In this document: in pieces, positions 1-64,000 of the stretch
Numbering within the stretch: position 1 is the stretch's first letter
Layout of the letters: every line of letters begins with the position of its first letter
Origin: Devosia nitrariae
Lineage (GTDB): Bacteria > Pseudomonadota > Alphaproteobacteria > Rhizobiales > Devosiaceae
DNA: 64,000 nt
Direction of reading: 5' to 3'
NCBI RefSeq assembly: GCF_030160115.1
Contig: NZ_BSNS01000022.1
Coordinates: 310,001-374,000 of the forward strand
Position numbers and translations under genes: made by a program
Notes under the pieces: generated by a model
Seen by the model: only the letters and a program-made list of their open reading frames with translations
Told to the model about the DNA's origin: nothing
The model's database searches: none

Positions 1-439
1 CGATCCAGAAATCGGGCGCCGAAGCCCCGATCAGCGAGACGACCGAGACCAGCCGGTCAAAGAAGCCGCCGATATTGAAGGCGGCAAGTGCCCCGAGCAC
101 GATGGCGGCAACGACCACCAGCCCCATGGTGATCAGCGCCAGCGGCAGCGTCCAGGCGTAGGCTTCGAGCACCACGTCGATCGCCGGACGGGCCTTGCGC
201 AGTGATTCTCCGAAGTCGAGATGGACGAGATCCCAGACATAGCGGCCGAACTGTTCGATGAGCGGCGCGTCAAGTCCGTGGAGGGCCCGGAACTGCTGCT
301 TCATCTGCTCGGTCGCGTCGATCGGCAGGAACAGCACCGCCGGATCGCCCGTCAGGCGCGAGAGAAAGAAGACGAGGATCATCAATCCCATCAGGGAAAG
401 AAGGCTCGCGATCGCCCTTTGTCCGATCAGTCTCGTCAT
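1..439 (-). CDS. Oligopeptide/dipeptide ABC transporter permease (DppB-like), partial
   Basis: The first 146 codons of an inner-membrane permease run off the left edge of the window. The start is the ATG at 439. The N-terminus has the usual DppB/OppB layout: a hydrophobic first helix (residues about 10-27), then a periplasmic segment containing the family-typical PAVLFLP and LGLDAPL-like stretch (here LHGLDAPL), then a second hydrophobic stretch. It would import peptides or other solutes with the binding protein encoded just upstream at 518-2023 on the same strand, 78 bases away with a perfect hairpin between them. The second permease and the ATPases are presumably beyond the window. Substrate cannot be read from the sequence. 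Confidence 0.85.
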   Translation of the reverse strand, partial: MTRLIGQRAIASLLSLMGLMILVFFLSRLTGDPAVLFLPIDATEQMKQQFRALHGLDAPLIEQFGRYVWDLVHLDFGESLRKARPAIDVVLEAYAWTLPLALITMGLVVVAAIVLGALAAFNIGGFFDRLVSVVSLIGASAPDFWI

Positions 440-466
440 GGTCGATCACCCAGGACTTGTAACAGT

Positions 467-494
467 GGTGATGCCGGAGGAATCCGGCATCACC
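467..494 (-). promoter_or_regulatory. Intercistronic hairpin between binding-protein and permease genes
   Basis: A perfect 12-bp stem (GGTGATGCCGGA / TCCGGCATCACC) with a four-base GGAA loop lies between the stop of the binding-protein gene and the start of the permease gene. There is no T-run after it on the minus strand. Such hairpins typically protect the 3' end of the upstream message and lower read-through, so that binding protein exceeds permease. The same arrangement recurs at 11038-11071, 41190-41223 and 49588-49611. Confidence 0.75.
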
Positions 495-517
495 TGACTA
501 TGGACCGTTCGAGGGTC

Positions 518-2023
518 TTACTTGAAGCCGATCTCGGCGAGCTGCAGCTGCGAGTTCGTCGCGATGCTGGGCCTGAAGTCGAGATGCGTGCCCACCCGGC
601 TATGACCCACCATGTGGAACAGCAGCGCGTCGGCCACGATATCCTGCTGCACATAGGCGAAGAGCTCCGACCAAAGCGCGGCGCGCTCCTCTCCGGTGGC
701 GGCGGTGGCACTTTCGATCAGTTCGTCGACCTTGGGATCGCTGATGCCCGACTGGGTGCCGTCGCTGTGATACTTGAAGTACGCAGAGAACACCGGATCG
801 CCACGCGAATTGTCGTGCTGAGCCATGATGAGCTGGGCATTGCGGCCCTCGGGATAGGGCTTGGAATAGTACTGCTCGTGCTCGGCCACTTCCACCATGC
901 GCAGCGACGCATTGAAGCCCACTTCGTTGAGCATCTGCACAATGGCCTCGCCGACTTCCGTCACATGCGGGAAATTCTCGGTGCGCGCGATCACTTCCAC
1001 CGGCGCCTTGACGTTGACACCATCGGCTTCGGCGGCGGCGAGCAGTTCACGAGCCTTGTCCCGGTCATAGGCCGGCGGCTCGAGCTCCGGATTCCAGCCG
1101 AGCGTCGTCGGCGGCACAATGGCGGTCGCCAGCTCCGTGCCCTCGGCGAGGACGGTGCCGATGAACGCCTCGCGCTCGATGGCATGGTTGAGAGCCTGGC
1201 GCACGCGGATGTCGCCCATGGGTTCGACCGAATGGTCGATGCGCAGATAGACCGTCTCCGAGTTCGGATAGGTGAAATCGGTATCGCGATTGTCGGCGAC
1301 CTCTTCGCTGATCTGCGGCGCAATGTCGGCTTCGCCGGCAGCGACCATACCGGCGCGGACAGCGGGCTCGGAGCGGAAGACATAGGTGGCCGAGGTCACG
1401 GCGGGCTGTTCGCCCCAATAGTCGTCGCGGCGGGTCAGCACGATCTGCTGGCCGGCGGTCCACTCCGACAACGCATAAGGTCCGGTGCCGATGGGATCGC
1501 GCACGAACTCCATCGGCGTCTCGGACGGCACGATGGTCACCAGCGACATCAGCAGCGGCAGGATCGGCTGGGCCGGCTCGGCCTTGACGTCGATGGTATT
1601 GTCGTCGACCACAGAGAAGGTCAGTTCGGTATCGGCGAAATAGCGGGCACTCTCGCAGGTGATCTGGTCGCTGAACACGCGGTCGAACGAGTGCTTGACG
1701 TCATTGGCGTCGAACGCCGAGCCGTCCGAGAAGGTCACGCCTTGGCGCAGGTTGAAGCGCCACGAGCCGTCGCCCAGGTCCTCCCAGCTCTCCGCCAAAC
1801 GCGGCATCAGCCCCGCATCGCCACGCACGTCGAGCTCGGTCAGGGTCTCGCTGATGTTCTGCATAACCACGCGGCCGATATTGGAGCGCGTCGCCATGCA
1901 TGGTTCAACGAGGTCCAGGTCTTCGCTGAGCACCACGGTGATATCGGTATCGGCCTGCGCCATTGCCGGAGCGACCGAAGCCGACGCCAGAAGGGCGCCG
2001 ATCAGAATACGCTTCAAAATCAA
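518..2023 (-). CDS. ABC transporter substrate-binding protein, family 5 (peptide/opine/nickel type)
   Basis: A 501-residue periplasmic solute-binding protein of the SBP_bac_5 (DppA/OppA) family. Residues 1-22 form a Sec signal peptide ending in PAMA before QADTD. The mature part has the family signature SWEDLGDGSWRFNLRQGVTFSDG and the DVKHSF segment where such proteins begin lobe I. Length is normal for the family. It is the first gene of a minus-strand operon with the permease at 1-439. It is transcribed away from the catabolic operon that begins at 2327, which suggests, but does not prove, that its ligand feeds those enzymes. Family 5 proteins also bind oligosaccharides and opines, so peptide specificity should not be assumed. 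Confidence 0.9.
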   Translation of the reverse strand: MILKRILIGALLASASVAPAMAQADTDITVVLSEDLDLVEPCMATRSNIGRVVMQNISETLTELDVRGDAGLMPRLAESWEDLGDGSWRFNLRQGVTFSDGSAFDANDVKHSFDRVFSDQITCESARYFADTELTFSVVDDNTIDVKAEPAQPILPLLMSLVTIVPSETPMEFVRDPIGTGPYALSEWTAGQQIVLTRRDDYWGEQPAVTSATYVFRSEPAVRAGMVAAGEADIAPQISEEVADNRDTDFTYPNSETVYLRIDHSVEPMGDIRVRQALNHAIEREAFIGTVLAEGTELATAIVPPTTLGWNPELEPPAYDRDKARELLAAAEADGVNVKAPVEVIARTENFPHVTEVGEAIVQMLNEVGFNASLRMVEVAEHEQYYSKPYPEGRNAQLIMAQHDNSRGDPVFSAYFKYHSDGTQSGISDPKVDELIESATAATGEERAALWSELFAYVQQDIVADALLFHMVGHSRVGTHLDFRPSIATNSQLQLAEIGFK

Positions 2024-2326
2024 TTCTTCCTCCCTTCGCAGCTCGATAAGGCGGCATGGGCGGCGCTGCGGGGGCGTCCATGCAATTCCTTGAAAGGCCG
2101 ACCCGCGGGCGGGTCCACCGTGGCCGGCACTATCACGTTACAACCAGAAGTTGTCAAAGCAAAATTGGGAATGGCCCTAAGCGGGTTGAATTGATGCGGC
2201 ACATCATATTGAAATTTAAGCAGAAAAAATGTGCACCTCTAGGCATCACGCAGAAATTCCGGCAATTATAACTTGACAACATATCCGCCGATGTAAAATT
2301 TGGCGCATCGAGAACGAGGAGAAGAG
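2024..2326. other. Divergent intergenic region between transporter and catabolic operon
   Basis: About 300 bases without a gene. The right part is AT-rich and holds a TTGACA at 2273-2278, followed 15 bases later by TAAAAT (2294-2299), a possible but tightly spaced sigma-70-type promoter for the plus-strand operon. No regulator gene for this cluster is visible on either side, and I see no clear operator dyad. Confidence 0.4.
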
Positions 2327-3496
2327 ATGACTCCGAACGAGATCGCGGCACGCATGACGGGTGAGCTTGTCGACCTGCCGCTGGGCCTGACGGAAGCCTA
2401 CCTCCCCTCGCCCATGGTGCAGAACCATGCCGCCTTCATCGAACGGCTGGACGACGGCACCCTCGCCTGCCTCTGGTTCGGCGGCACGCTCGAGGGCAAG
2501 TCGGACATCTCGATCTATGGCAGCACGCTGGCGCCCGGCGCCGACCGCTGGAGCGCGCCCGTGCAGTTGAGCCGTGATCCGGAGCGCTCCGAGCAGAACC
2601 CGGTCCTCGCCCGGAACGGCAAAGGCTGGCAGCTCTTCCACACCGCCCAGCCAGCAGGCAACCAGGACGAGTGCCTGCTGCGTGCCCGCGAGATCACCCT
2701 TAGCGATGGGAAGCTCACGGGCGGCGAGCCGCGCACGCTCGACCTGCCGCTCGGCACGTTCGTCCGCGCCCGGTTCGTGCGCCGTACGGACGGTGCCTGG
2801 ATGATGCCGGTCTTCCGTTGCATCTCCCGGCCTGGCCAGCGCTGGAACGGCAGCCACGACACCGCCGGCGTCGCCGTCAGCCATGACCACGGCGCCACCT
2901 GGACGCTTTCCGAAGTGCCCGGGTCCATCGGCAGCGTGCACATGACCATCGTGCCGCTCGGCGGCAGCCATATGGCGGCCTTCTACCGCCGCCGGCAATC
3001 GGACTTCGTGCACCGCTCGCAAAGCCTCGACGGCGGCATCACCTGGTCGGCGCCCGAGCCGACCGACGTACCCAACAACAATTCTTCGATCAACGTCGTG
3101 CGCCTCGCCGACGGGCGCCTGGCGATGGTGTGCAATCCGGTGTCGGCCGCCACCTCCAGCGACCGGCGCGCCTCACTCTATGATGAGATCGAGGAAGGCG
3201 ACGACCGCCCCGACGCCACGGGCGGATGCTCGCCCATCTGGGGCGTTCCGCGCGCGCCGCTCACCCTTTGCGTCTCGACCGACGGCGGCCGCAGCTTTCC
3301 CACGCGCCGCATCATCGACGACAGCCCCGGCACGTGCCTGTCCAACAACTCCATCGACGGGCGCAACAAGGAGCTGTCTTACCCCTATCTGCTCGAAGAC
3401 CCGGACGGATCTCTCCACGTCGCCTACACTTACTTCCGGCGGGCCATCAAATATGTTCGCCTGCCCAAGGGTTGGATCGACGGAGACGAGGCGTGA
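2327..3496 (+). CDS. Sialidase-like BNR-repeat protein, cytoplasmic
   Basis: A 389-residue six-bladed propeller protein of the sialidase/neuraminidase superfamily. Three Asp-boxes (S-x-D-x-G-x-x-[WF]) are visible: SHDHGATW at 185-192, SLDGGITW at 233-240 and STDGGRSF at 317-324. RARF at 147-150 could supply an active-site arginine. The ATG at 2327 follows AGGAGAAG; an in-frame TTG at 2300 has no ribosome-binding site. There is no signal peptide, so it should act in the cytoplasm on an imported glycoside or sugar-acid derivative. It opens a tightly coupled operon and overlaps the next gene by four bases (GTGA). Proteins of this type are often labelled exo-alpha-sialidase, but true sialic-acid activity is not shown, and no nanA, nanK or nanE is present. 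Confidence 0.75.
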
Positions 3497-4440
3497 GCGA
3501 CATCATCGGCATCACTATGGGCGACCCGGCGGGCGTCGGCCCTGAGATCACAGTTCGCGCCGTGGCGGAGATGAGCCGAGAGGACCGTTCGCGCACCCGC
3601 ATATACGGCAACCGCGCAACGCTGGAGAACGCGCTCAAGACAAACGGCCAGTCGCTCGATCTTGCCGAGCTTGTCGAAGATCTGCCCATTGAGGGCGGAC
3701 CGCTTCCCTGGGGCAGGCTCGACCCGCGCGCGGGCGATGCCGCCTTCCGCTTCATCGAGAAGGCCGTACGCGATGCTGAGGCGAACCGCATCGGCTGCGT
3801 CGTCACCGCGCCGATCAACAAGGAAGCGCTCAACCTTGCCGGGCACCACTATGACGGGCACACCGGCATGCTGGCCGCGCTCACCGGACAGAAGTCGGCC
3901 TTTATGCTGTTGGCCTCGGACCGGCTCAAGGTCATCCACGTCTCGACGCATGTGTCGCTGAAGACCGCTATCGACCGGGCGACGCCCGAGCGCATCCTCG
4001 CCACCATCCGCACCGGCAACGATCACCTGAAGCGCATCGGCATCGACAGGCCCCGTATCGCCGTTGCCGGCATCAACCCGCATTGCGGCGAGAGCGGGCT
4101 CTTCGGCACCGAGGACGACGAGCAGGTGGTGCCGGCCGTCGCCCTGGCCAAGGCCGAGGGTATCGACGTTGCCGGTCCGATCTCGGCCGACACCGTATAC
4201 CACCGCGCCTATTCCGGCGCCTTCGATCTGGTCGTGGCGCAATACCACGACCAGGGCCATATCCCGATCAAGCTCGTCGCCTTCGACACCGCCGTCAATG
4301 TTTCGCTGGGCCTGCCCATCGACCGCACCTCGGTCGACCACGGCACCGCCTTCGACATTGCCGGCACCGGCAAGGCCAACCACGTCAACATGAACGCCGC
4401 CATCGCCTATGCGCGCCGGCTGGCCGCGGGGAGGAACTGA
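3493..4440 (+). CDS. pdxA2: PdxA-family 4-phospho-hydroxyacid dehydrogenase (PdxA2-like)
   Basis: A 315-residue NAD-dependent, metal-dependent dehydrogenase of the PdxA family. Seen motifs are [14 protein letters not shown] at the N-terminus, GHTGMLA in the middle, HVSTHVSLK, and [11 protein letters not shown] in the metal-binding part. It starts with GTG at 3493, overlapping the previous stop. Housekeeping PdxA makes pyridoxine; clustered paralogues (PdxA2) oxidise 4-phospho-D-threonate or 4-phospho-D-erythronate in sugar-acid catabolism. The catabolic neighbours favour PdxA2. The DUF1537-type kinase that normally makes its phosphorylated substrate is missing here, so either the kinase is elsewhere or the substrate differs. 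Confidence 0.8.
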
Positions 4441-5372
4441 TGACCAATCCAGCAGAGAAGCTCCCGATCCACGGCGTCTTCTGCGCCTCGGCAACGCCGG
4501 TTCGCGACGACGGCGCGCCCGATCACGCAACCTTCATTACCCACTGCCGTGCGCTCATCGAGGAAGGCTGCGACGGCATTGCCCTGCTCGGCACCACCGG
4601 CGAGGCCAACTCCTTCAGCCTCGCCCAAAGGCAGGACCTGCTCGAACGCGTGATCGACGCCGGCATCGATCCAAAGCGCCTGCTTCCCGGCACCTCGCAG
4701 ACCAATGTGCCCGATACGGTGACGCTGGTGCGTCATGCCGTCGATGCCGGCGTCAAGGCGACGGTGGTGCTGCCGCCCTTCTACTACAAGGGCGTCAGCG
4801 ACGAAGGCCTTTTCCGCTTCTATTCCGAAGTGATCGAGGGCGTCGGCCGCAACGACCTCAAGATCGTCCTCTACCACATCCCGCCCACCTCACAGATCGG
4901 CCTGTCGCTCCCGCTGGTCGGTCGGCTGCTCGAGGCCTTCCCCGGCATCATCGTCGGCATCAAGGACAGCTCCGGCAAGCTCGAGAGCATGGAGTCCTAC
5001 GCCACCGCTTTCGAGAACTTCTCCGTGTTTTCGGGCGCCGACCCCTTCATGCTGCCGCTGCTGCGCTCGGGCGGCGCCGGTTGCATCACCTCGAGCTCCA
5101 ACCTCATCGGCCGGCACCTGCGCGTGGTGTTCGACCACTGGCACGAGCCCGATGCGGAGGCCCGTGTTGCCCGGGCCCAGGAGCGCATCGAAGCCTGGCG
5201 CAACCTCTCCAACGCCTATGTCCAGCTTCCGACCGTCAAGGCGATGCTGGCGCGCCGCCGCAACCATCCGGGCTGGGCGCGCGTGCGCCCGCCGCTGGTC
5301 GAACTGACAGAGGATGAGATCGAAACCGTGTGGGCGAGGATGGCCGAGCTCGAGGCGCAAGAGAATGGCTGA
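4440..5372 (+). CDS. DapA-family Schiff-base lyase/aldolase, catabolic
   Basis: A 310-residue class I aldolase-type TIM barrel of the dihydrodipicolinate synthase/N-acetylneuraminate lyase family. GTTGE at 51-55, Tyr145 in LYHIPP and Schiff-base Lys175 in VGIKDSSG are all present. The ATG overlaps the preceding TGA (ATGA). It differs from the true dapA at 15404-16309: it lacks the YYxRPSQ and EPNP-type segments of lysine-pathway enzymes, and the segment after the barrel is more like 2-keto-3-deoxy sugar-acid aldolases. The likely role is cleavage or dehydration of a keto-acid intermediate in this operon; which one is unknown. Confidence 0.85.
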   Translation: MTNPAEKLPIHGVFCASATPVRDDGAPDHATFITHCRALIEEGCDGIALLGTTGEANSFSLAQRQDLLERVIDAGIDPKRLLPGTSQTNVPDTVTLVRHAVDAGVKATVVLPPFYYKGVSDEGLFRFYSEVIEGVGRNDLKIVLYHIPPTSQIGLSLPLVGRLLEAFPGIIVGIKDSSGKLESMESYATAFENFSVFSGADPFMLPLLRSGGAGCITSSSNLIGRHLRVVFDHWHEPDAEARVARAQERIEAWRNLSNAYVQLPTVKAMLARRRNHPGWARVRPPLVELTEDEIETVWARMAELEAQENG

Positions 5373-6498
5373 GCCCATGCTCTCCATGGCCAGGCAGATT
5401 ACCCTGCTGCAGCCGGCACGGCTCGAGATCGGCGCCGGCGCGGTTGGGCGGCTCGGCCAATGGGCTGAGCCCTACACCCGTATCTTCGTCGTCGCCATGG
5501 CCCCAACCGTCGGCTTTCTCGAGCGCATCGGCCTTTCCGGCAACATCGAGACGTATATCGACCTGCCGCCGGAGCCCGACCTGCCGGCGGTGGAAGCGGC
5601 GATCGCTGCGGCGCGCGCCTTCCGGCCCGACCTCGTCATCGGTCTCGGCGGCGGCTCGGTGATGGACGTCGCCAAGCTCGTCGCCGTGCTCTGGGACAGC
5701 GAGCAGACGGTCCCCGACGTCGTCGGCGTCGGCAAGATCACCGGGCGCCGCACTGCCCTCGCCCAGGTGCCGACCACCTCCGGCACCGGTTCGGAAGCCG
5801 GCATCCGCGCGCTGGTCACCCACCCCGAGACGCTCGCCAAAATGGCCGTTGAGAGCCACTTTATGCTCGCCGATATCGCTGTGCTCGACCCCGAGCTCAC
5901 CTATTCGGTGCCCCCCGCCGTCACCGCAGCGACCGGCGTCGACGCGCTCGCCCATTGCGTTGAATCCTTCACCAACGTCAAGGCGCATCCGCTGATTGAC
6001 GGCTATGCCAACCTCGGCATCTCGCTCGTCGGCCGTTACCTCGCCCGCGCCGTCGCCGATGGCGAGGACACCGAGGCCCGCGCAGGCATGATGCTGGCCT
6101 CCTACTATGGCGGCCTCTGCCTCGGGCCGGTGAACACCGCCGGCGGCCACGCCCTCGCTTATCCGCTCGGCACCCGCCTCAAGCTCCCGCATGGCCTCGC
6201 CAACGCCATCATCTTCCCCCACATCCTCGCCTTCAACGCCCCCGAGCGCCCGGACAAGACCGCGGCGGTCGCCAGCTCGCTGGGGCTTACTGCAAGGCAC
6301 GGGCAGGACATCCTTGCCGACGCCATGGAATGGTGCCGGCAGCTGGGCATCGAGATGCGCCTGTCGCGCCACGGGGCTGAGGAGCAGGACCTGTCGGTCT
6401 GGGCCGAGGAGGCTTTCGCCATCAAACGATTGATCGACAACAACCCCCGCGCGCTGGGGGTCGAGGACATCCTGACGATCTACAGAAGCGCGCTCTGA
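5365..6498 (+). CDS. Iron-containing alcohol dehydrogenase
   Basis: A 377-residue group III (Fe-dependent) alcohol dehydrogenase. It shows GLGGGSVMDVAK (NAD binding), PTTSGTGSEAG, and the metal-binding region with Asp in LADIAVLDP plus His residues in GVDALAHCVES, GGHALAYPLG and LPHGLANAI. The ATG at 5365 overlaps the previous coding sequence by eight bases, so translation is probably coupled. Family members reduce aldehydes such as lactaldehyde, or act as maleylacetate reductases. Next to a DapA-family aldolase, the reasonable guess is reduction of the aldehyde product of that cleavage. Confidence 0.88.
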   Translation: MAEPMLSMARQITLLQPARLEIGAGAVGRLGQWAEPYTRIFVVAMAPTVGFLERIGLSGNIETYIDLPPEPDLPAVEAAIAAARAFRPDLVIGLGGGSVMDVAKLVAVLWDSEQTVPDVVGVGKITGRRTALAQVPTTSGTGSEAGIRALVTHPETLAKMAVESHFMLADIAVLDPELTYSVPPAVTAATGVDALAHCVESFTNVKAHPLIDGYANLGISLVGRYLARAVADGEDTEARAGMMLASYYGGLCLGPVNTAGGHALAYPLGTRLKLPHGLANAIIFPHILAFNAPERPDKTAAVASSLGLTARHGQDILADAMEWCRQLGIEMRLSRHGAEEQDLSVWAEEAFAIKRLIDNNPRALGVEDILTIYRSAL

Positions 6499-6531
6499 TC
6501 GGCACCGACTGAGCTTTTTAAGGAGGAGACC

Positions 6532-7440
6532 ATGTTCAAACCCGTCATCTGCGGGATCGCTCTCGCATGCCTTATCTCCGGCGCAGCACACGCTGAGGCC
6601 ATCACCATCGATGCCAACGACGTGACCTTCAGCGGCGTCGAGCTCTATTCCGATGTACAATACTCGACCTCACCCCTCGGACTGATGCGCAACGAGCTCT
6701 ATCTGGACCTCATGCGCCCCACCAGTGCCGAGCCAGCGCCGGTCGTCATCTTCGTTACCGGCAGCGGCTGGCGCGCCGTAGAGCGTGAACGGCTCCTGCC
6801 TCAACTCGTGCCTCTTGCCGAGGCAGGCTTTGCCGTCGCCTCGATCGACTATCGCGGAATAGGCGAAGCCAAGTTTCCCGAGCCGCAGATGGATGTGAAA
6901 GCGGCCGTCAGGTACCTGCGCGCCAATGCCGGGCTCTACAACCTCGATCCTGAGAACATCGCCGTCTTCGGGCCTTCGGCCGGCGGCCATCTCTCGCTGA
7001 TCGCCGGGCTGACGGGGGAGGACGAAGAGTTCATCGATAAGCGCTGGCCCGGCGTCTCCTCGCAAGTCACGGCCATCGCGACCTTCTACCCGGCGGTCTA
7101 TTTCGGCGAATCCGGCAGCCCCGGCTATGACCTCGGCAGCCTCCACCTCGGCTTCTCGCCGCATGACCCGGCCAACGCCGAGGCAACACGGCATGCCTCG
7201 CCGGAAAGCCATATCGGCCCGGACAGTCCGCCGGTCCTCCTGATCCATGGCACCGAAGACAGCATCGTCCCGATCGCCTCGAGCCAGCGCTTCTACGACG
7301 CCCTCATTGCCGAGAACGTCGATGCAACCTTCATCACCGTTGAGGGCGTAGGCCACGACTTCGAGCAGATGACGAGCGTCCCCGAGGTGAATGAGGCACT
7401 GATCGGCTTCTTCGAGCGGACACTCAAGGCGGACGAGTAA
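6532..7440 (+). CDS. Secreted alpha/beta hydrolase (esterase/lipase, BD-FAE-like)
   Basis: A 302-residue alpha/beta hydrolase with a Sec signal peptide (residues 1-21, cleavage after AHA), hence periplasmic or secreted. The nucleophile elbow is GPSAG at 147-151 (Ser149). The acid is in LLIHGTEDSIVP and the base His in GVGHDF near the C-terminus. The usual HGGG oxyanion segment appears as TGSGW (76-80). The ATG at 6532 has a good AAGGAGGAG 33 bases after the upstream gene. As last gene of the operon, it could deacylate the substrate outside before import by the divergent transporter. Confidence 0.82.
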   Translation: MFKPVICGIALACLISGAAHAEAITIDANDVTFSGVELYSDVQYSTSPLGLMRNELYLDLMRPTSAEPAPVVIFVTGSGWRAVERERLLPQLVPLAEAGFAVASIDYRGIGEAKFPEPQMDVKAAVRYLRANAGLYNLDPENIAVFGPSAGGHLSLIAGLTGEDEEFIDKRWPGVSSQVTAIATFYPAVYFGESGSPGYDLGSLHLGFSPHDPANAEATRHASPESHIGPDSPPVLLIHGTEDSIVPIASSQRFYDALIAENVDATFITVEGVGHDFEQMTSVPEVNEALIGFFERTLKADE

Positions 7441-7786
7441 CGTTTCGCGCGCCTCGCGAGACAGGCGGGCGATGATCTTTCGTGCCCGTTTCATACACCT
7501 TGCGGCTGGCGGGATATCTCAAGATGGATTCCGGCCTTCGCCGGAATGACATTGGGGTTGTGGGAGCGGCCGTGAAGGAGCCGCGGCTTGCGCACCATGC
7601 TTCCCCACCCACCGGCTGTCACCCAGCGCAGGGGGCCCATCCTGAGATTTCGCCACAGCCGCAAGGTGTGTGTGTGCGGCGCACGGAAGGCGCAGCTAAC
7701 CGAACTTTCCATGGTCGACGAGGTGTTCCAGGCTGGTTCCTCGCCTGCACGAGGATGACACGCAGTGGGTGGGGAGAGATGCTGCC
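7441..7786. repeat. Composite intergenic palindromic repeats (REP-like)
   Basis: No gene in this 346-base stretch. Two diverged copies of one unit face each other: 7492-7550 (minus orientation) and 7618-7674 (plus). They share GTCA, CCATC-TGAGAT and AGCCGCAAGGTGT blocks, and the first ends in a perfect CCGG-containing stem (ATTCCGGCCTTCGCCGGAAT). A second inverted pair, CCCCACCCAC at 7603-7612 and GTGGGTGGGG at 7765-7774, each continues into a GTCA-CC block. A related CCCCACCCACCG block recurs at 54834. These look like dispersed REP-type or miniature elements. Confidence 0.65.
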
Positions 7787-8599
7787 CTACCCCAGTTCGA
7801 GGCTCGTCACCCCGTAGATCAAGGGTAGCTCCAGGCTCGGCGGCTCGCCGCGATACATCCGGCTGGTCCGGAACGAAGCCGCAAAGCCGAAACCGGAGAG
7901 CGTTGCTGCGAACTCCCGCTGCGCCACCGGCACGTCGATATGGACGTCCCCGGAAAAGCTGCGCAGCAGTGCCATTGCTGCCTCGAGGTCGGCGGCGAAT
8001 AGCGGGCCGATCTTGGAGCCGCTCCGGCATGGGCGCGACACTGCCCAGCCGACCACGTGTCCATCGCGCTGCAACACCAGGCTGCGATGCGGCGGCGCGA
8101 TCCAGTGGCGGACAAACTCGGACCGCGGCGCCGGAAAGCAACGACGGTCGAGCGCCATGATCTCCGCAGGATCGGTCACTGCCCGCACGCTCGGATACGG
8201 TTCGGGCGCCGGCAAGGTGCCGCTCCAGCGCATGGTGTCGTAGGCGACGACGAAGCCCATGCGGGCATAGTTCGCCTGCTGTTCCGGCACACCGTCGAGC
8301 CCGATCGTACGGTTGCCGAGATATGTCATGCCGGCATCCCACACGGCCTTGCCATGCCCCTGCCCGCGCCAGCCGGGATGGCAGATATAGAGGCCGATGA
8401 ACCCGAAGCGATCATTGTAGGCGACGGCAGAAATGCCGGCGACCAGGGTGTCGCCGATGAAGGCGCCGAAAAAGCCGGAAGGATCGGCGGCCTGGAAGGC
8501 GCGCGCGTCATGAAGGCCAGGATTCCACCCCTCGCCCGCGGCCCAGTCGATGAGGGTCTCGATCTCGGGCAGGGTGAGCGTGCGGATTGTGCGCGTCAT
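7787..8599 (-). CDS. GNAT-family N-acetyltransferase, two-domain
   Basis: A 270-residue protein with an N-terminal GNAT domain carrying the acetyl-CoA motif GWRGQGHGKAVWDAG (about 77-91), followed by a C-terminal domain of the type often found in YitH-like acetyltransferases (Acetyltransf_18). It is the last gene of the PotA-D-B-C operon, and its ATG overlaps the racemase stop by four bases. The substrate is unknown; given the context, a polyamine-like or amino-acid-derived amine imported by the transporter is a fair inference. Confidence 0.82.
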   Translation of the reverse strand: MTRTIRTLTLPEIETLIDWAAGEGWNPGLHDARAFQAADPSGFFGAFIGDTLVAGISAVAYNDRFGFIGLYICHPGWRGQGHGKAVWDAGMTYLGNRTIGLDGVPEQQANYARMGFVVAYDTMRWSGTLPAPEPYPSVRAVTDPAEIMALDRRCFPAPRSEFVRHWIAPPHRSLVLQRDGHVVGWAVSRPCRSGSKIGPLFAADLEAAMALLRSFSGDVHIDVPVAQREFAATLSGFGFAASFRTSRMYRGEPPSLELPLIYGVTSLELG

Positions 8600-9330
8600 G
8601 CCGGCGCGAACTCCGCCAGAGCCCCGAGATAGGGTTTGGTCACCGGACTGGCATAAGCACCGCGCTTGCTGGTCGTTAACCCCAGCGCCACCAGCAGTTC
8701 GGCCTGCTTGACTGCGGCGCTGACGCCGTCGATCACCGGCATGCCGAATTCGCGCGAGAGGGTGCGCGCCAGATCCGCCATGCCGGCGCAGCCAAGGACG
8801 ATCGCCTCGGCATTGTCCTCGGCAATGGCACGGGTGATTTCGCTTCTGAGCTTATCGCGCGCGCCCGAGTTGGGGTCTTCGAGCGACAGCACCGGGATGT
8901 TGGCGGCACGCACCCTGGCGCGTCCGGACATGCCATAGCGCTGGGTGAGTTCCTCGATCGGCACGCGCGAACGCTCGGTAGTGGTGACGATGGTAAAACG
9001 CTTGGCAAGGAAACCGGCTGTTGCCAGCGCCGCCTCGCAGATGCCGACGACCGGAATGCGCGCCATTGCCCGGGCGGCGTCGAGCCCGGTATCGTCGAAG
9101 CAGGCGATGACCGCAGCCGAAACCCCGGCGCTCTCCCCTGCCCTGATCTCGGCGAGAAGCCCGGGCAGGGCGAAGGCTTCGTCGTAATAGCCTTCGATCG
9201 AAATCGGGCCCATGGGCGAGGTGACCGGCACAATCTCGGTCGCGGGCCCCGCCACCTCGCGCGCGGCGGCGGCAATGGTTGCCGTCATGCTGGCGGTGGT
9301 GTTGGGGTTGACGACGAGGATGCGGGTCAT
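8596..9330 (-). CDS. Aspartate/glutamate (hydantoin) racemase family protein
   Basis: A 244-residue enzyme starting MTRILVVNPNTT, the hallmark of the hydantoin racemase branch (HyuE/HyuA). The two expected catalytic cysteines are present in AACFDDT-like (IACFDDTGLD) and VLGCAGMADL. It would interconvert enantiomers of a 5-substituted hydantoin, allantoin-like or related compound. Overlaps of four bases on both sides (with the permease upstream and the acetyltransferase downstream) tie it to the uptake operon, so the transported solute is probably its substrate or a precursor. Confidence 0.85.
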   Translation of the reverse strand: MTRILVVNPNTTASMTATIAAAAREVAGPATEIVPVTSPMGPISIEGYYDEAFALPGLLAEIRAGESAGVSAAVIACFDDTGLDAARAMARIPVVGICEAALATAGFLAKRFTIVTTTERSRVPIEELTQRYGMSGRARVRAANIPVLSLEDPNSGARDKLRSEITRAIAEDNAEAIVLGCAGMADLARTLSREFGMPVIDGVSAAVKQAELLVALGLTTSKRGAYASPVTKPYLGALAEFAPA

Positions 9331-10142
9331 GAACGGGCCTGGCGACGATTGATGGCCATGATGATCCCCAGGGTCGCAAGGATCACCAGGAATGAGAAGA
9401 CGGTGGTTACCGTGCCGAGCGCATAGAGCACGGGCGTGGTGACATTGGTGGTCATGCCGTAGATCTCGAGCGGCAGCGTGTTGGAGCTGCCCGACGTCAT
9501 CAGCGTACGGGCGAACTCGTCATAGGAGAGCGTGAAGCCGAAAAGGCCGACACCGACAAGGCTCGGCGCGATCATCGGCAGCAGAACGTGCCGGAACGTC
9601 TGCCAGTTGCTGGCGCCGAGATCGCGGGCGGCTTCCTCGTAACTCGGCGAGAAGCGGTTGAAGACGGCGAACATGATCAGGACTCCGAACGGCAGCGTCC
9701 AGGTGAGGTGTGCGCCGTACCCCGAGCTGAACCAGGCTGGTCGCCAGCCGACCTGCTGGAACAGCACGCCGATGCCCAGCGAGACGATGATCGACGGGAT
9801 CACCAGGCTCGCGACGGTCAGATAAAAGAGCGGCGTGGCGCCGAGGAACCTGCGGCGAAAGGCAAGGCCGGCGAGGAGCGAGACCGTGACGGTCGCTGCC
9901 ATGACCATGAGGCCGAGCGCAAAGGAGCGGCCGAAGCTAGCGCCGAAATCGCCCACCGCCTGACGCTCGAAGAGATTGGCAAACCAGCGCAGCGACACCC
10001 CGTTGAGCGGAAAGGTGAGGCCGCCATTGGGACCTTGGAACGACAGGATGAAGACCGCCGACAGCGGGCCGTAGAGGAAGAGCACGAACAGCCCGAAGAA
10101 GGCAGCGAGCACGTAAAAGCCGAGGGTGCGTTTGTCGCCCAT
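9327..10142 (-). CDS. potC: Spermidine/putrescine-type ABC transporter permease (PotC-like)
   Basis: A 271-residue integral membrane permease with about six hydrophobic helices and the EAA loop EAARDLGASNWQTFRHVLLPMIAP. The start MGDKRTLGFY at 10142 sits one base after the PotB-like stop and has AAGGAG seven bases upstream; a longer in-frame start at 10169 would overlap the upstream gene without a good ribosome-binding site. It pairs with the permease at 10144-11001. It is followed by the racemase gene with a four-base overlap. Confidence 0.9.
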   Translation of the reverse strand: MGDKRTLGFYVLAAFFGLFVLFLYGPLSAVFILSFQGPNGGLTFPLNGVSLRWFANLFERQAVGDFGASFGRSFALGLMVMAATVTVSLLAGLAFRRRFLGATPLFYLTVASLVIPSIIVSLGIGVLFQQVGWRPAWFSSGYGAHLTWTLPFGVLIMFAVFNRFSPSYEEAARDLGASNWQTFRHVLLPMIAPSLVGVGLFGFTLSYDEFARTLMTSGSSNTLPLEIYGMTTNVTTPVLYALGTVTTVFSFLVILATLGIIMAINRRQARS

Positions 10143-10143
10143 C

Positions 10144-11001
10144 TCAAAGCTCCTTGCGGATGTCGACAATGCGCAGGATTCCGGCGACCATGACGAGAAC
10201 CAGTACCAGCAGCACGATCGCGTTGGCAGCCGCGGCCGGATACTGCAGCAGGGACATCTGATTGCGCATCATCAGCGCGACTGAGGCGGACTGGCCGCCG
10301 CTCATCACCTGCACCGTCGAGAAATCGGCCATCACCAGCGTCACGACGAAAATGGTGCCGATGGCGATGCCGGGCTTGGCCAGCGGCAGGATCACATTCC
10401 AGACGATCTGCCAGTCGGCAGCGCCAGCATCGCGGGCCGCCTCGACCAGCGATCTGTCGATGCGCATCATGGTGTTGAAGATCGGGGTGACCATGAAGAG
10501 CGTGTAGAGGTGCACCATGGCCAGAACCACGGCGAAATCGGAATAGAGCAGCCACTCTATCGGCTGCTCGACGATGCCGGCATTGACGAGGCCCGAATTG
10601 ACCAGGCCATTGCGCCCCAGCACCGGGATCCAGGAGATCATCCGGATGATGTTGGAGGTGAGGAACGGCACGGTGCAGATGAGAAAGAGCACTATCTGCG
10701 TCGTGGCCGACCGCACGTGGAAGGCGAGGAAATAAGCAACCCAGAAGCCGATGAAGGCAGTGAGTGCCCAAACCATGGCCGCGTATTTGAGGGTGTTGAG
10801 ATAGGTCTTCCAGGTGACCCAGCTTCCGAGCGTATCGGTATAGTTGAATGTCTCCCAACCGGGATACATGCCGGCGAAGTCGTAGTCCCAGAAGCTGACG
10901 ATCAGCAACAGAAGGATTGGGACGGCGAGGAAGAACCCCAGGATGACCGCCAGGGGCGTCGCCTGCAGATAGGGCGTGGCGCGATTGAGCAGCGTGTTCA
11001 C
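10144..11001 (-). CDS. potB: Spermidine/putrescine-type ABC transporter permease (PotB-like)
   Basis: A 285-residue permease with a first helix at residues about 15-38, and the EAA loop VEAARDAGAADWQIVWNVILPLAKPG. I chose GTG at 11001, which has GGAG at a good distance; a TTG at 11025 is the only longer start and lies in the flank of the hairpin. It forms the heterodimeric channel with the PotC-like subunit. Confidence 0.87.
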   Translation of the reverse strand: MNTLLNRATPYLQATPLAVILGFFLAVPILLLLIVSFWDYDFAGMYPGWETFNYTDTLGSWVTWKTYLNTLKYAAMVWALTAFIGFWVAYFLAFHVRSATTQIVLFLICTVPFLTSNIIRMISWIPVLGRNGLVNSGLVNAGIVEQPIEWLLYSDFAVVLAMVHLYTLFMVTPIFNTMMRIDRSLVEAARDAGAADWQIVWNVILPLAKPGIAIGTIFVVTLVMADFSTVQVMSGGQSASVALMMRNQMSLLQYPAAAANAIVLLVLVLVMVAGILRIVDIRKEL

Positions 11002-11037
11002 CAGGTCGTCTCCGGCATCCGGCAATCAGCTCGAGGT

Positions 11038-11071
11038 GGGAAGCGCCGGACCGACGGGTCCCGCGCTTCCC
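11038..11071 (-). promoter_or_regulatory. Intercistronic hairpin after the PotD-like gene
   Basis: A long stem GGGAAGCGC / GCGCTTCCC closed over an inner GGACC-GACG-GGTCC stem, with one C-C mismatch between them, placed seven bases after the binding-protein stop and before the permease start. No T-run follows. It is the second of four hairpins in the same position relative to a binding-protein gene. Confidence 0.75.
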
Positions 11072-11077
11072 GGGCGG

Positions 11078-12367
11078 TTAGGCCGCGATGAACTCGTTCC
11101 AGCGGCGGACCATGTAGCGATCCTCGTCCATCACCGAGTTCCAGCAGGCAACGCTGCCCATGCGCTCTTCGAAGGAACCGCCGTCGCGCACGGCACCGGC
11201 CTTTTCCATCACCACGCCATCGGGCGAGAGGATGTCGCCCGCAGCCGCCTTGCCTTCGATCCAGAAGCCCCATTCGTCTTCCGACATGTACTCTTTGGCC
11301 GTCTCCATGGCCGCCGAGTAGTAGCCCTGGCGGTTGAGATAGCCGCCGACCCAGCCTGAGGTGTACCAGTTGATGTACTCATAAGCCGCATCGAGCTGGG
11401 CGCCAGAAAGGTGAGCGGCAAGGCCGAGGCCCCCGCCCCAGGATCGGTAGCCTTCCTTCAGCGGTTGGTAGACGCAGGGGATACCCTTGGCGCGGACGGC
11501 GGCGACGGCCGGCGACCACATGGACTGGATCACCACTTCGCCCGAACTCATCAGGTTGACGCTTTCGTCGAAGCTCTTCCAGAAGGCGCGGAACTGGCCG
11601 GCTTGCTTGGCGGCGATCAGGAAGTCGATGGTCCTGTCGATCTCCTCGGTGGTCATGTTGCCCTTGTCGGCATAGGTGAGCTCACCCATGGCTTCCATGA
11701 TCATGGCCGCGTCCATGATGCCGATCGACGGAATGTTGAGGATCGAAGTCTTGCCCTTGAAGGCCGGATCCATGATGTCGGCCCAAGAGGTGATGTCGCG
11801 GCCGACGAGATCCGGCCGGATGCCGAGCGTGTCGGCGTTGTAGATGGTTGGCACCATGGTGAACCAGCCGGTTTCGCCGGCAGCGAAGCTCTTGCTGTCG
11901 GGGCCCTCGACGAAGCCGACCGTGTGCGGCGCCGTGCCCTGGGCGATGACGCTGTCGGGGGTCAGCTTGCCGTTTTTGAAGAGCGGCACGATCTTGTCGT
12001 AATAGGTCAGCCGCGAGGTATCCATCGGCTGGATCACGCCGGTGGGGAACACCTTCTTGAGGATCCAGTATTCGATGTCGGCGATGTCGTAGCTGTCGGG
12101 TTGAGTGACGGCGCGCTGGGCAGCGGCGTCGGAATCCGTCGCCGTCATCTCGAGCGTGATGCCGAGGTCTTCCTTGCACTTTTCGGCGATGGCGTTGAGG
12201 TTCGACACGCCGGTGCCGAATTGGCGCAGCGTGATCGGGTTCTGCGCCCAGATGGTCGGAAAGCCGGTGATGGCCCCGGAGCCGAGCGCGGCGCCGGCCG
12301 CGGCGGCTGCGCCGGTCTTGAGAAGGCTTCGGCGAGAAATTCCGGTCTTCTTGGTCGTATCCGTCAT
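11078..12367 (-). CDS. potD: Extracellular polyamine-type binding protein (PotD-like), Tat-exported
   Basis: A 429-residue family 1-like binding protein. The N-terminus carries a twin-arginine motif SRRSLLK followed by an Ala/Gly-rich hydrophobic stretch and IWAQ cleavage region, so it is exported folded. The start MTDTTKKTG at 12367 has GGGAG upstream; longer in-frame readings reach into the upstream gap and look non-coding. It lies between the ATPase (29-base gap) and permease genes. At 429 residues it is longer than E. coli PotD, and the exact ligand (polyamine, opine or guanidino compound) cannot be read. Confidence 0.88.
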   Translation of the reverse strand: MTDTTKKTGISRRSLLKTGAAAAAGAALGSGAITGFPTIWAQNPITLRQFGTGVSNLNAIAEKCKEDLGITLEMTATDSDAAAQRAVTQPDSYDIADIEYWILKKVFPTGVIQPMDTSRLTYYDKIVPLFKNGKLTPDSVIAQGTAPHTVGFVEGPDSKSFAAGETGWFTMVPTIYNADTLGIRPDLVGRDITSWADIMDPAFKGKTSILNIPSIGIMDAAMIMEAMGELTYADKGNMTTEEIDRTIDFLIAAKQAGQFRAFWKSFDESVNLMSSGEVVIQSMWSPAVAAVRAKGIPCVYQPLKEGYRSWGGGLGLAAHLSGAQLDAAYEYINWYTSGWVGGYLNRQGYYSAAMETAKEYMSEDEWGFWIEGKAAAGDILSPDGVVMEKAGAVRDGGSFEERMGSVACWNSVMDEDRYMVRRWNEFIAA

Positions 12368-12395
12368 GGTGTCAGTCTCCCTGTTGCTGGCGGCT

Positions 12396-13484
12396 TCACG
12401 AATTGGCACGTGCGAGGACGATGGCGTCCTCGGCGTCCCAGTGGACGGGCACCGCATCCCCCACATCGACTGGTGTGGAAAAGAAGGCGGTATCGCTTAC
12501 GATGGCGGTGAAATCGGAGATGCCGGCCCCGTCGATGGTGAGCTTCACGCTCGGCCCGCGGTATTCGAGGTTGGAGACGATGCCGGAAAAACCCAGGCCG
12601 TTGATCGGGCTCTCGCCGATGCGCACGCGATCGATGCGCACCGCCACGTCGATGTCGGACCCGGCCTCCAGCGGCGCGCCACTGGCCTGGAAGCTGCCGC
12701 CACCGATCACGTCGAAGCTGACGCGCCCGTCCTCGGCACCGGCGACCTTGCCGGGGATGACGTTGTGGTCGCCCATGAAGCGGGCAACGAAGGACGTCGA
12801 CGGGCGCTCGAAGACCTCGCGCGGGGTCGCCGCCTGCTCGATCCTGCCATTGTCCATGACGACGATCAGGTCAGCCAGGGCCATGGCCTCCTCCTGGCTG
12901 TGCGTCACATGGACGAAGGTGATGCCGAGGCTCTTCTGCAGCTTCTTGAGCTCGGCGCGCATGCGCACCTTGAGGAAGGGGTCGAGCGCCGAGAGCGGCT
13001 CGTCGAGCAGCAGCGCCTCGGGATCTGTGATGAGCGCACGCGCCAGCGCCACGCGCTGCTGCTGTCCGCCTGAGAGCTGGGCGGGATGCCGGCCGGCATA
13101 GGCGTCCATCTGCATGAGCCGCAGCATGTCGATGGCCTTCGCCCGCCGCTGTTCCTTGGGCACGCCCTGCATCTTCAGGCTGAAGGCGACATTGTCGACG
13201 AGGTCGAGGTGTGGAAAGAGCGCATAGGACTGGAACATCATCGCCGTGCCGCGCTTGGCCGGCGGCAGGTCCGTCACCACCGTCTGGCCAAGGGCGATGT
13301 CGCCACGCGATACGGTCTCGTGCCCGGCGATCATGCGCAAAGTCGAGGTCTTGCCGCAGCCGGAAGGTCCCAGAAGACAGCAATAGCTGCCAGCGGGAAT
13401 TTTGAGGCTGATGGCATCGACGGCAGTGAACTTGCCGTAAATCTTGGAAACCGAAGCGATGTCGATCTCTACCGCCTTCGACAT
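12396..13484 (-). CDS. potA: ABC transporter ATP-binding protein (PotA-like)
   Basis: A 362-residue ATPase: Walker A GPSGCGKTS (about 38-46), signature LSGGQQQRVALARAL, Walker B LLLDEPLSALD, switch His in VTHSQEEAM, and a C-terminal TOBE domain (IGESP...VSNLEYRGPSVKL). It is the first gene of the operon that continues with potD, potB, potC, a racemase and an acetyltransferase. The upstream region to 13731 is shared with the divergent GntR gene. Confidence 0.92.
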   Translation of the reverse strand: MSKAVEIDIASVSKIYGKFTAVDAISLKIPAGSYCCLLGPSGCGKTSTLRMIAGHETVSRGDIALGQTVVTDLPPAKRGTAMMFQSYALFPHLDLVDNVAFSLKMQGVPKEQRRAKAIDMLRLMQMDAYAGRHPAQLSGGQQQRVALARALITDPEALLLDEPLSALDPFLKVRMRAELKKLQKSLGITFVHVTHSQEEAMALADLIVVMDNGRIEQAATPREVFERPSTSFVARFMGDHNVIPGKVAGAEDGRVSFDVIGGGSFQASGAPLEAGSDIDVAVRIDRVRIGESPINGLGFSGIVSNLEYRGPSVKLTIDGAGISDFTAIVSDTAFFSTPVDVGDAVPVHWDAEDAIVLARANS

Positions 13485-13655
13485 GAAGCGTCTCTCCGTG
13501 GTCGAGAGACTTCAATGCATCCGCCGTGCCAGTTTCATCGATCCGAGCTATGTCCCTGAGAGCTCGGGTTTTTGTTCGCGTCGCGATCGGCCCTCCCTGT
13601 AAGCGAAGCAGTCCTCTGCCCGATTTATGGGCACGCGTTCACAGTTCCCGCCGAA

Positions 13656-13712
13656 ATTGTATGCAATTTTCCGGAATTTCGTATGCGATCACTCCTTCCC
13701 CTTGCATGCGAT
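13656..13712. promoter_or_regulatory. Three phased operator-like repeats between potA and gntR
   Basis: Three copies of a 12-base motif close to YTYGYATGCRAT lie at 13656-13667 (ATTGTATGCAAT), 13678-13689 (TTCGTATGCGAT) and 13701-13712 (CTTGCATGCGAT). Start-to-start distances are 22 and 23 bases, two helical turns. The first copy is a near-palindrome resembling TTGTATACAA-type FCD-GntR sites. They sit just before the GntR start and upstream of the divergent transporter operon, so they are the best candidate operator for both. Confidence 0.6.
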
Positions 13713-13731
13713 TATGCTTATGAATGGACGC

Positions 13732-14451
13732 ATGAGCATCGAGGCCGTTTCCCCCGCAACAGCAGCATCCGATGACCGCACCTTGGCGATCCGCGAGCAC
13801 CTGCGCGATGCGATCGTCGACCGGCGGCTCGCGCCCGGCACCAAGCTCAGCGAGGTCGAGGTCGGGTCGCTGTTCGACGTCAGCCGCACGGTGGTGCGTG
13901 CCGCGTTGCAGGCGCTGGCTTTCGAGGGCCTGGTGCGCATCGAGCGCAATCGCGGCGCGTTCGTTGCGAGCCCTACCCCGGAGGAGGCCCGGCAGGTCTT
14001 TCAATCCCGCCGGGTGATCGAACCGGGCCTGGTCCGGGCCGCGGCGGCACGGGTGACGGCGGCCGATCTCGCCCGCTTCGAGACGTGCCTTTCAGCCGAG
14101 AACCGGCTGATGGGCGAGCGCGGCCCCTCGGCCCGCCGCGCCGAAATCCGCGCTTCCGGTGACTTCCATCTGCTGCTGGCAGAGGTCGCCGGCAACGCCA
14201 TCATGCTTCGCTTCATGGAAGAGCTGGTCGCCCGCTCGTCGCTGGTCATTGCCCTCTACGGCCGTTCGGGCGCGTCGAGTTGCGGCCATAACGAACATGC
14301 CGAGATCGTCGGCGCCCTGCGCGCGGGCGATGCCGAGCGGGCCAGCGCGCTTCTCTTGACCCACATCGACCACATCGAGGCCGATCTAGACCTGCGCACC
14401 GCGGCGGGGCTTGCCCTCGCCGAGGCGCTTGGCACTCCCGCGGCGCAATAG
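13732..14451 (+). CDS. GntR-family transcriptional regulator, FCD (FadR) subfamily
   Basis: About 239 residues. The N-terminal winged helix contains LAIREHLRDAIVDRRLAPGTKLSEVEVGSLFDVSRTVVRAALQALAFEGLV, and the C-terminal FCD all-helical ligand domain has DFHLLLAEVAGN and a late CGHNEHAEIVGAL, giving the usual metal/ligand His set. Start choice is uncertain: ATGs at 13714, 13720 and 13732 are all weakly supported; 13732 best fits the family N-terminus. Divergent from potA, it is the likely regulator of the transporter operon. Confidence 0.85.
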   Translation: MSIEAVSPATAASDDRTLAIREHLRDAIVDRRLAPGTKLSEVEVGSLFDVSRTVVRAALQALAFEGLVRIERNRGAFVASPTPEEARQVFQSRRVIEPGLVRAAAARVTAADLARFETCLSAENRLMGERGPSARRAEIRASGDFHLLLAEVAGNAIMLRFMEELVARSSLVIALYGRSGASSCGHNEHAEIVGALRAGDAERASALLLTHIDHIEADLDLRTAAGLALAEALGTPAAQ

Positions 14452-14463
14452 TGCGGCAATAGG

Positions 14464-15339
14464 CTATCCAAGCACTGTGGCGAGCACGTCGGCAAGGCCG
14501 TGGCCCGCCGCGCCGCTTTGATCGAGGCGCGGATTGTAGATGGTGACCTCGATGCCGACGGCCTTTTCGCTGGCAAGGGCGATCCGCAATGCAGCCGCCA
14601 ATTCGTCCCAGGAGAGGCCGCCGGGCATGCGGAAATCGACCGCCGGCATGATGGCGTCCTCGAGGCAGTCTGCGTCGAGGTGAATGAAGTATCCCTCGAG
14701 CTCGCCCCGCGTCAGATGGTCGACCGCCGCGCGGGCGCAGGCTTCGATTCCGCGCTCGCGGATGGCGGGAAGATCGAGACTGACGAGCTCAGCCGGAAGC
14801 GGCTGGCTGCCGTACTCGGCCTGGTCTTCGTGGTCGCGATAGCCGAACGCCACCACGTCCTCGGGCCGGACGAGCGGACGGCGTCCCTCGAGATCGGTGA
14901 CAATTGCGGGCCCGTAGCCGGTCGCCCACGCCAGATCCATGGATGCGCCCTCGCCCTTGGGTTCGGCCTCCGGCTGGAAGAAATCCGCATGGCCGTCGAG
15001 GTAGAGCAAGCCGAAGCGACCCCGGCGCCGCAGCGCCAGCATCGGGCCGAGAAGGATAGTGCAGTCGCCGCCCAGAACGACCGGAAACTTGCCCGCGTCG
15101 AGCACCGCCTCGACCGCATCGGCAAGCGTCGGCGACCAGGCGGCAATCGCCCGGGCGTTGAGGATCGTCGTTTCGGGGTCGCGGCTGCGATCCGTGGTCG
15201 GGACGGCAAGTCGCCCCGCCCGACGGGCCACAATGCGTTCGGCAAGGCCCAGCTCCAGGAGCCGGTCCGGCAACTGCTCGACGCCGTCCGTGGTGAGGCC
15301 GAGCCCGGAGGGCGCTTCGATGATGGCATATGAACGCAT
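14464..15339 (-). CDS. Arginase/agmatinase-family protein with altered metal motif
   Basis: A 291-residue ureohydrolase-fold protein. Motif positions are recognisable but changed: GGDC at 90-93 (the usual GGDH metal His is Cys), DGHAD at 115-119 (usual DAHAD), and LDADCLED for the third DxDxxD motif. The start at 15339 has GGGAG about nine bases upstream. It is convergent with the GntR gene (stops 13 bases apart) and points, with dapA upstream, the same way as the transporter operon. A guanidino- or formimino-compound hydrolase is plausible, but the His-to-Cys change means activity cannot be assumed. Confidence 0.78.
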
Positions 15340-15403
15340 TGGTGGAGGCTCCCACTGCACTCATGCCAAACGCGTGCGGCCGCAGCCCGTTCCGGGTTCG
15401 CAG

Positions 15404-16309
15404 CTATGCGCCCTCGCTCCCGCCTGCCATCGCCTGGTCGATCCGCGACGCCAGTTCAGCGGTAATCGGCACCATCGGCAGGCGCATCTCCGGGCTGTCG
15501 ATCAGCCCCGCCCGCCACAGCCAATACTTGATGGGTCCTGGGCTCGGCTCGGCAAACAGCAAGCGCGGCAGGTCGGCAAGACGCGTCCAGTCGGCTAGTG
15601 CCCCGGCCTGGTTGCCGGCGATGAGCTTGTTGCGGATGGCAGCGAACTGCGCCGTACACACATGCGCCGAGGCAGTGATGCCGCCATCGGCGCCAAGCGT
15701 CAGGGCGCCATAGAACAAATAGTCTTCGCCGGTCAGCACAGCGAAGTCCGCCGGTCGGCGGCGCAGCAGGTCGAAGGACTGCTCGGGATCGGCCGAGCAG
15801 TCCTTGACGCCGACGATATTGGCGCGCTCGGCCAGTTGCAGCATCGTCTCGTTGGCGAGGTTGACGCCGGTTCGATAGGGGATGTTGTAGATAAGGATCG
15901 GCCTTTGCGTGCTGTCGGCAAGCGCCGAGAAGTGGCCGAACAAGCCCCGCTGCGACGGCCGCGTATAATAGGGACAGGTGATCAAATAGCCGGTGACGTC
16001 CCACGACGCCGTGCGCTCCAGCGCCTTGACGGTCTTGCGCGTATCGGCGCCGGAAAGGCCCAAATAGAGCGGGATGGACTTTCCCGCCGCCTCGAGGGCG
16101 GCGCTGGTGATCGAAACCAGCCGCTCGGCCTCCTCGTCGTCGAGCGAGGTGCCCTCCCCGGTGGTCGCGCCGAGAATAAGTCCGTCGATCGGCTGCGCCG
16201 CAAAATGCGTGACGAGCCGGTAGAGGGAGCGCTCATCGAGCGCGCCGTCGCGGAACGGGGTGACGAGCGGCAGCCAGAGGCCGGTGAGGGCAGAATGTGT
16301 GGGGTTCAT
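15404..16309 (-). CDS. dapA: 4-hydroxy-tetrahydrodipicolinate synthase
   Basis: A 301-residue TIM-barrel enzyme that condenses pyruvate with aspartate semialdehyde, the first committed step of lysine and diaminopimelate synthesis. It carries the diagnostic residues: GATTGEG (48-54), YYTRPSQ (114-120), Tyr141 in IYNIPYRTG with Arg146, Lys169 in VGVKD, and a C-terminal EPSPGPIKY...MRLPMVPIT close to the E. coli ending. The ATG at 16309 has GGAG nine bases upstream; an ATG at 16318 is possible. The leader contains a Lys-codon ORF and a terminator (separate entries). Confidence 0.88.
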   Translation of the reverse strand: MNPTHSALTGLWLPLVTPFRDGALDERSLYRLVTHFAAQPIDGLILGATTGEGTSLDDEEAERLVSITSAALEAAGKSIPLYLGLSGADTRKTVKALERTASWDVTGYLITCPYYTRPSQRGLFGHFSALADSTQRPILIYNIPYRTGVNLANETMLQLAERANIVGVKDCSADPEQSFDLLRRRPADFAVLTGEDYLFYGALTLGADGGITASAHVCTAQFAAIRNKLIAGNQAGALADWTRLADLPRLLFAEPSPGPIKYWLWRAGLIDSPEMRLPMVPITAELASRIDQAMAGGSEGA

Positions 16310-16346
16310 GAGGTCCATCTCCAAAAGGCCGGAGACGGAGCGCACG

Positions 16347-16374
16347 CAAAAACCCCGTCGAAACCGGCGGGGTC
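16347..16374 (-). terminator. Terminator in the dapA leader (candidate attenuator)
   Basis: On the minus strand, ACCCCG and CGGGGT pair over a ten-base loop and are followed directly by TTTTTG. It lies about 40 bases before the dapA start with no complete gene upstream on that strand except a 16-22 codon leader ORF, which is the layout of transcription attenuation rather than of an ordinary gene end. Confidence 0.6.
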
Positions 16375-16422
16375 AATCTGATCAGAGGGCTTGCTTTTTT
16401 TGCGCGCGACGACCGACTGCCC

Positions 16423-16491
16423 CTAGAACGGGGCTTTTTTCGCAACCGTGAGTTTGGTGCAGCGGCAGGTCATGGCCCTGTCGTCAGCCAT
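16423..16491 (-). CDS. Putative dapA leader peptide with Lys codons
   Basis: A 22-codon ORF (MADDRAMTCRCTKLTVAKKAPF; alternative start at 16473 gives 16 codons) ends 49 bases before the dapA leader terminator. Three Lys codons, two adjacent, lie just before a perfect GCCCC/GGGGC hairpin (16419-16434) that overlaps the stop codon. A TTGACA lies further upstream on the same strand at about 16507-16502. The ribosome-binding site is poor: a CAGGG lies two to three bases before the second ATG. The call rests on position and codon content, so it is tentative. Confidence 0.35.
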   Translation of the reverse strand: MADDRAMTCRCTKLTVAKKAPF

Positions 16492-16559
16492 CCCTGGCGC
16501 TTTGTCAAGCAAGGATAGCCCCAGTCGGCTGATGTCCGGCTAACGGTTGCAAAATCGGC

Positions 16560-16590
16560 TTGACCTTACCATCATTGGAAGGTGCAAACG
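16560..16590 (+). promoter_or_regulatory. MerR/CueR-type promoter of the regulator gene
   Basis: TTGACC at 16560-16565 followed by N9 and TTGGAAG, embedding the dyad ACCTTACC...GGAAGGT (16563-16583). The dyad fills an over-long spacer (about 18-19 bases) before a weak -10, as in promoters activated by DNA distortion by CueR/HmrR. The same TTGACC-N9-TTGGAAG string occurs before the efflux gene. Confidence 0.65.
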
Positions 16591-16634
16591 ATGGAGCAGT
16601 CGGACCACACAGTCCTCAAGCTGGAGTACGTACA

Positions 16635-17096
16635 ATGAACATCGGCCACGCCGCCAAGGCCACGGGCATCTCGACCAAGATGATCCGATACTACGAATCC
16701 ATCGGGCTGATTTCGCCGGCCCATCGATCGCAAGCCGGATACCGCGTCTACACCGATGACGACATCCACGCCCTGCGCTTCATAAATAGTGCCCGCGACC
16801 TCGGCTTTTCGGTCGAGCAGATGCGCGACCTGCTGGACTTGTGGGGCGATCGAAGCCGCGCCAGTGCCGATGTGAAGGCCCTCGCCCTCGCGCATGCCGC
16901 GATGCTCGAGGAGAAGGCACGCTCGCTGCAGGACATGAGTCGGACACTTAGGCACCTTGCCGATAACTGCCATGGCGACGACCGACCGGACTGCCCGATC
17001 ATCGATGAGTTCGCGGTAGCGCCTCCGCCAAGGGAACTCAGGAAGCGGCAGCCTCGGTTTGGCGTCGCCGCACAAGTATATTCCCCTGCCCGCTAG
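16635..17096 (+). CDS. MerR-family regulator, CueR/HmrR (Cu(I)-type) subgroup
   Basis: 153 residues. N-terminal MerR winged helix MNIGHAAKATGISTKMIRYYE, a long dimerisation helix, and the metal loop C112-HGDDRPD-C120, giving Cys112 and Cys120 exactly seven apart, with Ser77 also kept. This set is diagnostic for regulators of monovalent Cu/Ag/Au ions. It should activate its own promoter and that of the MFS gene downstream, which has the same spaced operator. No copper ATPase, CopZ or multicopper oxidase gene is nearby, so the effector could have drifted. ATG at 16635 has GGAG nine bases upstream. Confidence 0.87.
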   Translation: MNIGHAAKATGISTKMIRYYESIGLISPAHRSQAGYRVYTDDDIHALRFINSARDLGFSVEQMRDLLDLWGDRSRASADVKALALAHAAMLEEKARSLQDMSRTLRHLADNCHGDDRPDCPIIDEFAVAPPPRELRKRQPRFGVAAQVYSPAR

Positions 17097-17102
17097 GTCT
17101 TC

Positions 17103-17127
17103 AGGGCGCCGATAAAATCGGCGCCCT
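17103..17127 (+). terminator. Hairpin terminator after the MerR gene
   Basis: Perfect ten-base stem AGGGCGCCGA / TCGGCGCCCT with a five-base loop starting seven bases after the MerR stop. The run after it is C/T-rich, not pure T, so termination may be partial. Confidence 0.6.
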
Positions 17128-17159
17128 CTCCATTTCCGTATAATTCGAAAAATTCGGTA

Positions 17160-17185
17160 TTGACCCTCCAAGCGTTGGAAGCCGG
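17160..17185 (+). promoter_or_regulatory. MerR/CueR-type promoter of the MFS gene
   Basis: TTGACC (17160-17165), N9, TTGGAAG (17175-17181), with the dyad CTCCAA-GCG-TTGGAAG. Spacing and sequence match the regulator's own promoter at 16560, which links the two transcription units. Confidence 0.6.
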
Positions 17186-17235
17186 ACACCGAGATCAATC
17201 GCGACAAGCGGGACACTCGATCTTGGAGAATTCCA

Positions 17236-18654
17236 ATGCAAGATTTCACACCTGATCCGAAGAGATGGGCCGCCTTGGCTTTGCTTTGTGCGGCTCAGTT
17301 CATCGTGATTCTCGACACCTCGATTATCGGCGTGGCCCTGCCCGCCATCCAATCCGACCTCGGCTTCAGCGCCAGCGGGCTGAGCTGGATCTTCAACGCC
17401 TATGTCATCGCGTTCGGAGGCCTGCTGCTGTTGGGCGGCAGGCTCAGCGATCTCCTCGGTGCGCGCCGGATTTTCGCGGCTGGTTTCTTCATCCTGACGG
17501 CGGCATCCCTCCTTGCCGGTCTTGCCAACAGCCAGGAAAGTCTGCTTGCCGGCCGGGCGTTGCAGGGTGTCGGTGCCGCGTTGATCGCACCGTCCGCGCT
17601 GACGATCGTTATGCGCCTCTTCGCCCACAATGGTGCCGAACTCGGCAAGGCCTTCGGCTTCTGGGGTGCTGCCGCAGCGGCGGGCGGCTCGGCTGGCGTT
17701 TTCTTTGGCGGCGTCATCACCGAGTGGCTCTCCTGGCCATGGACGTTCCTGATCAACGTCCCGCTGGGGTTGCTTGTCCTGGCGCTGATCCCAGCCCTGC
17801 TGCGCAAGTTCCAGCGCAATTCCGGCAAGGTCGACTGGTTCGGCGCGATCACCGTGACCGGCGCGATGGCGACTCTCGTCTATGCGATCGTCACCATCGA
17901 GTCGGTAGGCTTGGGGTCGCCCCAGATACTGACACTGCTCGCGATATCCGCAGCGCTCTTTGCCGTGTTCCTGACCACTCAGGTCATCCGGCACGAACCA
18001 CTGCTTCCGCTCCGCATCTTCGCCGCGCCGAACCTGGCGGCGGGGAACCTCGTCATGGCGCTGCTCGGCGCTGCCTGGATCCCACTGTGGTTCTTCCTGA
18101 ACCTCTATCTGCAGCAGGTCCTCGGGTTTTCGGCGTTGGCCGGTGGCCTCGCGCTCCTGCCCATGACCGTGACCATCATGGTCGTGATGGTCGGGTTCTC
18201 GGGCAGGTCGATCGCCCGCTTCGGCGTCAAGACCAGCCTGATCCTCGGTCTGATGCTCATGGCCGGCTCGCTGTGGATGTTCGCCGAGCTGCCGCTCGAC
18301 GGGTCCTTCGTTGCCAACGTGCTGCCGGCCTCGGTTCTGGCCGCCCTCGGCATGGGCCTCGCCTACATTCCGGCGACTATGTCAGGTATGGCAGGCGCCA
18401 AGCCCGAAGAGACCGGCCTCGCTTCGGGTCTCATCAACACGACCTACCAGATCGGCTCGGCCGTCGGACTCGCCGTGATGGTGGCGATCTCCGCGTCCGG
18501 CATCGCCCATAGCGTCAGCCCGACCACCGAACGCCTGCTCGCCGGCTTTCAGGCCGCGTTCCTCGGGGCTGGCGTAACGGCCGCCATCGCGGTGCTTGCG
18601 GCGCTGCTGCTCATCCGCTCGGCGCCCCGGCAAAGCGAGGTGCCGGTCGGCTGA
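17236..18654 (+). CDS. MFS efflux transporter, DHA2 (14-helix) family
   Basis: A 472-residue drug:H+ antiporter-like protein. It shows motif A GRLSDLLGARRIF, motif C-like GGSAGVFFGGVITEWLSWPWTFLINVP and the DTSIIGVALPAI start typical of EmrB/QacA-like DHA2 pumps. About 14 hydrophobic segments. It is transcribed after the MerR regulator from its own CueR-like promoter and followed by a strong hairpin. It probably exports a toxic organic compound or metal-chelator complex; the substrate is unknown. Confidence 0.88.
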   Translation: MQDFTPDPKRWAALALLCAAQFIVILDTSIIGVALPAIQSDLGFSASGLSWIFNAYVIAFGGLLLLGGRLSDLLGARRIFAAGFFILTAASLLAGLANSQESLLAGRALQGVGAALIAPSALTIVMRLFAHNGAELGKAFGFWGAAAAAGGSAGVFFGGVITEWLSWPWTFLINVPLGLLVLALIPALLRKFQRNSGKVDWFGAITVTGAMATLVYAIVTIESVGLGSPQILTLLAISAALFAVFLTTQVIRHEPLLPLRIFAAPNLAAGNLVMALLGAAWIPLWFFLNLYLQQVLGFSALAGGLALLPMTVTIMVVMVGFSGRSIARFGVKTSLILGLMLMAGSLWMFAELPLDGSFVANVLPASVLAALGMGLAYIPATMSGMAGAKPEETGLASGLINTTYQIGSAVGLAVMVAISASGIAHSVSPTTERLLAGFQAAFLGAGVTAAIAVLAALLLIRSAPRQSEVPVG

Positions 18655-18660
18655 GTTAAC

Positions 18661-18687
18661 GATCGGCGGGGGCGCCCCCCGCCGATT
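18661..18687 (+). terminator. Strong hairpin after the MFS gene
   Basis: ATCGGCGGGGG and CCCCCGCCGAT form a very GC-rich stem seven bases after the stop. No T-run follows. The remaining bases to 18935 hold no ORF that I recognise on either strand. Confidence 0.6.
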
Positions 18688-18935
18688 CCACCGGACGCAC
18701 GATGAATGTTTGGGGGCAGTGCTCGACAGACCGCCTTTATGATGATGTCCGCGGCGATCGGCGACAGCAGATTGCGGGAGGAGTGCGAAGCCGGTGCCGC
18801 CTTCGGCGAACATGCGATCCGCATCATTGTCCCCAGGCGATTTTCTTGCGCATAAAAGTCCGGGTGCTCATCGACATTCTGGACACGCACTACGGCACGG
18901 CCAGCGACAGCTCTGGTTTTTGAGTGCGAGTACGA

Positions 18936-19220
18936 CTAGCCCGGATTGCTGGTCGTCGGCGGCAGGGGGGTGCCGGGCTCCACGCGCGGCAGGGGATAGC
19001 CCGCGGCCATGTAGAGGCCAAGGATCGCCTCGCCCAGGAACCGCTCTTCATCGACTTCCAAAGTGGCGCCACGCAGCAGCTCGCGCGGCATTTTCTCGAC
19101 CGCGAACTGCACAGCTTCGGCGGCGGACGGAAAGCGCATGTAGCGGCCCGAACGGCGCCCGGTCATCGAACGGCCGGGATAGAGTTCTGCGGCGTGGGTG
19201 TAGTCGAAATTGTCGTTCAT
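18936..19220 (-). CDS. Conserved hypothetical protein (YPGR...AAEAVQFAVE family)
   Basis: 94 residues, start MNDNFDYTHAAELYPGR. The central part (FPSAAEAVQFAVEKMPRELLRGATLEVDEERF) is of a type I recall from small uncharacterised proteins common in rhizobia; no function is known to me. The ATG overlaps the stop of the upstream small gene (ATGA), so the two form an operon. Acidic, without a membrane segment, and ending in a Pro/Thr-rich tail. Confidence 0.7.
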   Translation of the reverse strand: MNDNFDYTHAAELYPGRSMTGRRSGRYMRFPSAAEAVQFAVEKMPRELLRGATLEVDEERFLGEAILGLYMAAGYPLPRVEPGTPLPPTTSNPG

Positions 19221-19474
19221 CGCCGCAAGACCGGAATGCGCGCGAAATGCGACGCCGCTTCGCGCGTGCCGTCGGAGGCGGCCGTCGAGGGGCGCATGTC
19301 CTCCTCGTTGACCACCCGCTGATAGCTCTCGGCGCTCGATTGCACGCGGTACTGCAGCCGATGACCCTCGAAGGGCAACTGCAGCAGGATCTCGCACGGT
19401 CCCGAGGGCCGGTTGCTGAGCCGCGGTGAAGGAATGAGGTCAACCATCTGGCCGACAGCGTACTTGTGTCGCAT
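19217..19474 (-). CDS. Conserved hypothetical protein (MRHKYAVGQMVDLIPS family)
   Basis: 85 residues. The N-terminal half (YAVGQMVDL...RPSGPCEILLQLPFEGHRLQYRVQSSAESYQRVVNEEDMRP) resembles small SH3-like uncharacterised proteins of Hyphomicrobiales that read as PEGHRLQYRV-containing. It is translationally coupled to the next small gene. Function unknown. Confidence 0.72.
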   Translation of the reverse strand: MRHKYAVGQMVDLIPSPRLSNRPSGPCEILLQLPFEGHRLQYRVQSSAESYQRVVNEEDMRPSTAASDGTREAASHFARIPVLRR

Positions 19475-19486
19475 CGGTGCCCTCTT

Positions 19487-19530
19487 CTAGAGCGCAGTAC
19501 GATTTGATGGATTCAAAATCGCCCGCTCTA
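19487..19530. repeat. Imperfect inverted repeat (rhizobial-type TCTAGAGC element)
   Basis: AGAGCG...CGATTTGA and TTCAAAATCG...CGCTCT pair around a short loop. Directly after it GCGGGACA / TGTCCCGC forms another dyad at about 19543-19560. Short palindromes starting TCTAGAGC with an internal GATTTGA block are common intergenic elements in this order. Confidence 0.45.
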
Positions 19531-19569
19531 ACGTGTCGTTGTCGCGGGACAGTGTCCCGCTCTAATAGT

Positions 19570-19596
19570 CGAAAGCCCCGCGGTGCGGGGCTTTCG
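19570..19596. terminator. Bidirectional terminator after cspA
   Basis: CGAAAGCCCCGC and GCGGGGCTTTCG pair over a three-base loop, giving a T-rich 3' side in both directions. It lies ten bases past the cspA stop on the minus strand. Confidence 0.8.
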
Positions 19597-19605
19597 CTAG
19601 TCGGA

Positions 19606-19812
19606 TCAGGCGAGCTGCAGATTGGTGGCCGAAGCACGGCCGTCACGGCCCTGCTCGAGGTCGTAGGTGACCTTCTGGCCCTCGGCCAGAGTGGAAAGGC
19701 CGGCGCGCTCGACAGCAGAGATGTGGACGAAGGCGTCCTTGCCGCCGTCGTCGGGCGCAATGAAGCCGAAGCCCTTGGTGGAATTGAAGAATTTTACGGT
19801 GCCGGTAATCAT
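19606..19812 (-). CDS. cspA: Cold-shock protein (CspA family)
   Basis: 68 residues, a single OB-fold nucleic-acid chaperone. RNP1 KGFGFI and RNP2 DAFVHIS are both intact. The start at 19812 (MITGTVKFFN) is chosen because AAAGGGA lies seven bases upstream; an in-frame ATG two codons earlier sits on top of that site. It has a long untranslated leader before it, as is usual for csp genes whose mRNA structure responds to temperature, and a strong terminator after it. Confidence 0.93.
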   Translation of the reverse strand: MITGTVKFFNSTKGFGFIAPDDGGKDAFVHISAVERAGLSTLAEGQKVTYDLEQGRDGRASATNLQLA

Positions 19813-20126
19813 TGGCATTCCCTTTGGATGGGCCCGCAGGCAGCTGCGAACGGGCAAGTTTCCCCGCCGCAACATGCGGAAGGGTTCAACGTTCACAAGT
19901 TCAATGGGTAGCCAAGCAACCGGTTTTTGCCGGGAAGTTTAGTTAGCCAAGAAGGGCTGGAAACGCGTAAACTCCAATATCGTGGGGTGGCGGTCTGGAG
20001 TCAAGGTCCAGCCGGCTTCCGCTCGGGCGCTTGCGATTTGGTCCTGGTGGCGAACTCTGCTACAGCAGTCGCGGGCGGATTCCACCGCCCTTCCGCCTGC
20101 CCCGTTTATCGGGCGAGGCGAGGTTC
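19813..20126. other. Divergent region between cspA and rpsU
   Basis: A 314-base stretch with no gene. It should hold the cspA leader and promoter (minus) and the rpsU promoter (plus). No clear sigma-70 pair, operator or terminator stands out by eye. Confidence 0.4.
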
Positions 20127-20408
20127 ATGTTAGGAAAATTTTTGCAAGTACAGGTCCGCGACAACAACGTCGATCAAGCTCTTCGAGTCCTCAAGAAGCG
20201 CCTTCAGCGCGAGGGCGTCTTCCGCGAAATGAAGCTTCGCAAGTATTATGAAAAGCCGTCGGAGAGGCGCGTGCGCGAGGCAGCAGAGGCCGTCCGGCGC
20301 AGCCGCAAGCTGGCGCGCAAGCAAGCAATCCGTGAAGGTCTGATCGCCGCGCCCAAGCGCCCGGCCCGCCCGCAGACCGCGTCTCGCGGCTTCCAGGCTT
20401 CGAGATAA
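20127..20408 (+). CDS. rpsU: 30S ribosomal protein S21
   Basis: 93 residues. The core [51 protein letters not shown] is the S21 signature, with the Lys/Arg-rich C-terminal extension common in alphaproteobacteria. The ATG at 20127 lies after GGCGAGG. S21 binds the small subunit near the anti-Shine-Dalgarno sequence and aids initiation. A clear terminator follows at 20482. Confidence 0.95.
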
Positions 20409-20481
20409 GCCTGCAAGGACTGCCCGTCTTTCGGATCGGGCGGCCGGACCTTCATCCTGCCAGCCCTTGTGCCGTAATATT

Positions 20482-20512
20482 TAAGCCCCGCCGGCCGCGC
20501 CGACGGGGCTTG
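20482..20512 (+). terminator. Rho-independent terminator after rpsU
   Basis: AAGCCCCG and CGGGGCTT pair across a GC-rich loop, followed by GAGTTTTAT. Confidence 0.75.
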
Positions 20513-20624
20513 AGTTTTATAGCAACGTGCGAAAGAGCCTGTCCCGGACGCTACCGCTGGTTCGAAGACAGTGAATCACTACCGACCAGCCGACGCCAGG
20601 ACTTTGAACGCGCGAAATGGGTGG

Positions 20625-21092
20625 CTATCGGCCATTCGTACTTGCAAACATGGCTCCGCTGATTTGCTGCGCGACGTTCGGCATGACCTGATCCAGCAGA
20701 GCCAGGCAGTCGCGGTAACCGGCCAGCCCAAGTTCGTAGGGGTCCGGAATCCCGCCTTGATGCTCGTTTGCGACCATCACGCTCGCCGCGACTGCGCCTA
20801 GGGCGGAACGGACCTTGTTGGCCTCGTCCTGACCGACACAAACGATCCATCGGTACTGGTCGAGTTCCAGGTCCCCGATCCAGCGGCTGATATGGCCACT
20901 CAAATCGACCCCGCGTTCGTTCATACACGCGACAGAGTGGTTATTGGCGGCACGGCCCGCCAACTCTTTACTCACGCCGGCACTTTCGACCAGATAGGCG
21001 GCGCCAAGGTGCTGCTGAAGCACCGCCTGCATCATCGGGCTGCGGCTGATGTTGCCAAGACAGACGCAGAGAACCTTTTCCATCATCGGCAT
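20625..21092 (-). CDS. Low-molecular-weight protein-tyrosine phosphatase family protein
   Basis: 155 residues. The P-loop C-L-G-N-I-S-R-S (Cys11 to Arg17) matches C-x5-R-S, and the general acid lies in IPDPYELG. The first ATG at 21092 has GAGG four bases upstream; two further ATGs follow within four codons. Members dephosphorylate tyrosine kinases of polysaccharide export or arginine-phosphorylated proteins, or reduce arsenate. There is no bacterial tyrosine kinase or ars gene beside it, so the role is open. Confidence 0.85.
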   Translation of the reverse strand: MPMMEKVLCVCLGNISRSPMMQAVLQQHLGAAYLVESAGVSKELAGRAANNHSVACMNERGVDLSGHISRWIGDLELDQYRWIVCVGQDEANKVRSALGAVAASVMVANEHQGGIPDPYELGLAGYRDCLALLDQVMPNVAQQISGAMFASTNGR

Positions 21093-21951
21093 GAAACCTC
21101 GTTGGCCAGTTCAGCAGCCTGCAGCGCTCCGGCTACCGTAGAAGCCGGTCGCATTGTCAGAATTTACAATACCAAGCCATGCCGGCAATGTGCAACGTTG
21201 CAACTGAAGGCTTGGGCGTCCCAGGGCCGCTCGGGCCTTCAGTTGATCTCCTCCTTGCGCCGCCCGGTCTCCCCGGGCGGCATCTCTACGTTACCCGCTG
21301 CCGCGCCCGAGGAGCTGCGTTTCACTCCAGCGCCGCGAACCGTTCGACCAGATTCGTGGCACAGCAGGTCACCCGGCTGGATCACCGTTTCCGGACGCGC
21401 GTAAGTGAAATCTGGTGCGGGCCGCTTCACTCCGACGACAGGCGTTCCCTTGACGGTTGGAGACAGGGTTGGCGAAATTGCCGATCGGAACCGGGCATCA
21501 ATCCGACAGCGCGAGCAGAGAGCTCTTAGTCTCTCCTTATGCACCGGGCAAACTTCCAATGACCCCCTAAGGCGCAACGGCGCCGTGCCAAACGGCCCCG
21601 AGACCGCGCTTCGGCTCGCAGTCCGTCAGAGCTGTCGGCCGGCTTGATTGCGGTTGGCTTACCAACCGCTACGTCTCGGAGCGACAGCACCACGGGGCGC
21701 GTCCGGTGGCAGACAGAGCATTTCTGGCCGGGCACCAACGCCGATTGGCGCAAACCACCCGATTCTGGCTGGTTCGCCTCTGTCGTCTCCCCGCCGTCTC
21801 TGTGACTAACCGCTGCACGAGCCCTCCCGGCGCTCGAGCAATCACGCGACCGGGCCGCCAGACGCGGCCGGAGGTCACGGGGACGATGCAATAAAGGCCC
21901 GCCTCGCGACCCCTGATGCGCCGCACCCACGCAACAGCATGAGTCACCGAT
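21093..21951. other. Gene-poor region of about 860 bases
   Basis: No ORF here has a convincing start, codon pattern and family resemblance. A minus-strand frame at about 21239-21577 contains CPVHKERLRALCSRC, which looks like a zinc-knuckle (two Cys pairs), and TVIQPGDLL further on, but it has no ribosome-binding site and its composition is poor. It may be a decayed gene. No tRNA fold or terminator was seen. Confidence 0.35.
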
Positions 21952-23349
21952 ATGTCTATCGCTCCTTCGCGAACCCTGTCCGCTTCTACGTTCATTGCCG
22001 CCTCCGGCTCTGGACGGCGCCTGCATCTTGCGGAAGCGCACGCGCTCCTCCGGCTCGCAACCCCGATCGCGCTGATCTCGATGGTCAACATGGGCATGAG
22101 CGTCACCGACACCATGATGGTCTCGGCGCTCTTCGGCACGGACGCGCTGGCTGCCGTTGCGGTCGGAAGCGACCTCTATTCGATCGTCTTTTATCTGTGT
22201 GCTGGCGTGCTTGCAGGTATCGCTCCCTTCTATACGGCCGCCGTCGCCAAGGCGGATGGGCCGGAGCGCGCTCGCCTCGAGCGTGCCGGATGGATGACGG
22301 CCGGCTTGCTTGCACTGTTCGCCGTCCCGCTGATCTGGCTGGCGCCTGCCTGGCTCGAAGCGTTCCGCATTGAGCAGAGCCTGCTGACAGATGGTCAGGG
22401 CTACACGCGCGCCATGGCGCTGACGCTCGTGCCCATGCTCGGCGTGATCCTCTATCGCACCATTCTGACCGCGGCCGAGAAGCCGAAAGTCTTCCTGAAG
22501 GTCACGCTCGCGATGCTGCCGCTCAACGCCATCGCGAACTACCTCTTCATGACTGGCGTCGGCCCCGTCCCCGAACTGGGCTCTACAGGCGCCGGCGTTT
22601 CGTCGCTGATCGTTGCCATGGCGAGCCTCGCCGTTCTTGTCGTCGTTGCTCGCCGCAGCGCGCGCGGCTCGGCTTCAGCCCCCCGAGGCAAAGCAGCGCC
22701 GGACTGGCGCGCAATGGCCGACGTGCTGCGCGTTGGCATCCCGATCGGAATCGCAACGGTCGCCGAACTCGGCATATTCCTCGGCGCAACACTCTACGCC
22801 GCCACGCTCGGAGCGGCCGATGTGGCCGCGCACACGCTGGCATTGCGCCTGGCGGGAGTGCTCTACGCCGTGCCGGTGGCCCTCCTGCAGGCGTCCATGG
22901 TGCGCATGGCGCGCGCGGAGAGCCTCGGGGATGCGCGCACCGGCGGAGTTCTCGTTACGACCAGCCTGACGCTTTCGGCCATTTTCGGAACGGCTATTTT
23001 CCTCATGCTCGCCGCCGGCGCCGAGCCCTTTGCCATGGCGTTCTTCGACGACAGCGCCGCGGGCGTGACCGCGATGCGACTTGCCGTCGTCCTGGTGATC
23101 CTGCTCGGCCTTATCGAGTTCATGGTCGGTCCGGGCTCCGCCGCGGCAGGACTGTTACGCGGGCGCAAAGACACCAGGGCGCCCATGATCTACGTGCTGG
23201 TCGGCCATTGGGCGATCGGCGCGCCGCTGGGCATCTATCTCTGCGAGGCGCAGGGATCGGGCGTCATCGGCATCTGGATCGGCCTCGCCGCTGGGACCTT
23301 GGTCACCACGTTCCTTTCGCTCGCTCGACTGCTCGCGTCGCGCAACTAG
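21952..23349 (+). CDS. MATE-family multidrug efflux transporter
   Basis: A 465-residue, 12-helix Na+/H+-coupled exporter of the NorM branch. The two-fold repeat is visible: LLRLATPIALISMVNMGMSVTDTMMVSALFGTDALAAVAVG in the first half and a second start at VLRVGIPIGIATVAELGIFLGATLYAATLGAADVAAHTLALR. The ATG at 21952 lacks a strong ribosome-binding site. A GNAT gene follows 26 bases later and is probably cotranscribed. Confidence 0.88.
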   Translation: MSIAPSRTLSASTFIAASGSGRRLHLAEAHALLRLATPIALISMVNMGMSVTDTMMVSALFGTDALAAVAVGSDLYSIVFYLCAGVLAGIAPFYTAAVAKADGPERARLERAGWMTAGLLALFAVPLIWLAPAWLEAFRIEQSLLTDGQGYTRAMALTLVPMLGVILYRTILTAAEKPKVFLKVTLAMLPLNAIANYLFMTGVGPVPELGSTGAGVSSLIVAMASLAVLVVVARRSARGSASAPRGKAAPDWRAMADVLRVGIPIGIATVAELGIFLGATLYAATLGAADVAAHTLALRLAGVLYAVPVALLQASMVRMARAESLGDARTGGVLVTTSLTLSAIFGTAIFLMLAAGAEPFAMAFFDDSAAGVTAMRLAVVLVILLGLIEFMVGPGSAAAGLLRGRKDTRAPMIYVLVGHWAIGAPLGIYLCEAQGSGVIGIWIGLAAGTLVTTFLSLARLLASRN

Positions 23350-23375
23350 GACAGGACAACGGAAGGATAAACGCT

Positions 23376-23933
23376 ATGCCAACGAGCACAAACCCCGCCC
23401 GATATGTCATCCGCCATGCCTGTCCAGCCGACGTTGTGGAGATCCGGGCGATGCAGGAACGCTCCATGGGTGTTCTCGGCGGCAACTTCTATTCGGCCAG
23501 CGAAATCACAGGCTTCATGAGGGAATTCGGAACCATGGACGATGCCATTGTCGATGAAGGGCACTTTTTCGTCGCCGAGGACGATCACGGCGCAATCATC
23601 GGCAGCGGCGGCTGGACGCGATTGCGTCCGAGCTATGCGAACGGGCTCGATGACGGTGCGCCGACGGCCGGATATCCGACCGTTCGCAGCGTATTCGTCG
23701 ACCCTGCCGCCGTTCGCCGTGGCGTCGGGACAGCTGTCATGCACAGAGCCGAACGCGACGCCGCCACGAATGGTCATGACACCCTGCATCTGACGGCGAC
23801 GCTCTCCGGCTTAGCCCTCTACCAAAGCCTCGGTTACCGGACACAAGAGGTCACGTCGCTTCGACTGCCCGATCGAGTGCGCTTCGCCTGCGTAAAGATG
23901 GAAAAGCGCCTGACGGAACTCGCGGTCGTCTGA
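23376..23933 (+). CDS. GNAT-family N-acetyltransferase
   Basis: 185 residues. The acetyl-CoA motif A is VRSVFVDPAAVRRGVGTAVMHRAE and motif B ends in ALYQSLGYR. The ATG at 23376 follows GGAAGGA. It sits directly after the MATE gene, and may modify a compound also handled by that pump; the substrate is unknown. Confidence 0.85.
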   Translation: MPTSTNPARYVIRHACPADVVEIRAMQERSMGVLGGNFYSASEITGFMREFGTMDDAIVDEGHFFVAEDDHGAIIGSGGWTRLRPSYANGLDDGAPTAGYPTVRSVFVDPAAVRRGVGTAVMHRAERDAATNGHDTLHLTATLSGLALYQSLGYRTQEVTSLRLPDRVRFACVKMEKRLTELAVV

Positions 23934-23992
23934 GCCGCACCCGCGCAAGCGGCCGAGCGGACAAGACCCGATCATTCTCAAAGGACATTCAG

Positions 23993-24310
23993 ATGGCAAC
24001 CCACGATGAAACCGGTGTGGGCCGGCAAGCGAGCCCATTATTCACGCCCCGTGTGTCAGCCGGATTCCACGCCCTGCGCACCATATTGCGGTTCGCCCGC
24101 CGCAGGCTCGATGCCTGGTTCAGCTTGTCGGGTTTCGATGAGCAACTGATCTACGGCCTGGGCATCGACCCGCTCCCCCTGGCCGGGTCTCAGCACAGAC
24201 ATCGGACCGAGGCGCTCCTGCGTCTGGTGCGGATGCGCCGCTGTTCAACTGCTTCCCGAGGACGCTGGCTGACTCTGCTTCGCTTTCTGCGGGGCGTCCT
24301 GTCCCTGTAG
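23993..24310 (+). CDS. Hypothetical small protein (YjiS/DUF1127-like centre)
   Basis: 105 residues, ATG preceded by AAAGGAC. The segment LRTILRFARRRLDAWFSLSGFDEQLIYGLGIDPL resembles the short amphipathic helix plus RLDD-L-DIGL pattern of DUF1127 proteins, but the residues after it are Arg-rich and uninformative. Its 3' end overlaps the convergent MFS gene by 66 bases, so the true stop region may be fortuitous. Function unknown. Confidence 0.45.
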   Translation: MATHDETGVGRQASPLFTPRVSAGFHALRTILRFARRRLDAWFSLSGFDEQLIYGLGIDPLPLAGSQHRHRTEALLRLVRMRRCSTASRGRWLTLLRFLRGVLSL

Positions 24311-25549
24311 CAAGGCATTGAGGGAGAGGGTAATGAGCGGCGTGTGCGGACACCGCGTCGAGACGGCTTCGCCCGAGCGCCCGATGCGCATGTTCGGAAG
24401 CGCTGCGACGGCGAGGACACCCAGCAAGACGCTGGCGTAGACAAAAAGCCCGCCCGGGCCGGCTGCCGTCATTGCAAGTCCGCCGACCAACGGTCCAACT
24501 GCCGTGCCAAGGTCGTTGAGCAGGAGCAGGCCGCGAGCGGCGCCGAGCATTTGTCCTTGTGACAGGCCATCGTTGGCAAAGGCCGCGCACAGCGAGTAGA
24601 TCGGAATGCCAAGGCCGCCAAAAAGGGCACCAATGACCAACAGCACCGGCAGCGGCGCTTGTGTCGCCACGGCGAGGGCGATGGCAGCGGCCCCTGCTCC
24701 TATCGCCGCCGCGGCAATGACCATGTTGCGCGGCAGGCGGTCGGAGACCCAGCCGAGCGGCCATTGCAGAACGAGGGTGCCCCCAAGGACCGCGGCCATG
24801 AAGGCCGAGGTGCCGCCGACGTCCAAACCGATGCGCTGAGCGAAATTCGGCCCCATTCCCCAGAATGCGCCGATGGCAAGGCCTGCAAGAAAAACGCCGG
24901 CGGTTGCCAGCGGTGAAATCGCGAGTAGTTGGCGCAGCGAGAACGGCTCCTGCGCGACGTCCGCCGGCGGTCGGCTCGGCAACAGTGTGATCGGCACGAC
25001 GGACGCGGTTATCAGGAGAGAGACCACGAGGAAGAGCACGATGCCATCCGGCGAGGCAACGTTGAGCAGCGCCTGCCCGAGCGCCCAGGCGCCCATGGAA
25101 ACCACGCCGAAGATCGACAACAGCTGTCCACGCGTCGATTGCACTGCGTGGGCGTTGAGCCAGCTCTCGGTTGCGAGGATCATGCCGGCATAGGCAAGGC
25201 CGGTCACTGCGCGCAGAAGCGTCCAGGACCACGGGTCGATCGAGGCGAGGTGAAGGATCGCCGTCATCGACGCAACGGCGGCAAAACCGGCGAATGTGCG
25301 CACGTGCCCCACCGAGATGACCACCTGCGGCAGGAACCAAGCGCCGATCGCATAGCCGGCAAAATAGGCCGACATCATCGCCCCGATCGTCTCGTTTGCG
25401 AAACCTTCGTTGCCGGCCCGCACGACGAGCAGCGTCCCCAGTAGGCCGTTGCCGAGAAGAAGAAGGGCGACGCTCAGCAGCAAGGCAGCCACAGGCGCAA
25501 GGACGAGGCCGCGCTTGCAGGTCGTCACCACGGTCTCGATCGTGGACAT
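24245..25549 (-). CDS. MFS transporter (YcaD-like, 12 helices)
   Basis: 434 residues with about 12 hydrophobic segments; the loop GWVSDRLPRNMV carries the MFS G-x3-D-R motif between halves, and LRAVTGLAYAGMILATESWLNAHA matches the YcaD/YfkF branch. The start at 25549 has GGGAG upstream. The C-terminal 30 residues are hydrophilic and Gln/Ser-rich. It is a lone gene; substrate unknown. Confidence 0.86.
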   Translation of the reverse strand: MSTIETVVTTCKRGLVLAPVAALLLSVALLLLGNGLLGTLLVVRAGNEGFANETIGAMMSAYFAGYAIGAWFLPQVVISVGHVRTFAGFAAVASMTAILHLASIDPWSWTLLRAVTGLAYAGMILATESWLNAHAVQSTRGQLLSIFGVVSMGAWALGQALLNVASPDGIVLFLVVSLLITASVVPITLLPSRPPADVAQEPFSLRQLLAISPLATAGVFLAGLAIGAFWGMGPNFAQRIGLDVGGTSAFMAAVLGGTLVLQWPLGWVSDRLPRNMVIAAAAIGAGAAAIALAVATQAPLPVLLVIGALFGGLGIPIYSLCAAFANDGLSQGQMLGAARGLLLLNDLGTAVGPLVGGLAMTAAGPGGLFVYASVLLGVLAVAALPNMRIGRSGEAVSTRCPHTPLITLSLNALLQGQDAPQKAKQSQPASSGSS

Positions 25550-25823
25550 CGGATACACTCCCGTTGGCCGGACCAGCTATTCGACAACGTATCGGTCGCG
25601 CTTTGGCCACCGCTGGCAGGTTTGAACATTCGCATAAGGGCGCGGACGCTGCATCGGTTCATAGTCTGACGTGCTTGGCGACGGATTGCAAAAGCGCACC
25701 GGATACCACCCTGAACGCCCCCCTCGCCGGCGTGACGGCCAGCACGGAGCCCGCGGCAAGCGCCATGTTCAGTCTGTTGGCAGAGTGTTCGCGTCCGGAT
25801 AAGATGGCCTTGAGGGAAATGCG

Positions 25824-26645
25824 ATGAGTGACGGGGTTACTCAGCACTACGGCAGTACCGGCATCGCTGAACGCGTTCTGGCTGCCGTCGCGGCGAGCGG
25901 CGCTGATCCTGGCCAATTGCGGCCCGAGATGCTGTTTCCCTACGACCAGCTTCATGCGCGCGAATTGAAAGCGACGGAAGAGCACGTCGCTTGGCTTGCT
26001 CCTCGTCCCGATGAGCATGTGCTTGACGTCGGTAGCGGCGTCGGCGGTCCCGCGCGCTTCGTCGCGGCAAAGACATCTGCCCGCGTTACGGGCATCGACC
26101 TGACACCGGATTTCGTTGCGGCCGCCAGGAGCTTCACGGAGCGATGCGGACTTGCCGATCGGGTGACGTTCGAAGTCGGAAACGCGCTCGACATGCCGTT
26201 CCCGGAGGCAACCTTCGATGCAGCCATCTGCCAGTACGTTGCCATGAACGTAGCCGGCAAGGAAGGACTGGCGCGCGAGATCGCGCGTGTCCTCAAGCCC
26301 GGTGGCCGGCTCCTCTGGAGTGAGGCAGTCGGCATCGAGGGGCGGGACCCGCCCTATCCGCTGCCCTGGGCGCGCTCGCCCGAGACGAACCATCTCACGA
26401 CCGAGTCGGGTCTGCGCGAGGCACTGGAGCGCGCGGGCCTAACCATTCTCGAGTGGCGTGACGAGACGACGCTTCAGGTGGAGCATGCCCACGAAGCCCG
26501 GCGGGCCGGTCAGACACCATCGCCGGAACGGATGATGGCCAACCAGATCGTCATGGGTGACGATTTTCTCGATCGGCGACGCAACTATATCGCCGGGCTT
26601 GAGGCTGGCGCCCTCAAAGGCATCGCGATCCTGGCGCGGGCCTGA
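25824..26645 (+). CDS. SAM-dependent methyltransferase (class I)
   Basis: 273 residues. Motif I VLDVGSGVGGPARF, the acidic end of beta-2 in VTGIDLTPDFVAAA, motif II FDAAICQYVAMNV and motif III LKPGGRLLWSEA are all in order. The layout resembles sarcosine/dimethylglycine or UbiE-like small-molecule methyltransferases. GAGGGAAATGCG precedes the ATG. No pathway genes are adjacent, so the substrate cannot be assigned. Confidence 0.85.
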   Translation: MSDGVTQHYGSTGIAERVLAAVAASGADPGQLRPEMLFPYDQLHARELKATEEHVAWLAPRPDEHVLDVGSGVGGPARFVAAKTSARVTGIDLTPDFVAAARSFTERCGLADRVTFEVGNALDMPFPEATFDAAICQYVAMNVAGKEGLAREIARVLKPGGRLLWSEAVGIEGRDPPYPLPWARSPETNHLTTESGLREALERAGLTILEWRDETTLQVEHAHEARRAGQTPSPERMMANQIVMGDDFLDRRRNYIAGLEAGALKGIAILARA

Positions 26646-26655
26646 AGGCGTAGGA

Positions 26656-27510
26656 TTAGCTCGCCTTCTTTCGCCGCCCCTCCGAACGTCGAACGCTTTG
26701 CGCGGGCGGCTTGACTTCGAGGCTTTCCTTGAGCGCCGTCATCAGGTCGACGACATTGGCGCCCGCCGACGCAGGCTCAGCCTGCTCTTGCCTTTCGGTC
26801 TTCGCCTTGCGCTTCTTCGGCAGCGCCTTGATCTTCTCCTCGAGCAGCGCGCGTAGCGCTGCCTCATAGTTATCCCGGTAGACCTTGGGATCGAACGCTG
26901 CGGTGCGCTGCTCGATCACCTGGGCGGCAACATCGATCAGGGTGCGGTCGGCCTTGGCCTCGCCGATCTGTCGGAAGAACTCCTGCGCCTGCCGGACCTC
27001 CTCCGCGTAATGCATGGTATTGAGCATCATGCCCTTGCCCGAGGCCTGGATGGCAACCAGGTACTCCCGCCCGCGCATGGAGAGCTGGCCGATGCCGGCC
27101 ATCTCCTCTTCGCGCAGCGCATCGCGCACCACGCGGAAGGCGTCGTGAGCCAGCTCGTCGGCCGGGACTACGAAATAAGACTTGTCGAAATAGAGCGGAT
27201 CGATGTCGCAGACCTTGCTGAACTGTACCAGATCGATGGTCTTCTTGGTTTCGAGACGCACCGCCTCGACCTCGTCCTCGCTGAGGAGCACGTACTGGCC
27301 TTTTTCGTATTCGAAGCCGCGCCAGATATCCTCGGGCTTCACCGGGCCGACGCCCTCGGCCACCTTCTGGTAGCGGATGCGCTCCCCCGACGGCGCATGG
27401 ATCTGGTGAAAGCGCGTGCCGCCCTCGTTGAGGGCCGGATAGATCTGCACCATGAACGAGACGAGCGAGAGGCGCATCTGCCCCTGCCAGACCGGTCGTT
27501 GCTCCGCCAT
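26656..27510 (-). CDS. ku: Ku protein for non-homologous end joining
   Basis: 284 residues. The bacterial Ku core is clear: WQGQMRLSLVSFMVQIYPA, FHQIHAPSGERIRYQK, DIDPLYFDKSYFV and KGMMLNTMHYAEEVR. The C-terminus is Lys/Arg-rich (PKKRKAKTERQ ... RRSEGRRKKAS), as in Ku proteins that recruit LigD or bind DNA non-specifically. No ligD is in the window. An EcfG-like promoter lies 28 bases upstream. Confidence 0.95.
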   Translation of the reverse strand: MAEQRPVWQGQMRLSLVSFMVQIYPALNEGGTRFHQIHAPSGERIRYQKVAEGVGPVKPEDIWRGFEYEKGQYVLLSEDEVEAVRLETKKTIDLVQFSKVCDIDPLYFDKSYFVVPADELAHDAFRVVRDALREEEMAGIGQLSMRGREYLVAIQASGKGMMLNTMHYAEEVRQAQEFFRQIGEAKADRTLIDVAAQVIEQRTAAFDPKVYRDNYEAALRALLEEKIKALPKKRKAKTERQEQAEPASAGANVVDLMTALKESLEVKPPAQSVRRSEGRRKKAS

Positions 27511-27537
27511 GACGCCTCCACTTGCTGAGGCCGATTC

Positions 27538-27562
27538 AACCCCGGCTAACGCCGATCGTTCC
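27538..27562 (-). promoter_or_regulatory. General-stress (EcfG/RpoE2-type) promoter of ku
   Basis: On the minus strand GGAAC (27562-27558), exactly 16 bases, then GGTT (27541-27538). The general-stress sigma consensus in this order is GGAAC-N16/17-CGTT, so one base differs. The rest of 27511-27818 shows a CGTTCC/GGAACG palindrome overlapping the -35 and otherwise no recognisable element. Confidence 0.55.
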
Positions 27563-27818
27563 CAGGAACGAAATGCTTACCGCCGGGACCGGGCTGGTGC
27601 GACGCCCATTGGATGATGCCCTGCCCGACACAAAGCCGACGCAGAAGATGCGTGATGATCCCACTCGATGGCGAGGCAGGATAAAACTTGCTAAATTCTC
27701 AATGTTCTGAGAGAGATCCGACGTTCAAAAATGACCGGGCCCTATGACTTCGCCCGGACAACGATACCGGGGCGAGCCGATTTCCGGCTGAACCGCTCCG
27801 TGGGGCTTGGAGGCTCAA

Positions 27819-28517
27819 TTGAAAACCATCTTTCTTGCCGCGGCTTCGGCCCTGGCGCTGACTGCGGCCGCACATGCGGCTGATGCCCTAATGGTGCAAC
27901 CTGCCTACTCTGTGCCGGTCGAGACCCCGGCCTATTGGACCGGCTTTTATGCCGGTGTGTTCGGCGGCGTCACCAGCGGCGATTTCGACTACGACTTCGG
28001 CCCGTCCGGCGGACCCACCGTCATCGAGGCCGATATCAGCGGCGGCGGTGTCCTTGGCGGCGTTCAGATCGGTGCCGACTACCAGTTCAACAGCTTCGTG
28101 GTCGGTGCCGTCGCCGACGTCGCGATCACCAATCACGAAGCGGACGTCAGCGTGTCGTTGGGGCCGGACACGATCGAGGCATCCTCGACCCTCGAATATC
28201 TGGGAACTCTGCGCGCGCGTGCCGGCTTTGCCTATGAAGACCTGCTCGCCTATGTCCATGGCGGTCTCGCCTTCGGGCGCACCGACTCCAGCATCGAGTT
28301 CAATGGTGTGAGCCTTGTCGACACCGACGCCGTCGACCGGTTCGGTTTCGTCATCGGCGCGGGTGTCGAATACCAGGTTACCGACATGGTCTCGATCCAG
28401 ACCGAGTACGCCTATACCGACCTCGGCGAGAAGGAGATCTACGACGACGGCTTCACCCAGGTCGACGAGTGGCTCGGCTTCCACACTGTCAAGGCCGGCA
28501 TCAACTTCCGCTTCTAA
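27819..28517 (+). CDS. Outer-membrane beta-barrel protein (Omp25/porin family)
   Basis: 232 residues with a Sec signal (cleaved after AAHA, near residue 20) and repeated amphipathic strands ending in the C-terminal FHTVKAGINFRF, whose last Phe is the outer-membrane insertion signal. WTGFYAGVFGGV is the typical opening of the Omp25/Omp31 eight-stranded barrels of Hyphomicrobiales. I start at TTG 27819 because GGAGG lies five bases before it; a TTG four codons earlier overlaps that site. Confidence 0.85.
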   Translation: MKTIFLAAASALALTAAAHAADALMVQPAYSVPVETPAYWTGFYAGVFGGVTSGDFDYDFGPSGGPTVIEADISGGGVLGGVQIGADYQFNSFVVGAVADVAITNHEADVSVSLGPDTIEASSTLEYLGTLRARAGFAYEDLLAYVHGGLAFGRTDSSIEFNGVSLVDTDAVDRFGFVIGAGVEYQVTDMVSIQTEYAYTDLGEKEIYDDGFTQVDEWLGFHTVKAGINFRF

Positions 28518-28543
28518 AAGATTGCACTCCTGAAGAAGCGATC

Positions 28544-28574
28544 GGGGCTCCGTGTTCGGCACGGGGCCTCTTTT
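28544..28574 (+). terminator. Terminator after the outer-membrane protein gene
   Basis: GGGCTCCGTG pairs with CACGGGGCC across TTCGG, followed by TCTTTTC. Confidence 0.75.
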
Positions 28575-28680
28575 CATTGTTGGGTTTGTACCGTTTGGGG
28601 CGGTGGTGCAGTTCGCCAACGCCGTGCTCCGGAACCTCACAGCCGATCGCCGAGTTCGTGTTGCAGCAAAGGAGATCGCC

Positions 28681-28881
28681 ATGCCCGATGATAAGACCGA
28701 CCCCGGAGCCCAGGACCGCGCCCGCGTCGGCGGTGGCCAGGACTACGAAGTGCAGCACTTTGCCGACCGGTACGGACTATCCGTTGACGAAGCGCGCGAG
28801 ATCATCCGGCAAGCAGGGCCGAGCCGCGAAAAGGCGGAAGAGCTCGCGCAAAGGCGGGTCGGCCGACCGCGCGAGGTTTAG
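28681..28881 (+). CDS. DUF3606 domain protein
   Basis: 66 residues, MPDDKTDPGAQDRARV then DYEVQHFADRYGLSVDEAREIIRQAG, the DUF3606 layout. AAAGGAG precedes the ATG. Such proteins are often induced by general stress; a GGAAC lies 40 bases upstream, but its spacing to GTT is 18, one base too long. Molecular function is unknown. Confidence 0.82.
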   Translation: MPDDKTDPGAQDRARVGGGQDYEVQHFADRYGLSVDEAREIIRQAGPSREKAEELAQRRVGRPREV

Positions 28882-29258
28882 AAACGGGCCGGTTCGCCGA
28901 GGCCAACGTGATCGCCGTGACCGACGGATAACGGACAGGGACACGGATCTACGGACCACGACTTTCTGGCCTCTAGATTATCGAACCACCATTACCCCGA
29001 CGCTGCTTGGACCGCGATCCCGGTTGACCGCCTTCAGTTGCGTCCGTAGGGTGCCGTCATGGCAACAACTGCGTGATCCATAGGCGCGCCACTGGCGCGC
29101 ACTCTCCGGCCTCGGCTGCGAACAGCGGCTCTTGCCGACCGTTTTGTGACGCATATTGTTGAAGGACTTCCCATTTGCCCACGGTTGTCGATGAGCGCAT
29201 GCGTCAACTGCGCTCGGCCGATCTCGTCGCGGGCTTTTGGAAGAAGCTATAGAAGCCC
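28882..29258. other. Intergenic stretch without a recognised gene
   Basis: 377 bases. An ORF end MRQLRSADLVAGFWKKL reaches 29250 without a plausible start, possibly a gene remnant. A GGCGCGCCACTGGCGCGC dyad lies near 29080. Nothing else can be supported. Confidence 0.35.
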
Positions 29259-29780
29259 ATGAACCGATCATCGACGTTGTTTCTGACCTGCGGGTTGCCA
29301 GGCTCGGGCAAGACGACGCTGGCCAGGCAGCTTGAGCAAGAGGCCCCCGCTCTTCGCCTGACCGGCGACGAGTGGCTGCAAGAACTCTTCCCCAACATGT
29401 CCACCGCCGAAGCCGAGACAGGTCCGTTCCGGAGCAGGGTCGAGCGGCTGCAGTGGCTGACCGCTGTGCGCGCCCTTGAGCTTGGCTGCAATGTGGTCGT
29501 TGACTGGGGCGTCTGGGCAAGGGATGAGCGAGACGTCTTCCGCGTCGCGGCGCGCGAGGTTGGCGCGCGGGTTGTCCTATGTCTTCTCGACCCTCCAATT
29601 GATGAACTTTGGAGTCGAGTCTCGCGACGCAACGCGGATCGGCCTTTTGGCGCATTCGAGATGACGCGGGCTGATCTCGTCCGATGGTCCGAACTCTTCC
29701 AGCGCCCGACGGCCGATGAACTGGCCCTCTACGATGTGTGGGAAGCGTGGGATCACCCTCGACCGCAGCAGAGCGTATGA
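29259..29780 (+). CDS. P-loop kinase-like ATP-binding protein
   Basis: 173 residues with Walker A GLPGSGKTT (12-20) and a Walker B-like VVVDWG, the fold of AAA_33/zeta-toxin/polynucleotide-kinase-like small-molecule kinases. RVSRRNADRPFG may be the lid. No antitoxin-like partner gene precedes it, so a toxin role is not supported. Function open. Confidence 0.8.
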   Translation: MNRSSTLFLTCGLPGSGKTTLARQLEQEAPALRLTGDEWLQELFPNMSTAEAETGPFRSRVERLQWLTAVRALELGCNVVVDWGVWARDERDVFRVAAREVGARVVLCLLDPPIDELWSRVSRRNADRPFGAFEMTRADLVRWSELFQRPTADELALYDVWEAWDHPRPQQSV

Positions 29781-30036
29781 GGCTGGAACGGCCCCTTTCC
29801 TCACGCCTCCGCCGGCGCCGCCGTCGCGAACCTCTTGGCCTTCTCCAGCATTGCATTGCCCTGATGCTGAAAGCGACCAAGGTCGCCACCGACCACGCCA
29901 AGGCATTCCTGTCGAAATAGCACCAGACGTGATCAGCGATCTCGAAAGCGATGGTGGCAGGCGCTAACCGGCCTGCCGCTGCCGTTTTCGATCCGCCTTG
30001 CGTCATCCCGGCTTTTGTTCTAGGGGATGGCCCATC

Positions 30037-30126
30037 CACAGGGGTGCTCCGTACGGTCGGGGCTGAGATGAGGGCGGCATGCCTTCGGACCCTATAGCTG
30101 ATCTGGGTAATACCAGCGGAGCGAGG
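30037..30126 (+). promoter_or_regulatory. TPP riboswitch (thi box)
   Basis: The conserved elements are in order: GGGGTGCTC (30041-30049), GGCTGAGATG (30061-30070), ACCCTATAGCTGATCTGGGTAATACCAGCGGAG split across 30089-30122. The ATG of ykoF follows eight bases after the last conserved base, and no terminator lies between, so control is probably at translation: the GGCGGGCC before the ATG can be masked. An upstream ATGGCCC (30027-30033) can pair with GGGCCCAT around the start codon. Confidence 0.92.
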
Positions 30127-30133
30127 CGGGCCC

Positions 30134-30742
30134 ATGTTTTCTGGCGCACAGATTTCCCTTTATCCCATGGCCGACGATTTCGTCGGCGTCATCATGAGCG
30201 CACTTTCTGCGCTCGCCCCCTATCGCGAGAGGCTGCGCATCGAGACCGACGACGTTTCGACGCTCCTGGTCGGGCCGCCGGAGGTACTGTTCCCGGCCAT
30301 GCGCGACCTCTTTTCAGCCGCGGCCGGAACCGGCGTCCATTGCGTGCTGTCGGCGGCGATCTCGCGGGGCTGCCCGGGTGAACCGGACGATGCCATCTGC
30401 CAGTCGACGCATTTCGAAGGGCCTTCTGCCCCGCTTGCCGAACGGCATGCCGACGCACTTGCGGCGGTGCGTGGCGCACCGGTCCTCGATGTCTTTTCCG
30501 TGGCACAGTTCTCGCTCTACGTGATGGGCAGCGGCAGCCACATGGACGAGATCTATGGCTGCATCGACTTCCTCAAACAGTCCGGCACGTTCGAAAAGTC
30601 GAAGCACTTCGCCACCAAGCTTTCCGGTGACACGGGCGTGCTGTTTGCAACCCTCGAGCAAGCCTTCTGCCGTTTCGGCCCGCCCGAAGGACATGTGACC
30701 ATCGACCTGACGGCATCGGCCAACAGCCCCAGCGCCCGCTGA
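30134..30742 (+). CDS. ykoF: YkoF-family thiamine/HMP-binding protein
   Basis: 202 residues, two tandem YkoF ferredoxin-like domains: one starting AQISLYPMADDFVGVIMSAL, the second AQFSLYVMGSGSHMDEIYGCID. YkoF proteins bind thiamine or its pyrimidine moiety in the cytoplasm or help its uptake. It is the first gene behind the TPP riboswitch, and ThiX follows 24 bases later. Confidence 0.9.
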   Translation: MFSGAQISLYPMADDFVGVIMSALSALAPYRERLRIETDDVSTLLVGPPEVLFPAMRDLFSAAAGTGVHCVLSAAISRGCPGEPDDAICQSTHFEGPSAPLAERHADALAAVRGAPVLDVFSVAQFSLYVMGSGSHMDEIYGCIDFLKQSGTFEKSKHFATKLSGDTGVLFATLEQAFCRFGPPEGHVTIDLTASANSPSAR

Positions 30743-30766
30743 AACGCGCCTCGATCGGGCCGATCC

Positions 30767-31564
30767 ATGTTTACACTGTTTACTCCTACGCGCCCATTGG
30801 CCCGCGCTTTGGCAAGTGCAGGCCCCGCCATGCTCTCAGTCACTGCGCTCTTCCTCGGCTGGGAAGCCTATGTGCAGCTTTCCGGCATCTCGCCCACCGC
30901 GCTGCCGGCGCCCTCGCGCATCCTCGTTCAGGGCATTGAGCAGCGCGAGGCCCTCGCCGAGCATAGCCTGGCAACGCTTCAGGCCACCACCTTCGGGTTT
31001 GCCTGTTCGCTGAGCGCAGCCTTTCTGTTTTCGGTGCTGGTCGATTTCTTCCGGCCGCTGCGGCGAGCCCTGTTTCCGGTCTTCATCATCACCCAGACGC
31101 TGCCGCTGGTGGCCATCGCACCGCTGATCGTTCTGTGGTTCGGCTTCGGTCTGACGCCCAAGATCGTGCTGGTAGCCCTGGTCACCTTCTTTCCGATGCT
31201 GGTGGCGCTGGCGCAGGGCTATGAAGCAACGGACCGGGATATCGAGGCGCTGCTCGCTTCAATGGGAGCGTCGCGGGTGCGGATATTCCTCTCGGCCCGG
31301 TTGCCGTCGGCCCTGCCCTATTTCTTCGCCGGCCTGCGCATCTCGATCACCTATGCGGTGGTGGGGGCAATCTTTGCCGAATATGCCGGAGCCGCGAAGG
31401 GTTTGGGGATCTATATCCTCAACGCCAAGAACAACTTCCGCCCCGACCTGGTGCTGGCCGCCGTCGGCGTCAGCGCTACGCTCACGCTCACGCTGTTCGG
31501 CGCGACCGTGCTGGTGCAGCGGGCGGCCATGCCCTGGGCCCGGCTCGCGGAGAGCAAGCCATGA
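30767..31564 (+). CDS. thiX: Thiamine-precursor ABC transporter permease
   Basis: 265 residues, a BPD_transp_1 permease with six hydrophobic helices, related to SsuC/TauC, with the EAA-like loop IEALLASMGASRVRIFLSARLPSALPYFFAGLRI. It lies between ykoF and the ATPase gene, whose ATG overlaps its stop by four bases. With ThiY and ThiZ it forms the importer for N-formyl-aminomethyl-pyrimidine or related HMP precursors. Confidence 0.9.
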   Translation: MFTLFTPTRPLARALASAGPAMLSVTALFLGWEAYVQLSGISPTALPAPSRILVQGIEQREALAEHSLATLQATTFGFACSLSAAFLFSVLVDFFRPLRRALFPVFIITQTLPLVAIAPLIVLWFGFGLTPKIVLVALVTFFPMLVALAQGYEATDRDIEALLASMGASRVRIFLSARLPSALPYFFAGLRISITYAVVGAIFAEYAGAAKGLGIYILNAKNNFRPDLVLAAVGVSATLTLTLFGATVLVQRAAMPWARLAESKP

Positions 31565-32310
31565 GCACGCCGCGCCTTGAGCTCAGGCATGTGCGCAAGC
31601 GATTCGGCGATCTTGCCGTGTTGGCCGACATAAGCCTTTCGGTGCGGCCGGGCGAGTTCGTGTCCATCCTCGGCCCATCGGGGGCGGGCAAATCGACCGT
31701 GCTGCAATTGCTGACCGGGGCACTTGCGGGCGATGGCGGCGACATCCTGGTCGATGGTGCGCCATTGGCACCAGGCAGCCATCGCTTCGCCTTCATGCCG
31801 CAGCGCGATGCGCTGATGCCGTGGCGGCGGGTCATCGACAACACAACGCTGGGGCTCGAAGTCGAGGGCCTCTCGCGCAAGACAGCGCGGGCGCGGGTCG
31901 AACCGCTTTTCCTCGAGTTCGGGCTCTCCGGGTTCGAGTTCCATTACCCGGCGCAGCTTTCGGGCGGCATGCGCCAGCGCGCCGCCCTCTTACGCACGGT
32001 CGTACAGGAGCGGTCGATGCTGCTGCTCGACGAGCCGTTCGGAGCCCTCGACGCCCTCACCCGCAGAGAGATGCAGCACTGGCTGGCCGGCATGTGGACG
32101 CGCCATCGCTGGACCGTGCTGCTGATTACCCATGACGTGCGCGAGGCGGTGCTGCTGTCGGACCGCATCTATGTGCTCTCGGCCCGCCCGGCACGGATCG
32201 TGCGCCGGTTCGACGTACCGCTCGCCCATCCGCGGCCGAGCGCGGCTGCGCCGCAGGTCGCCGCCATCGAAGCCGACATCCTGAAAACCCTGTTTCATCC
32301 CGAGGAGTGA
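31561..32310 (+). CDS. thiZ: Thiamine-precursor ABC transporter ATPase
   Basis: 249 residues: Walker A GPSGAGKST, signature LSGGMRQRAALLRT, Walker B MLLLDEPFGALD, switch His in LLITHDVREAV. The sequence is close to SsuB/TauB-like ATPases, as expected for ThiZ. Coupled to the permease gene by an ATGA overlap. Confidence 0.9.
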   Translation: MSTPRLELRHVRKRFGDLAVLADISLSVRPGEFVSILGPSGAGKSTVLQLLTGALAGDGGDILVDGAPLAPGSHRFAFMPQRDALMPWRRVIDNTTLGLEVEGLSRKTARARVEPLFLEFGLSGFEFHYPAQLSGGMRQRAALLRTVVQERSMLLLDEPFGALDALTRREMQHWLAGMWTRHRWTVLLITHDVREAVLLSDRIYVLSARPARIVRRFDVPLAHPRPSAAAPQVAAIEADILKTLFHPEE

Positions 32311-32313
32311 ACC

Positions 32314-33321
32314 ATGTCGCTTTCCCCCCACAGACTTCTGGCCTTGGGACTCGCTGCAATGCTAGCCGCCGGCCCGGCCATGGCGCAATCGACGCCCGTC
32401 ACCATGGCGCTCGACTGGACGCCCAATACCAACCATATCGGCCTCTTCGTGGCGCAGGCGAAGGGCTTTTACGACGAGGCGGGGCTGGAGGTTGAGATCC
32501 TGCCCTATACGGACACCTCGGCCGGCACGCTCGTTGCCAACCATGTCGCCGATTTCGGCATCCTGGGATCGATCGGTCTCTTCACCCAGCGCACGGCTGG
32601 AGCCGATCTCGTCGCCGTCTATGCGCTGGTCCAGACCGAGACCGGGCGGCTGGTGTTCAATGCCGACCGCCAGGATATCCAGAGTCCCAAAGACCTCGAC
32701 GGTAAGACCTATGCCGGGTTCGGCAGCGCCTGGGAAACTGCGCTGATCGGCACGATCATCCGAAACGACGGGGGCAAGGGCGACTTCGAGACGGTGACGC
32801 TCGGTACCTCGGCCTACGAGGCCCTCTACAATGGCGCAGTGGACTTTACTTTGGAGGTCTACACCTGGGAGGGGGTAAAGGCCGAACGCGATGGACGCGC
32901 GCAACGCGCCATCCGCTATGCCGATTTCGGCGTGCCCGACCAGCACACCAATTTCATCGGCACGAGCGAGGCTTATCTGGCCGAACATCCCGATGTCGCC
33001 CGGGCCTTCATCACCGCAACGCAGCAAGGCTATGCCTATGCGGTCGCCCACCCGGACGAGGCGACGGACATCCTGGTCGATGCCAATGATGATGCACTGC
33101 TCGACCGCGATTTCGTCCGCGCCTCGCTGCAGGCGCTGATCGACGGCCACTACCTTAAGGGCGAGGACGGCGCGGTCGGCGCCATCGATCCGGCCAAGAT
33201 GGACGCAGTAGGCAGCTTTCTTTTCGAGACCGGCATCCTCAAGGACGGCAATGGCGCGGAGGTGACCGAGGAACCGGACTTTTCCGCGTACTACACCAAT
33301 GCCTATCTGGATGCCCGATGA
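32314..33321 (+). CDS. thiY: Thiamine-precursor ABC transporter binding protein (NMT1/THI5-like)
   Basis: 335 residues with a Sec signal (cleaved after AMA, near residue 24) and the opening VTMALDWTPNTNHIGLFVAQAKGFYDEAGLEVEILPY, nearly diagnostic for ThiY. The gene is last in the operon, three bases after thiZ. It captures the pyrimidine precursor in the periplasm. Confidence 0.92.
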   Translation: MSLSPHRLLALGLAAMLAAGPAMAQSTPVTMALDWTPNTNHIGLFVAQAKGFYDEAGLEVEILPYTDTSAGTLVANHVADFGILGSIGLFTQRTAGADLVAVYALVQTETGRLVFNADRQDIQSPKDLDGKTYAGFGSAWETALIGTIIRNDGGKGDFETVTLGTSAYEALYNGAVDFTLEVYTWEGVKAERDGRAQRAIRYADFGVPDQHTNFIGTSEAYLAEHPDVARAFITATQQGYAYAVAHPDEATDILVDANDDALLDRDFVRASLQALIDGHYLKGEDGAVGAIDPAKMDAVGSFLFETGILKDGNGAEVTEEPDFSAYYTNAYLDAR

Positions 33322-33354
33322 CGTCGGTCTGAAAGTATTAGGCCGTCGCAGATG

Positions 33355-34326
33355 TTACTCGGCGGCGGCTTTGCCTGTCTCGGGTTCGGTGTAGAACAAG
33401 GCGCTGACCGACTTGCCGCTATTGATGCGGCTGATGGCTTCCGCCAGCGCCGGAGCAACCGAGATGACCGTAAGCTTGGGAACGCGCTTTGCGGCCGGAA
33501 CAGGCACCGTATTGGTGCAGACGATCTCGACTATATCCGGCTCGGCCGCTAGCCGTTCGATGCTGTCTCGAGCAAAGATCCCATGCGTGGTTGCCACTCG
33601 CACGGAGCGCGCGCCGTGGTCGCGCAAGTGCTGCAGCAATTCGAGAATCGAGCCGCCGCTCGAGATCTCATCGTCGAGGACGATGACGTCGCGGTCCTGC
33701 ACGTCGCCGATCAGGGCGGAGACCCTGACCTTGGTGTCGCTGATGCGCTCCTTGGCGCCGGCGGCGACCGGCAGCCCCAGGCGCTTGGCGAAATGAGCCG
33801 CATTCTTGGCATTGCCGAGATCGGGCGAGACGACTACTGCGCGACCGAGATCGTAGGATTGGAAGTGGGCTGCGAGCTCACTCAAGGCATGGAGCTGATC
33901 GACCGGCACACTGAAAAAGCCGTGGACCTGGGGCGAATGCAGCGTCATGGTCAGCACCCTGTCGGCGCCTGCCGTCGAAAGCAGGTCTGCAACGAGGCGC
34001 CCGCCGATGGAGATCCGCGGGGCGTCCTTCTTGTCGGAGCGGGCGTAGGAAAAATAAGGAATGACCGCCGTGATGCGCGACGCCGAGGCGCCGCGGGCGG
34101 CATTCAGCATTAGCAGCAACTCCATCAGATTGTCCTGCACCGGCGCGCTCAGCGGCTGGATCACGAACACATCCTGCTCGCGGCAATTGGCCTGCAGCTG
34201 CACCTCGAGGCAATCATTGGAGAAGCGCTTGAGCCGCGTCGGCAGCAGGTGCACGCCGAGCCTGGCGCAGATCTCCTCGGCAAGCTCCGGGTGGGCACTT
34301 CCAGAAAAGACAGCCAGCTCGTTCAT
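33355..34326 (-). CDS. prs: Ribose-phosphate pyrophosphokinase (PRPP synthetase) family
   Basis: 323 residues. N-terminal FSGSAHPELAEEICARLG, the RPPP-like loop IPYFSYARSDKKD, and the PRPP-binding loop VIVLDDEISSGGS. The binding loop and overall length fit Prs, but differences from housekeeping Prs (DDEISSGGS instead of a DDxxDTAGT-type loop) suggest a second paralogue. It makes PRPP from ribose 5-phosphate and ATP if active. It is transcribed convergently with the thi operon. Confidence 0.85.
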   Translation of the reverse strand: MNELAVFSGSAHPELAEEICARLGVHLLPTRLKRFSNDCLEVQLQANCREQDVFVIQPLSAPVQDNLMELLLMLNAARGASASRITAVIPYFSYARSDKKDAPRISIGGRLVADLLSTAGADRVLTMTLHSPQVHGFFSVPVDQLHALSELAAHFQSYDLGRAVVVSPDLGNAKNAAHFAKRLGLPVAAGAKERISDTKVRVSALIGDVQDRDVIVLDDEISSGGSILELLQHLRDHGARSVRVATTHGIFARDSIERLAAEPDIVEIVCTNTVPVPAAKRVPKLTVISVAPALAEAISRINSGKSVSALFYTEPETGKAAAE

Positions 34327-34405
34327 GCAAACGTCCCTGTCATGGATGCGAGCCGCCTACCGCAATTCGCCGCGGCGGGCAACTGCGATCATGCGCCAAT
34401 GTAGC

Positions 34406-35125
34406 CTAACGGCTCAGGAGCAACCGCCGTTCCTCCTCTGGCGACATGGGCGGGCCCGCGCCGATGCTGTCGAGGAAGGCATCGAGGGCCGCCAGCGAGG
34501 AGGCGGGCGCATAGCCGTCATCGGCCGGCGGCGCGTCGATGGCGATGGCAACCCGCCAGCTGTCCTCGCTGCGGCAAGCGACAGCGACGGTGGTGACCTC
34601 GCGATCGAGTTCGAACTCGCGGCAGAGGTTTTGGGCGGCGTCGGTGAAGGTTGCGATCGGCTGCAGGGTCGCGGCGCCGAGCTCTGCCTCGGCGCCCGAC
34701 GGCACCGTCTCCAACTGGGCAACCAATGAGGGGGCCAGCGGTTCGCCGGCGGCGATGGAAAAGTCTTCGCCGGTGCGGGCGAAAAAATACCCGGCGGGTG
34801 CGGCGAGCACCACGGCGACCGAGGCGGCAATGGTGACCGGCTGCCAGGCGGGGCGAGAGTGCAGCCGCCGGAACGGGACGACCTTCACCGTCTCTGCCGC
34901 GGCAATCGTCGCTTCGACGCGGCGGCGCAGGCGATCGGGCACCGGGCGGTCGGCGAGCGGCCCATAGACGGCGCGCGCGGCCTCGCCGCCGGCGGCCAGG
35001 AGCTCCAGGCGTCGGGCCAGATCCGGGTCGGCCTCGATGGCGGCGGCAATGTCGGAGAAGCGTGGCTCCTCGATTGCGCCGTCGGCAAAGGCCATCAGTT
35101 CTTCATCGTCGAATGATCTGGCCAT
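34406..35125 (-). CDS. Anti-sigma factor, membrane-anchored
   Basis: 239 residues. A short N-terminal cytoplasmic domain (FDDEELMAFADGAIEEPRFSDIAAAIEADPDLARRLE) of the anti-ECF type, one transmembrane helix (about 98-114, VTIAASVAVVLAAPAGYFF) and a periplasmic C-terminal part. The H-x3-C-x2-C zinc motif of ZAS proteins is absent. Its start is six bases after the sigma gene stop, so the two are cotranscribed. It should hold the sigma factor at the membrane until an envelope signal arrives. Confidence 0.85.
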   Translation of the reverse strand: MARSFDDEELMAFADGAIEEPRFSDIAAAIEADPDLARRLELLAAGGEAARAVYGPLADRPVPDRLRRRVEATIAAAETVKVVPFRRLHSRPAWQPVTIAASVAVVLAAPAGYFFARTGEDFSIAAGEPLAPSLVAQLETVPSGAEAELGAATLQPIATFTDAAQNLCREFELDREVTTVAVACRSEDSWRVAIAIDAPPADDGYAPASSLAALDAFLDSIGAGPPMSPEEERRLLLSR

Positions 35126-35131
35126 CCGTTC

Positions 35132-35635
35132 TCACAATACCTTTCCGGTTTCGGCGCCGATATCCTCGGCCACCCGCTTGCGGGCGCGCGCCAGCCGGCT
35201 CATCACCGTGCCGATCGGCAGGTCGAGCATCTCGGCCGCATCGCGATAACTGAGCCCCTCGACGCAGACGAGGAGCAGCACCTCGCGCTGTTCCTCCGGC
35301 AAGCGATCGATGGCTTCGGCCGCCCGGCGCAGCAGCATCCGCCGCTCCGGCACCGCCTCGCCCTCGACGGCCACAAGGTCGTCGCGTACAGTAACGTCGA
35401 GCTCTTCGCCGCGCGTACGCAATCGCCGCAGCCGATCGTACCAGAGGTTGCGCACGATCCTGAACATCCAGGCATCGAAGCGCATCTCGTCGTCGAGCGC
35501 CGCCGAGGCGAGTGCCCGCTCGCAGGCACCCTGTACCAACTCGTCGGCAACGTCGGACACCCGGCTCAGCGACAGGGCGTAGCGCCGCAGCCGCGGCAGC
35601 GCTTCGATCAGCAATGGTCCAATGGCGGTCGTCAT
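35132..35635 (-). CDS. ECF RNA polymerase sigma factor
   Basis: 167 residues. Region 2 contains VADELVQGACERAL and FDAWMFRIVRNLWYDRLR; region 4 contains LPEEQREVLLLVCVEGLSYRDAAEMLDLPIGTVMSRLARARK. It is the first gene of a two-gene operon with its anti-sigma factor. The same GGAAT-N16-CGTC motif stands before this operon, the divergent subtilase, and two further genes, strong evidence that these are its targets. Confidence 0.92.
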   Translation of the reverse strand: MTTAIGPLLIEALPRLRRYALSLSRVSDVADELVQGACERALASAALDDEMRFDAWMFRIVRNLWYDRLRRLRTRGEELDVTVRDDLVAVEGEAVPERRMLLRRAAEAIDRLPEEQREVLLLVCVEGLSYRDAAEMLDLPIGTVMSRLARARKRVAEDIGAETGKVL

Positions 35636-35662
35636 GGGGCGTCACAGGTTCCTTGGCGCGAT

Positions 35663-35687
35663 GACGCCGCACGGCGCCTCTTATTCC
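35663..35687 (-). promoter_or_regulatory. ECF promoter P1 of the sigma/anti-sigma operon
   Basis: On the minus strand GGAAT (35687-35683), exactly 16 bases, CGTC (35666-35663), continuing CATCG. The sigma start is 28 bases beyond. Autoregulation is the usual mode for ECF loci. Confidence 0.75.
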
Positions 35688-35713
35688 CCGCCAGCATAAA
35701 TTTTGTCACGAAG

Positions 35714-35738
35714 GGAATGAATGTATCAATGCTGCGTC
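35714..35738 (+). promoter_or_regulatory. ECF promoter P2 of the subtilase gene
   Basis: GGAAT (35714-35718), exactly 16 bases, CGTC (35735-35738), continuing ATCG just as in P1. It points to the subtilase start 41 bases away. Confidence 0.75.
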
Positions 35739-35778
35739 ATCGGACGAACCCGATCAACCGCTTTGGAAAGGAGTGGCC

Positions 35779-37101
35779 GTGGCTAAGTTCGACCCATTGC
35801 GCCTCACCGTGCTCGCCTGCCTGATCTCCGCCCTGCCGCTGACCGGGCTCTTTTCCGTCGACGAGGCCGGCGTGCCCCCGCACGCGGCCTTCGCCGACGA
35901 TGATGATGACGACGATGACGATGATGACGACGACGATGACTTTGGTGATGATGACGACGACGACAATGGCGGCTGGGACGACAGCTTGAGCAGACCCGTC
36001 CTTTCTGCCCCGGCCCCAACTGTGCGCGCGCCGCCACCACCACCCGCGGTCGAGGCCGCCAACGAAGTGGTGGTGCTCCATCTCGACGCCACAATCCGAG
36101 CCGAGCTTGAGCGGCTCGGCTACAATGCGCTGCGCAGCGAGGCAGAGGCGACCCTGCTGAGGGTGCCGCAAGGCATGAGCGTCGAGGCCGCAGCCGAAGC
36201 CGTGGCGGCGCTCTCGCCGGGACTGATCGCCGCGCCCAACAGCTACTACCGCAACCAGGCCGCCGACTGTGACGCAGCCATCTGCAAAAACTGGACGCAG
36301 GTTGCCTATCAGGTGCCCTCCGACGGGACCTGCGGCTTTGCGCCGGTGATCGGCATCGTCGACGCCGGTATCAATCTCGATCAGGAGATGCTGGCGGACG
36401 CCGACATAAGGCTCGAGCGGATCGGCGACGCTGACGCAGCCCCTGCCGAGCTCAAGCACGGTACCGCGGTGGTGGCGATGTTCGCCGGCGCTGCCGACAG
36501 CCGGGTGCCCGGCATGGTGCCGGGCGCGCGCCTGCATGTCGCCGATCCCTTCACCGGCAGCGGCGGCGACGACCGCGCTGATGCCTATGGCCTTTACCTC
36601 GCCATCACCTCGCTGCTTTCGGCCGAGGTGGAGGTGATCAATCTAAGCCTTGCCGGCCCCGCCAATGCGGTGGTCGAGGAGGCCGTCGCCACGGCTGTCG
36701 AGGCCGATGTGCCGCTCGTTGCAGCGGTCGGTAATGCCGGTCCGCGAGCCGAGCCGCTTTATCCGGCAGCCTACGACTCGGTCGTTGCCGTCACCGCCGT
36801 CGACGGCAACGGCAATGCCTACCGCCGCGCCGTCCAGGGCCTGCATGTCGACCTTGCGGCGCCCGGGGTCGACATCCCGACCGCCGCCTCCATCAGGGGC
36901 ATACGGCCGCAGACCGGCACGTCGTTCGCAGCGCCGTTCGTGACGGTCGCACTGGCGGCGGCACGGGCACGGGCGCCGGAAGCGAGCGTTGCCGAGCTCC
37001 TCGATGCCGTGGCAGGCGCCAGCCTCGATCTCGGCGAGCCCGGGCGCGACGACGTCTTCGGCCATGGTCTGGTGCAGATCGGCAGCCCCTGCAAAGAGTG
37101 A
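35779..37101 (+). CDS. Subtilisin-like (S8) serine protease with poly-Asp segment
   Basis: 440 residues. The N-terminus is a hydrophobic signal (about 8-25), then a run of 15 Asp, FG and 6 more Asp, a Pro-rich linker, a propeptide-like domain and the S8 catalytic domain: Asp196 in GIVDAGIN (DAG in place of the usual DTG/DSG), His228 in KHGTAV, oxyanion Asn320 in GNAG, Ser383 in GTSFAAP. So the triad is complete. GTG at 35779 has AAGGAG five bases upstream. It is secreted or periplasmic and transcribed from the ECF promoter P2. The Asp run could bind calcium or cationic polymers. Confidence 0.88.
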   Translation: MAKFDPLRLTVLACLISALPLTGLFSVDEAGVPPHAAFADDDDDDDDDDDDDDDFGDDDDDDNGGWDDSLSRPVLSAPAPTVRAPPPPPAVEAANEVVVLHLDATIRAELERLGYNALRSEAEATLLRVPQGMSVEAAAEAVAALSPGLIAAPNSYYRNQAADCDAAICKNWTQVAYQVPSDGTCGFAPVIGIVDAGINLDQEMLADADIRLERIGDADAAPAELKHGTAVVAMFAGAADSRVPGMVPGARLHVADPFTGSGGDDRADAYGLYLAITSLLSAEVEVINLSLAGPANAVVEEAVATAVEADVPLVAAVGNAGPRAEPLYPAAYDSVVAVTAVDGNGNAYRRAVQGLHVDLAAPGVDIPTAASIRGIRPQTGTSFAAPFVTVALAAARARAPEASVAELLDAVAGASLDLGEPGRDDVFGHGLVQIGSPCKE

Positions 37102-37153
37102 GGGCGCATCCTGCGGAGGGACACGCCCTCACCACGCCCGTCGCAGCGAGAGG

Positions 37154-37858
37154 CTAACGTTGCGCGCGGGCGAACTTGCGGTACCAGCCGGTGGCAGCGA
37201 GCGTGTTGCGGTGGACCCGTTGCCGCTCCATGGCCTCGCCGGCATGTTCGGCCCGTACCGAAAGCTCGAGTTCGGTGCTTTGCCGGCGGAAGGGGATGAC
37301 CTGCACCAGCGGCGTTCCCTTGGCGAGCTCGTAGAGACCATCCGGCGCGGTGGCAAAGAATGGGAAGTGCACCGGCGCGGTATAGGTGTCGGTATCGACG
37401 ACGCCGGCGACCGGCTCGAACACCGGCTCTTTGCGGTTGAGCGGCGCAACGAAGAGGCAGCTCCAGCCGGGCGGGGTGCGGATCGACCAGTAGTTGTGGA
37501 ACTTGCACGGTGGCCGTGGCGCGCTCGGGTGGCCAGCGACCTGGTGCTCGCCGTGGTTGGAGACCATGGCCTTGTCGAAATCCCAGCCGGCGGTGACAGT
37601 CTGGCCGTTGTCACGGATCTCGAGTCGGACGGTTGCCGCGAGCGGCAGGATGAAACCGGTGGTCATCGCATCGATGAACGGCATGCAGCGCTTGACGGTC
37701 AGTCCCGTATCGCCGGTGCCGTATTTGGATTTGTCGATCGCCGGGAGCTTGCGGAACCAGTCCGGCAGGTGCGTCTTGGCGGCGACCGGCGGAGCGATCA
37801 CACCCTCGTCCTCCGGGGTGCACAGGAACTCTATCGTGCGGTTAGGGTTCATGAACAT
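37154..37858 (-). CDS. DUF6065-like protein of unknown function
   Basis: 234 residues, start MFMNPNRTIEFLC (37858; 37852 also possible). Recognisable blocks are LPDWFRKLPA, TVKRCMPFIDAMTTGFILPL, NYWSIRTPPGWSCLFVAPLNR and GVVDTDTYTAPVHFPFF, which I associate with DUF6065, a family also found in phage genomes. No signal or membrane segment. Its promoter matches the ECF motif (P3), so it is a predicted member of the sigma regulon. Function unknown. Confidence 0.7.
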   Translation of the reverse strand: MFMNPNRTIEFLCTPEDEGVIAPPVAAKTHLPDWFRKLPAIDKSKYGTGDTGLTVKRCMPFIDAMTTGFILPLAATVRLEIRDNGQTVTAGWDFDKAMVSNHGEHQVAGHPSAPRPPCKFHNYWSIRTPPGWSCLFVAPLNRKEPVFEPVAGVVDTDTYTAPVHFPFFATAPDGLYELAKGTPLVQVIPFRRQSTELELSVRAEHAGEAMERQRVHRNTLAATGWYRKFARAQR

Positions 37859-37895
37859 CGGACGGACCTCACATGTTATCGGCATTGCCGCGTGA

Positions 37896-37920
37896 GACGG
37901 CCGGCAGGCGGATCTATTCC
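37896..37920 (-). promoter_or_regulatory. ECF promoter P3 of the DUF6065-like gene
   Basis: On the minus strand GGAAT (37920-37916), exactly 16 bases, CGTC (37899-37896). The gene start is 38 bases beyond. The bases after GGAAT (AGAT) equal those of P4. Confidence 0.72.
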
Positions 37921-37943
37921 ATTCGCAGCGTGAAAAAATTTCG

Positions 37944-37968
37944 GGAATAGATGGGAGGCAGGCTCGTC
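37944..37968 (+). promoter_or_regulatory. ECF promoter P4 of the Ser/Asn-repeat gene
   Basis: GGAAT (37944-37948), exactly 16 bases, CGTC (37965-37968), 50 bases before the gene start. P3 and P4 are back to back, as are P1 and P2. Confidence 0.72.
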
Positions 37969-38017
37969 CTTGACCCTGCGAGGCACATTCGCCCGCGCCA
38001 GTCGAAAGGACGTTCAC

Positions 38018-38416
38018 ATGGCCAAATCGATAACCATTTCAACGCTCGCGGTCGCCACGATCGTGTCCGTCGCGGCCCCGGCCCAGGCCGCGATCTCCGA
38101 AGCCCCGATGACCGCACCAAGGGTCGTGGATGCCGAGCGTGTCCAGGTCGCCGATGACGGCTATCGCCGTTATCCCAAGCGCAATTGGTGGTGGGAGAGC
38201 AATTCGAACTCGAACTCGAACTCCAATTCGAATTCTAACTCGAACTCCAATTCGAGCTCGAACTCTTCGTCCAATTCGAACTCAAATTCCAGTTCGAACT
38301 CGTCATCCAATTCAAGCTCGAATTCTTCGTCGAACTCCAGTTCCAACAGCTCGTCCAACTCGAGCTCGAACTCGAGTTCCAATTCTTCCTCGAACTCGTC
38401 CGACGACGACGATTGA
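38018..38416 (+). CDS. Secreted Ser/Asn-repeat protein
   Basis: 132 residues. Signal peptide MAKSITISTLAVATIVSVAAPAQA (cleavage near residue 24), a short mature head ending YPKRNWWWE, then about 65 residues made only of Ser and Asn ((SN)n passing into (SSSN)n), and a final DDDD. GAAAGGA precedes the ATG. Low-complexity Ser/Asn chains are flexible linkers or surface spacers; here there is no further domain. The gene is a predicted target of the ECF sigma factor. No homologue is known to me. Confidence 0.75.
   Translation: MAKSITISTLAVATIVSVAAPAQAAISEAPMTAPRVVDAERVQVADDGYRRYPKRNWWWESNSNSNSNSNSNSNSNSNSSSNSSSNSNSNSSSNSSSNSSSNSSSNSSSNSSSNSSSNSSSNSSSNSSDDDD
38199..38400 (+). repeat. Coding tandem repeat (Ser-Asn codons)
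   Basis: Degenerate six- and twelve-base units built from TCG/TCC/AGC/AGT and AAC/AAT codons. The unit changes from SN to SSSN at about 38252. Codon choice varies between units, showing selection on the protein rather than recent slippage alone. Confidence 0.8.
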
Positions 38417-38539
38417 TGGAAAACGCCGGCCTCGGCCCGCTTGCGCCGGGGCGAAAACCTGCGACATCAGGGGCTCTCGCAGCTCCCGATGCCGCGGTGC
38501 AGGCCGATTGTTGATGGCCGCCACTACTCTGACGCTCTT

Positions 38540-39274
38540 TCAGCGCGTCGCCGGCAGATCCCGCGCCAGGCTCCATTCGCGGTAGCGGCGCCGGCCGTCC
38601 TCGAGGTGACGGCGCATCGCGAGGCGCGCCTCGTCCGGCCGTCGCTCAGCGATGGCAGTGAAGACGTGGCGATGCTCGGCTTCAATGGTTTCAAGGAAGG
38701 TCGACTTGCTCGCTTCGTCCTTGAAACTCGCGCCGAGCGCGCGGCGGGGAATGAGCCGCCCGCCCATCTCGTCGACAAACATCTGAAAGCGCCCGTTGTT
38801 GGTCGCATCGGCGATAGCCCGGTGGAACGCGCGGTCCGAGTCGGTGGCAAGACTGCTATCGGCCATATGGCGGTGGAACTGCGCCATCGCCTGCTCCATG
38901 CGTAAAAGGTTGGTCTCGGTGCGGCGCTCGGCCGCGAGCCCGGCCGCCTCGACCTCGACAGCGATGCGGAACTCCATGAAATCGAGGATATCGCCGATTT
39001 CCTGCGGCGCGGCCATGAACATCGACACGCGGCCCGTGACATCGCGCGCCTCGGCCACATAGACACCGCTGCCGCGGAGCGACCGCACCCGCCCTTCGGC
39101 TTTGAGACTGGCAATCGCTTCACGCACCACCGTACGGCTCACCGAAAACTTGCGGCACAACTGCTCGGCCGGAGGCAGCTTGTCACCGGGTACCAACCGT
39201 TCTGCCTCGATGAAACGGAGCAGGCCCAGCTTGACGCGATCGGTGAGGTGGAGTGAAGGGGCAGCGGCGGACAT
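38540..39274 (-). CDS. GntR-family regulator, FCD subfamily
   Basis: 244 residues: winged helix with LPPAEQLCRKFSVSRTVVREAIASLKAEGRVRSLRGSGVYVAE, then an FCD domain (DFMEFRIAVEVEAAGLAAERRT, DRAFHRAIADATNN, EAEHRHVFTAI) with the expected metal-site His residues. Start at 39274 has no clear ribosome-binding site. It is divergent from the sugar-acid transport operon and probably represses it, de-repressed by a sugar acid. Confidence 0.88.
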   Translation of the reverse strand: MSAAAPSLHLTDRVKLGLLRFIEAERLVPGDKLPPAEQLCRKFSVSRTVVREAIASLKAEGRVRSLRGSGVYVAEARDVTGRVSMFMAAPQEIGDILDFMEFRIAVEVEAAGLAAERRTETNLLRMEQAMAQFHRHMADSSLATDSDRAFHRAIADATNNGRFQMFVDEMGGRLIPRRALGASFKDEASKSTFLETIEAEHRHVFTAIAERRPDEARLAMRRHLEDGRRRYREWSLARDLPATR

Positions 39275-39779
39275 TGCGTGGGACGTTTTGGGATGCCGGA
39301 GGAAACGCCGGCATGGCGGCATCGGGGCCACGGGGCGGGGTGTTTGCGAAATCTATCATACTCCTTTGAAGCATTCATAGCCCCGACTCGCAGTTTCGCG
39401 CGCAGCTGGGCAAGTCGCCGTCTGGCACATCATTGATATCCGCAGCAACGGGTGCGGTTCGCAGCGCCCCCTGTCCACACGTAAGCTACTGAACGATAAG
39501 AGAAAAGAATTCCAGATCGAGAGGGTATCGCCCATCACAAACGTGGCGGTTCGGCCGCCACCATAGAAATCATACTTATCGATCGCCGCTCATCCATGAA
39601 TCGCCCCTTCGAGGTACGTTACCGGCGATCAAAGAAGTATGATTGCTCGTTGACAAGCCAGCCGTTCGCCCACAGATTGCCTTTGAAGAGGCTGCAGAGG
39701 ATTTTTGAAGAAGGGGTCTGATGGTTTGAGGGAACCGTCAAACCCTGGGGAACCACAATCGTCAGGAGGAGGACGAAAC
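39275..39779. other. Divergent control region of the sugar-acid cluster
   Basis: 505 bases without a gene. It holds the operator-like ATCATACT copies (39355-39362, 39568-39577, 39635-39644), a hairpin ATGCCGG/CCGGCAT at 39293-39314 whose left arm and loop repeat those of the 467-494 hairpin, a TTCGG-loop hairpin at 39543-39561 (GTGGCGG/CCGCCAC), and a GGTTTGA/TCAAACC dyad in the mRNA leader (39723-39744). Confidence 0.6.
39568..39644. promoter_or_regulatory. Inverted operator pair for the FCD-GntR regulator
   Basis: AATCATACTT at 39568-39577 and its exact reverse complement AAGTATGATT at 39635-39644, 67 bases apart, with a third ATCATACT at 39355-39362 next to the regulator gene. Placement on both sides of the divergent promoters fits binding by the adjacent GntR protein, possibly with looping. 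Confidence 0.5.
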
Positions 39780-41180
39780 ATGTACAAGGGGAAACTGACC
39801 CGCAGAGATGTTCTGCGGGGGAGTGCCGCGACGGGTGCGGGACTGCTTTTCGGGGCACACGGTCTGCCGGTGCTCGGCCAGGATGCCGCGCCCGAGCTGG
39901 ACCTTCCGCAAGGTGCCGCCGGCAAGCTGACCGTCATCCACCGCACCGAATATTTTGAAGCTGCGCAGGCCGCCTTCCGCGACACGGTCACCAAGTTCGC
40001 GGCCGCCAACAACGCCGAGCTCGACATCTCGACCACTAATCCGGAATCCTTCGGGGATTTCCTCGGCAAGATGTCCGCCGCGGTCAGAGCCGGCAACCCA
40101 CCGGACTTCGCCTATACCAGCAACGTCTCGATCCCGCAGATGCATCTGCTCGACCTCCTGGAGGACGTGACCGACGTCGTCGAGGAGGCCGTTGCAAAGT
40201 ACGGCAACATCATGCCAGGCCTCAATGCCGCCAGGACCGGCCAGTTCGACGGCGTGTGGAAGGCGGTGCCCTTCATCGGCACGACGACCGGCTTTTTCTT
40301 CAGGGGCGATAAGCTGAGGGAAGCGGGCATCGATCCGGCAAACCTCAAGACGTTCGACGATCGTCGCGAGGCGGCTCTCGCCATTTCCGGGCCCGACTTC
40401 TATGGCTGGGGCCTGACGCCCAACCAGAGCGGTGACGGCTTCGGCTATCTGACGCTTCTCATCCAGGCCTTCGGCGGACATTTCACCGACGAGACCGGAC
40501 AGATCGTGCAGTTCGATACGCCCGAGACCGTGGCTGCGGTCGAGTGGCTGAGGGAAACCTACGACCGCAACGGCAAATATGCCGCCATGCTGCCGCCGGG
40601 CGTCGAGAGTTGGACCGACACCAGCAACAACGAAGCGTTCCTCGCGGGACAGATCGGCTACACGCACAACGCCTTCAGCGTCTATGCGCAGGCCAAGCGC
40701 GACGACAATCCGGTCTATCCCGACATCGTGTTGCTGAACGCGCCCACCGCCAACAACGGCGACAGCCGCGACGGCGGCAATGTCGGCGGCTGGTTGACGA
40801 TCTTCAAGGGGTCCAAGAACGTGGACCTCGCCAAGCAGCTGGCGCTAGACCTGCTCGATCCCGTGAACTTCACGCCCATGTCGGAGCTGGGCGGCGTGCT
40901 GTTTACGCCGGCCTATGCGGATCTCTGGACCGATCAGCTCTTGGCGAGCGACCCGAACCTGGCCACCATCAAGGAGCAGGTCAGTGTCGAAGATCCGTTC
41001 CTGGGGCAGTCGTGGCCGGCCGATCCAAATGCCGGCGTCGACGCTATCCGCGCCCAGGGGGTGGTCGAGCAGATGGTCGCCAACGTCATCGCGGGCCGTA
41101 TGCAGCCCGCCGACGCCGTGCGGGATGCGCACCAGAAGATGGTCGATATCTTCGAAGAAGGCGGCATCATGCAGCCCTAG
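39780..41180 (+). CDS. Sugar-type ABC transporter binding protein (family 1), Tat-exported
   Basis: 466 residues. N-terminal twin-arginine signal TRRDVLRGSAATGAGLLFG, then a family 1 binding-protein fold (LTVIHRTEYFEAAQAAF, FGDFLGKMSAAVRAGNPPDFAY, GGNVGGWLTIFKGSKN). AGGAGG precedes the ATG at 39780. First gene of the sugar-acid operon, followed by a perfect 12-bp hairpin before the permease gene. Confidence 0.9.
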   Translation: MYKGKLTRRDVLRGSAATGAGLLFGAHGLPVLGQDAAPELDLPQGAAGKLTVIHRTEYFEAAQAAFRDTVTKFAAANNAELDISTTNPESFGDFLGKMSAAVRAGNPPDFAYTSNVSIPQMHLLDLLEDVTDVVEEAVAKYGNIMPGLNAARTGQFDGVWKAVPFIGTTTGFFFRGDKLREAGIDPANLKTFDDRREAALAISGPDFYGWGLTPNQSGDGFGYLTLLIQAFGGHFTDETGQIVQFDTPETVAAVEWLRETYDRNGKYAAMLPPGVESWTDTSNNEAFLAGQIGYTHNAFSVYAQAKRDDNPVYPDIVLLNAPTANNGDSRDGGNVGGWLTIFKGSKNVDLAKQLALDLLDPVNFTPMSELGGVLFTPAYADLWTDQLLASDPNLATIKEQVSVEDPFLGQSWPADPNAGVDAIRAQGVVEQMVANVIAGRMQPADAVRDAHQKMVDIFEEGGIMQP

Positions 41181-41189
41181 ACGGGTTCG

Positions 41190-41223
41190 GATGGAGAGGG
41201 TGGCGCAAGTGACCCTCTCCATC
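41190..41223 (+). promoter_or_regulatory. Intercistronic hairpin after the binding-protein gene
   Basis: Perfect 12-bp stem GATGGAGAGGGT / ACCCTCTCCATC with a ten-base loop, starting nine bases after the stop. No T-run. Fourth example of this arrangement in the window. Confidence 0.78.
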
Positions 41224-41330
41224 GATGTCATGTCCTCCGCAGCCTGGATCTGACGCTTGGCGTCGGAATGCGTGCTGCTTTGCTGCTGGCCCGGAGCGCC
41301 GTGCGCTCAAGGCAAACAGGAGACTTGCCC

Positions 41331-43289
41331 TTGGACAACCGCATATCGCTCGACCGACCCGTGGTGAAAAAGGGGGCGACGCCGACCTCGATCCGGCTCA
41401 GGGCCATGCTTGGCCGCGACTGGAAGATTGCAGCTCTGTTCGTGCTGCCGGTGGTGTTGCTGATGGCCGGGCTGATCTTCTGGCCGTTCATCAACGCCAT
41501 CCTGATGAGCACGACAACGTTCAGTTTCGTGACCGGCGAAACGGTCGGTGTCGGCCTCAGAAACTATGAGCGCCTGTTCACCAACAGCGACTACCTGCTC
41601 TCGCTGCAGAACACGATCAACTTCACCATCTGGTCGTTGGCCATCAAGTTCGTGGCCGGCATGACGATCGCGTTGATCCTGCACAGCAGGCTGCCTTATC
41701 GCAACCTGCTGTCGGCCATCATGCTGCTGCCCTGGATCGTGCCCGAGGTCGTCACGGCCCTGGCCTGGAAGAGCATCTATGACCCGCTTTTCGGCGGCCT
41801 CAACCCGATCCTTCAGGGCCTCGGAGTGATCGACCGGCCGCTCGGCTGGCTCTCGGACCCCAACATGGCGCTCGGCAGCGTCATTGCCGTCAACGTTTGG
41901 AAGGGCATCCCTTTCTATACCCTCTTGCTCCTTGCCGGCCTCAAGGCCATCGACAACGAGCTGTTCGAGGCGGCCGAGGTCGACGGCGCCAGTGCCGTGC
42001 AGCGGTTCCGCTACGTGACGCTACCAGGAATGCGCTACGTCATCCTCGTCGTGCTGCTCCTGTCGTTCATTTCGACCTTCAACCAGTTCGGCCTCATCTT
42101 CCTGATGACCGGCGGCGGTCCGGGCGGCGCCACCCGTCTTTACTCCATCCTCGCCTATGAGAAGGCGATCGGCTCGTTGCAGTATGGCCCTGGAAGCGCC
42201 ATTGCGCTGAGCGTCGCCCCGCTGATGGCGTTCCTCATTTACCTGCTCGCCAAGTTCATGCGGCACGATGACCGCGCGTCGATCAACAAAGCCCCGGGGA
42301 TTGGCACCCGCATCGGCAAACTATTCGGGCGAGCCTTCAGCCTCATCCTCGATATCGTCTTCTGGCCCTTCGAGATGATCAATCGTGGCCTCGAGGCCAC
42401 TGCGCGTGCGATCCGCCGGCGGGTGACGGGCTCGCCCGTACTTCCGGTGCTCGAGCCCAGGCAGCGCGAGAAGGCGGGGATTGGCGTGAGGCTCCTGATC
42501 CTTCTGCCGATCATGGTGTTCGTGCTGTTCCCGTTCTACTGGGTCGTCATCACCTCGTTCAAAACCACCCCCCAGATCAGCCAGCGCAGTTCCATCTTCT
42601 GGCCTGATCCGGCAACACTCGGGCAATATCAGGCCCTGATCACGCAGTCGCCTTTCCTTGTCTGGCTCGGCAATTCGCTGCTGGTGGCCGCGGTCAGCAC
42701 GTTGGTTTCGGTGGTGGTCGCGGCCCTCGCCGCCTACGCCTTGTCACGGCTCAAGTTCGTCGGGGCGGGGCTCCTGACCACCGCGATCCTCATCACCTAT
42801 CTCCTACCCGGGACGCTGATCTTTATCCCGCTCTACCAGACGCTGAGCGATCTGGGCCTCATCAACAGCTATGGCGCGTTGATGGTCACCTATCCGACGT
42901 TCCTGGTGCCGTTCGCAACCTGGGTGCTGATAGGCTATTTCCGCTCGATCCCCGTGGAGCTCGAGGAGGCGGCGATGATCGACGGGGCAAGTCGGTTCTA
43001 CGCCTTCTGGCGCATCACGCTGCCGCTCGCCGCCCCGGCGCTGCTGGCGGTCGCGCTCTTTGCCTTCACCAATGCCTGGAACGAGTTCCTTTTCGCCTTC
43101 GTCTTCATCAACAGCGAGTCCCTGCGAACGCTCCCCATCGGCCTCCAATCGATGGTCGTCGGCGACATCCTGCCCTGGGGTCAGTTGATGGCGGCTTCGC
43201 TGCTGACGGCGGTTCCGGTGGCCCTGCTCTACATGTATGCGCAGCGCTTCCTCGTCGGCGGCCTGACGGTCGGCGCGGTCAAGGGCTGA
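41331..43289 (+). CDS. Fused ABC transporter permease (MalF- and MalG-like halves in one chain)
   Basis: About 652 residues (672 plus stop if started at ATG 41268; I prefer TTG 41331, preceded by AGGAG). Two complete permease units in one protein, each with six or so helices and its own EAA loop: EAAEVDGASAVQRFRYVTLPGMR in the first half and EEAAMIDGASRFYAFWRITLPLAAP in the second. They are joined by an Arg-rich amphipathic linker. Family 1 systems normally use two genes, so this is a covalent heterodimer. The ATPase is the UgpC-like gene at 46020. Confidence 0.9.
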   Translation: MDNRISLDRPVVKKGATPTSIRLRAMLGRDWKIAALFVLPVVLLMAGLIFWPFINAILMSTTTFSFVTGETVGVGLRNYERLFTNSDYLLSLQNTINFTIWSLAIKFVAGMTIALILHSRLPYRNLLSAIMLLPWIVPEVVTALAWKSIYDPLFGGLNPILQGLGVIDRPLGWLSDPNMALGSVIAVNVWKGIPFYTLLLLAGLKAIDNELFEAAEVDGASAVQRFRYVTLPGMRYVILVVLLLSFISTFNQFGLIFLMTGGGPGGATRLYSILAYEKAIGSLQYGPGSAIALSVAPLMAFLIYLLAKFMRHDDRASINKAPGIGTRIGKLFGRAFSLILDIVFWPFEMINRGLEATARAIRRRVTGSPVLPVLEPRQREKAGIGVRLLILLPIMVFVLFPFYWVVITSFKTTPQISQRSSIFWPDPATLGQYQALITQSPFLVWLGNSLLVAAVSTLVSVVVAALAAYALSRLKFVGAGLLTTAILITYLLPGTLIFIPLYQTLSDLGLINSYGALMVTYPTFLVPFATWVLIGYFRSIPVELEEAAMIDGASRFYAFWRITLPLAAPALLAVALFAFTNAWNEFLFAFVFINSESLRTLPIGLQSMVVGDILPWGQLMAASLLTAVPVALLYMYAQRFLVGGLTVGAVKG

Positions 43290-43298
43290 CGGCGAGCG

Positions 43299-44636
43299 AT
43301 GGTGAGTTCGTCTTCGTCACCGCGTGTCGTCAGCATGCGCGTCGTGCCCGTCGCCGGACACGACAGCATGCTGCTTAACCTCAGCGGTGCGCACGCGCCG
43401 TTCTTTACCCGTAACGTCGTCATCTTGACCGACAGCCACGGTCACACCGGTCTTGGTGAGGTGCCGGGTGGCGAGGCCATCACCCGCACTCTCGAGGATG
43501 CAAGGTCTTTGGTCGAGGGGCACGAGATCGCCTCCTACCGGTCCCTGCTGAGACAGGTCGGTTCGACATACGCCGCGCGCGACACCGCCGGCCGGGGCCA
43601 GCAGACTTACGACGAGCGCGTCACCATCCACGCGGTCGCCGCGCTCCAGTGTGCCCTGCTCGATCTGATGGGGCAGTTCCTCGGCGTGCCGATGGCCGAG
43701 CTTTTAGGCGATGGCCAGTGCCGCAAGCACGTCCCGATGCTCGGCTATTTGTTCTTTGTCGGCGACCGCACCCGCACGCCGCTCGGCTACCGCTCGCCGG
43801 CACCGGAGGCCAAGGGCTGGATGCGCGTGCGCGATGAGCCTACGCTCGACGCGCACGCCATCGTGCGGCAGGCCGAGGCGGCAGCCGAGCACTACGGCTT
43901 TGCCGACTTCAAGCTCAAGGGCGGCGTGCTCGACGGTCGCGGGGAGATCGAGGCGATCGCTGCCCTCGCGGAGCGGTTCCCCGAAGCACGGCTGACGATC
44001 GATCCGAACGGAGCCTGGTCGCTTGAAGAGGCGATTGCGCTTTGCCGCGAGATCAAGCCGATCCTCGCTTATGCGGAGGACCCGTGCGGAACTGAGGCCG
44101 GCTATTCCGGACGCGAGGTGCTGGCCGAGTTCCGCCGCGCCACCGGCATAAAAGTCGCCACCAACATGATCGCCACCGACTGGCGCCAGATGGCCCACGC
44201 CGTTCAGCTCGGTGCCGTCGACATCGTGCTGGCGGATCCGCACTTCTGGACGCCGCAGGGCTCGGTTGAAGTGGCCCAGCTTTGCGAGCGGTGGGGCCTC
44301 ACGTGGGGTTCGCACTCGAACAACCATTTCGACATTTCGCTCGCCATGTTCACCCAGGTGGGCGCCGCCGCGCCGGGGGCGATCACTGCGCTCGACACCC
44401 ACTGGATCTGGCAGGACGGGCAGCGCCTGACGGTGGAGCCGCCGGTGATCCGCAACGGGCAGGTTGCAGTCCCGGAGAAGCCTGGGCTTGGCGTCGAACT
44501 CGATGAAGAGGCGCTTGAACAGGCACACGCCCTTTACTGCTCGCTGCCGGCTGGCGGCCGCAACGATGCCGCCGCCATGCAACACCTGATCGAGGGCTGG
44601 CGCTTCGATGCCAAGCGCCCTGCCCTGGTGCGCTGA
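43299..44636 (+). CDS. gudD: Glucarate dehydratase-like enolase-superfamily enzyme
   Basis: 445 residues. It opens like glucarate dehydratase ([29 protein letters not shown]), with the catalytic K-x-K in FKLKGG, metal ligands starting in LTIDPNGAW, the NMIATDWRQ segment and the HSNNH motif near the active-site His. It dehydrates D-glucarate or a stereoisomer to 5-keto-4-deoxyglucarate. It starts nine bases after the permease gene. Glucarate rather than galactarate is suggested by similarity to E. coli GudD, not proven. Confidence 0.88.
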
Positions 44637-44647
44637 AGATGCGAATC

Positions 44648-45802
44648 CTACTCGAACCAGGTGGTGCCGGGATATTGGTGGGTCCGCGCCACCTCCTCGT
44701 TGAGCTCGAGCCCGATGCCGGGCCGGTCGCTGAGCGCAATGCGGCCGTTGCTGATGATGTCGCCGCCGTCGGTGATGGTCGACCAGTACTCCCTGTGGAA
44801 CCAGTGGAACTCGAGCACGAGGAAGTTGGGCACCGTGGCACAGACATGCGCCGACGCCATCGTGCCGATGGGAGACGACACGTTGTGCGGCGCAAACGGG
44901 ATCGAATAGAGGTCCGCCATCTCCGCGATCTTGCGGCACTCCGACAACCCGCCGCATTTGGGAATGTCGGGCATGATGATGTCGACCGCCTGCTTCTCGA
45001 TCAGCTCACGAAAGCCATGGCGGAGATAAAGGTTCTCGCCGGCGCAGATCGGCGTCGAGGTCGCGCGGGTGATCTCGCGCATGGTGTCGATATTCTCGGG
45101 CGGCACCGGCTCTTCGAGCCACATGAGCTTCAGCGGCTCGAGATCGCGCGCGAGCCGGATGGCGCTGTGCTTGTCGAGCCTCGTATGAAGATCGGCCGCG
45201 ACGTCGACCGAAGGACCGGCAGCTTTCACCACCATTTCGGCCAGTTGGACCATGCGGTCATGCTCCCAGCGGTTGGGAGTCATGTTGAATTTGTCCTTTT
45301 CGTACCAGCCGGTCTCGCTGCCGGTGTGGCCGTAGGCACGGATATCGAGATCGACCTTGAGTGCGGAGAATCCCGCCTCCAGCACTTCGTCGACCACCTC
45401 CTGGACCTCGGCCATGTTCATGCCGGGCGAAACCTCGCAATCGCAATAGACGCGGATATCGTCCCGGAACTTGCCGCCCATCAGTTCGTAGATGGGCACC
45501 TTGAGCGCCTTGCCCTTGAGGTCCCAGAGCGCGATTTCGATACCCGTCAGCGCCGTGATCAGGGCGCCGGCAAAACCCCCTTCGAAAACGAGGCTGCGGC
45601 GGATCTCCTCGAAGATCGCATCGATGGCGAAGGGGTCGCGTCCGATCAGCCGCCCCTCGAGTTCCTTGATGATGGCGATGGCCTGGTGTCCGCCATGCAC
45701 GCACTCTCCGATGCCGGTTACTCCGGCGTCCGTCTCGATCCGCACCCACAGATGCATGCAATGGCCGCTCGTGGCCGCGGTCCTGACCGACGTGATCTTC
45801 AT
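44648..45802 (-). CDS. Enolase-superfamily sugar-acid dehydratase (galactonate/mannonate type)
   Basis: 384 residues. Active-site pattern: ALKVDLD near the middle, DLHTRLD and WLEEPVPPEN and CAGENLYLRHGF for metal ligands, and IPFAPHNVSSPIG with the catalytic His. This matches the D-galactonate/D-mannonate dehydratase subgroup. The start at 45802 has GGGAGGGG; in-frame codons above it are not coding. It is convergent with the gudD-like gene (12 bases apart). Product would be a 2-keto-3-deoxy sugar acid; the next enzymes are not in this cluster. Confidence 0.87.
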   Translation of the reverse strand: MKITSVRTAATSGHCMHLWVRIETDAGVTGIGECVHGGHQAIAIIKELEGRLIGRDPFAIDAIFEEIRRSLVFEGGFAGALITALTGIEIALWDLKGKALKVPIYELMGGKFRDDIRVYCDCEVSPGMNMAEVQEVVDEVLEAGFSALKVDLDIRAYGHTGSETGWYEKDKFNMTPNRWEHDRMVQLAEMVVKAAGPSVDVAADLHTRLDKHSAIRLARDLEPLKLMWLEEPVPPENIDTMREITRATSTPICAGENLYLRHGFRELIEKQAVDIIMPDIPKCGGLSECRKIAEMADLYSIPFAPHNVSSPIGTMASAHVCATVPNFLVLEFHWFHREYWSTITDGGDIISNGRIALSDRPGIGLELNEEVARTHQYPGTTWFE

Positions 45803-45818
45803 GTCCCCTCCCCAGTAT

Positions 45819-45836
45819 CGATGCGCTCTCGCATCG
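45819..45836 (-). promoter_or_regulatory. Hairpin in the leader of the dehydratase gene
   Basis: CGATGCG-CTCT-CGCATCG, a perfect 7-bp dyad about 17 bases before the start of the minus-strand dehydratase. It may be an operator or mRNA structure. The remaining bases to 46019 are the shared promoter region with the ATPase gene. Confidence 0.4.
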
Positions 45837-46019
45837 CCGACCTTTGTAATAGGCCGCCGCGACAGCGTCGAGCGCGTCTGTCCCCTGTCGACCTCACCGG
45901 CGTTACTGGACGCCTGCTGAACACTGCTGCTAGCGTCTGCTGCAAGGCACGCGGCGGCAAACGAAACCGTAGTGCGCAAACTATGCAGGGCCGGAATGGC
46001 CCCGGAAAGGGAGAAAGAA

Positions 46020-47078
46020 ATGGGTGCGGTCCACATTGATGATGTGCGCAAGAGCTACGGCAGCATGGAGGTGCTGCATGGCGTCACCATCGATATCGCC
46101 GACGGCGAGTTCGTCATCCTGGTGGGGCCGTCGGGCTGCGGCAAGTCTACCCTGCTGCGGATGATCGCGGGACTCGAGGACATCACCTCGGGCGAGATCT
46201 CGATCGCCGGCAACGTGGTCAACACACTCGCCCCCAAGGATCGCGACATCGCCATGGTGTTCCAGTCCTACGCGCTCTACCCGCATATGACCGTCGAACA
46301 GAACATGGCATTCTCATTAAAGCTCCAACGGGTGCCGCGCGAGCAGGCGAAACAGCGTGTCGCCAACGCCGCCGGAATCCTCGGCCTCGAGCCATACCTT
46401 GAGCGTTACCCGCGGCACCTCTCGGGCGGACAGCGCCAGCGCGTCGCCATGGGCCGGGCGATCGTGCGCGAACCGGCCGTGTTCCTCTTCGACGAACCGC
46501 TGTCCAACCTCGACGCAAAGCTCCGGGTCCAGATGCGGTCCGAGATCAAGCAGAACCACCAGCGCTTGAAGACAACGACGGTCTACGTGACGCACGACCA
46601 GATCGAGGCCATGACCATGGCCGACCGCATCGTCGTCATGCATGACGGTGTGATCGAGCAGATCGGGACGCCACTCGAGCTCTACGACAATCCAGCAAAC
46701 CTGTTCGTCGCAGGCTTCATCGGCTCGCCCGCCATGAACCTGCTGGACGGCAAGCTCGACAGCAACGCGTTCGTTGCCAACGACGGCACCCGCATCGACC
46801 TTGGACCTGTTCCGTCCGGCTCTGTCGGCCGGCCGGTCAAGCTCGGTGTTCGTCCGGAGCACCTCCACCTCGACCCGGAGGGCCTGCCCGCCGAGATCCT
46901 GACGGTCGAACCGACCGGCTCTGAGACACAGGTCTTTGCCCGTTTCGCGGGCCAGAACTTCATGGGCGCCTTCCGCGAACGCATCGCGGCCCGGCCCGGC
47001 GAGGTGCTGCACGTTCGTCCTGAAAGGGACGCCATCCACCTGTTCGACGCCGACAGCGGCAAACGCATCGCCGCCTGA
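46020..47078 (+). CDS. Sugar ABC transporter ATPase (UgpC/MsmK-like)
   Basis: 352 residues: Walker A GPSGCGKST, signature LSGGQRQRVAMGRA, Walker B FLFDEPLSNLD, switch His in VTHDQIEAMTM, and a C-terminal OB/TOBE regulatory domain with LGVRPEHLHL. AAGGGAG precedes the ATG. It very probably energises the fused permease of the same cluster, from which it is separated by the two dehydratase genes. Confidence 0.93.
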   Translation: MGAVHIDDVRKSYGSMEVLHGVTIDIADGEFVILVGPSGCGKSTLLRMIAGLEDITSGEISIAGNVVNTLAPKDRDIAMVFQSYALYPHMTVEQNMAFSLKLQRVPREQAKQRVANAAGILGLEPYLERYPRHLSGGQRQRVAMGRAIVREPAVFLFDEPLSNLDAKLRVQMRSEIKQNHQRLKTTTVYVTHDQIEAMTMADRIVVMHDGVIEQIGTPLELYDNPANLFVAGFIGSPAMNLLDGKLDSNAFVANDGTRIDLGPVPSGSVGRPVKLGVRPEHLHLDPEGLPAEILTVEPTGSETQVFARFAGQNFMGAFRERIAARPGEVLHVRPERDAIHLFDADSGKRIAA

Positions 47079-47091
47079 CGGAAGCTTTGGC

Positions 47092-47113
47092 GAGCGCCGC
47101 CTCGGTGGCGCTC
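47092..47113. terminator. Hairpin between convergent genes
   Basis: GAGCGCC / GGCGCTC with an eight-base loop, between the stops of the ATPase gene (plus) and the serine hydrolase (minus). No strong T-run. Confidence 0.45.
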
Positions 47114-47144
47114 CATTGGCCTGAACCGGACACGCGGCAGCGGT

Positions 47145-48089
47145 TCAGGCAACACGCATCGCCAAGGCGAGGCTATTGTCGACCAAATTTGCCAGATCTT
47201 CCGTCCCCATTCCCGACGCTACTGCCGCAATAACGAGCTGCCGCTCCGGTACCCAGATCAGCTTGGCGGTAGCCGGTCCGAAACTGCCACCATGGCTGAA
47301 CATCGGCACCCCCTGAAACTCGCGGATGCCTACGCCCCCGCCATAGTTCAGAACCGTTCCATCGAGCAGCTGTCCCGGCGTAGCCATTTTCTCGAACACG
47401 CCGAACGCGTCCGCGTTCATCGCAGCGCCCCAGTGCATGACGTCGCGCGCTGAGCTCCACATGCCTCCGTCGCCTGTCGACAATGGAAGCTTGTCAAACA
47501 ACTCGATCTGCGGCGTTCGCGGAGAGTCAGGCGGAGTGGATCGGACTTCGGTATCATTCATACCCGACGGTCGAAACAGACGCAGCCTGGCGAACTCATG
47601 GAACGGAACCCCACACGCACCTATGGTTGCCGCCAGCACGACATACCCGAGATTGGAATAGCTGTAGATCGTTCCGGGCACCGTCTCTGGCGCGTTCGAC
47701 TCATGGAGAACATCGAAGGCAGCCTGATTGGTCCAGTGCATATGTCCGAGCCTTGCAGCAATCGCTTCACTTTCCTTTGGGCCAGGCAGGCCCGCCGTGT
47801 GGTGAAGCAGTTGCCGAAGGCTGATCGAACCGAAGTAGGCCGGCAGATCGCTGAGCAGGTGCGTTGCCGGTTGGTCCAGCGACAGAGCCCCTTCCCTCTC
47901 GAGCATGAAAATCGCCACCGCGACGACCTGCTTGGTGAGGCTCCCTGTGTAGTAGACATCAGTTTCGCTGACCGGCCGCGCCTCGGTCCAGTTTCCGCTG
48001 CACCAGACCCTCGCATCTGAGCCCGAGGAAATCCCGACCTGCAGGGGGATGCCCTCCGGAAGATCGAGATCGATCATGTGAAGCGGCAT
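47145..48089 (-). CDS. Serine hydrolase (class C beta-lactamase-like), cytoplasmic
   Basis: 314 residues. SxxK as SLTK in YYTGSLTKQVVAVAIFMLE, YxN as YSN in YSYSNLGYVVLAA, and HGG in FSHGGSFGPA, so the catalytic set is complete. No signal peptide. ATG at 48089 is preceded by GAGAGGTGAG. Such enzymes are esterases or peptidases rather than resistance enzymes. It is not part of the flanking transport operons, though it is read in the same direction as the amino-acid transporter genes upstream. Confidence 0.83.
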   Translation of the reverse strand: MPLHMIDLDLPEGIPLQVGISSGSDARVWCSGNWTEARPVSETDVYYTGSLTKQVVAVAIFMLEREGALSLDQPATHLLSDLPAYFGSISLRQLLHHTAGLPGPKESEAIAARLGHMHWTNQAAFDVLHESNAPETVPGTIYSYSNLGYVVLAATIGACGVPFHEFARLRLFRPSGMNDTEVRSTPPDSPRTPQIELFDKLPLSTGDGGMWSSARDVMHWGAAMNADAFGVFEKMATPGQLLDGTVLNYGGGVGIREFQGVPMFSHGGSFGPATAKLIWVPERQLVIAAVASGMGTEDLANLVDNSLALAMRVA

Positions 48090-48121
48090 TCTCACCTCTC
48101 CGGCTGCCCCAGGGTTGTCAC

Positions 48122-48883
48122 CTAGCCGGGCGGCAGGTCCTGCGCGGTCAGCGTCGAAATGAACTGCTTGGTGCGGTTGCGCTCCGGGGTGCGGAAGACC
48201 TTGCTTGCGGACCCCGCCTCGACGATCTCGCCGGCATCGAGGAACACCACCTCGCTGGCGATTGTCGCTGCCAACCGCAGGTCGTGGGTTGCCATCAGCA
48301 TGGTGGTCCCCTCGCGTGCGAGCTGGGCGAGCACTTCGACGACCTCGGTTGCAAGCTCCGGATCGAGAGCCGAAGTCGGCTCGTCGCAGAGCAGGACCTT
48401 GGGCGAAGGCGCCAGTGCCCGGGCGATCGCCACGCGCTGCTGCTGACCGCCCGAAAGGCTAGCGGGCCAGGCTTCGGCCTTCTCGACCATGCCCACCTTT
48501 TCGAGAAGGTCCATGGCACGCTGCCTCGCCTCCTCGCGCGAGCGTCTCAGCACCGTCACCAGGCTTTCCATGACGTTCTCGATCGCAGTCAGATGCGGAA
48601 AGAGCTGGAAGTTCTGGAACACCATGCCGGTCTTGCGCCGCAGCGCCAGCACGGCATTGCGGTCGACCTTGCCGGCAGGGGTGAACGCGATGACCGCATC
48701 GTCGATGCGCACGCGCCCCGATTGCGGCACTTCGAGCAGGTTCACGCAGCGCAGCAGCGTGCTCTTGCCGCTCCCCGAAGGGCCGATCAGCGCCGTCACC
48801 CCGCCCTCCTTGACGGCAAGGCTCGTACCCTTGAGCACATGCAGGTCGTTGAAGTGCTTGTCGATGTTCTCGAGCGTGATCAT
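48122..48883 (-). CDS. Polar amino-acid ABC transporter ATPase
   Basis: 253 residues: Walker A GPSGSGKST, signature LSGGQQQRVAIARAL, Walker B VLLCDEPTSALDPEL, switch His in LMATHDLRLA. This is the GlnQ/HisP type. Its ATG overlaps the permease stop by four bases. Last gene of a binding protein-permease-ATPase operon. Confidence 0.92.
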   Translation of the reverse strand: MITLENIDKHFNDLHVLKGTSLAVKEGGVTALIGPSGSGKSTLLRCVNLLEVPQSGRVRIDDAVIAFTPAGKVDRNAVLALRRKTGMVFQNFQLFPHLTAIENVMESLVTVLRRSREEARQRAMDLLEKVGMVEKAEAWPASLSGGQQQRVAIARALAPSPKVLLCDEPTSALDPELATEVVEVLAQLAREGTTMLMATHDLRLAATIASEVVFLDAGEIVEAGSASKVFRTPERNRTKQFISTLTAQDLPPG

Positions 48884-49560
48884 GAGCCGGCCTCGATATA
48901 GCCGCCATAACGCGACAAACGTTTTTCGAGCCTGGCCTGCAGGTTTGAAAGCACGGAACTGACGACCAGATAGATCAAGGCGACCTCGACATAAAGGATG
49001 AGCGGCTCATAGGTCGTGGCAACGATTCTCTGGCCGGCCCGGAAGAGCTCCGGCACGGTGATCGCCGCGGCAAGCGACGTATCCTTGACCAGCGCGATGA
49101 AGGTGTTGGAGAGCGGCGGCACGGCGATGCGGCTCGCCTGCGGCAGAATGATCCGGCGCATGGCCTGCGTCCAGGTCATCCCTATCGAATAGGCCGCCTC
49201 CCACTGCCCCTTCGGCACCGCGCCCAGCACCGCCCGGATCACTTCCGAAGTATAGGCTCCGATATTGAGCGTGAACCCGATCAAGGCCGCCGGAAACGCA
49301 TCGAGCACGATACCGATACTGGGCAGTCCATAAAAAATGAGGAACAGTTGCACGAGCAGCGGCGTGCCGCGGATGATCCACACGTAGAAACGGACGACCG
49401 CAGCGAACGGCGCTGGGGCGAAGAGTCGGATGAGAGCCGAGGCAAAGCCGACGCCGAGGCCGAGCGCGAAGGAGAGGAGCGTCAGCGGCACGGTGAACAG
49501 CAGGCAGGCCCAGAGCAGCGAGGGCAGCGACTCGATCATCAGGGAAAGCCAGTGCGGCAT
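48880..49560 (-). CDS. Polar amino-acid ABC transporter permease
   Basis: 226 residues, a HisM/GlnP-type permease with about five helices. The signature TPLLVQLFLIFYGLPSIG and the EAA-like stretch GAVPKGQWEAAYSIGMTWTQAMRRIILPQA are present. Single-permease systems work as homodimers. ATG at 49560 follows an AGGAGCGC. Confidence 0.92.
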   Translation of the reverse strand: MPHWLSLMIESLPSLLWACLLFTVPLTLLSFALGLGVGFASALIRLFAPAPFAAVVRFYVWIIRGTPLLVQLFLIFYGLPSIGIVLDAFPAALIGFTLNIGAYTSEVIRAVLGAVPKGQWEAAYSIGMTWTQAMRRIILPQASRIAVPPLSNTFIALVKDTSLAAAITVPELFRAGQRIVATTYEPLILYVEVALIYLVVSSVLSNLQARLEKRLSRYGGYIEAGS

Positions 49561-49587
49561 CGCGCGCTCCTGAAAGACTCAAAAAGA

Positions 49588-49611
49588 AAGATCGGCCGAA
49601 GCATCGGCCGA
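49588..49611 (-). promoter_or_regulatory. Intercistronic hairpin after the amino-acid binding-protein gene
   Basis: Perfect ten-base stem GATCGGCCGA / TCGGCCGATC with loop TGCT (AGCA on plus), between the binding-protein stop (49638) and the permease start (49560). Confidence 0.78.
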
Positions 49612-49637
49612 TCCTGCAAACTGCCGTGAAAGCGGAG

Positions 49638-50411
49638 TTATTGCGAGACGTCCTCGCCGAAATATTTCTCGGAGATCTCGGCATAGGTGCCGTCTTCCTC
49701 GAGCCCGGCCAGCGCCTCGTTGATCGCCGCGAGCAGTTCCGGCTTGCCCTTGGCGAGCAGCACCCCCGAATAACTCGCATCGGCCTGCGTTGCCGCGATC
49801 TTCACCTGCGCGTCCGGTTGCTGCTTCTTGAAGTCATAGAAGGAGAGGCTGTCGTTGATGGTCGCATCGGCCCGCCCCTGCAGCACCAGGGCAATTGATT
49901 GGTCGAACCCTTCGGTCCCTACCAGCTCGGCGCCAGCTTCCTCGGCCATCTGGCCGTAGTTGCTGGTCAGCGTCTGGGCCGCGCGCTTGCCCTCGAGATC
50001 CTCGAAGCTGAGGATGTCCTCGTTGTCGGCGCGCACGATCAGGGCGGCCCTCGAGGCGATGTAGGGCTCCGAGAAATCGTACTTTGCCTGGCGCTCTTCG
50101 GTGATACCGACCTGGTTGATCACCACGTCGTAGCGGTTGGCGTCGATCCCGGCGATGAGGCCGTCCCAGGGTCCTTCGACGAACTCGGCTTCCACCCCGA
50201 TGCGCTCGGCGATTTCGCGGCCGATCTCGACGTCGAAGCCGATCAGTTCACCGGTCGCGTCGTGGTAGGTGAACGGGGCGTAGGTGCCCTCGGTGCCGAT
50301 GCGCAGGACGCCGGCTTCCCGGATCTGGTCGAGCGCGGACTGGGCGAGAGCGGGCGTTGCAAGGGCCAGTTGTACGAGGCCAATGGCGAGCAAAGTCTTG
50401 GTGAGCTTCAT
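49638..50411 (-). CDS. Polar amino-acid binding protein (cystine/FliY-like)
   Basis: 257 residues with a Sec signal (ATPALA, cleavage near residue 23). SBP family 3: VLRIGTEGTYAPFTYHDATGELIGFDVEIGREIAERIGVEAEFV and INQVGITEERQAKYDFSEPYI. The FDVEIGREIA... and TSNYGQMAEEAGA segments resemble L-cystine binding proteins, so cystine is a reasonable but unproven ligand. First gene of a three-gene operon. Confidence 0.9.
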   Translation of the reverse strand: MKLTKTLLAIGLVQLALATPALAQSALDQIREAGVLRIGTEGTYAPFTYHDATGELIGFDVEIGREIAERIGVEAEFVEGPWDGLIAGIDANRYDVVINQVGITEERQAKYDFSEPYIASRAALIVRADNEDILSFEDLEGKRAAQTLTSNYGQMAEEAGAELVGTEGFDQSIALVLQGRADATINDSLSFYDFKKQQPDAQVKIAATQADASYSGVLLAKGKPELLAAINEALAGLEEDGTYAEISEKYFGEDVSQ

Positions 50412-50641
50412 TGTTGTTCTCCTTACCAGCCGGCCCGCTCTGACTGGACCGGCACTGGCGCAGAAAATGCACTTGGAAACCGTAGGTTACAACAGCCCGG
50501 GAGATTGTTTCTACCTGCGCCCGGCGCGTCGAATCCGTTTGCGCATTCCACCGAACGGCAGCGCTGGTTTTCCGAAACGAGCGGCTTTAGTGGACGAATG
50601 CCGGAGCGCGAGTCGCCCACCCTCGCCCGTGCCGCGCCCTA

Positions 50642-52291
50642 CTATTCCGGCAGCCCGGCCGCGCGCAAATACGCCGCGAGCGTTTCGGGGTCCTGCGGAT
50701 TGCGGTAGACCGTCCGGGCAAAATGCTCGGAAATCGAGAACTGCGGGTTCAGAGCAAGGAGCCCCTCGGCCGCTTGCCGGGCCGCTTCGGTTTCACCGCT
50801 CGCCTGGGCTGTTATCACGAGATACAGGTGGCAGACCGGAAGCCCGGGTGCTTTGCCGACACAGGCCCTGGCTTCCGCGCGCGCTTGGGCGAACTCACCG
50901 AGCAGGACGTACGATCGCGACCGCAGCGCGTGGATCAGTGGTGGCCCGAGCGGATCGAGGCGTTCGACCTCGTCCCAGGCGCGCAGCGATTCCCGGTTGA
51001 GACCGGCAACGCCGAGGATGTTCGCGTAGCTGGTGATGGCGCCCGCGTCGTTGGGATTGAGGCGAAGCGCCTCCTCGAGGATTGCAATGCTGGTATCATA
51101 AGCACCGGTCCGGAAGAGCATCGCGCCCAGTGTAGCCTGGCCGGCCGCATATCCCGGGTCGAGCGCAACCGCGCGTTCGGCGGCCTCACGCGCGCATGCA
51201 AGCGTGGCCGGATCGCCGCCCTGTTCATTGTAAGGCTGGATGTAGAGCTGCAGCAGAACCTGCGCTAGCAGTTCCCAGGCAACGGCGTAGCCGGGATCCA
51301 TTTCTACCGCCCGCTCCGCCAGGTCCAGCGCATGCAGAGTGTCCTCGCGAGTGAAGCGCCGCCAAAGGTTCCGCCCCCTCAGCACCAGCTCGTAGGCGGC
51401 CAGCTGTTCGGGCGGCTTTCCCTGCACCCGCGTGACCACCGCATCTCGCGCGCCGAGAGCAAGTCGGTACGCGATCTCCTGGGTCACGGTGTCCTGGAGA
51501 GTAAAGAAATTCGCCAGCCGCTCCTCGTATCGGCCGACCCAGCGATAGGTCCCGCTGTCGGGATCGACGAGTTGCAGCGACAACCGCAGCGTGTCGCCCG
51601 TTTGCCGCACCGATCCCTGCAACACGAGGTCCGCGTTGAGCTGGCGACCAATGTCCACCGGGTCCGCTTCTGCGTCGCGGAAGCTGGAGTTGCGGGAGAT
51701 CACCGTCAGATCGCCGAACCGGGCCAATCCGGTGAGGATGTCTTCCGCGAGCCCCGCACCCACCCAGGCGTCCGTTTCGGACCCGCTATCATTTCTGAAT
51801 GGGAGTACGGCGATTGTCAGGCGAGGATTGCGGTCGAACAAGGCGAGCCCTGGCGCTTCCGGCTCTGTCCACGCCCGGGTAAGGACCACCGCAACGGCAA
51901 GCGCGGCAACGACAGCCACAGCGCCGGTCAGCCACCAACTAAGACGCCGTCTCGCAACTGGCACCGGGCCGCCCGCGCCTGTCTCGACCGGGGAAGCAAA
52001 CATGTAGCCGCGCCGCGGCACTGTGCGGATATAGGTCTGCCCAGGGTCATCGAGGGCCTTGCGGATATCGCGAACGCACTGCGCCAGCGCGTCGTCATTG
52101 ACGATGACACTTGGCCAGACGCTCGCCACAAGCTCGTCCTTGGTCACCACCCGTCCGGCATTGCGCAGCAGCGTCAGCAGGGTTTCGAAGGCCTTGGGCC
52201 TGAGCTCGACCTGGCTGCCATCCCGAAAGAGCGCCATGCGCGCGGTATCGAGGACGAAATCGCCGAACCTGTAGAACTCTGCGTCTTGCAA
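50642..52291 (-). CDS. Winged-helix/TPR membrane-bound transcriptional regulator (CadC-like)
   Basis: About 549 residues. N-terminal OmpR/PhoB-type DNA-binding domain (FYRFGDFVLDTARMALFRDG, LRPKAFETLLTLLRNAGRVVTKDEL, VRDIRKALDD...IRTVPRRGYMF), one transmembrane helix (LTGAVAVVAALAVAVVL), a TolB-like N-domain (LTIAVLPFRNDSGSETDAWVGAGLAEDI) and TPR repeats to the end. No ATG fits the N-terminus; TTG 52291 (AGGTGGA four bases upstream) or GTG 52300 are the best starts. One-component regulators of this type sense periplasmic signals. Target unknown. Confidence 0.8.
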   Translation of the reverse strand: MQDAEFYRFGDFVLDTARMALFRDGSQVELRPKAFETLLTLLRNAGRVVTKDELVASVWPSVIVNDDALAQCVRDIRKALDDPGQTYIRTVPRRGYMFASPVETGAGGPVPVARRRLSWWLTGAVAVVAALAVAVVLTRAWTEPEAPGLALFDRNPRLTIAVLPFRNDSGSETDAWVGAGLAEDILTGLARFGDLTVISRNSSFRDAEADPVDIGRQLNADLVLQGSVRQTGDTLRLSLQLVDPDSGTYRWVGRYEERLANFFTLQDTVTQEIAYRLALGARDAVVTRVQGKPPEQLAAYELVLRGRNLWRRFTREDTLHALDLAERAVEMDPGYAVAWELLAQVLLQLYIQPYNEQGGDPATLACAREAAERAVALDPGYAAGQATLGAMLFRTGAYDTSIAILEEALRLNPNDAGAITSYANILGVAGLNRESLRAWDEVERLDPLGPPLIHALRSRSYVLLGEFAQARAEARACVGKAPGLPVCHLYLVITAQASGETEAARQAAEGLLALNPQFSISEHFARTVYRNPQDPETLAAYLRAAGLPE

Positions 52292-52421
52292 TCGTTCCAC
52301 CTGCGCTGGTGTCGGCAGAATGTAGCCGGATTTCAGGCAAATTGCAGCGCAAATACAGGTCTTGGCCGGCTGCCGACACCATTGTGCGTGCACGACGCAA
52401 CCAATGGAATGGAGGACCACC

Positions 52422-52691
52422 ATGTCGAGATCCACACTTGCCGTTTCGGCTATACTCTCCTTATGGGCTCTGCCCGCCGCGGGAAATGATCTGGCCGGCT
52501 GGGTAGATGCCGAGGTGAATGCCGGCCTCGCCGCCTCGAGGCATCCGGCCCAATACAGGGATATCGGGGAACGGCCGTGTGCTCCCCCGGTCCCCGCCGC
52601 GCACGATGGCAGCGTCGCGGCCGATATCGATTGGCAAGTCAACGAGATGCTCCCGCGACCCTGCACCGGCCGCTACGCGAGTTCCAATTGA
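52422..52691 (+). CDS. Small secreted protein of unknown function
   Basis: 89 residues. Signal peptide (residues 1-20, ILSLWALPAAG), mature part about 69 residues with two Cys (ERPCAPPVP and RPCTGRY) that could form a disulfide. TGGAGG precedes the ATG at 52422. Divergent from the membrane-bound regulator and thus a possible target of it. I do not recognise the family. Confidence 0.6.
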   Translation: MSRSTLAVSAILSLWALPAAGNDLAGWVDAEVNAGLAASRHPAQYRDIGERPCAPPVPAAHDGSVAADIDWQVNEMLPRPCTGRYASSN

Positions 52692-52823
52692 CCGTTCCTG
52701 GCTTCTTCCGGCAAGCGGCCGCGCCAGGGATTTCACTCCTGGCGTGGCGACTTCAAATGTGTGAAACGACTTCTCTCTAGATTTCCCTCCCTGCCTTTTC
52801 ACGACGCAGTCCAGGGAATTCCG

Positions 52824-53675
52824 ATGTCAGCCAAGCGTGCCGATCTGGCCGATGTTCGCAGGTTCTATTCGCAGCTTCTGACAGCCGGAGCCGGCGACGC
52901 AGGCATCCGGCTTGAACGCGCCTTCGAAGCCTTGCCCCGAGAGGCATTCCTGCCACCCGGCCCGTGGCGCATCCTTTCAATGCAGGCACGTCGCTATATC
53001 GACACGCCGACGGCCGATCCGGTTCACCTCTATCAGAACGTCCTCATTGCTCTCGACGAGGAACGTGGCATCAACAATGGCGAGCCTCAGTTGCACGCCG
53101 CCTGGCTTGCTGCCGTCGATCCTCAGCCAGGTGAACGCGTCTCCCATATCGGAGCGGGGACCGGCTATTACACGGCGATCCTCTCCTTCCTGACATCTCC
53201 CGGGGGAAGCACCCGGGCCTATGAGTTTCATGAGACGCTCGCCAATACCGCACGCACCAACCTGCAGCCCTTCGAGAAGGTCGACGTCATCTGCGGCGAC
53301 GCCACTGCGCTGCCGCTGGAACCATCGGACGTGATCTACGTGAACGCGGGTGTCGTGTCGCCGCCGGCCCAGTGGCTCGAGGCATTGCGTCCCGGCGGTC
53401 GGATGATCTTTCCGTGGAAGCCGACCAACGACATCGGCGTGGCGATGCTGATCCGTCGCGAGGAGGCAGGCGGGCTGATCGCCAAGTCACTGGGTCGCGC
53501 CTGGTTCATTCCCTGCGTCGGAGCTTCACAAGGCCACTCCGGCGACCGCAGTCCGACGCGGAGCGATGTCAGGGCGATCCGTTCGGTCTGGCTTGCCTCC
53601 GATCGGAAGCCTGATGAAACGGCGGTGGCCGTCTACGAGGATGTCTGGTTTTCGTCGGCGGCCGCGGCGGAGTGA
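52824..53675 (+). CDS. Protein-L-isoaspartate O-methyltransferase-like protein
   Basis: 283 residues. The PCMT layout is visible: VRRFYSQLLTAGAGDAGIRLERAFEALPREAFLPPG, then motif I in RVSHIGAGTGYYTAILSFL, motif II VDVICGDATALP and motif III ALRPGGRMIFPW. The SAM-binding VLEIGTGSGY appears as VSHIGAGTGYY. The start at 52824 follows AGGGA. Function as repair methyltransferase or as a protein methyltransferase cannot be decided. Confidence 0.8.
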   Translation: MSAKRADLADVRRFYSQLLTAGAGDAGIRLERAFEALPREAFLPPGPWRILSMQARRYIDTPTADPVHLYQNVLIALDEERGINNGEPQLHAAWLAAVDPQPGERVSHIGAGTGYYTAILSFLTSPGGSTRAYEFHETLANTARTNLQPFEKVDVICGDATALPLEPSDVIYVNAGVVSPPAQWLEALRPGGRMIFPWKPTNDIGVAMLIRREEAGGLIAKSLGRAWFIPCVGASQGHSGDRSPTRSDVRAIRSVWLASDRKPDETAVAVYEDVWFSSAAAAE

Positions 53676-53802
53676 CGCCGGAGCAGAAGGCTGATCACGC
53701 AAACGTCAGCGCCGCTGCCGGTAATTTGCCGAAAGCGCCGGCCACTACTCCTCCCTTGTTCTAAGGCAGGCGTCCGCGCCTGCTCCACTCGAGGGGGTCG
53801 AC

Positions 53803-54789
53803 ATGCTGACACGCCGCGGTTTCACCGCGCTCGCCGCCGGGGGTCTCGCCATGGCCTTCGTGCGCAGAGCCGAGGCGCAAGCCCGCAGCGACCTGGGCGC
53901 CGCGATCGAGGCCATGCCGCAGCTCCACTCCCTGCAGGTGCAGCGCGGCGCGGACATGCTCTTTGCCGAGGCGCCTCGTGGAGGCGGCCTCGACAGGTCC
54001 GCCAACATCAAATCCTGCGCCAAGAGCATCGTGGCACTGCTGTTGGGCGCGGCCATAGATCGGGGCGAAATTGACGGTGTCGGCGCGCGTCTCGGCGACG
54101 TGGCACCGACCATCATCCCGGCCGACGCGACGCAGGGGGTGGCCGACATCACCATGGAGGATTTGGTGAGCCTACGCGCCGGGCTCGAGCCGACCTCGGG
54201 ACCCAATTACGGCCGGTGGGTGGAATCGGGCAACTGGCTGGCCTTTGCGCTGCGCCGTCCCATGGTCGCCGAGCCAGGCGGCCGCATGATCTATTCAACC
54301 GGCACGACCCACATACTCGGCGCCGCGCTTGCCGAGGCGACGGGTGAGAGTCTTCTCGACCAGGCCCGTTCACGGCTGGGCGAGGTCATGGACTTCGAGG
54401 TCCCGCCCTGGACCCGAGATCCGCAGGGCTATTACCTCGGCGGCAACGAGATGGCGCTGACCCCACGGGCGATGCTGAAGATCGCCGTCATGCTGCGCAA
54501 CGGCGGAGAGTTTGAGGGCCGGCAGGTGCTGCCGGCGGACTGGGTCGAGGCCTCGCTCGTTCCCCGCGGCCGGTCGCCCTGGTCGGGACTGCGCTACGGC
54601 TATGGCTGGTTCCTCTCCGACACCGGCTTTGCCATTGCCCGCGGCTATGGCGGCCAGATCATCGCCGCGCATCAGGAACGGCGCCTGGCCATTGCCATCA
54701 CCTCCGACCCGACCCAGCCAGCACGCTCTGAAGGCTATTTCGGCGACCTGATGCAGCTGCTCGACGGGCCGGTGCTGGCGCTGGCGTAG
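53803..54789 (+). CDS. Serine hydrolase (class C beta-lactamase-like), Tat-exported
   Basis: 328 residues. Twin-arginine start LTRRGFTALAAGGLAMAF with cleavage near AEA, so periplasmic. SxxK is SCAK in SANIKSCAKSIVALLLGAAI; the YxN position reads YSTGTTH, so Asn may be replaced, and the KTG/HGG position reads RGYGGQII. So the third motif is weak. Probably an esterase or D-amino-acid amidase-like enzyme. Confidence 0.8.
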   Translation: MLTRRGFTALAAGGLAMAFVRRAEAQARSDLGAAIEAMPQLHSLQVQRGADMLFAEAPRGGGLDRSANIKSCAKSIVALLLGAAIDRGEIDGVGARLGDVAPTIIPADATQGVADITMEDLVSLRAGLEPTSGPNYGRWVESGNWLAFALRRPMVAEPGGRMIYSTGTTHILGAALAEATGESLLDQARSRLGEVMDFEVPPWTRDPQGYYLGGNEMALTPRAMLKIAVMLRNGGEFEGRQVLPADWVEASLVPRGRSPWSGLRYGYGWFLSDTGFAIARGYGGQIIAAHQERRLAIAITSDPTQPARSEGYFGDLMQLLDGPVLALA

Positions 54790-54833
54790 GTTGCTCATCC
54801 GTCCCTGCGATGCTTGGTGTGGGCACCATCCAT

Positions 54834-54858
54834 CCCCACCCACCGGGTCATCCCCGAG
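54834..54858. repeat. Partial copy of the 7.6-kb repeat
   Basis: CCCCACCCACCGGGTCATCC matches the start of the repeat block at 7603 (CCCCACCCACCGG-GTCACCC). The rest of the 54790-54931 gap holds no gene. Confidence 0.4.
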
Positions 54859-54931
54859 TTGGTGATGTTTTCGTGGCTCACACTCACGCCCGCGCGCCGC
54901 ATCCCGCCCATACGAGTACCCGGCCCGGACC

Positions 54932-56164
54932 TCACTCCACGGCCCCCACGTCAGCCGGCGGAACGAGTGGCGCGGACGCGCGTGTCTGGCCCAGCGCAGC
55001 AGGCGGGGCGCCGAGGCTGTAGGTTTCGCTGAGCCAGGCGCCGATCACATCCTCGTTCGGATGAGCGGGCTGGGGTGGCTGCGCCGGGGAGGCAAGGGTG
55101 CTGGCAGCCTGCAGGGCCGGTTGCTGTGAAGTCTGATCTGGCCGGACAGCCGGTGTCGGCACACTTTCCATCACCACGGCAGCCGGGCTCCCCGCACCCG
55201 CCTGCGGGAGGCGGAAGTCGGGTAGCGGCATCGGCACGACATAAACGGCCTGGCTCGGTTGAGCCGCGGCGACCGCGACACCCTGTCCCGTGCCCAGCCG
55301 AGGAACGATGGCGGCCGCAAGCATGTCACCCTGATGCGCCTTCGGCAGATAGGCCGCAACCAGCTGCCGGACCTTGTCGTCCCTTGCCCGCGCCCCGCTG
55401 AAGCCGAACGCGGCAACGATGAGATGCCGGCCGTCCTTGCGCGCTGCGGTCAGGATCGTCGAGCCGGACGAGGTCGTCCAGCCGGTCTTCAGCCCGTCGA
55501 CCGCGCCCATATAGCCCAGCACCCTGTTGTGACTGCTGTAGGTGCGGCCGCCATAAACGAACCGTGTCGTCTGGAAATAGGCGTAGTATTGCGGGAAGTG
55601 CTGGTAGACCGCCATGGCGAGGATCACCTGGTCGCGCACGGTGGTGAGATTGTTGGGATCGGGCCAGCCCGAGGCATTGGCATAGCGCGTGTCGTGCATG
55701 CCCAGCGCTCGCGCCGTTTGCGTCATGCGCTGCGCAAACTCGGATTCCGTGCCCGAGATGTGCTCTGCGATCGCCCGGGCCATATCGTTGGCCGATATCG
55801 TCACCAGCGACTTGATCGCATCCTCGACCGTGATGCTCGAGCCGGCCGCCAGCCCCAGCTTGGTTGGCCGGGCCGCGGCAGCGTGGCGCGAGACGACCAT
55901 CTTGGTGGAGAGCGAGATGTTGCCCGCTTCCAGTTCCTGAAAGAGGACATAGAGCGTCATGACCTTGGTCACCGACGCCGGATAGCGTTTGCTGCCGCCC
56001 GCTTCCTCGTACAGCACTTGGCCCGTCTTGGCGTCGACGACGATGGCTGCCGGTCTTGCCAGATTTTCGATGGCCGCAACGGAAGTGAATGCAGCCGCAA
56101 GGTTGAGCACGAAAGCGGCAATGACGGTGAGGACGTAGCCTCTCAAAGATGCAACGATACGCAT
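54932..56164 (-). CDS. D-alanyl-D-alanine carboxypeptidase (DacA/DacF family)
   Basis: 410 residues. Signal peptide (1-31), then the S11 motifs: SVTK (64-67), SAND (124-127) and the KTG of DGLKTGWT about 100 residues later. These penicillin-binding proteins trim the terminal D-Ala of peptidoglycan stem peptides. The C-terminal 110 residues are Ala/Pro/Gln-rich and probably an extended periplasmic tail instead of the usual amphipathic anchor. Confidence 0.92.
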   Translation of the reverse strand: MRIVASLRGYVLTVIAAFVLNLAAAFTSVAAIENLARPAAIVVDAKTGQVLYEEAGGSKRYPASVTKVMTLYVLFQELEAGNISLSTKMVVSRHAAAARPTKLGLAAGSSITVEDAIKSLVTISANDMARAIAEHISGTESEFAQRMTQTARALGMHDTRYANASGWPDPNNLTTVRDQVILAMAVYQHFPQYYAYFQTTRFVYGGRTYSSHNRVLGYMGAVDGLKTGWTTSSGSTILTAARKDGRHLIVAAFGFSGARARDDKVRQLVAAYLPKAHQGDMLAAAIVPRLGTGQGVAVAAAQPSQAVYVVPMPLPDFRLPQAGAGSPAAVVMESVPTPAVRPDQTSQQPALQAASTLASPAQPPQPAHPNEDVIGAWLSETYSLGAPPAALGQTRASAPLVPPADVGAVE

Positions 56165-56344
56165 TGACCGGGCACTACCGCAGCTTGGCGTTCTGACTGC
56201 CCCGAAATCTCATGTCTCAATGCGGCGGCAATGCGCCTAAAATTCGAATGAAATTGAAAGTAGGAGTTGGAGTTAATGCACCTTTAAGCGCCTCGATCGC
56301 CGGACCAGCTCCGGATGCGATCGGCTGGCGATGATGATCCCCTC

Positions 56345-57295
56345 CTATCCCGTTGCCTTGAACGCCGTCATCAGCACGTCGCGGAAAATGTCGACCGACG
56401 CCTTGTAGGCGATGGCGGCGTTGACCCTTGCCGTCGCCCACGGCCTGGTGTCGACGACCATCTGCCCGAGCGTCTGCTCTCCTGCCGTTTCGATCGAAAC
56501 GGGATAGTGTCCCCAAGCGGTGATGACGTCCTCGCGCACGAGATAAGCGATGCAGAGGGCATCGTGGACGGGCGCGGAAGGCGTGTCACCCTCCTGGTGG
56601 TATTGCTCGATCCGATGGCGAAGAAAGCGGCTGCAGGCCGTGGCCGCAGGCGTGCCCAGCCGGTCGAAGGCGTCGCAATCGGCAAGGATCAGCGGAGCGC
56701 TATGGGTGGCATCGAGCGGCATCACCACGATCTCGCCGATGTCGGAGGAAAATACTGCGCGCGCCGCTTCCGGGTCGACCCAGAAATTGAACTCGGCGGT
56801 GGCGGTCACGTTGCCGCCAAGGTGGGCGCCACCCATCAGCACCAGCCGGCTGATCTTTCGCGCCAGCCGCGGCTCGGCGGCAAGGGCGAGCGCCACATTG
56901 GTCAACGGGCCGGTCGCAACCAGCACTATGTCGGCGTTCGCCGGGTCCATGAAGGTGTCGATCAGCATGCGCACGGCCGGCGTCTCGTGGACGGGGGTCC
57001 GCGAGGGCGGCAGGTCGAGATAGGCGACCTGGAACTCGGGATTGCCGGCATTGAGGATGTCGCGCGGTATGGGAAAGTCCGGCCGAACCAAAGGACGGCT
57101 GGCCCCGGCATGAACGGGAACCTTGGCGCCGATCAGATCGAGCACCCTCAGCGTGTTCTCGGTGGTGTTTTCCAGCGCCACATTGCCGTTGACGGTCGAC
57201 ACGGCCATGAGCTCGAGCTCCGGGTGGAGCGCCGCGACGAATATGGCGATGGCATCGTCCGTGCCTGTGTCGCAGTCGAGGACCAGCCGGGTCAT
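56345..57295 (-). CDS. Inosine-uridine-type nucleoside hydrolase
   Basis: 316 residues. The calcium-binding Asp cluster CDTGTDDA is near the N-terminus, with VATGPLTNVALAL, RLVLMGGAHLGGN, AEFNFWVDPEAA and a late VHDALCIAYL holding the last Asp ligand. It cleaves ribonucleosides to base and ribose. ATG at 57295 has AAGGAG upstream. A lone gene; the 180-base gap to the dac gene holds nothing recognisable. Confidence 0.9.
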   Translation of the reverse strand: MTRLVLDCDTGTDDAIAIFVAALHPELELMAVSTVNGNVALENTTENTLRVLDLIGAKVPVHAGASRPLVRPDFPIPRDILNAGNPEFQVAYLDLPPSRTPVHETPAVRMLIDTFMDPANADIVLVATGPLTNVALALAAEPRLARKISRLVLMGGAHLGGNVTATAEFNFWVDPEAARAVFSSDIGEIVVMPLDATHSAPLILADCDAFDRLGTPAATACSRFLRHRIEQYHQEGDTPSAPVHDALCIAYLVREDVITAWGHYPVSIETAGEQTLGQMVVDTRPWATARVNAAIAYKASVDIFRDVLMTAFKATG

Positions 57296-57499
57296 GGCAA
57301 TACTCCTTGTCGGACCAGGGAAGGGCTGAGGTGAGGACGTCACTTCAAGCGAGGATGCGCCGGGTTTGCAACCCCGCAACCTCAACCTGTCGAAATTCCG
57401 AGCCCGGAGTCGTCGTGTCGGCAGGAGGCGGTACCGAGCTTCTGTTGAGCTCGGCCGGTAAAGCCGCTTTAATCGCCGCTGCAACGGGAGGGTTGTGTG

Positions 57500-58110
57500 A
57501 TGGAGCTGTCTTCGCTGATCATTTTCGCCGGGGCGCTGTTCGTGGCGGCCGGGTCGCCGGGCCCGAGCATCGCGGCGCTGGTGGCGCGAGTCATTTCGAG
57601 GGGCATCAGGGACGTATTCCCGTCCTGCTTGCCATGTGGATCGGCGAGGCGATCTGGTTGACCTGCGCCATTTTCGGCCTCGCCTTCATCGCCGAAACGT
57701 TCGGCCTAGCCTTCCTCGTCATCAAATATCTCGGCGTTGCCTACCTCCTCTATCTTGCCTTCAAGATGTGGACGGCGCCCGTGGCCAAGGATGTCGGCGA
57801 GATCCCGGAAGCCGGAAGCCGGTGGAAGCTGTTCCTGACCGGCATGACCGTCACCCTCGGCAACCCGAAAATCATGATGTTCTACCTGGCGCTGCTCCCG
57901 ACCATCCTCGATCTTTCCGCCGTCGGCCTCGTCGGCTGGGCCGAGCTGACGCTGACCATGCTCCTCGTCCTCGTCACCGTCGATGTTGCCTGGATGCTGG
58001 CCGCCGCCCAGGCGCGCAGGCTCTTGAAGAGCGCCCGCGCCATGCGCATCGCCAACCGCACCAGCGCCTCGATGATGGCCGGCGCCGCGGCGGCGATCAT
58101 GACCCGTTAG
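57500..58110 (+). pseudogene. LysE-family exporter gene with a frameshift
   Basis: From ATG 57500 (GGGAGG upstream) the frame reads MELSSLIIFAGALFVAAGSPGPSIAALVARVISRG, a perfect LysE/RhtB start, then goes out of frame. The rest of the protein (MWIGEAIWLTCAIFGLAFIAETFG ... GNPKIMMFYLALLP) continues in the frame one base earlier. The switch is between about 57608 and 57628 and equals loss of one base. Either a real inactivation or a sequencing error. The full product would be about 200 residues, an amino-acid exporter with five or six helices. Confidence 0.8.
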
Positions 58111-58124
58111 CTGGAGGAGGACAC

Positions 58125-59546
58125 ATGGAATGCGCGGATACCGCCACGACGCAGGGACCGGACTGGCACGCTCTGCAGACTGCCATCGCCGGCCGTGTCA
58201 TTCTTGCCGGCGCGCCTGATTATGAGGAGCGCCGCAAATCGCAGATCTCTCGTTTCGATGCGGTGCGTCCGCAAGCCGTGGTGCTCTGCGAGACAGCCGA
58301 GGATGTCGCCGCGGCCATCGCCTTCGCGCGGCGAAACGCCATCCCGCTCGCGCCTCGCAGCGGCGGGCATTGCTTTGCCGGGCACTCCTCGAGCGAGGGC
58401 ATGGTCATCGACGTCACCCCTATGTCCGCGGTCTCCGTTTCCGAAGGGCTCGCCACCATCGGCGCTGGAGCACGCCTCGGCGACGTCTATGACAGGCTTC
58501 TTGAACATGGCCTCACCATTCCGGCCGGATGCGGCCCGACCGTCGGCATCGCCGGGCTGACCCTCGGCGGCGGGCTCGGCATTCTCGGCCGCTCCCATGG
58601 GTTGACCTGCGACAGCCTGCTCGCGGCCAAGGTCGTTCTTGCTGACGGACGTATCGTCACCTGCGACGAGCAGCACGAGGCGGACCTGTTCTGGGCGCTG
58701 CGCGGCGCTGGCGCCCGCAATTTCGGCATCGTCACCCAATTTGTCTTTCGCCCGATCCTGCCGCCTTCCGCCACGGGATTCCAAACCTTCTGGCCAATAT
58801 CGCGCGCCGCCGATCTCATCCTCGCCTGGCAGAGCTGGTCGCCGAACGCCCCCGACGCGCTCGCCGCCAGTCTGGTGATGACGGCAGACGCCGACCAGGC
58901 CAAGCCGCCCGTCATCAAGGTTTTCGGCGCGATGCTCGGCACGGAAGCGCAAACGCGGGAGCTGCTGGAGGAGCTGGCCAAAGCGGCGGGCACAGAGCCG
59001 ACTTCGCTTTTCGCCAAGTCGATGACGCACCGCGAAACTAAACGCTACCTCGCCTCGCTCGGCGACACCGATCTCGCGGCGGAGCCAGCAGAGGCGGGTC
59101 ACGCCTACAGCAAGTCGGAGTTCTTCCGCACGGCAATGCCTCCGGACGCCGTCGAAGCCCTGGTGGCGCACCTGAAGGCGGATCGGATTGCTGGCCAATC
59201 ACGCGAGCTGGATTTCAACCCCTGGGGCGGCGCCTACAACCGGATCGAAGAGACCGCGACTGCCTTCGTTCACCGCAACGAGATCTTTCTCCTCAAGCAT
59301 ACGGCGGTGGTCGGGGCCGAGGCGAGCGCGGACGAAAGGCAGGCGGCGCAGCGATGGCTGGATCGCGCCTGGGAGATTGGACACCCCTCGGGCACCGGAC
59401 GCGCCTACCAGAATTTTCCCGACCCCGCCCTTGAGAACTTCGAGGACGCCTATTACGGGCGAAACTGCGAGCGGTTGGCGCGAGTGAAGCGTAAATACGA
59501 CGCCGACAATGTCTTCCGGTTCGACCAGTCCATCAGAGTTGGTTGA
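58125..59546 (+). CDS. FAD-linked oxidoreductase (BBE/berberine-bridge family)
   Basis: 473 residues. FAD domain with the covalent flavin His82 in PRSGGHCFAGH, the PTVGIAGLTLGGGLGILGR segment, and a C-terminal BBE domain ending AYYGRNCERLARVKRKYDADNVFRFDQSI. The Cys that makes the second flavin link in bicovalent members would sit in AG-x-C-PT; here the sequence is AGCGPT, one residue off, so single attachment is more likely. GGAGGAGG precedes the ATG. Substrates are usually alcohols or sugars. Stop overlaps the convergent TetR gene by 14 bases. Confidence 0.87.
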   Translation: MECADTATTQGPDWHALQTAIAGRVILAGAPDYEERRKSQISRFDAVRPQAVVLCETAEDVAAAIAFARRNAIPLAPRSGGHCFAGHSSSEGMVIDVTPMSAVSVSEGLATIGAGARLGDVYDRLLEHGLTIPAGCGPTVGIAGLTLGGGLGILGRSHGLTCDSLLAAKVVLADGRIVTCDEQHEADLFWALRGAGARNFGIVTQFVFRPILPPSATGFQTFWPISRAADLILAWQSWSPNAPDALAASLVMTADADQAKPPVIKVFGAMLGTEAQTRELLEELAKAAGTEPTSLFAKSMTHRETKRYLASLGDTDLAAEPAEAGHAYSKSEFFRTAMPPDAVEALVAHLKADRIAGQSRELDFNPWGGAYNRIEETATAFVHRNEIFLLKHTAVVGAEASADERQAAQRWLDRAWEIGHPSGTGRAYQNFPDPALENFEDAYYGRNCERLARVKRKYDADNVFRFDQSIRVG

Positions 59547-60126
59547 CTGCTTCGCCCTTTTCGCTCTGGCCGAGCCTGCGCGCTGCGTTGGCTCCCGCAG
59601 CGAGGATCTGGTCCGACAGCTCCGGGCGATCAACCGCTCGGGCCAGCTGGAGTGTACCGATGAGGGTCGCGAATATGGCAAGGACAGCCCCCTCCCGATC
59701 TTTCACTTCTAGAGGCAATTCACCCGCCAGCCGATTGACCAGCGCCAGGACACTTTCCGTGTACGCCCGGCGCGTTTCGGGTGACTCGCGTCCAATCTCG
59801 GGCAAGAGCGCCGCCGACGCGCATCCGTGACCGGGATCGTCCCGATGCTGGGACGAGAGATAGGCCGAGATCGCCGCTTCCGGCCCGCCTGCCGCCAACA
59901 GACTATCGATCTGCTCGAATTGCTGTTCCAGCGCAGCAGAGACGCTGGCGCCGATCAGCGCGGCCTTTGATTTGAAGTGGGGATAGAAGGCGCCGTTGGT
60001 GAGGCCAGCATCGCTCATGATGCTCGCCAACCCCGTCGCGGCAATGCCGTCTGCCCGGAAACGGCCGGCCGCAACCTCCACGATCCGTTGCTTCGATGCG
60101 TCCTTGCGACCTTTTTCGTAGCGCAT
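59533..60126 (-). CDS. TetR-family transcriptional regulator
   Basis: 197 residues. Helix-turn-helix SKQRIVEVAAGRFRADGIAATGLASIMSDAGLTNGAFYPHFKSKAALI, C-terminal ligand domain of the type often named TetR_C_33-like. Start at 60126 has AAGGAAGG; an ATG eight codons earlier (60150) is possible. Divergent from the SDR gene with a shared operator-like dyad, so it probably represses that gene. Confidence 0.87.
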   Translation of the reverse strand: MRYEKGRKDASKQRIVEVAAGRFRADGIAATGLASIMSDAGLTNGAFYPHFKSKAALIGASVSAALEQQFEQIDSLLAAGGPEAAISAYLSSQHRDDPGHGCASAALLPEIGRESPETRRAYTESVLALVNRLAGELPLEVKDREGAVLAIFATLIGTLQLARAVDRPELSDQILAAGANAARRLGQSEKGEAVNQL

Positions 60127-60165
60127 GGCCCTTCCTTGTCGATTCGCCATTGCATTACGATCATA

Positions 60166-60178
60166 TACTAAATAAGTA
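60166..60178. promoter_or_regulatory. Operator-like dyad between tetR and SDR genes
   Basis: TACT-AAATA-AGTA in the AT-rich divergent promoter region. Short, so support is moderate. Confidence 0.45.
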
Positions 60179-60230
60179 ACCATAAGGCAATTACAGAGCG
60201 CCAAGACGTTTCGGCGCGTTGGAGACAATG

Positions 60231-61046
60231 ATGAACGCCCATTTTGGAACGACCGCGATCGTGACCGGAGCCTCGTCCGGCATCGGCCGCGCTAGCGCCG
60301 AAGCCCTCGCGCAAGCAGGCTTTACCGTCTTCGGCACCAGCCGCAGACCGACGGACAACGGCCCCGAAAATGTGACCATGCTGGCCTGCGACGTGACCGA
60401 CGACAGTTCCGTCGCCTTGCTGGTTTCAACCGTGCTCTCGAAAACCGGCCGCATCGATGTCCTCGTTAACAACGCCGGGGTCGGCCTGTTGGCGGGTGCC
60501 GAGGAGTCTTCGGTGGCTCAAGTCCAGGCGCTGTTCGACGTGAACCTCTTCGGCGTCGTTCGCATGACAAATGCCGTGTTGCCGGCAATGCGACAGCGCG
60601 GCGAGGGACGCATCATCAATATCGGCTCGATCCTCGGAGTGATCCCCGCCGCCTATTCGGCCCACTATGCCGCTACCAAGCACGCCCTCGAAGGCTATTC
60701 GGAATCGCTCGACCATGAGATCCGGGCCTTCAATATCCGTGTCGCAATCATCGAGCCGGCCTATACCAAAACCGTCTTCGACCAGAACGGGTGGGAGCCG
60801 GATTTCCCATTGAACGACTATGCCGAGGCACGAGCCACCGCTGCCGCGGCGATACGCGATGTGATGCTCAAGGCCGATCCGCCCGAATTGGTGGCCGAGG
60901 CAGTGGTCACCGCTGCAACGACCGACCGCCTCAAGCGGCGCTACAAGGTCGGCAAGACCGCACGGCAAATCGGCTTGCTGCGCCGGCTCGTGCCCGCGGA
61001 AGCCTTCGACAAGGCACTGCGCAAGCAGACGCGCTTGCCGGTATAG
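60231..61046 (+). CDS. Short-chain dehydrogenase/reductase
   Basis: 271 residues, classical SDR: TGASSGIG (12-19), NNAG in VLVNNAGVG, catalytic Ser in IINIGSILG, YAATK for Tyr-x3-Lys. NADP preference is suggested by SRRP after beta-2. Start at the second of two adjacent ATGs, seven bases after GGAG. Controlled by the divergent TetR. Substrate unknown. Confidence 0.9.
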   Translation: MNAHFGTTAIVTGASSGIGRASAEALAQAGFTVFGTSRRPTDNGPENVTMLACDVTDDSSVALLVSTVLSKTGRIDVLVNNAGVGLLAGAEESSVAQVQALFDVNLFGVVRMTNAVLPAMRQRGEGRIINIGSILGVIPAAYSAHYAATKHALEGYSESLDHEIRAFNIRVAIIEPAYTKTVFDQNGWEPDFPLNDYAEARATAAAAIRDVMLKADPPELVAEAVVTAATTDRLKRRYKVGKTARQIGLLRRLVPAEAFDKALRKQTRLPV

Positions 61047-61056
61047 AGAACCGGGC

Positions 61057-61187
61057 TCACGCGAGCCCCAGTTCCCCGTCGCTCGCCTGCCGGGCGTATT
61101 TGTCGGCCGGCGGCCATGGCCGCTCTGTCCAGTGCGGGGCGTAGGCAAAGCTCGAAACGGATCGCCCCTTCGGGCAAGGCCGGCAGC
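61057..61187 (-). pseudogene. 3' remnant of a GST gene
   Basis: The last 43 or so codons of a glutathione S-transferase (PKGRSVSSFAYAPHWTERPWPPADKYARQASDGELGLA) closely match the end of the intact GST at 62348 (PEGRSVSSFAFAPHWKERPWPPSDKYNRRANDEELGLV). No upstream part remains. The two copies flank the kinase-like gene as direct repeats. Confidence 0.8.
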
Positions 61188-61192
61188 CCGTC

Positions 61193-62212
61193 CTACAACG
61201 CCCACGCATGGGCGCGGCGGATGACGCGCAGCCAGTCTCGGGCCGCAAGGAAAGCGTGATATCGCTGACGCGGACTGCGATCTATGTCCATGACCGTCAG
61301 CAGATGGACGTTGAGCGCACCGGCCAGGGCGTTGGAGGCGCCGGCGACCCAATAGGCACCGCGCGTTGACTCGTCGATCCGCCTGTCCCGCCCGAGCCCC
61401 GTCAGATATTCCTTGAGCAGAACATCATGCCGCTGCAACGCGTTCGGCTCGAAAAAGCGCAGCGATTGGAGCATCGAGCTCACATCCTCCAGCGGTGAGC
61501 CGGGCCGCGCGCGTCCCCAATCGATCACCAGGGGCCGGCGATCGACGCCTCTCCTCATCATCGTATTACCCGGATGCAGATCGCCGTGGATCGGACGCCG
61601 GTCGAACGCGCTCTCGGTCAGCAGGGCACTGCGAAGTCTGGCGAGGCTCGAGACCACCCTGTCGAGCATGCGGACATGTCGCGCCAGCGGCCTCAGATCC
61701 GGATCGTGTCGGCAGTCTTCGAGCCGTGCGACCGTTTCGGCGGCGCTCGCGGCGAGCTCGCTCTCGTAGTCCCAGTCGGCCAGCGGCAAGCGGCTTTCCA
61801 CCGTATCGGCGTGAAACCGTCCCAGTTGGCGCAACAGAACGGTGGTGAGATCGAGGTGTCGCCAGGGCCAGGCCATGGCGCGATTAATGGCCTCCACCAC
61901 CAGGAACGATCCGGCTTGCCCATGTTGCACATCCAGCAGCCGCGGCGCGATGGCGCTCGCATGCATGGCGACGAGCTCGCGATAGATAACCGCCTCGCGC
62001 CTTGTGCGGCCCTGCAGGTGCTTGATGACGAACGTGATGGTTTGCGGTTTGCCTCGCCTGTCGGCAAAGCGGGCAGCGATGCGGACGACTTCGCTCGCTT
62101 CACTGCCCGACGAGAGGCGGCGGTGGCTCAGAACGGCCTCGCCTGCCGCCGGACCAGCGACGTTGAAAAGGGCTCTGCGAGCGGCGGCATGGGTCGGGTC
62201 GGTCAAAGTCAT
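61193..62212 (-). CDS. Aminoglycoside phosphotransferase (APH)-family kinase-like protein
   Basis: 339 residues. Brenner loop HGDLHPGNTM and the metal motif VIDWGRA are present, with an N-lobe Lys in TITFVIKHLQG. Starts at 62212. The family includes choline, homoserine and antibiotic kinases; no resistance role is implied. It stops a few bases before the GST remnant and starts 135 bases after the intact GST, so it lies inside a duplication. Confidence 0.82.
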   Translation of the reverse strand: MTLTDPTHAAARRALFNVAGPAAGEAVLSHRRLSSGSEASEVVRIAARFADRRGKPQTITFVIKHLQGRTRREAVIYRELVAMHASAIAPRLLDVQHGQAGSFLVVEAINRAMAWPWRHLDLTTVLLRQLGRFHADTVESRLPLADWDYESELAASAAETVARLEDCRHDPDLRPLARHVRMLDRVVSSLARLRSALLTESAFDRRPIHGDLHPGNTMMRRGVDRRPLVIDWGRARPGSPLEDVSSMLQSLRFFEPNALQRHDVLLKEYLTGLGRDRRIDESTRGAYWVAGASNALAGALNVHLLTVMDIDRSPRQRYHAFLAARDWLRVIRRAHAWAL

Positions 62213-62347
62213 GAACGCATGATGGGGATAGGCTCCGGTTCGCTCAACCCTGCTCCCGGTTTTGCGACTGTGCGCTTGTGCAGCAGCTCTCGGCGGGGCA
62301 GGCTCGCCGGCTGGCGCAACCGGCGCGCCGTGCAAGGCGACCGGGGC

Positions 62348-63145
62348 TCACACGAGCCCCAGTTCCTCGTCGTTCGCCCGCCGGTTATATTTGTCGCTCG
62401 GGGGCCACGGCCGTTCTTTCCAGTGCGGCGCAAAGGCGAAGCTTGAGACGGACCGGCCTTCAGGCAGGGCACCGTTCCCTGCGCCTATGGTATAGTCGTA
62501 GTAGAGCTTGACGATCTCCTCGCGGCTCACCTGCTGGGCGGCTGGATGCTCAAGGCAGGCCTGCCGCCAGCGGGCGATCCGGGCGTATTCACCCGTCTCG
62601 GGCAGCCGGAAGTCTTCGTAATAGTCGAGGAACCAGAAGCGCATGAAGATCGGCGTGAACACCGCTTCGGCAAGGCCGAAGTCCTCGAAGAGAAAGGTGC
62701 CGTCCGGGTTGTGCTCGTCGAGAAACCCCGAGAGCTCTCGGTGGAGCTCCAGCAGTTTTGCTTCGAGGGCAGACTTTGCACCAAGATCGCGGTTCATCAC
62801 CAGGATATAGCCGGCTGTGGTGAAGGGCCCCTCCTTGGCGATCAGCATGTTCTCGATCGCGTGGCGCAGCGGGTCGGCCTGCCGGATCTGCCGTTGCCCC
62901 AATGCCTCGTCTAGGTAACGCAGGATCACGAGGCTTTCCTTCAGCACCGTCCCTTGCCCCGTCTCCAGGATCGGCAACGCCGTCGTGCTGCGTGTCTTGG
63001 CAAGGAGCGCTGCATCGCGCGGCCGGGTGATGTCGACCGTCTCGAACCGCACTGCGCCCGAGAGGCCTTTGAGGGCCAGCAAGATCTCGATGCGCTGCGA
63101 GAATGGACAGACTGGGATGCGGTAGAGAGTGGGCAGATCCAGCAT
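62348..63145 (-). CDS. Glutathione S-transferase family protein
   Basis: 265 residues. Thioredoxin-fold N-terminus with CPFS in LYRIPVCPFSQRIEILLALKG (the Cys type seen in omega/beta GSTs), TALPILETGQGTVLKESLVILRYLDE for glutathione binding, and an all-helical C-terminal domain. The tail (YDYTIGAGNGALPEGRSVSSFAF...) is longer than usual and is the part that is duplicated at 61057. Ten bases after the cupin gene. Confidence 0.88.
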   Translation of the reverse strand: MLDLPTLYRIPVCPFSQRIEILLALKGLSGAVRFETVDITRPRDAALLAKTRSTTALPILETGQGTVLKESLVILRYLDEALGQRQIRQADPLRHAIENMLIAKEGPFTTAGYILVMNRDLGAKSALEAKLLELHRELSGFLDEHNPDGTFLFEDFGLAEAVFTPIFMRFWFLDYYEDFRLPETGEYARIARWRQACLEHPAAQQVSREEIVKLYYDYTIGAGNGALPEGRSVSSFAFAPHWKERPWPPSDKYNRRANDEELGLV

Positions 63146-63155
63146 AGCCTTCCCC

Positions 63156-63605
63156 CTAGTTCGCCGCCAGCGGCGGGCCGGTGAAGCGCAAATTGTGGCG
63201 CGCCGCCGCCTCTTCGATCGCTGGCATGTCGGCCGGGATGGAAAAACCGCCGGCCGCCATTTCGGTAAAGAACCCCTCGAACCCGCCGGGTGTCAGGATG
63301 ACGATGTGGCGGCAAGGGACATCGCCGACGACTTGGAAGGTATGCTCGGAGCCGCGTGGGATGAACACGGTCTCTCCAGGACCGCGCATGAACTCCTCGC
63401 CGGCAAGATGAAACTTGCACGCGCCGGTGACGATGATGAAGGTTTCGTCCTCGCCCGCATGTACATGCAGCGGCGGTCCACTGCCAACGGGCGAGAGGCT
63501 GTCGACGATCGACATCTTGCCGCCGGTCTCTTCGGTCGAGAGGATGGTCTTGTATTTGACGCCGTTCCAGTCGGCGGCGTCGGAATAGTAGTCGTGGTTG
63601 TTCAT
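63156..63605 (-). CDS. Cupin-domain protein
   Basis: 149 residues, a single small beta-barrel: motif 1 PPLHVHAGEDETFIIVTGACKF and motif 2 GETVFIPRGSEHTFQVVG, giving the metal His/Glu set. ATG at 63605 has GGAG seven bases upstream; an in-frame start 12 bases earlier is weaker. It begins a minus-strand operon with the GST and perhaps the APH-like gene, opposite the LysR gene. Confidence 0.88.
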   Translation of the reverse strand: MNNHDYYSDAADWNGVKYKTILSTEETGGKMSIVDSLSPVGSGPPLHVHAGEDETFIIVTGACKFHLAGEEFMRGPGETVFIPRGSEHTFQVVGDVPCRHIVILTPGGFEGFFTEMAAGGFSIPADMPAIEEAAARHNLRFTGPPLAAN

Positions 63606-63680
63606 CGTTTTCTCCATTGCTCACTGTCGCAAAGAAAACGAAGGCGCCTTCGTTGACGTTGGTGTACGCCCGGGCACAGT

Positions 63681-63716
63681 ATCGGTCCAACCGATTGTTG
63701 CGATATAGGATATCGC
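63681..63716. promoter_or_regulatory. Two LysR-type operator dyads
   Basis: ATCGGT-CCA-ACCGAT (63681-63695, contains T-N11-A) and GCGATAT-AGG-ATATCGC (63700-63716). Centres are 20 bases apart, two helical turns, the spacing of recognition and activation sites of LysR regulators. They lie in the cupin/LysR divergent region. Confidence 0.6.
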
Positions 63717-63720
63717 CAAA

Positions 63721-64000
63721 ATGAATTTCGCTACCTTCGACCTGAACCTCATGCGGGTGCTCGATGCGCTTCTGCGCGAAGGATCGACGGTGCAGGCTGG
63801 CCGGCGGCTCAATATGTCCCAATCGGCCGTATCGGGCGCCCTGTCGCGGCTGCGCTATGCGCTGGGCGACGAGCTTTTCGTTCGTCACGGCAACCGGCTG
63901 GTGCCGACCGCTTACGCCAAACGCATCGAGCTGCCGCTACGCGAGGAGCTGGATCGGCTGGCAACCCTCTTCGCTCCGCCGACGACCTTCGATCCGGCAA
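63721..64000 (+). CDS. LysR-family transcriptional regulator, partial
   Basis: The first 93 codons, cut by the window end. MNFATFDLNLMRVLDALLREGSTVQAGRRLNMSQSAVSGALSRLRYALGDELFVRHGN is the LysR winged helix, of the NodD/NahR-like type. It starts five bases after the second operator dyad. It should control the divergent cupin-GST operon. Confidence 0.92.
   Translation, partial: MNFATFDLNLMRVLDALLREGSTVQAGRRLNMSQSAVSGALSRLRYALGDELFVRHGNRLVPTAYAKRIELPLREELDRLATLFAPPTTFDPA

Follow-up and report, generated by a model that had tools for sequence, protein, structure and literature searches.

A compact ECF sigma factor module in Devosia nitrariae, probably the Devosia form of the RpoE6-type ECF26 regulon

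A stretch of 64,000 nt from Devosia nitrariae (contig NZ_BSNS01000022.1, positions 310,001 to 374,000; 'the window' below) contains a compact module that we consider, with a probability of roughly 0.8, to be the Devosia form of the RpoE6-type ECF26 regulon. An earlier reading made from the window's sequence only had proposed that an ECF sigma factor controls its own sigma/anti-sigma genes, a secreted subtilase, a DUF6065-like protein and an exported Ser/Asn-repeat protein. This proposal is supported, as the promoters are conserved and the S. meliloti orthologues of the protease and the DUF6065-like gene are RpoE6-dependent according to passages of PMC6180224. The accompanying idea that the module had not been described is not supported, as the RpoE6 regulon with SMa0142, SMa0146 and SMa0148 is already published in those passages. 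Thus, the core module is not new, because RpoE6 promoters are in print for the orthologous protease and DUF6065-like genes. What goes beyond the passages of PMC6180224 is what the Ser/Asn and DUF6065-like genes are, how they pair and how far they spread, together with a putative unlinked target encoding a poly-Asp protein.

The genes and promoter sites are as follows.
34406..35125, minus strand: anti-sigma factor, 239 aa, assigned by position and similarity, with one predicted membrane segment
35132..35635, minus strand: ECF sigma factor, 167 aa, RpoE6/ECF26-like, with Pfam sigma regions 2 and 4
35663-35687, minus strand: P1, GGAAT-N16-CGTC, before the sigma gene
35714-35738, plus strand: P2, GGAAT-N16-CGTC, before the subtilase gene
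35779..37101, plus strand: subtilase (S8), PF00082 with E 8e-27, signal-peptide-like start (by eye) and poly-Asp stretch
37154..37858, minus strand: DUF6065-like protein, 234 aa, PF19541 over the gathering score, predicted dUTPase-like fold
37896-37920, minus strand: P3, GGAAT-N16-CGTC, before the DUF6065-like gene
37944-37968, plus strand: P4, GGAAT-N16-CGTC, before the Ser/Asn-repeat gene
38018..38416, plus strand: Ser/Asn-repeat protein, 132 aa, signal-peptide-like start (by eye), [N-S-(S/N)-S]n run and DDDD end

The sigma factor has regions 2 and 4 only, with PF04542 and PF08281 above cut-off. Its sequence identity to S. meliloti RpoE6 is 57%, and since RpoE6 has been assigned to ECF26 by others, it is probably an ECF26 member. 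The anti-sigma factor is 39% identical to that of a congener (genome G029) and 38% to S. meliloti EcfR6, both encoded at the same position, and a hydropathy peak around residues 97-115 gives its predicted membrane segment. Its Pfam scan returned no match, and NCBIfam anti-sigma matches were weak, far below their cut-offs. For the subtilase, GTG 35779 is the preferred start with a better Shine-Dalgarno placing (by eye), GTG 35773 being possible. The catalytic residues of an S8 protease, Asp195 (78/78), His227 (79/79) and Ser382 (80/80), and the oxyanion Asn319 (80/80) are all there and invariant among aligned relatives.

The S. meliloti module on pSymA (SMa0143/0144, SMa0142, SMa0146 and SMa0148; ECF group 26) matches Devosia in how its Ser/Asn and DUF6065-like genes are ordered, and besides the sigma and anti-sigma identities above, the subtilases are 41% and the DUF6065-like proteins 68% identical. 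By its position, SMa0146 should be the Ser/Asn gene. On pSymA, GGAATA-N16-CGTT stands before the protease, Ser/Asn and DUF6065-like genes, whereas the −10 element is CGTC in Devosia. An ECF-type site precedes the sigma gene in Devosia, but in S. meliloti it lies in the terminal part of the sigma gene, ahead of the anti-sigma gene; among related loci, the self-promoter is found before either the sigma or the anti-sigma gene, and rarely before both.

Passages of PMC6180224 give the promoters of SMa0142, ecfR6 and SMa0148, to which the pSymA upstream sequences are identical letter for letter, along with RpoE6-dependent expression and start sites of the orthologous protease and DUF6065-like genes. 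They also describe an RpoD/RpoH-like promoter for rpoE6 and wide conservation of divergent sigma/serine-protease pairs in ECF26. In the same passages, the RpoE6 regulon comprises the protease SMa0142 with the neighbouring 'hypothetical' SMa0146 and SMa0148; its targets are listed with no defined role given there, and the S. meliloti ECF factors had no significant role in surviving envelope-disrupting agents, while the sequence-only reading had suggested for the Devosia module that it might serve an envelope response. The ECF26 factors RpoE1 and RpoE4 of S. meliloti (sulfite response) are alike in GGAATA-type promoters and a membrane-segment anti-sigma, but passages of PMC6180224 and PMC3511301 assign them other targets (SorT sulfite oxidation) than those of the Devosia module. 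A literature search, mostly without subscription papers and thus a weak guide to absence, returned PMC6180224 only on SMa0146/SMa0148, nothing on DUF6065, and nothing on Ser/Asn repeats.

Exact search on both strands found exactly four GGAAT-N16-CGTC sites in the 64 kb, in two back-to-back pairs and at the coordinates given by the sequence-only reading. The sites were also said to lie close before start codons in the right direction, and the distance from the CGTC end to the start is indeed 27-49 nt: 27 nt for P1 (ATG 35635), 34 or 40 nt for P2 (GTG 35773 or GTG 35779), 37 nt for P3 (ATG 37858), and 49 nt for P4 (ATG 38018). In agreement with the GGAATA (−35) and GT (−10) promoter form of RpoE6-type ECF26 modules, the −35 element is GGAATA in three sites and GGAATG in P2, and CGTC is found in all four; the letters common to P1 and P2 (CGTCATCG) and to P3 and P4 (GGAATAGAT) are as originally described. 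The in-window count by itself is modest evidence, because among the 79 GGAAT occurrences in the window, CGTC follows at N16 four times and each of four other 4-mers follows three times. Dinucleotide shuffles of the window (n = 100) produced 0.75 sites on average, and four were reached in one of them. The promoter case rests instead on the two divergent intergenic pairs and on conservation.

The motif was followed into relatives as a check, and it proved to be conserved at the nine Devosia loci compared, the window included. P1 is present as GGAAT..CGT before the sigma gene in 9/9, P3 is retained in 9/9, and P4 is found in 8/9. For P2, conservation stands in part, with the exact form in four loci and an altered form or none found in five. 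In the congener G029, all four sites read GGAAT-N16-CGTC with otherwise different spacers. In a wider set of 93 loci, a serine protease is divergent from the sigma gene within 800 nt in 60, farther away in 11, otherwise arranged in 10, and absent from the available stretch in 12; the 60 close pairs, from all genera, have GGAAT-N15-17-CGT in 49 cases. The motif precedes all 32 linked DUF6065-like genes (31 distinct contigs). The contig search behind the related loci kept its best 80, so that counts describe a sample rather than a census, and L073 and L076, being the same contig, enter once in the 91-locus and sigma-tree counts below and twice in the 32-gene count. The putative promoter sites, their conservation and the gene pairing described below are read directly from the DNA.

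Genome-wide, the motif occurs 63 times in 5.54 Mb, and the window holds the only group of at least three sites within 3 kb. Of the 59 sites outside the window, 52 fall in some open frame of at least 150 aa, a test too loose to be useful as P3 and P4 are also covered by a frame (37154-38017). By codon-position GC, 30 of the 59 are inside coding-like frames versus none of the four window sites, a test that is itself imperfect, as it does not recognise the Ser/Asn gene as coding. Seven of the other 29 have the start codon of a coding-like frame within 75 nt, among them L184, the one examined further, and further targets of this sigma factor elsewhere in the genome are possible. One unlinked gene, encoding an exported poly-Asp protein, has the promoter in two Devosia species and is a likely target on account of this conservation. 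A reversed-pattern control (14 matches in the genome) was set aside as a yardstick, since the reversed motif includes TAA.

Across the loci compared, the Ser/Asn gene and the DUF6065-like gene look like a two-gene cassette. By a threshold-based count over 91 related loci, both the DUF6065-like gene and an exported [N-S-(S/N)-S]n gene are present in 31 and neither in 60, counted per locus rather than per genome, with 23 of the 60 ending at a contig edge. Ser/Asn genes in relatives were detected by composition, or by motif and translation. In one 'neither' locus (L144), the threshold failed to catch a Ser/Asn run lying at the contig edge, the genomes of L098 and L112 have the pair elsewhere than at the counted locus, and L163 (genome G409) has a DUF6065-like gene without a Ser/Asn neighbour. 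On the sigma tree, the two genes change together in 4/4 supported pairs (p = 0.125), too few for the test to reach significance. In another sample, of 397 genomes with three shared with the first, a Ser/Asn gene lies within 1.5 kb of 8/9 close DUF6065-like orthologues (the window's excluded) versus 0/16 distant homologues, and all nine genomes with those close orthologues encode a sigma factor related to the window's.

The Ser/Asn protein was matched (E <= 1e-6) in eight Devosia genomes out of 75, counting that of the window; the other 67 gave no match, so it is dispensable. Its run comprises 16 twelve-base units, of which 15 are distinct, with a mean identity of 0.67 and six different Ser codons. 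Given this diversity, we rejected an origin of the run by recent slippage of the DNA; it looks old and kept at the protein level. In three genomes, a Ser/Asn run is fused to PG_binding_1. Most likely the protein is an extended and hydrated chain located in the periplasm or cell wall. We considered a bufferin-like system by analogy only, bufferins being MNIO-modified, Sec-exported RiPPs that likewise combine a small exported protein with a cytoplasmic partner and whose clusters count sigma factor genes as members (passages of PMC12452194). It was dropped, as the Pfam scan detected no MNIO/DUF692 enzyme among the module's five proteins and the 132-aa Ser/Asn protein has no cysteine.

The DUF6065-like protein scores 35.1 bits with PF19541 (gathering cut-off 26.6), which also matches 26/26 aligned relatives at E <= 0.001. 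Two moderately confident structure models (mean pLDDT 70 and 75) predict a dUTPase-like fold: with VIA-align, the 50 matches listed for each were all dUTPases, the best having Z of 10.4 and 10.0 and most listed rows Z of about 9-10 over about 110-130 residues. Compared with dUTPase/dCTP deaminase fold proteins, the chain is longer and the profile match weak. Pfam scans of the protein and its relatives gave no match to dUTPase PF00692 at E 0.001, and a PDB sequence search with its profile gave nothing below E 0.2. A fold of the dUTPase type gives no hint of an enzyme that modifies proteins. Neighbours of full-length PF19541 members gave no functional lead in two genomes, being polyphosphate kinase, Ppx, a class II tRNA synthetase and a 3′-5′ exonuclease in one, and MFS, DUF924, Tad-like and UvrD-like proteins in the other.

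The two products could be co-regulated yet functionally separate, which we rate a little short of an even chance. The DUF6065-like protein would then be a divergent nucleotide-binding or -hydrolysing protein of dUTPase fold, and the Ser/Asn and poly-Asp proteins would be passive envelope fillers, sharing a promoter and travelling as a cassette with no mutual action. The uniform dUTPase matches point this way, as does hhalign, which weakly aligns the G-[IV]-[IV]-D-x-D and G..Q segments with dUTPases; however, its probability is only 14%, and the motif 2 arginine and glycine-rich motif 5 of dUTPases are not evident. Since no signal peptide was seen (by eye) on the DUF6065-like protein, the two products are also expected in different compartments. 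On the other hand, a Ser/Asn gene is present in 31/31 DUF6065-like loci, and in two genomes the pair stays adjacent, with its promoters kept, far from the sigma gene, which exceeds the needs of shared regulation. The subtilase, in contrast, occurs in 48 loci showing neither gene. The DUF6065-like protein might also be a dedicated cytoplasmic partner of exported [N-S-(S/N)-S]n proteins, either a modifying enzyme or a chaperone on a dUTPase-like fold. The regulon would then be a so far unrecognised ECF-controlled system for a modified or specially delivered cell-wall polypeptide over Rhizobiales and Rhodobacterales, a proposal that we put forward as speculative and rather unlikely.

The general stress sigma factor EcfG recognises GGAAC-N16/17-CGTT. 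The genome encodes what we take to be an EcfG-like sigma with a NepR-like neighbour, and the four sites might be served mainly by it, the local sigma adding little. This is improbable, as all four window sites have GGAAT rather than GGAAC, and CGTC, and the DUF6065-like promoter ends with CGTC at every Devosia locus but with CGTT in the remaining genera compared. Passages of PMC6180224 bear on both sides: 27 of 40 RpoE6 targets are common to RpoE2 and the motifs are similar, but the log fold change with RpoE6 is 4.7 for SMa0142 and 6.5 for SMa0148, for which no RpoE2 value is printed (SMa0142 has 0.7 with RpoE4).

That four short-motif matches merely fell together in a GC-rich window has a negligible probability and is ruled out as the whole explanation by conservation in relatives (P1, P3 and P4): at least half of the 63 genome sites are in coding-like frames and one shuffle in 100 did reach four sites, but the window sites are intergenic, divergent and at the right distance, the motif is upstream of 107 of 1011 mechanically called ORFs of related loci versus 0 to 11 for 12 permuted motifs, and start sites of orthologous promoters, including that of P2 in S. 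meliloti, are published (passages of PMC6180224).

Under the favoured reading as an RpoE6-type regulon, the membrane anti-sigma would hold the sigma factor, as in the family, until some signal frees it; we infer this signal, as well as the cell locations and biochemical roles of the products. The freed sigma would bind GGAAT-N16-CGTC and transcribe the four local units together. Transcription of the sigma/anti-sigma operon would provide positive feedback with a matching antagonist, and the other units would supply the presumably secreted subtilase, cytoplasmic DUF6065-like protein and exported Ser/Asn protein. At least one unlinked unit, the gene for the exported poly-Asp protein, would respond as well.

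With the self-promoter on the sigma gene in some loci and on the anti-sigma gene in others, positive and negative feedback can be compared as they occur naturally within one regulator family. The two 'hypothetical' RpoE6 neighbours, as a pair recurring across many alphaproteobacteria, become a testable unit rather than a list of orphans. A link between a predicted dUTPase-like fold and an exported Ser/Asn repeat would put this fold to an unexpected use.

The sequence-only reading had described four identical GGAAT-N16-CGTC sites in two back-to-back pairs, and an exact search finds exactly these four in the window:

P1, 35687-35663, minus strand, before the ECF sigma gene
P2, 35714-35738, plus strand, before the subtilase gene
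P3, 37920-37896, minus strand, before the DUF6065-like gene
P4, 37944-37968, plus strand, before the Ser/Asn-repeat gene

Dinucleotide-matched shuffled windows contain 0.75 sites on average, and 4 are reached in 1 of 100 shuffles. At N16 after the 79 GGAAT strings of the window, CGTC is the commonest 4-mer with four occurrences, but the runners-up have three, so the in-window count by itself is unpersuasive. Across its 35 contigs and 5.54 Mb the genome holds 63 sites, without a second cluster of at least three inside 3 kb. Of the 59 sites outside the window, 52 fall in an open frame at least 150 aa long, a test so loose that P3 and P4 would count as inside too. By codon-position GC, 30 of the 59 outside sites fall in coding-like frames; P1 to P4 all lie outside such frames.

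The sigma factor has Pfam regions 2 and 4, the subtilase matches PF00082, and the DUF6065-like protein matches PF19541 at 35.1 bits (cut-off 26.6), while the Pfam scan gave no match for the anti-sigma or the Ser/Asn protein. Subtilase residues Asp195, His227, Asn319 and Ser382 are invariant among aligned relatives (78/78, 79/79, 80/80 and 80/80, respectively), and an acidic stretch lies near its start. The Ser/Asn product consists of a signal-peptide-like start (by eye), an [N-S-(S/N)-S]n run and a DDDD end. Such runs were seen in 41 open frames, where Asn occupies every fourth residue over 5 to 24 units; this set includes the window's own gene and one run cut by a contig end (L144).

Within Devosia the promoters are kept. 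In one congener (G029) the four genes stand in unchanged order, and all four promoters are GGAAT-N16-CGTC with differing spacers. Counting the window among nine Devosia loci, P1 persists in all nine (with CGTA in one and N17 in another), P3 likewise (N17 in one) and P4, by strict search, in eight. P2 is exact in only 4 of the 9, and is therefore the weakest promoter in Devosia: it reads AGAAT in L068 and L069 and is altered further in L070, GGAAT..CGTA lies farther out in its stead in L076, and none was found at L071. The Sinorhizobium meliloti counterpart of P2 is a published promoter (PMC6180224).

Scanning named genomes with a profile yielded at least 80 loci, and 93 sigma loci (the window, the S. 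meliloti plasmid pSymA and 91 relatives) were compared among the matches listed. There, the subtilase gene is divergent from sigma within 800 nt in 60 loci, divergent but farther in 11, placed otherwise in 10 and absent from the examined stretch in 12; GGAAT-N15-17-CGT faces the protease in 49 of the 60 close pairs. A DUF6065-like gene occurs in 32 of 92 listed loci (one contig counted twice), and all 32 have the motif upstream, with GGAAT 41-78 nt from the projected start. As a control at the same loci, of 1011 ORFs called mechanically, 107 have the motif in the 110 nt before them, against 0 to 11 for each of 12 permuted motifs. Other genes recur behind the motif (L078, L080, L090, L093, L094, L095, L097, L099, L101, L102, L107, L108, L110, L117, L135 and others), namely a glycerate kinase (at least 15 loci), a CitMHS-type transporter (at least 13) and a weak DUF1611 match (at least 8). 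Separately, at L035:12040-13810, near a related sigma gene, ECF-type sites stand back-to-back before two DUF1236 proteins, both with signal-peptide-like starts and one with an SH3 domain.

The genes of the module and their order are the same on pSymA, with identities to the window's proteins of 57% for sigma, 38% for anti-sigma, 41% for subtilase and 68% for the DUF6065-like protein. The pSymA sequences before the protease, anti-sigma and DUF6065-like genes are identical to the SMa0142, ecfR6 and SMa0148 promoters printed in PMC6180224; for overexpressed RpoE6 that study lists log fold changes of 4.7, 3.6 and 6.5, respectively. SMa0146 is also named there as an RpoE6 target; judging from its position, on a plasmid record without annotation, it should be the Ser/Asn gene, which on pSymA has its own GGAATA-N16-CGTT. 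In the same source RpoE6 is assigned to ECF26 (consensus GGAATA/GT), and divergent serine proteases are reported as widely conserved in that group. Thus, with promoters kept in Devosia relatives and orthologous ones published, the regulon reading is well supported. The suggestion of an undescribed module was too strong, because part of the corresponding S. meliloti system is already in print. PMC6180224 itself states that its data did not define a role for RpoE6.

Self-control is wired differently in the two systems: of the two regulator genes, the window has the motif before sigma only, whereas S. meliloti RpoE6 has it before anti-sigma only. Among the 93 listed loci, whose related rows are not independent, GGAAT-N15-17-CGT precedes sigma only in 40, anti-sigma only in 38, both in 4 and neither in 11. 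Both single states appear in several parts of the sigma tree, as if lineages had chosen either positive or negative feedback.

The Ser/Asn and DUF6065-like genes travel as a pair. Both are present in 31 of the 91 listed relatives and neither, by the threshold used, in 60, although 23 of these 60 stretches were shortened by a contig end and one (L144) has a Ser/Asn run below threshold at its cut end. The tally is by locus, and the genomes of L098 (G102) and L112 (G422) hold the pair elsewhere. On the best tree of 93 sigma proteins (33 both, 60 neither) the trait changes 11 times; supported branches carry four pairs, every one concordant, a number too small to reach significance (p 0.125).

A second draw, spread evenly over the order, covered 397 genomes, of which 26 have a DUF6065-like match: that of the window, 9 others with a close match (63-77%) and 16 with a distant one (34-40%). 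The draws overlap and are not independent (G102, G409 and G422 are the genomes of L098, L150 and L112). The window's DUF6065-like gene and 8 of the 9 close ones have a Ser/Asn gene no more than 1.5 kb away, as do none of the 16 distant ones, 4 of whose stretches were cut short. The exception, L163 in G409, has the motif and no adjoining Ser/Asn gene; the ORF behind the motif in that place resembles an efflux adaptor. All nine genomes with a close orthologue encode a sigma factor related to the window's (E 1e-30 or better). In G102 and G327 the pair, motifs kept, is truly apart from sigma, since sigma is on another contig whose nearest end is tens of kilobases away; for G409 and G422, linkage could be masked by a break between contigs.

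In three genomes of one genus (L158, L159, L160) the Ser/Asn run is fused to PF01471, a peptidoglycan-binding domain (E at most 6e-13), which points to a probable location in the wall or periplasm. The DUF6065-like protein is the most conserved module member in most loci (60-82% identity to the window's across 25 other sequences). For two structure models of DUF6065-like proteins (mean pLDDT 70 and 75), not independent because their input alignments overlap, the 50 matches listed for each are dUTPases only. The best have Z 10.4 (rmsd 2.9, 116 aligned) and 10.0 (rmsd 2.9, 125 aligned), against a best Z of 7 to 8 typical without a clear match. The hhalign comparison is weak (probability 14%, E 0.0019; sigma control 0.2%, 0.29), and the predicted dUTPase-like fold does not give a function. 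Incidentally, uncharacterised Caudovirales phage proteins in BFVD are better matches to the DUF6065-like model (E down to 1e-13) than the listed dUTPases.

Among the 29 outside sites beyond coding-like frames, seven have the start codon of a coding-like frame within 75 nt (L188, L192, L193, L195, L205, L206 and L184); by eye, L195 is near a regulator start and L206 near a small transporter start. Of these seven, L184 is an unlinked candidate target:

L184, contig C1:88591-88943 of the window's genome, GGAATA-N16-CGTC 43 nt before a small predicted exported protein

The 95-aa product is a poly-Asp protein whose start resembles a signal peptide. The gene is present in 2 of 75 Devosia genomes, and its orthologue in Devosia geojensis (L259), a species that has the pair as well, retains GGAATA-N16-CGTC at a distance of 46 nt. 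At two Agrobacterium/Rhizobium loci (L094, L102), too, the motif precedes genes for poly-Asp proteins that begin with a signal-peptide-like stretch.

A dedicated partner or modifying role linking the Ser/Asn and DUF6065-like proteins seems rather unlikely. New and testable are the Ser/Asn and DUF6065-like cassette, its distribution, its occurrence at a distance from sigma, and the poly-Asp target.
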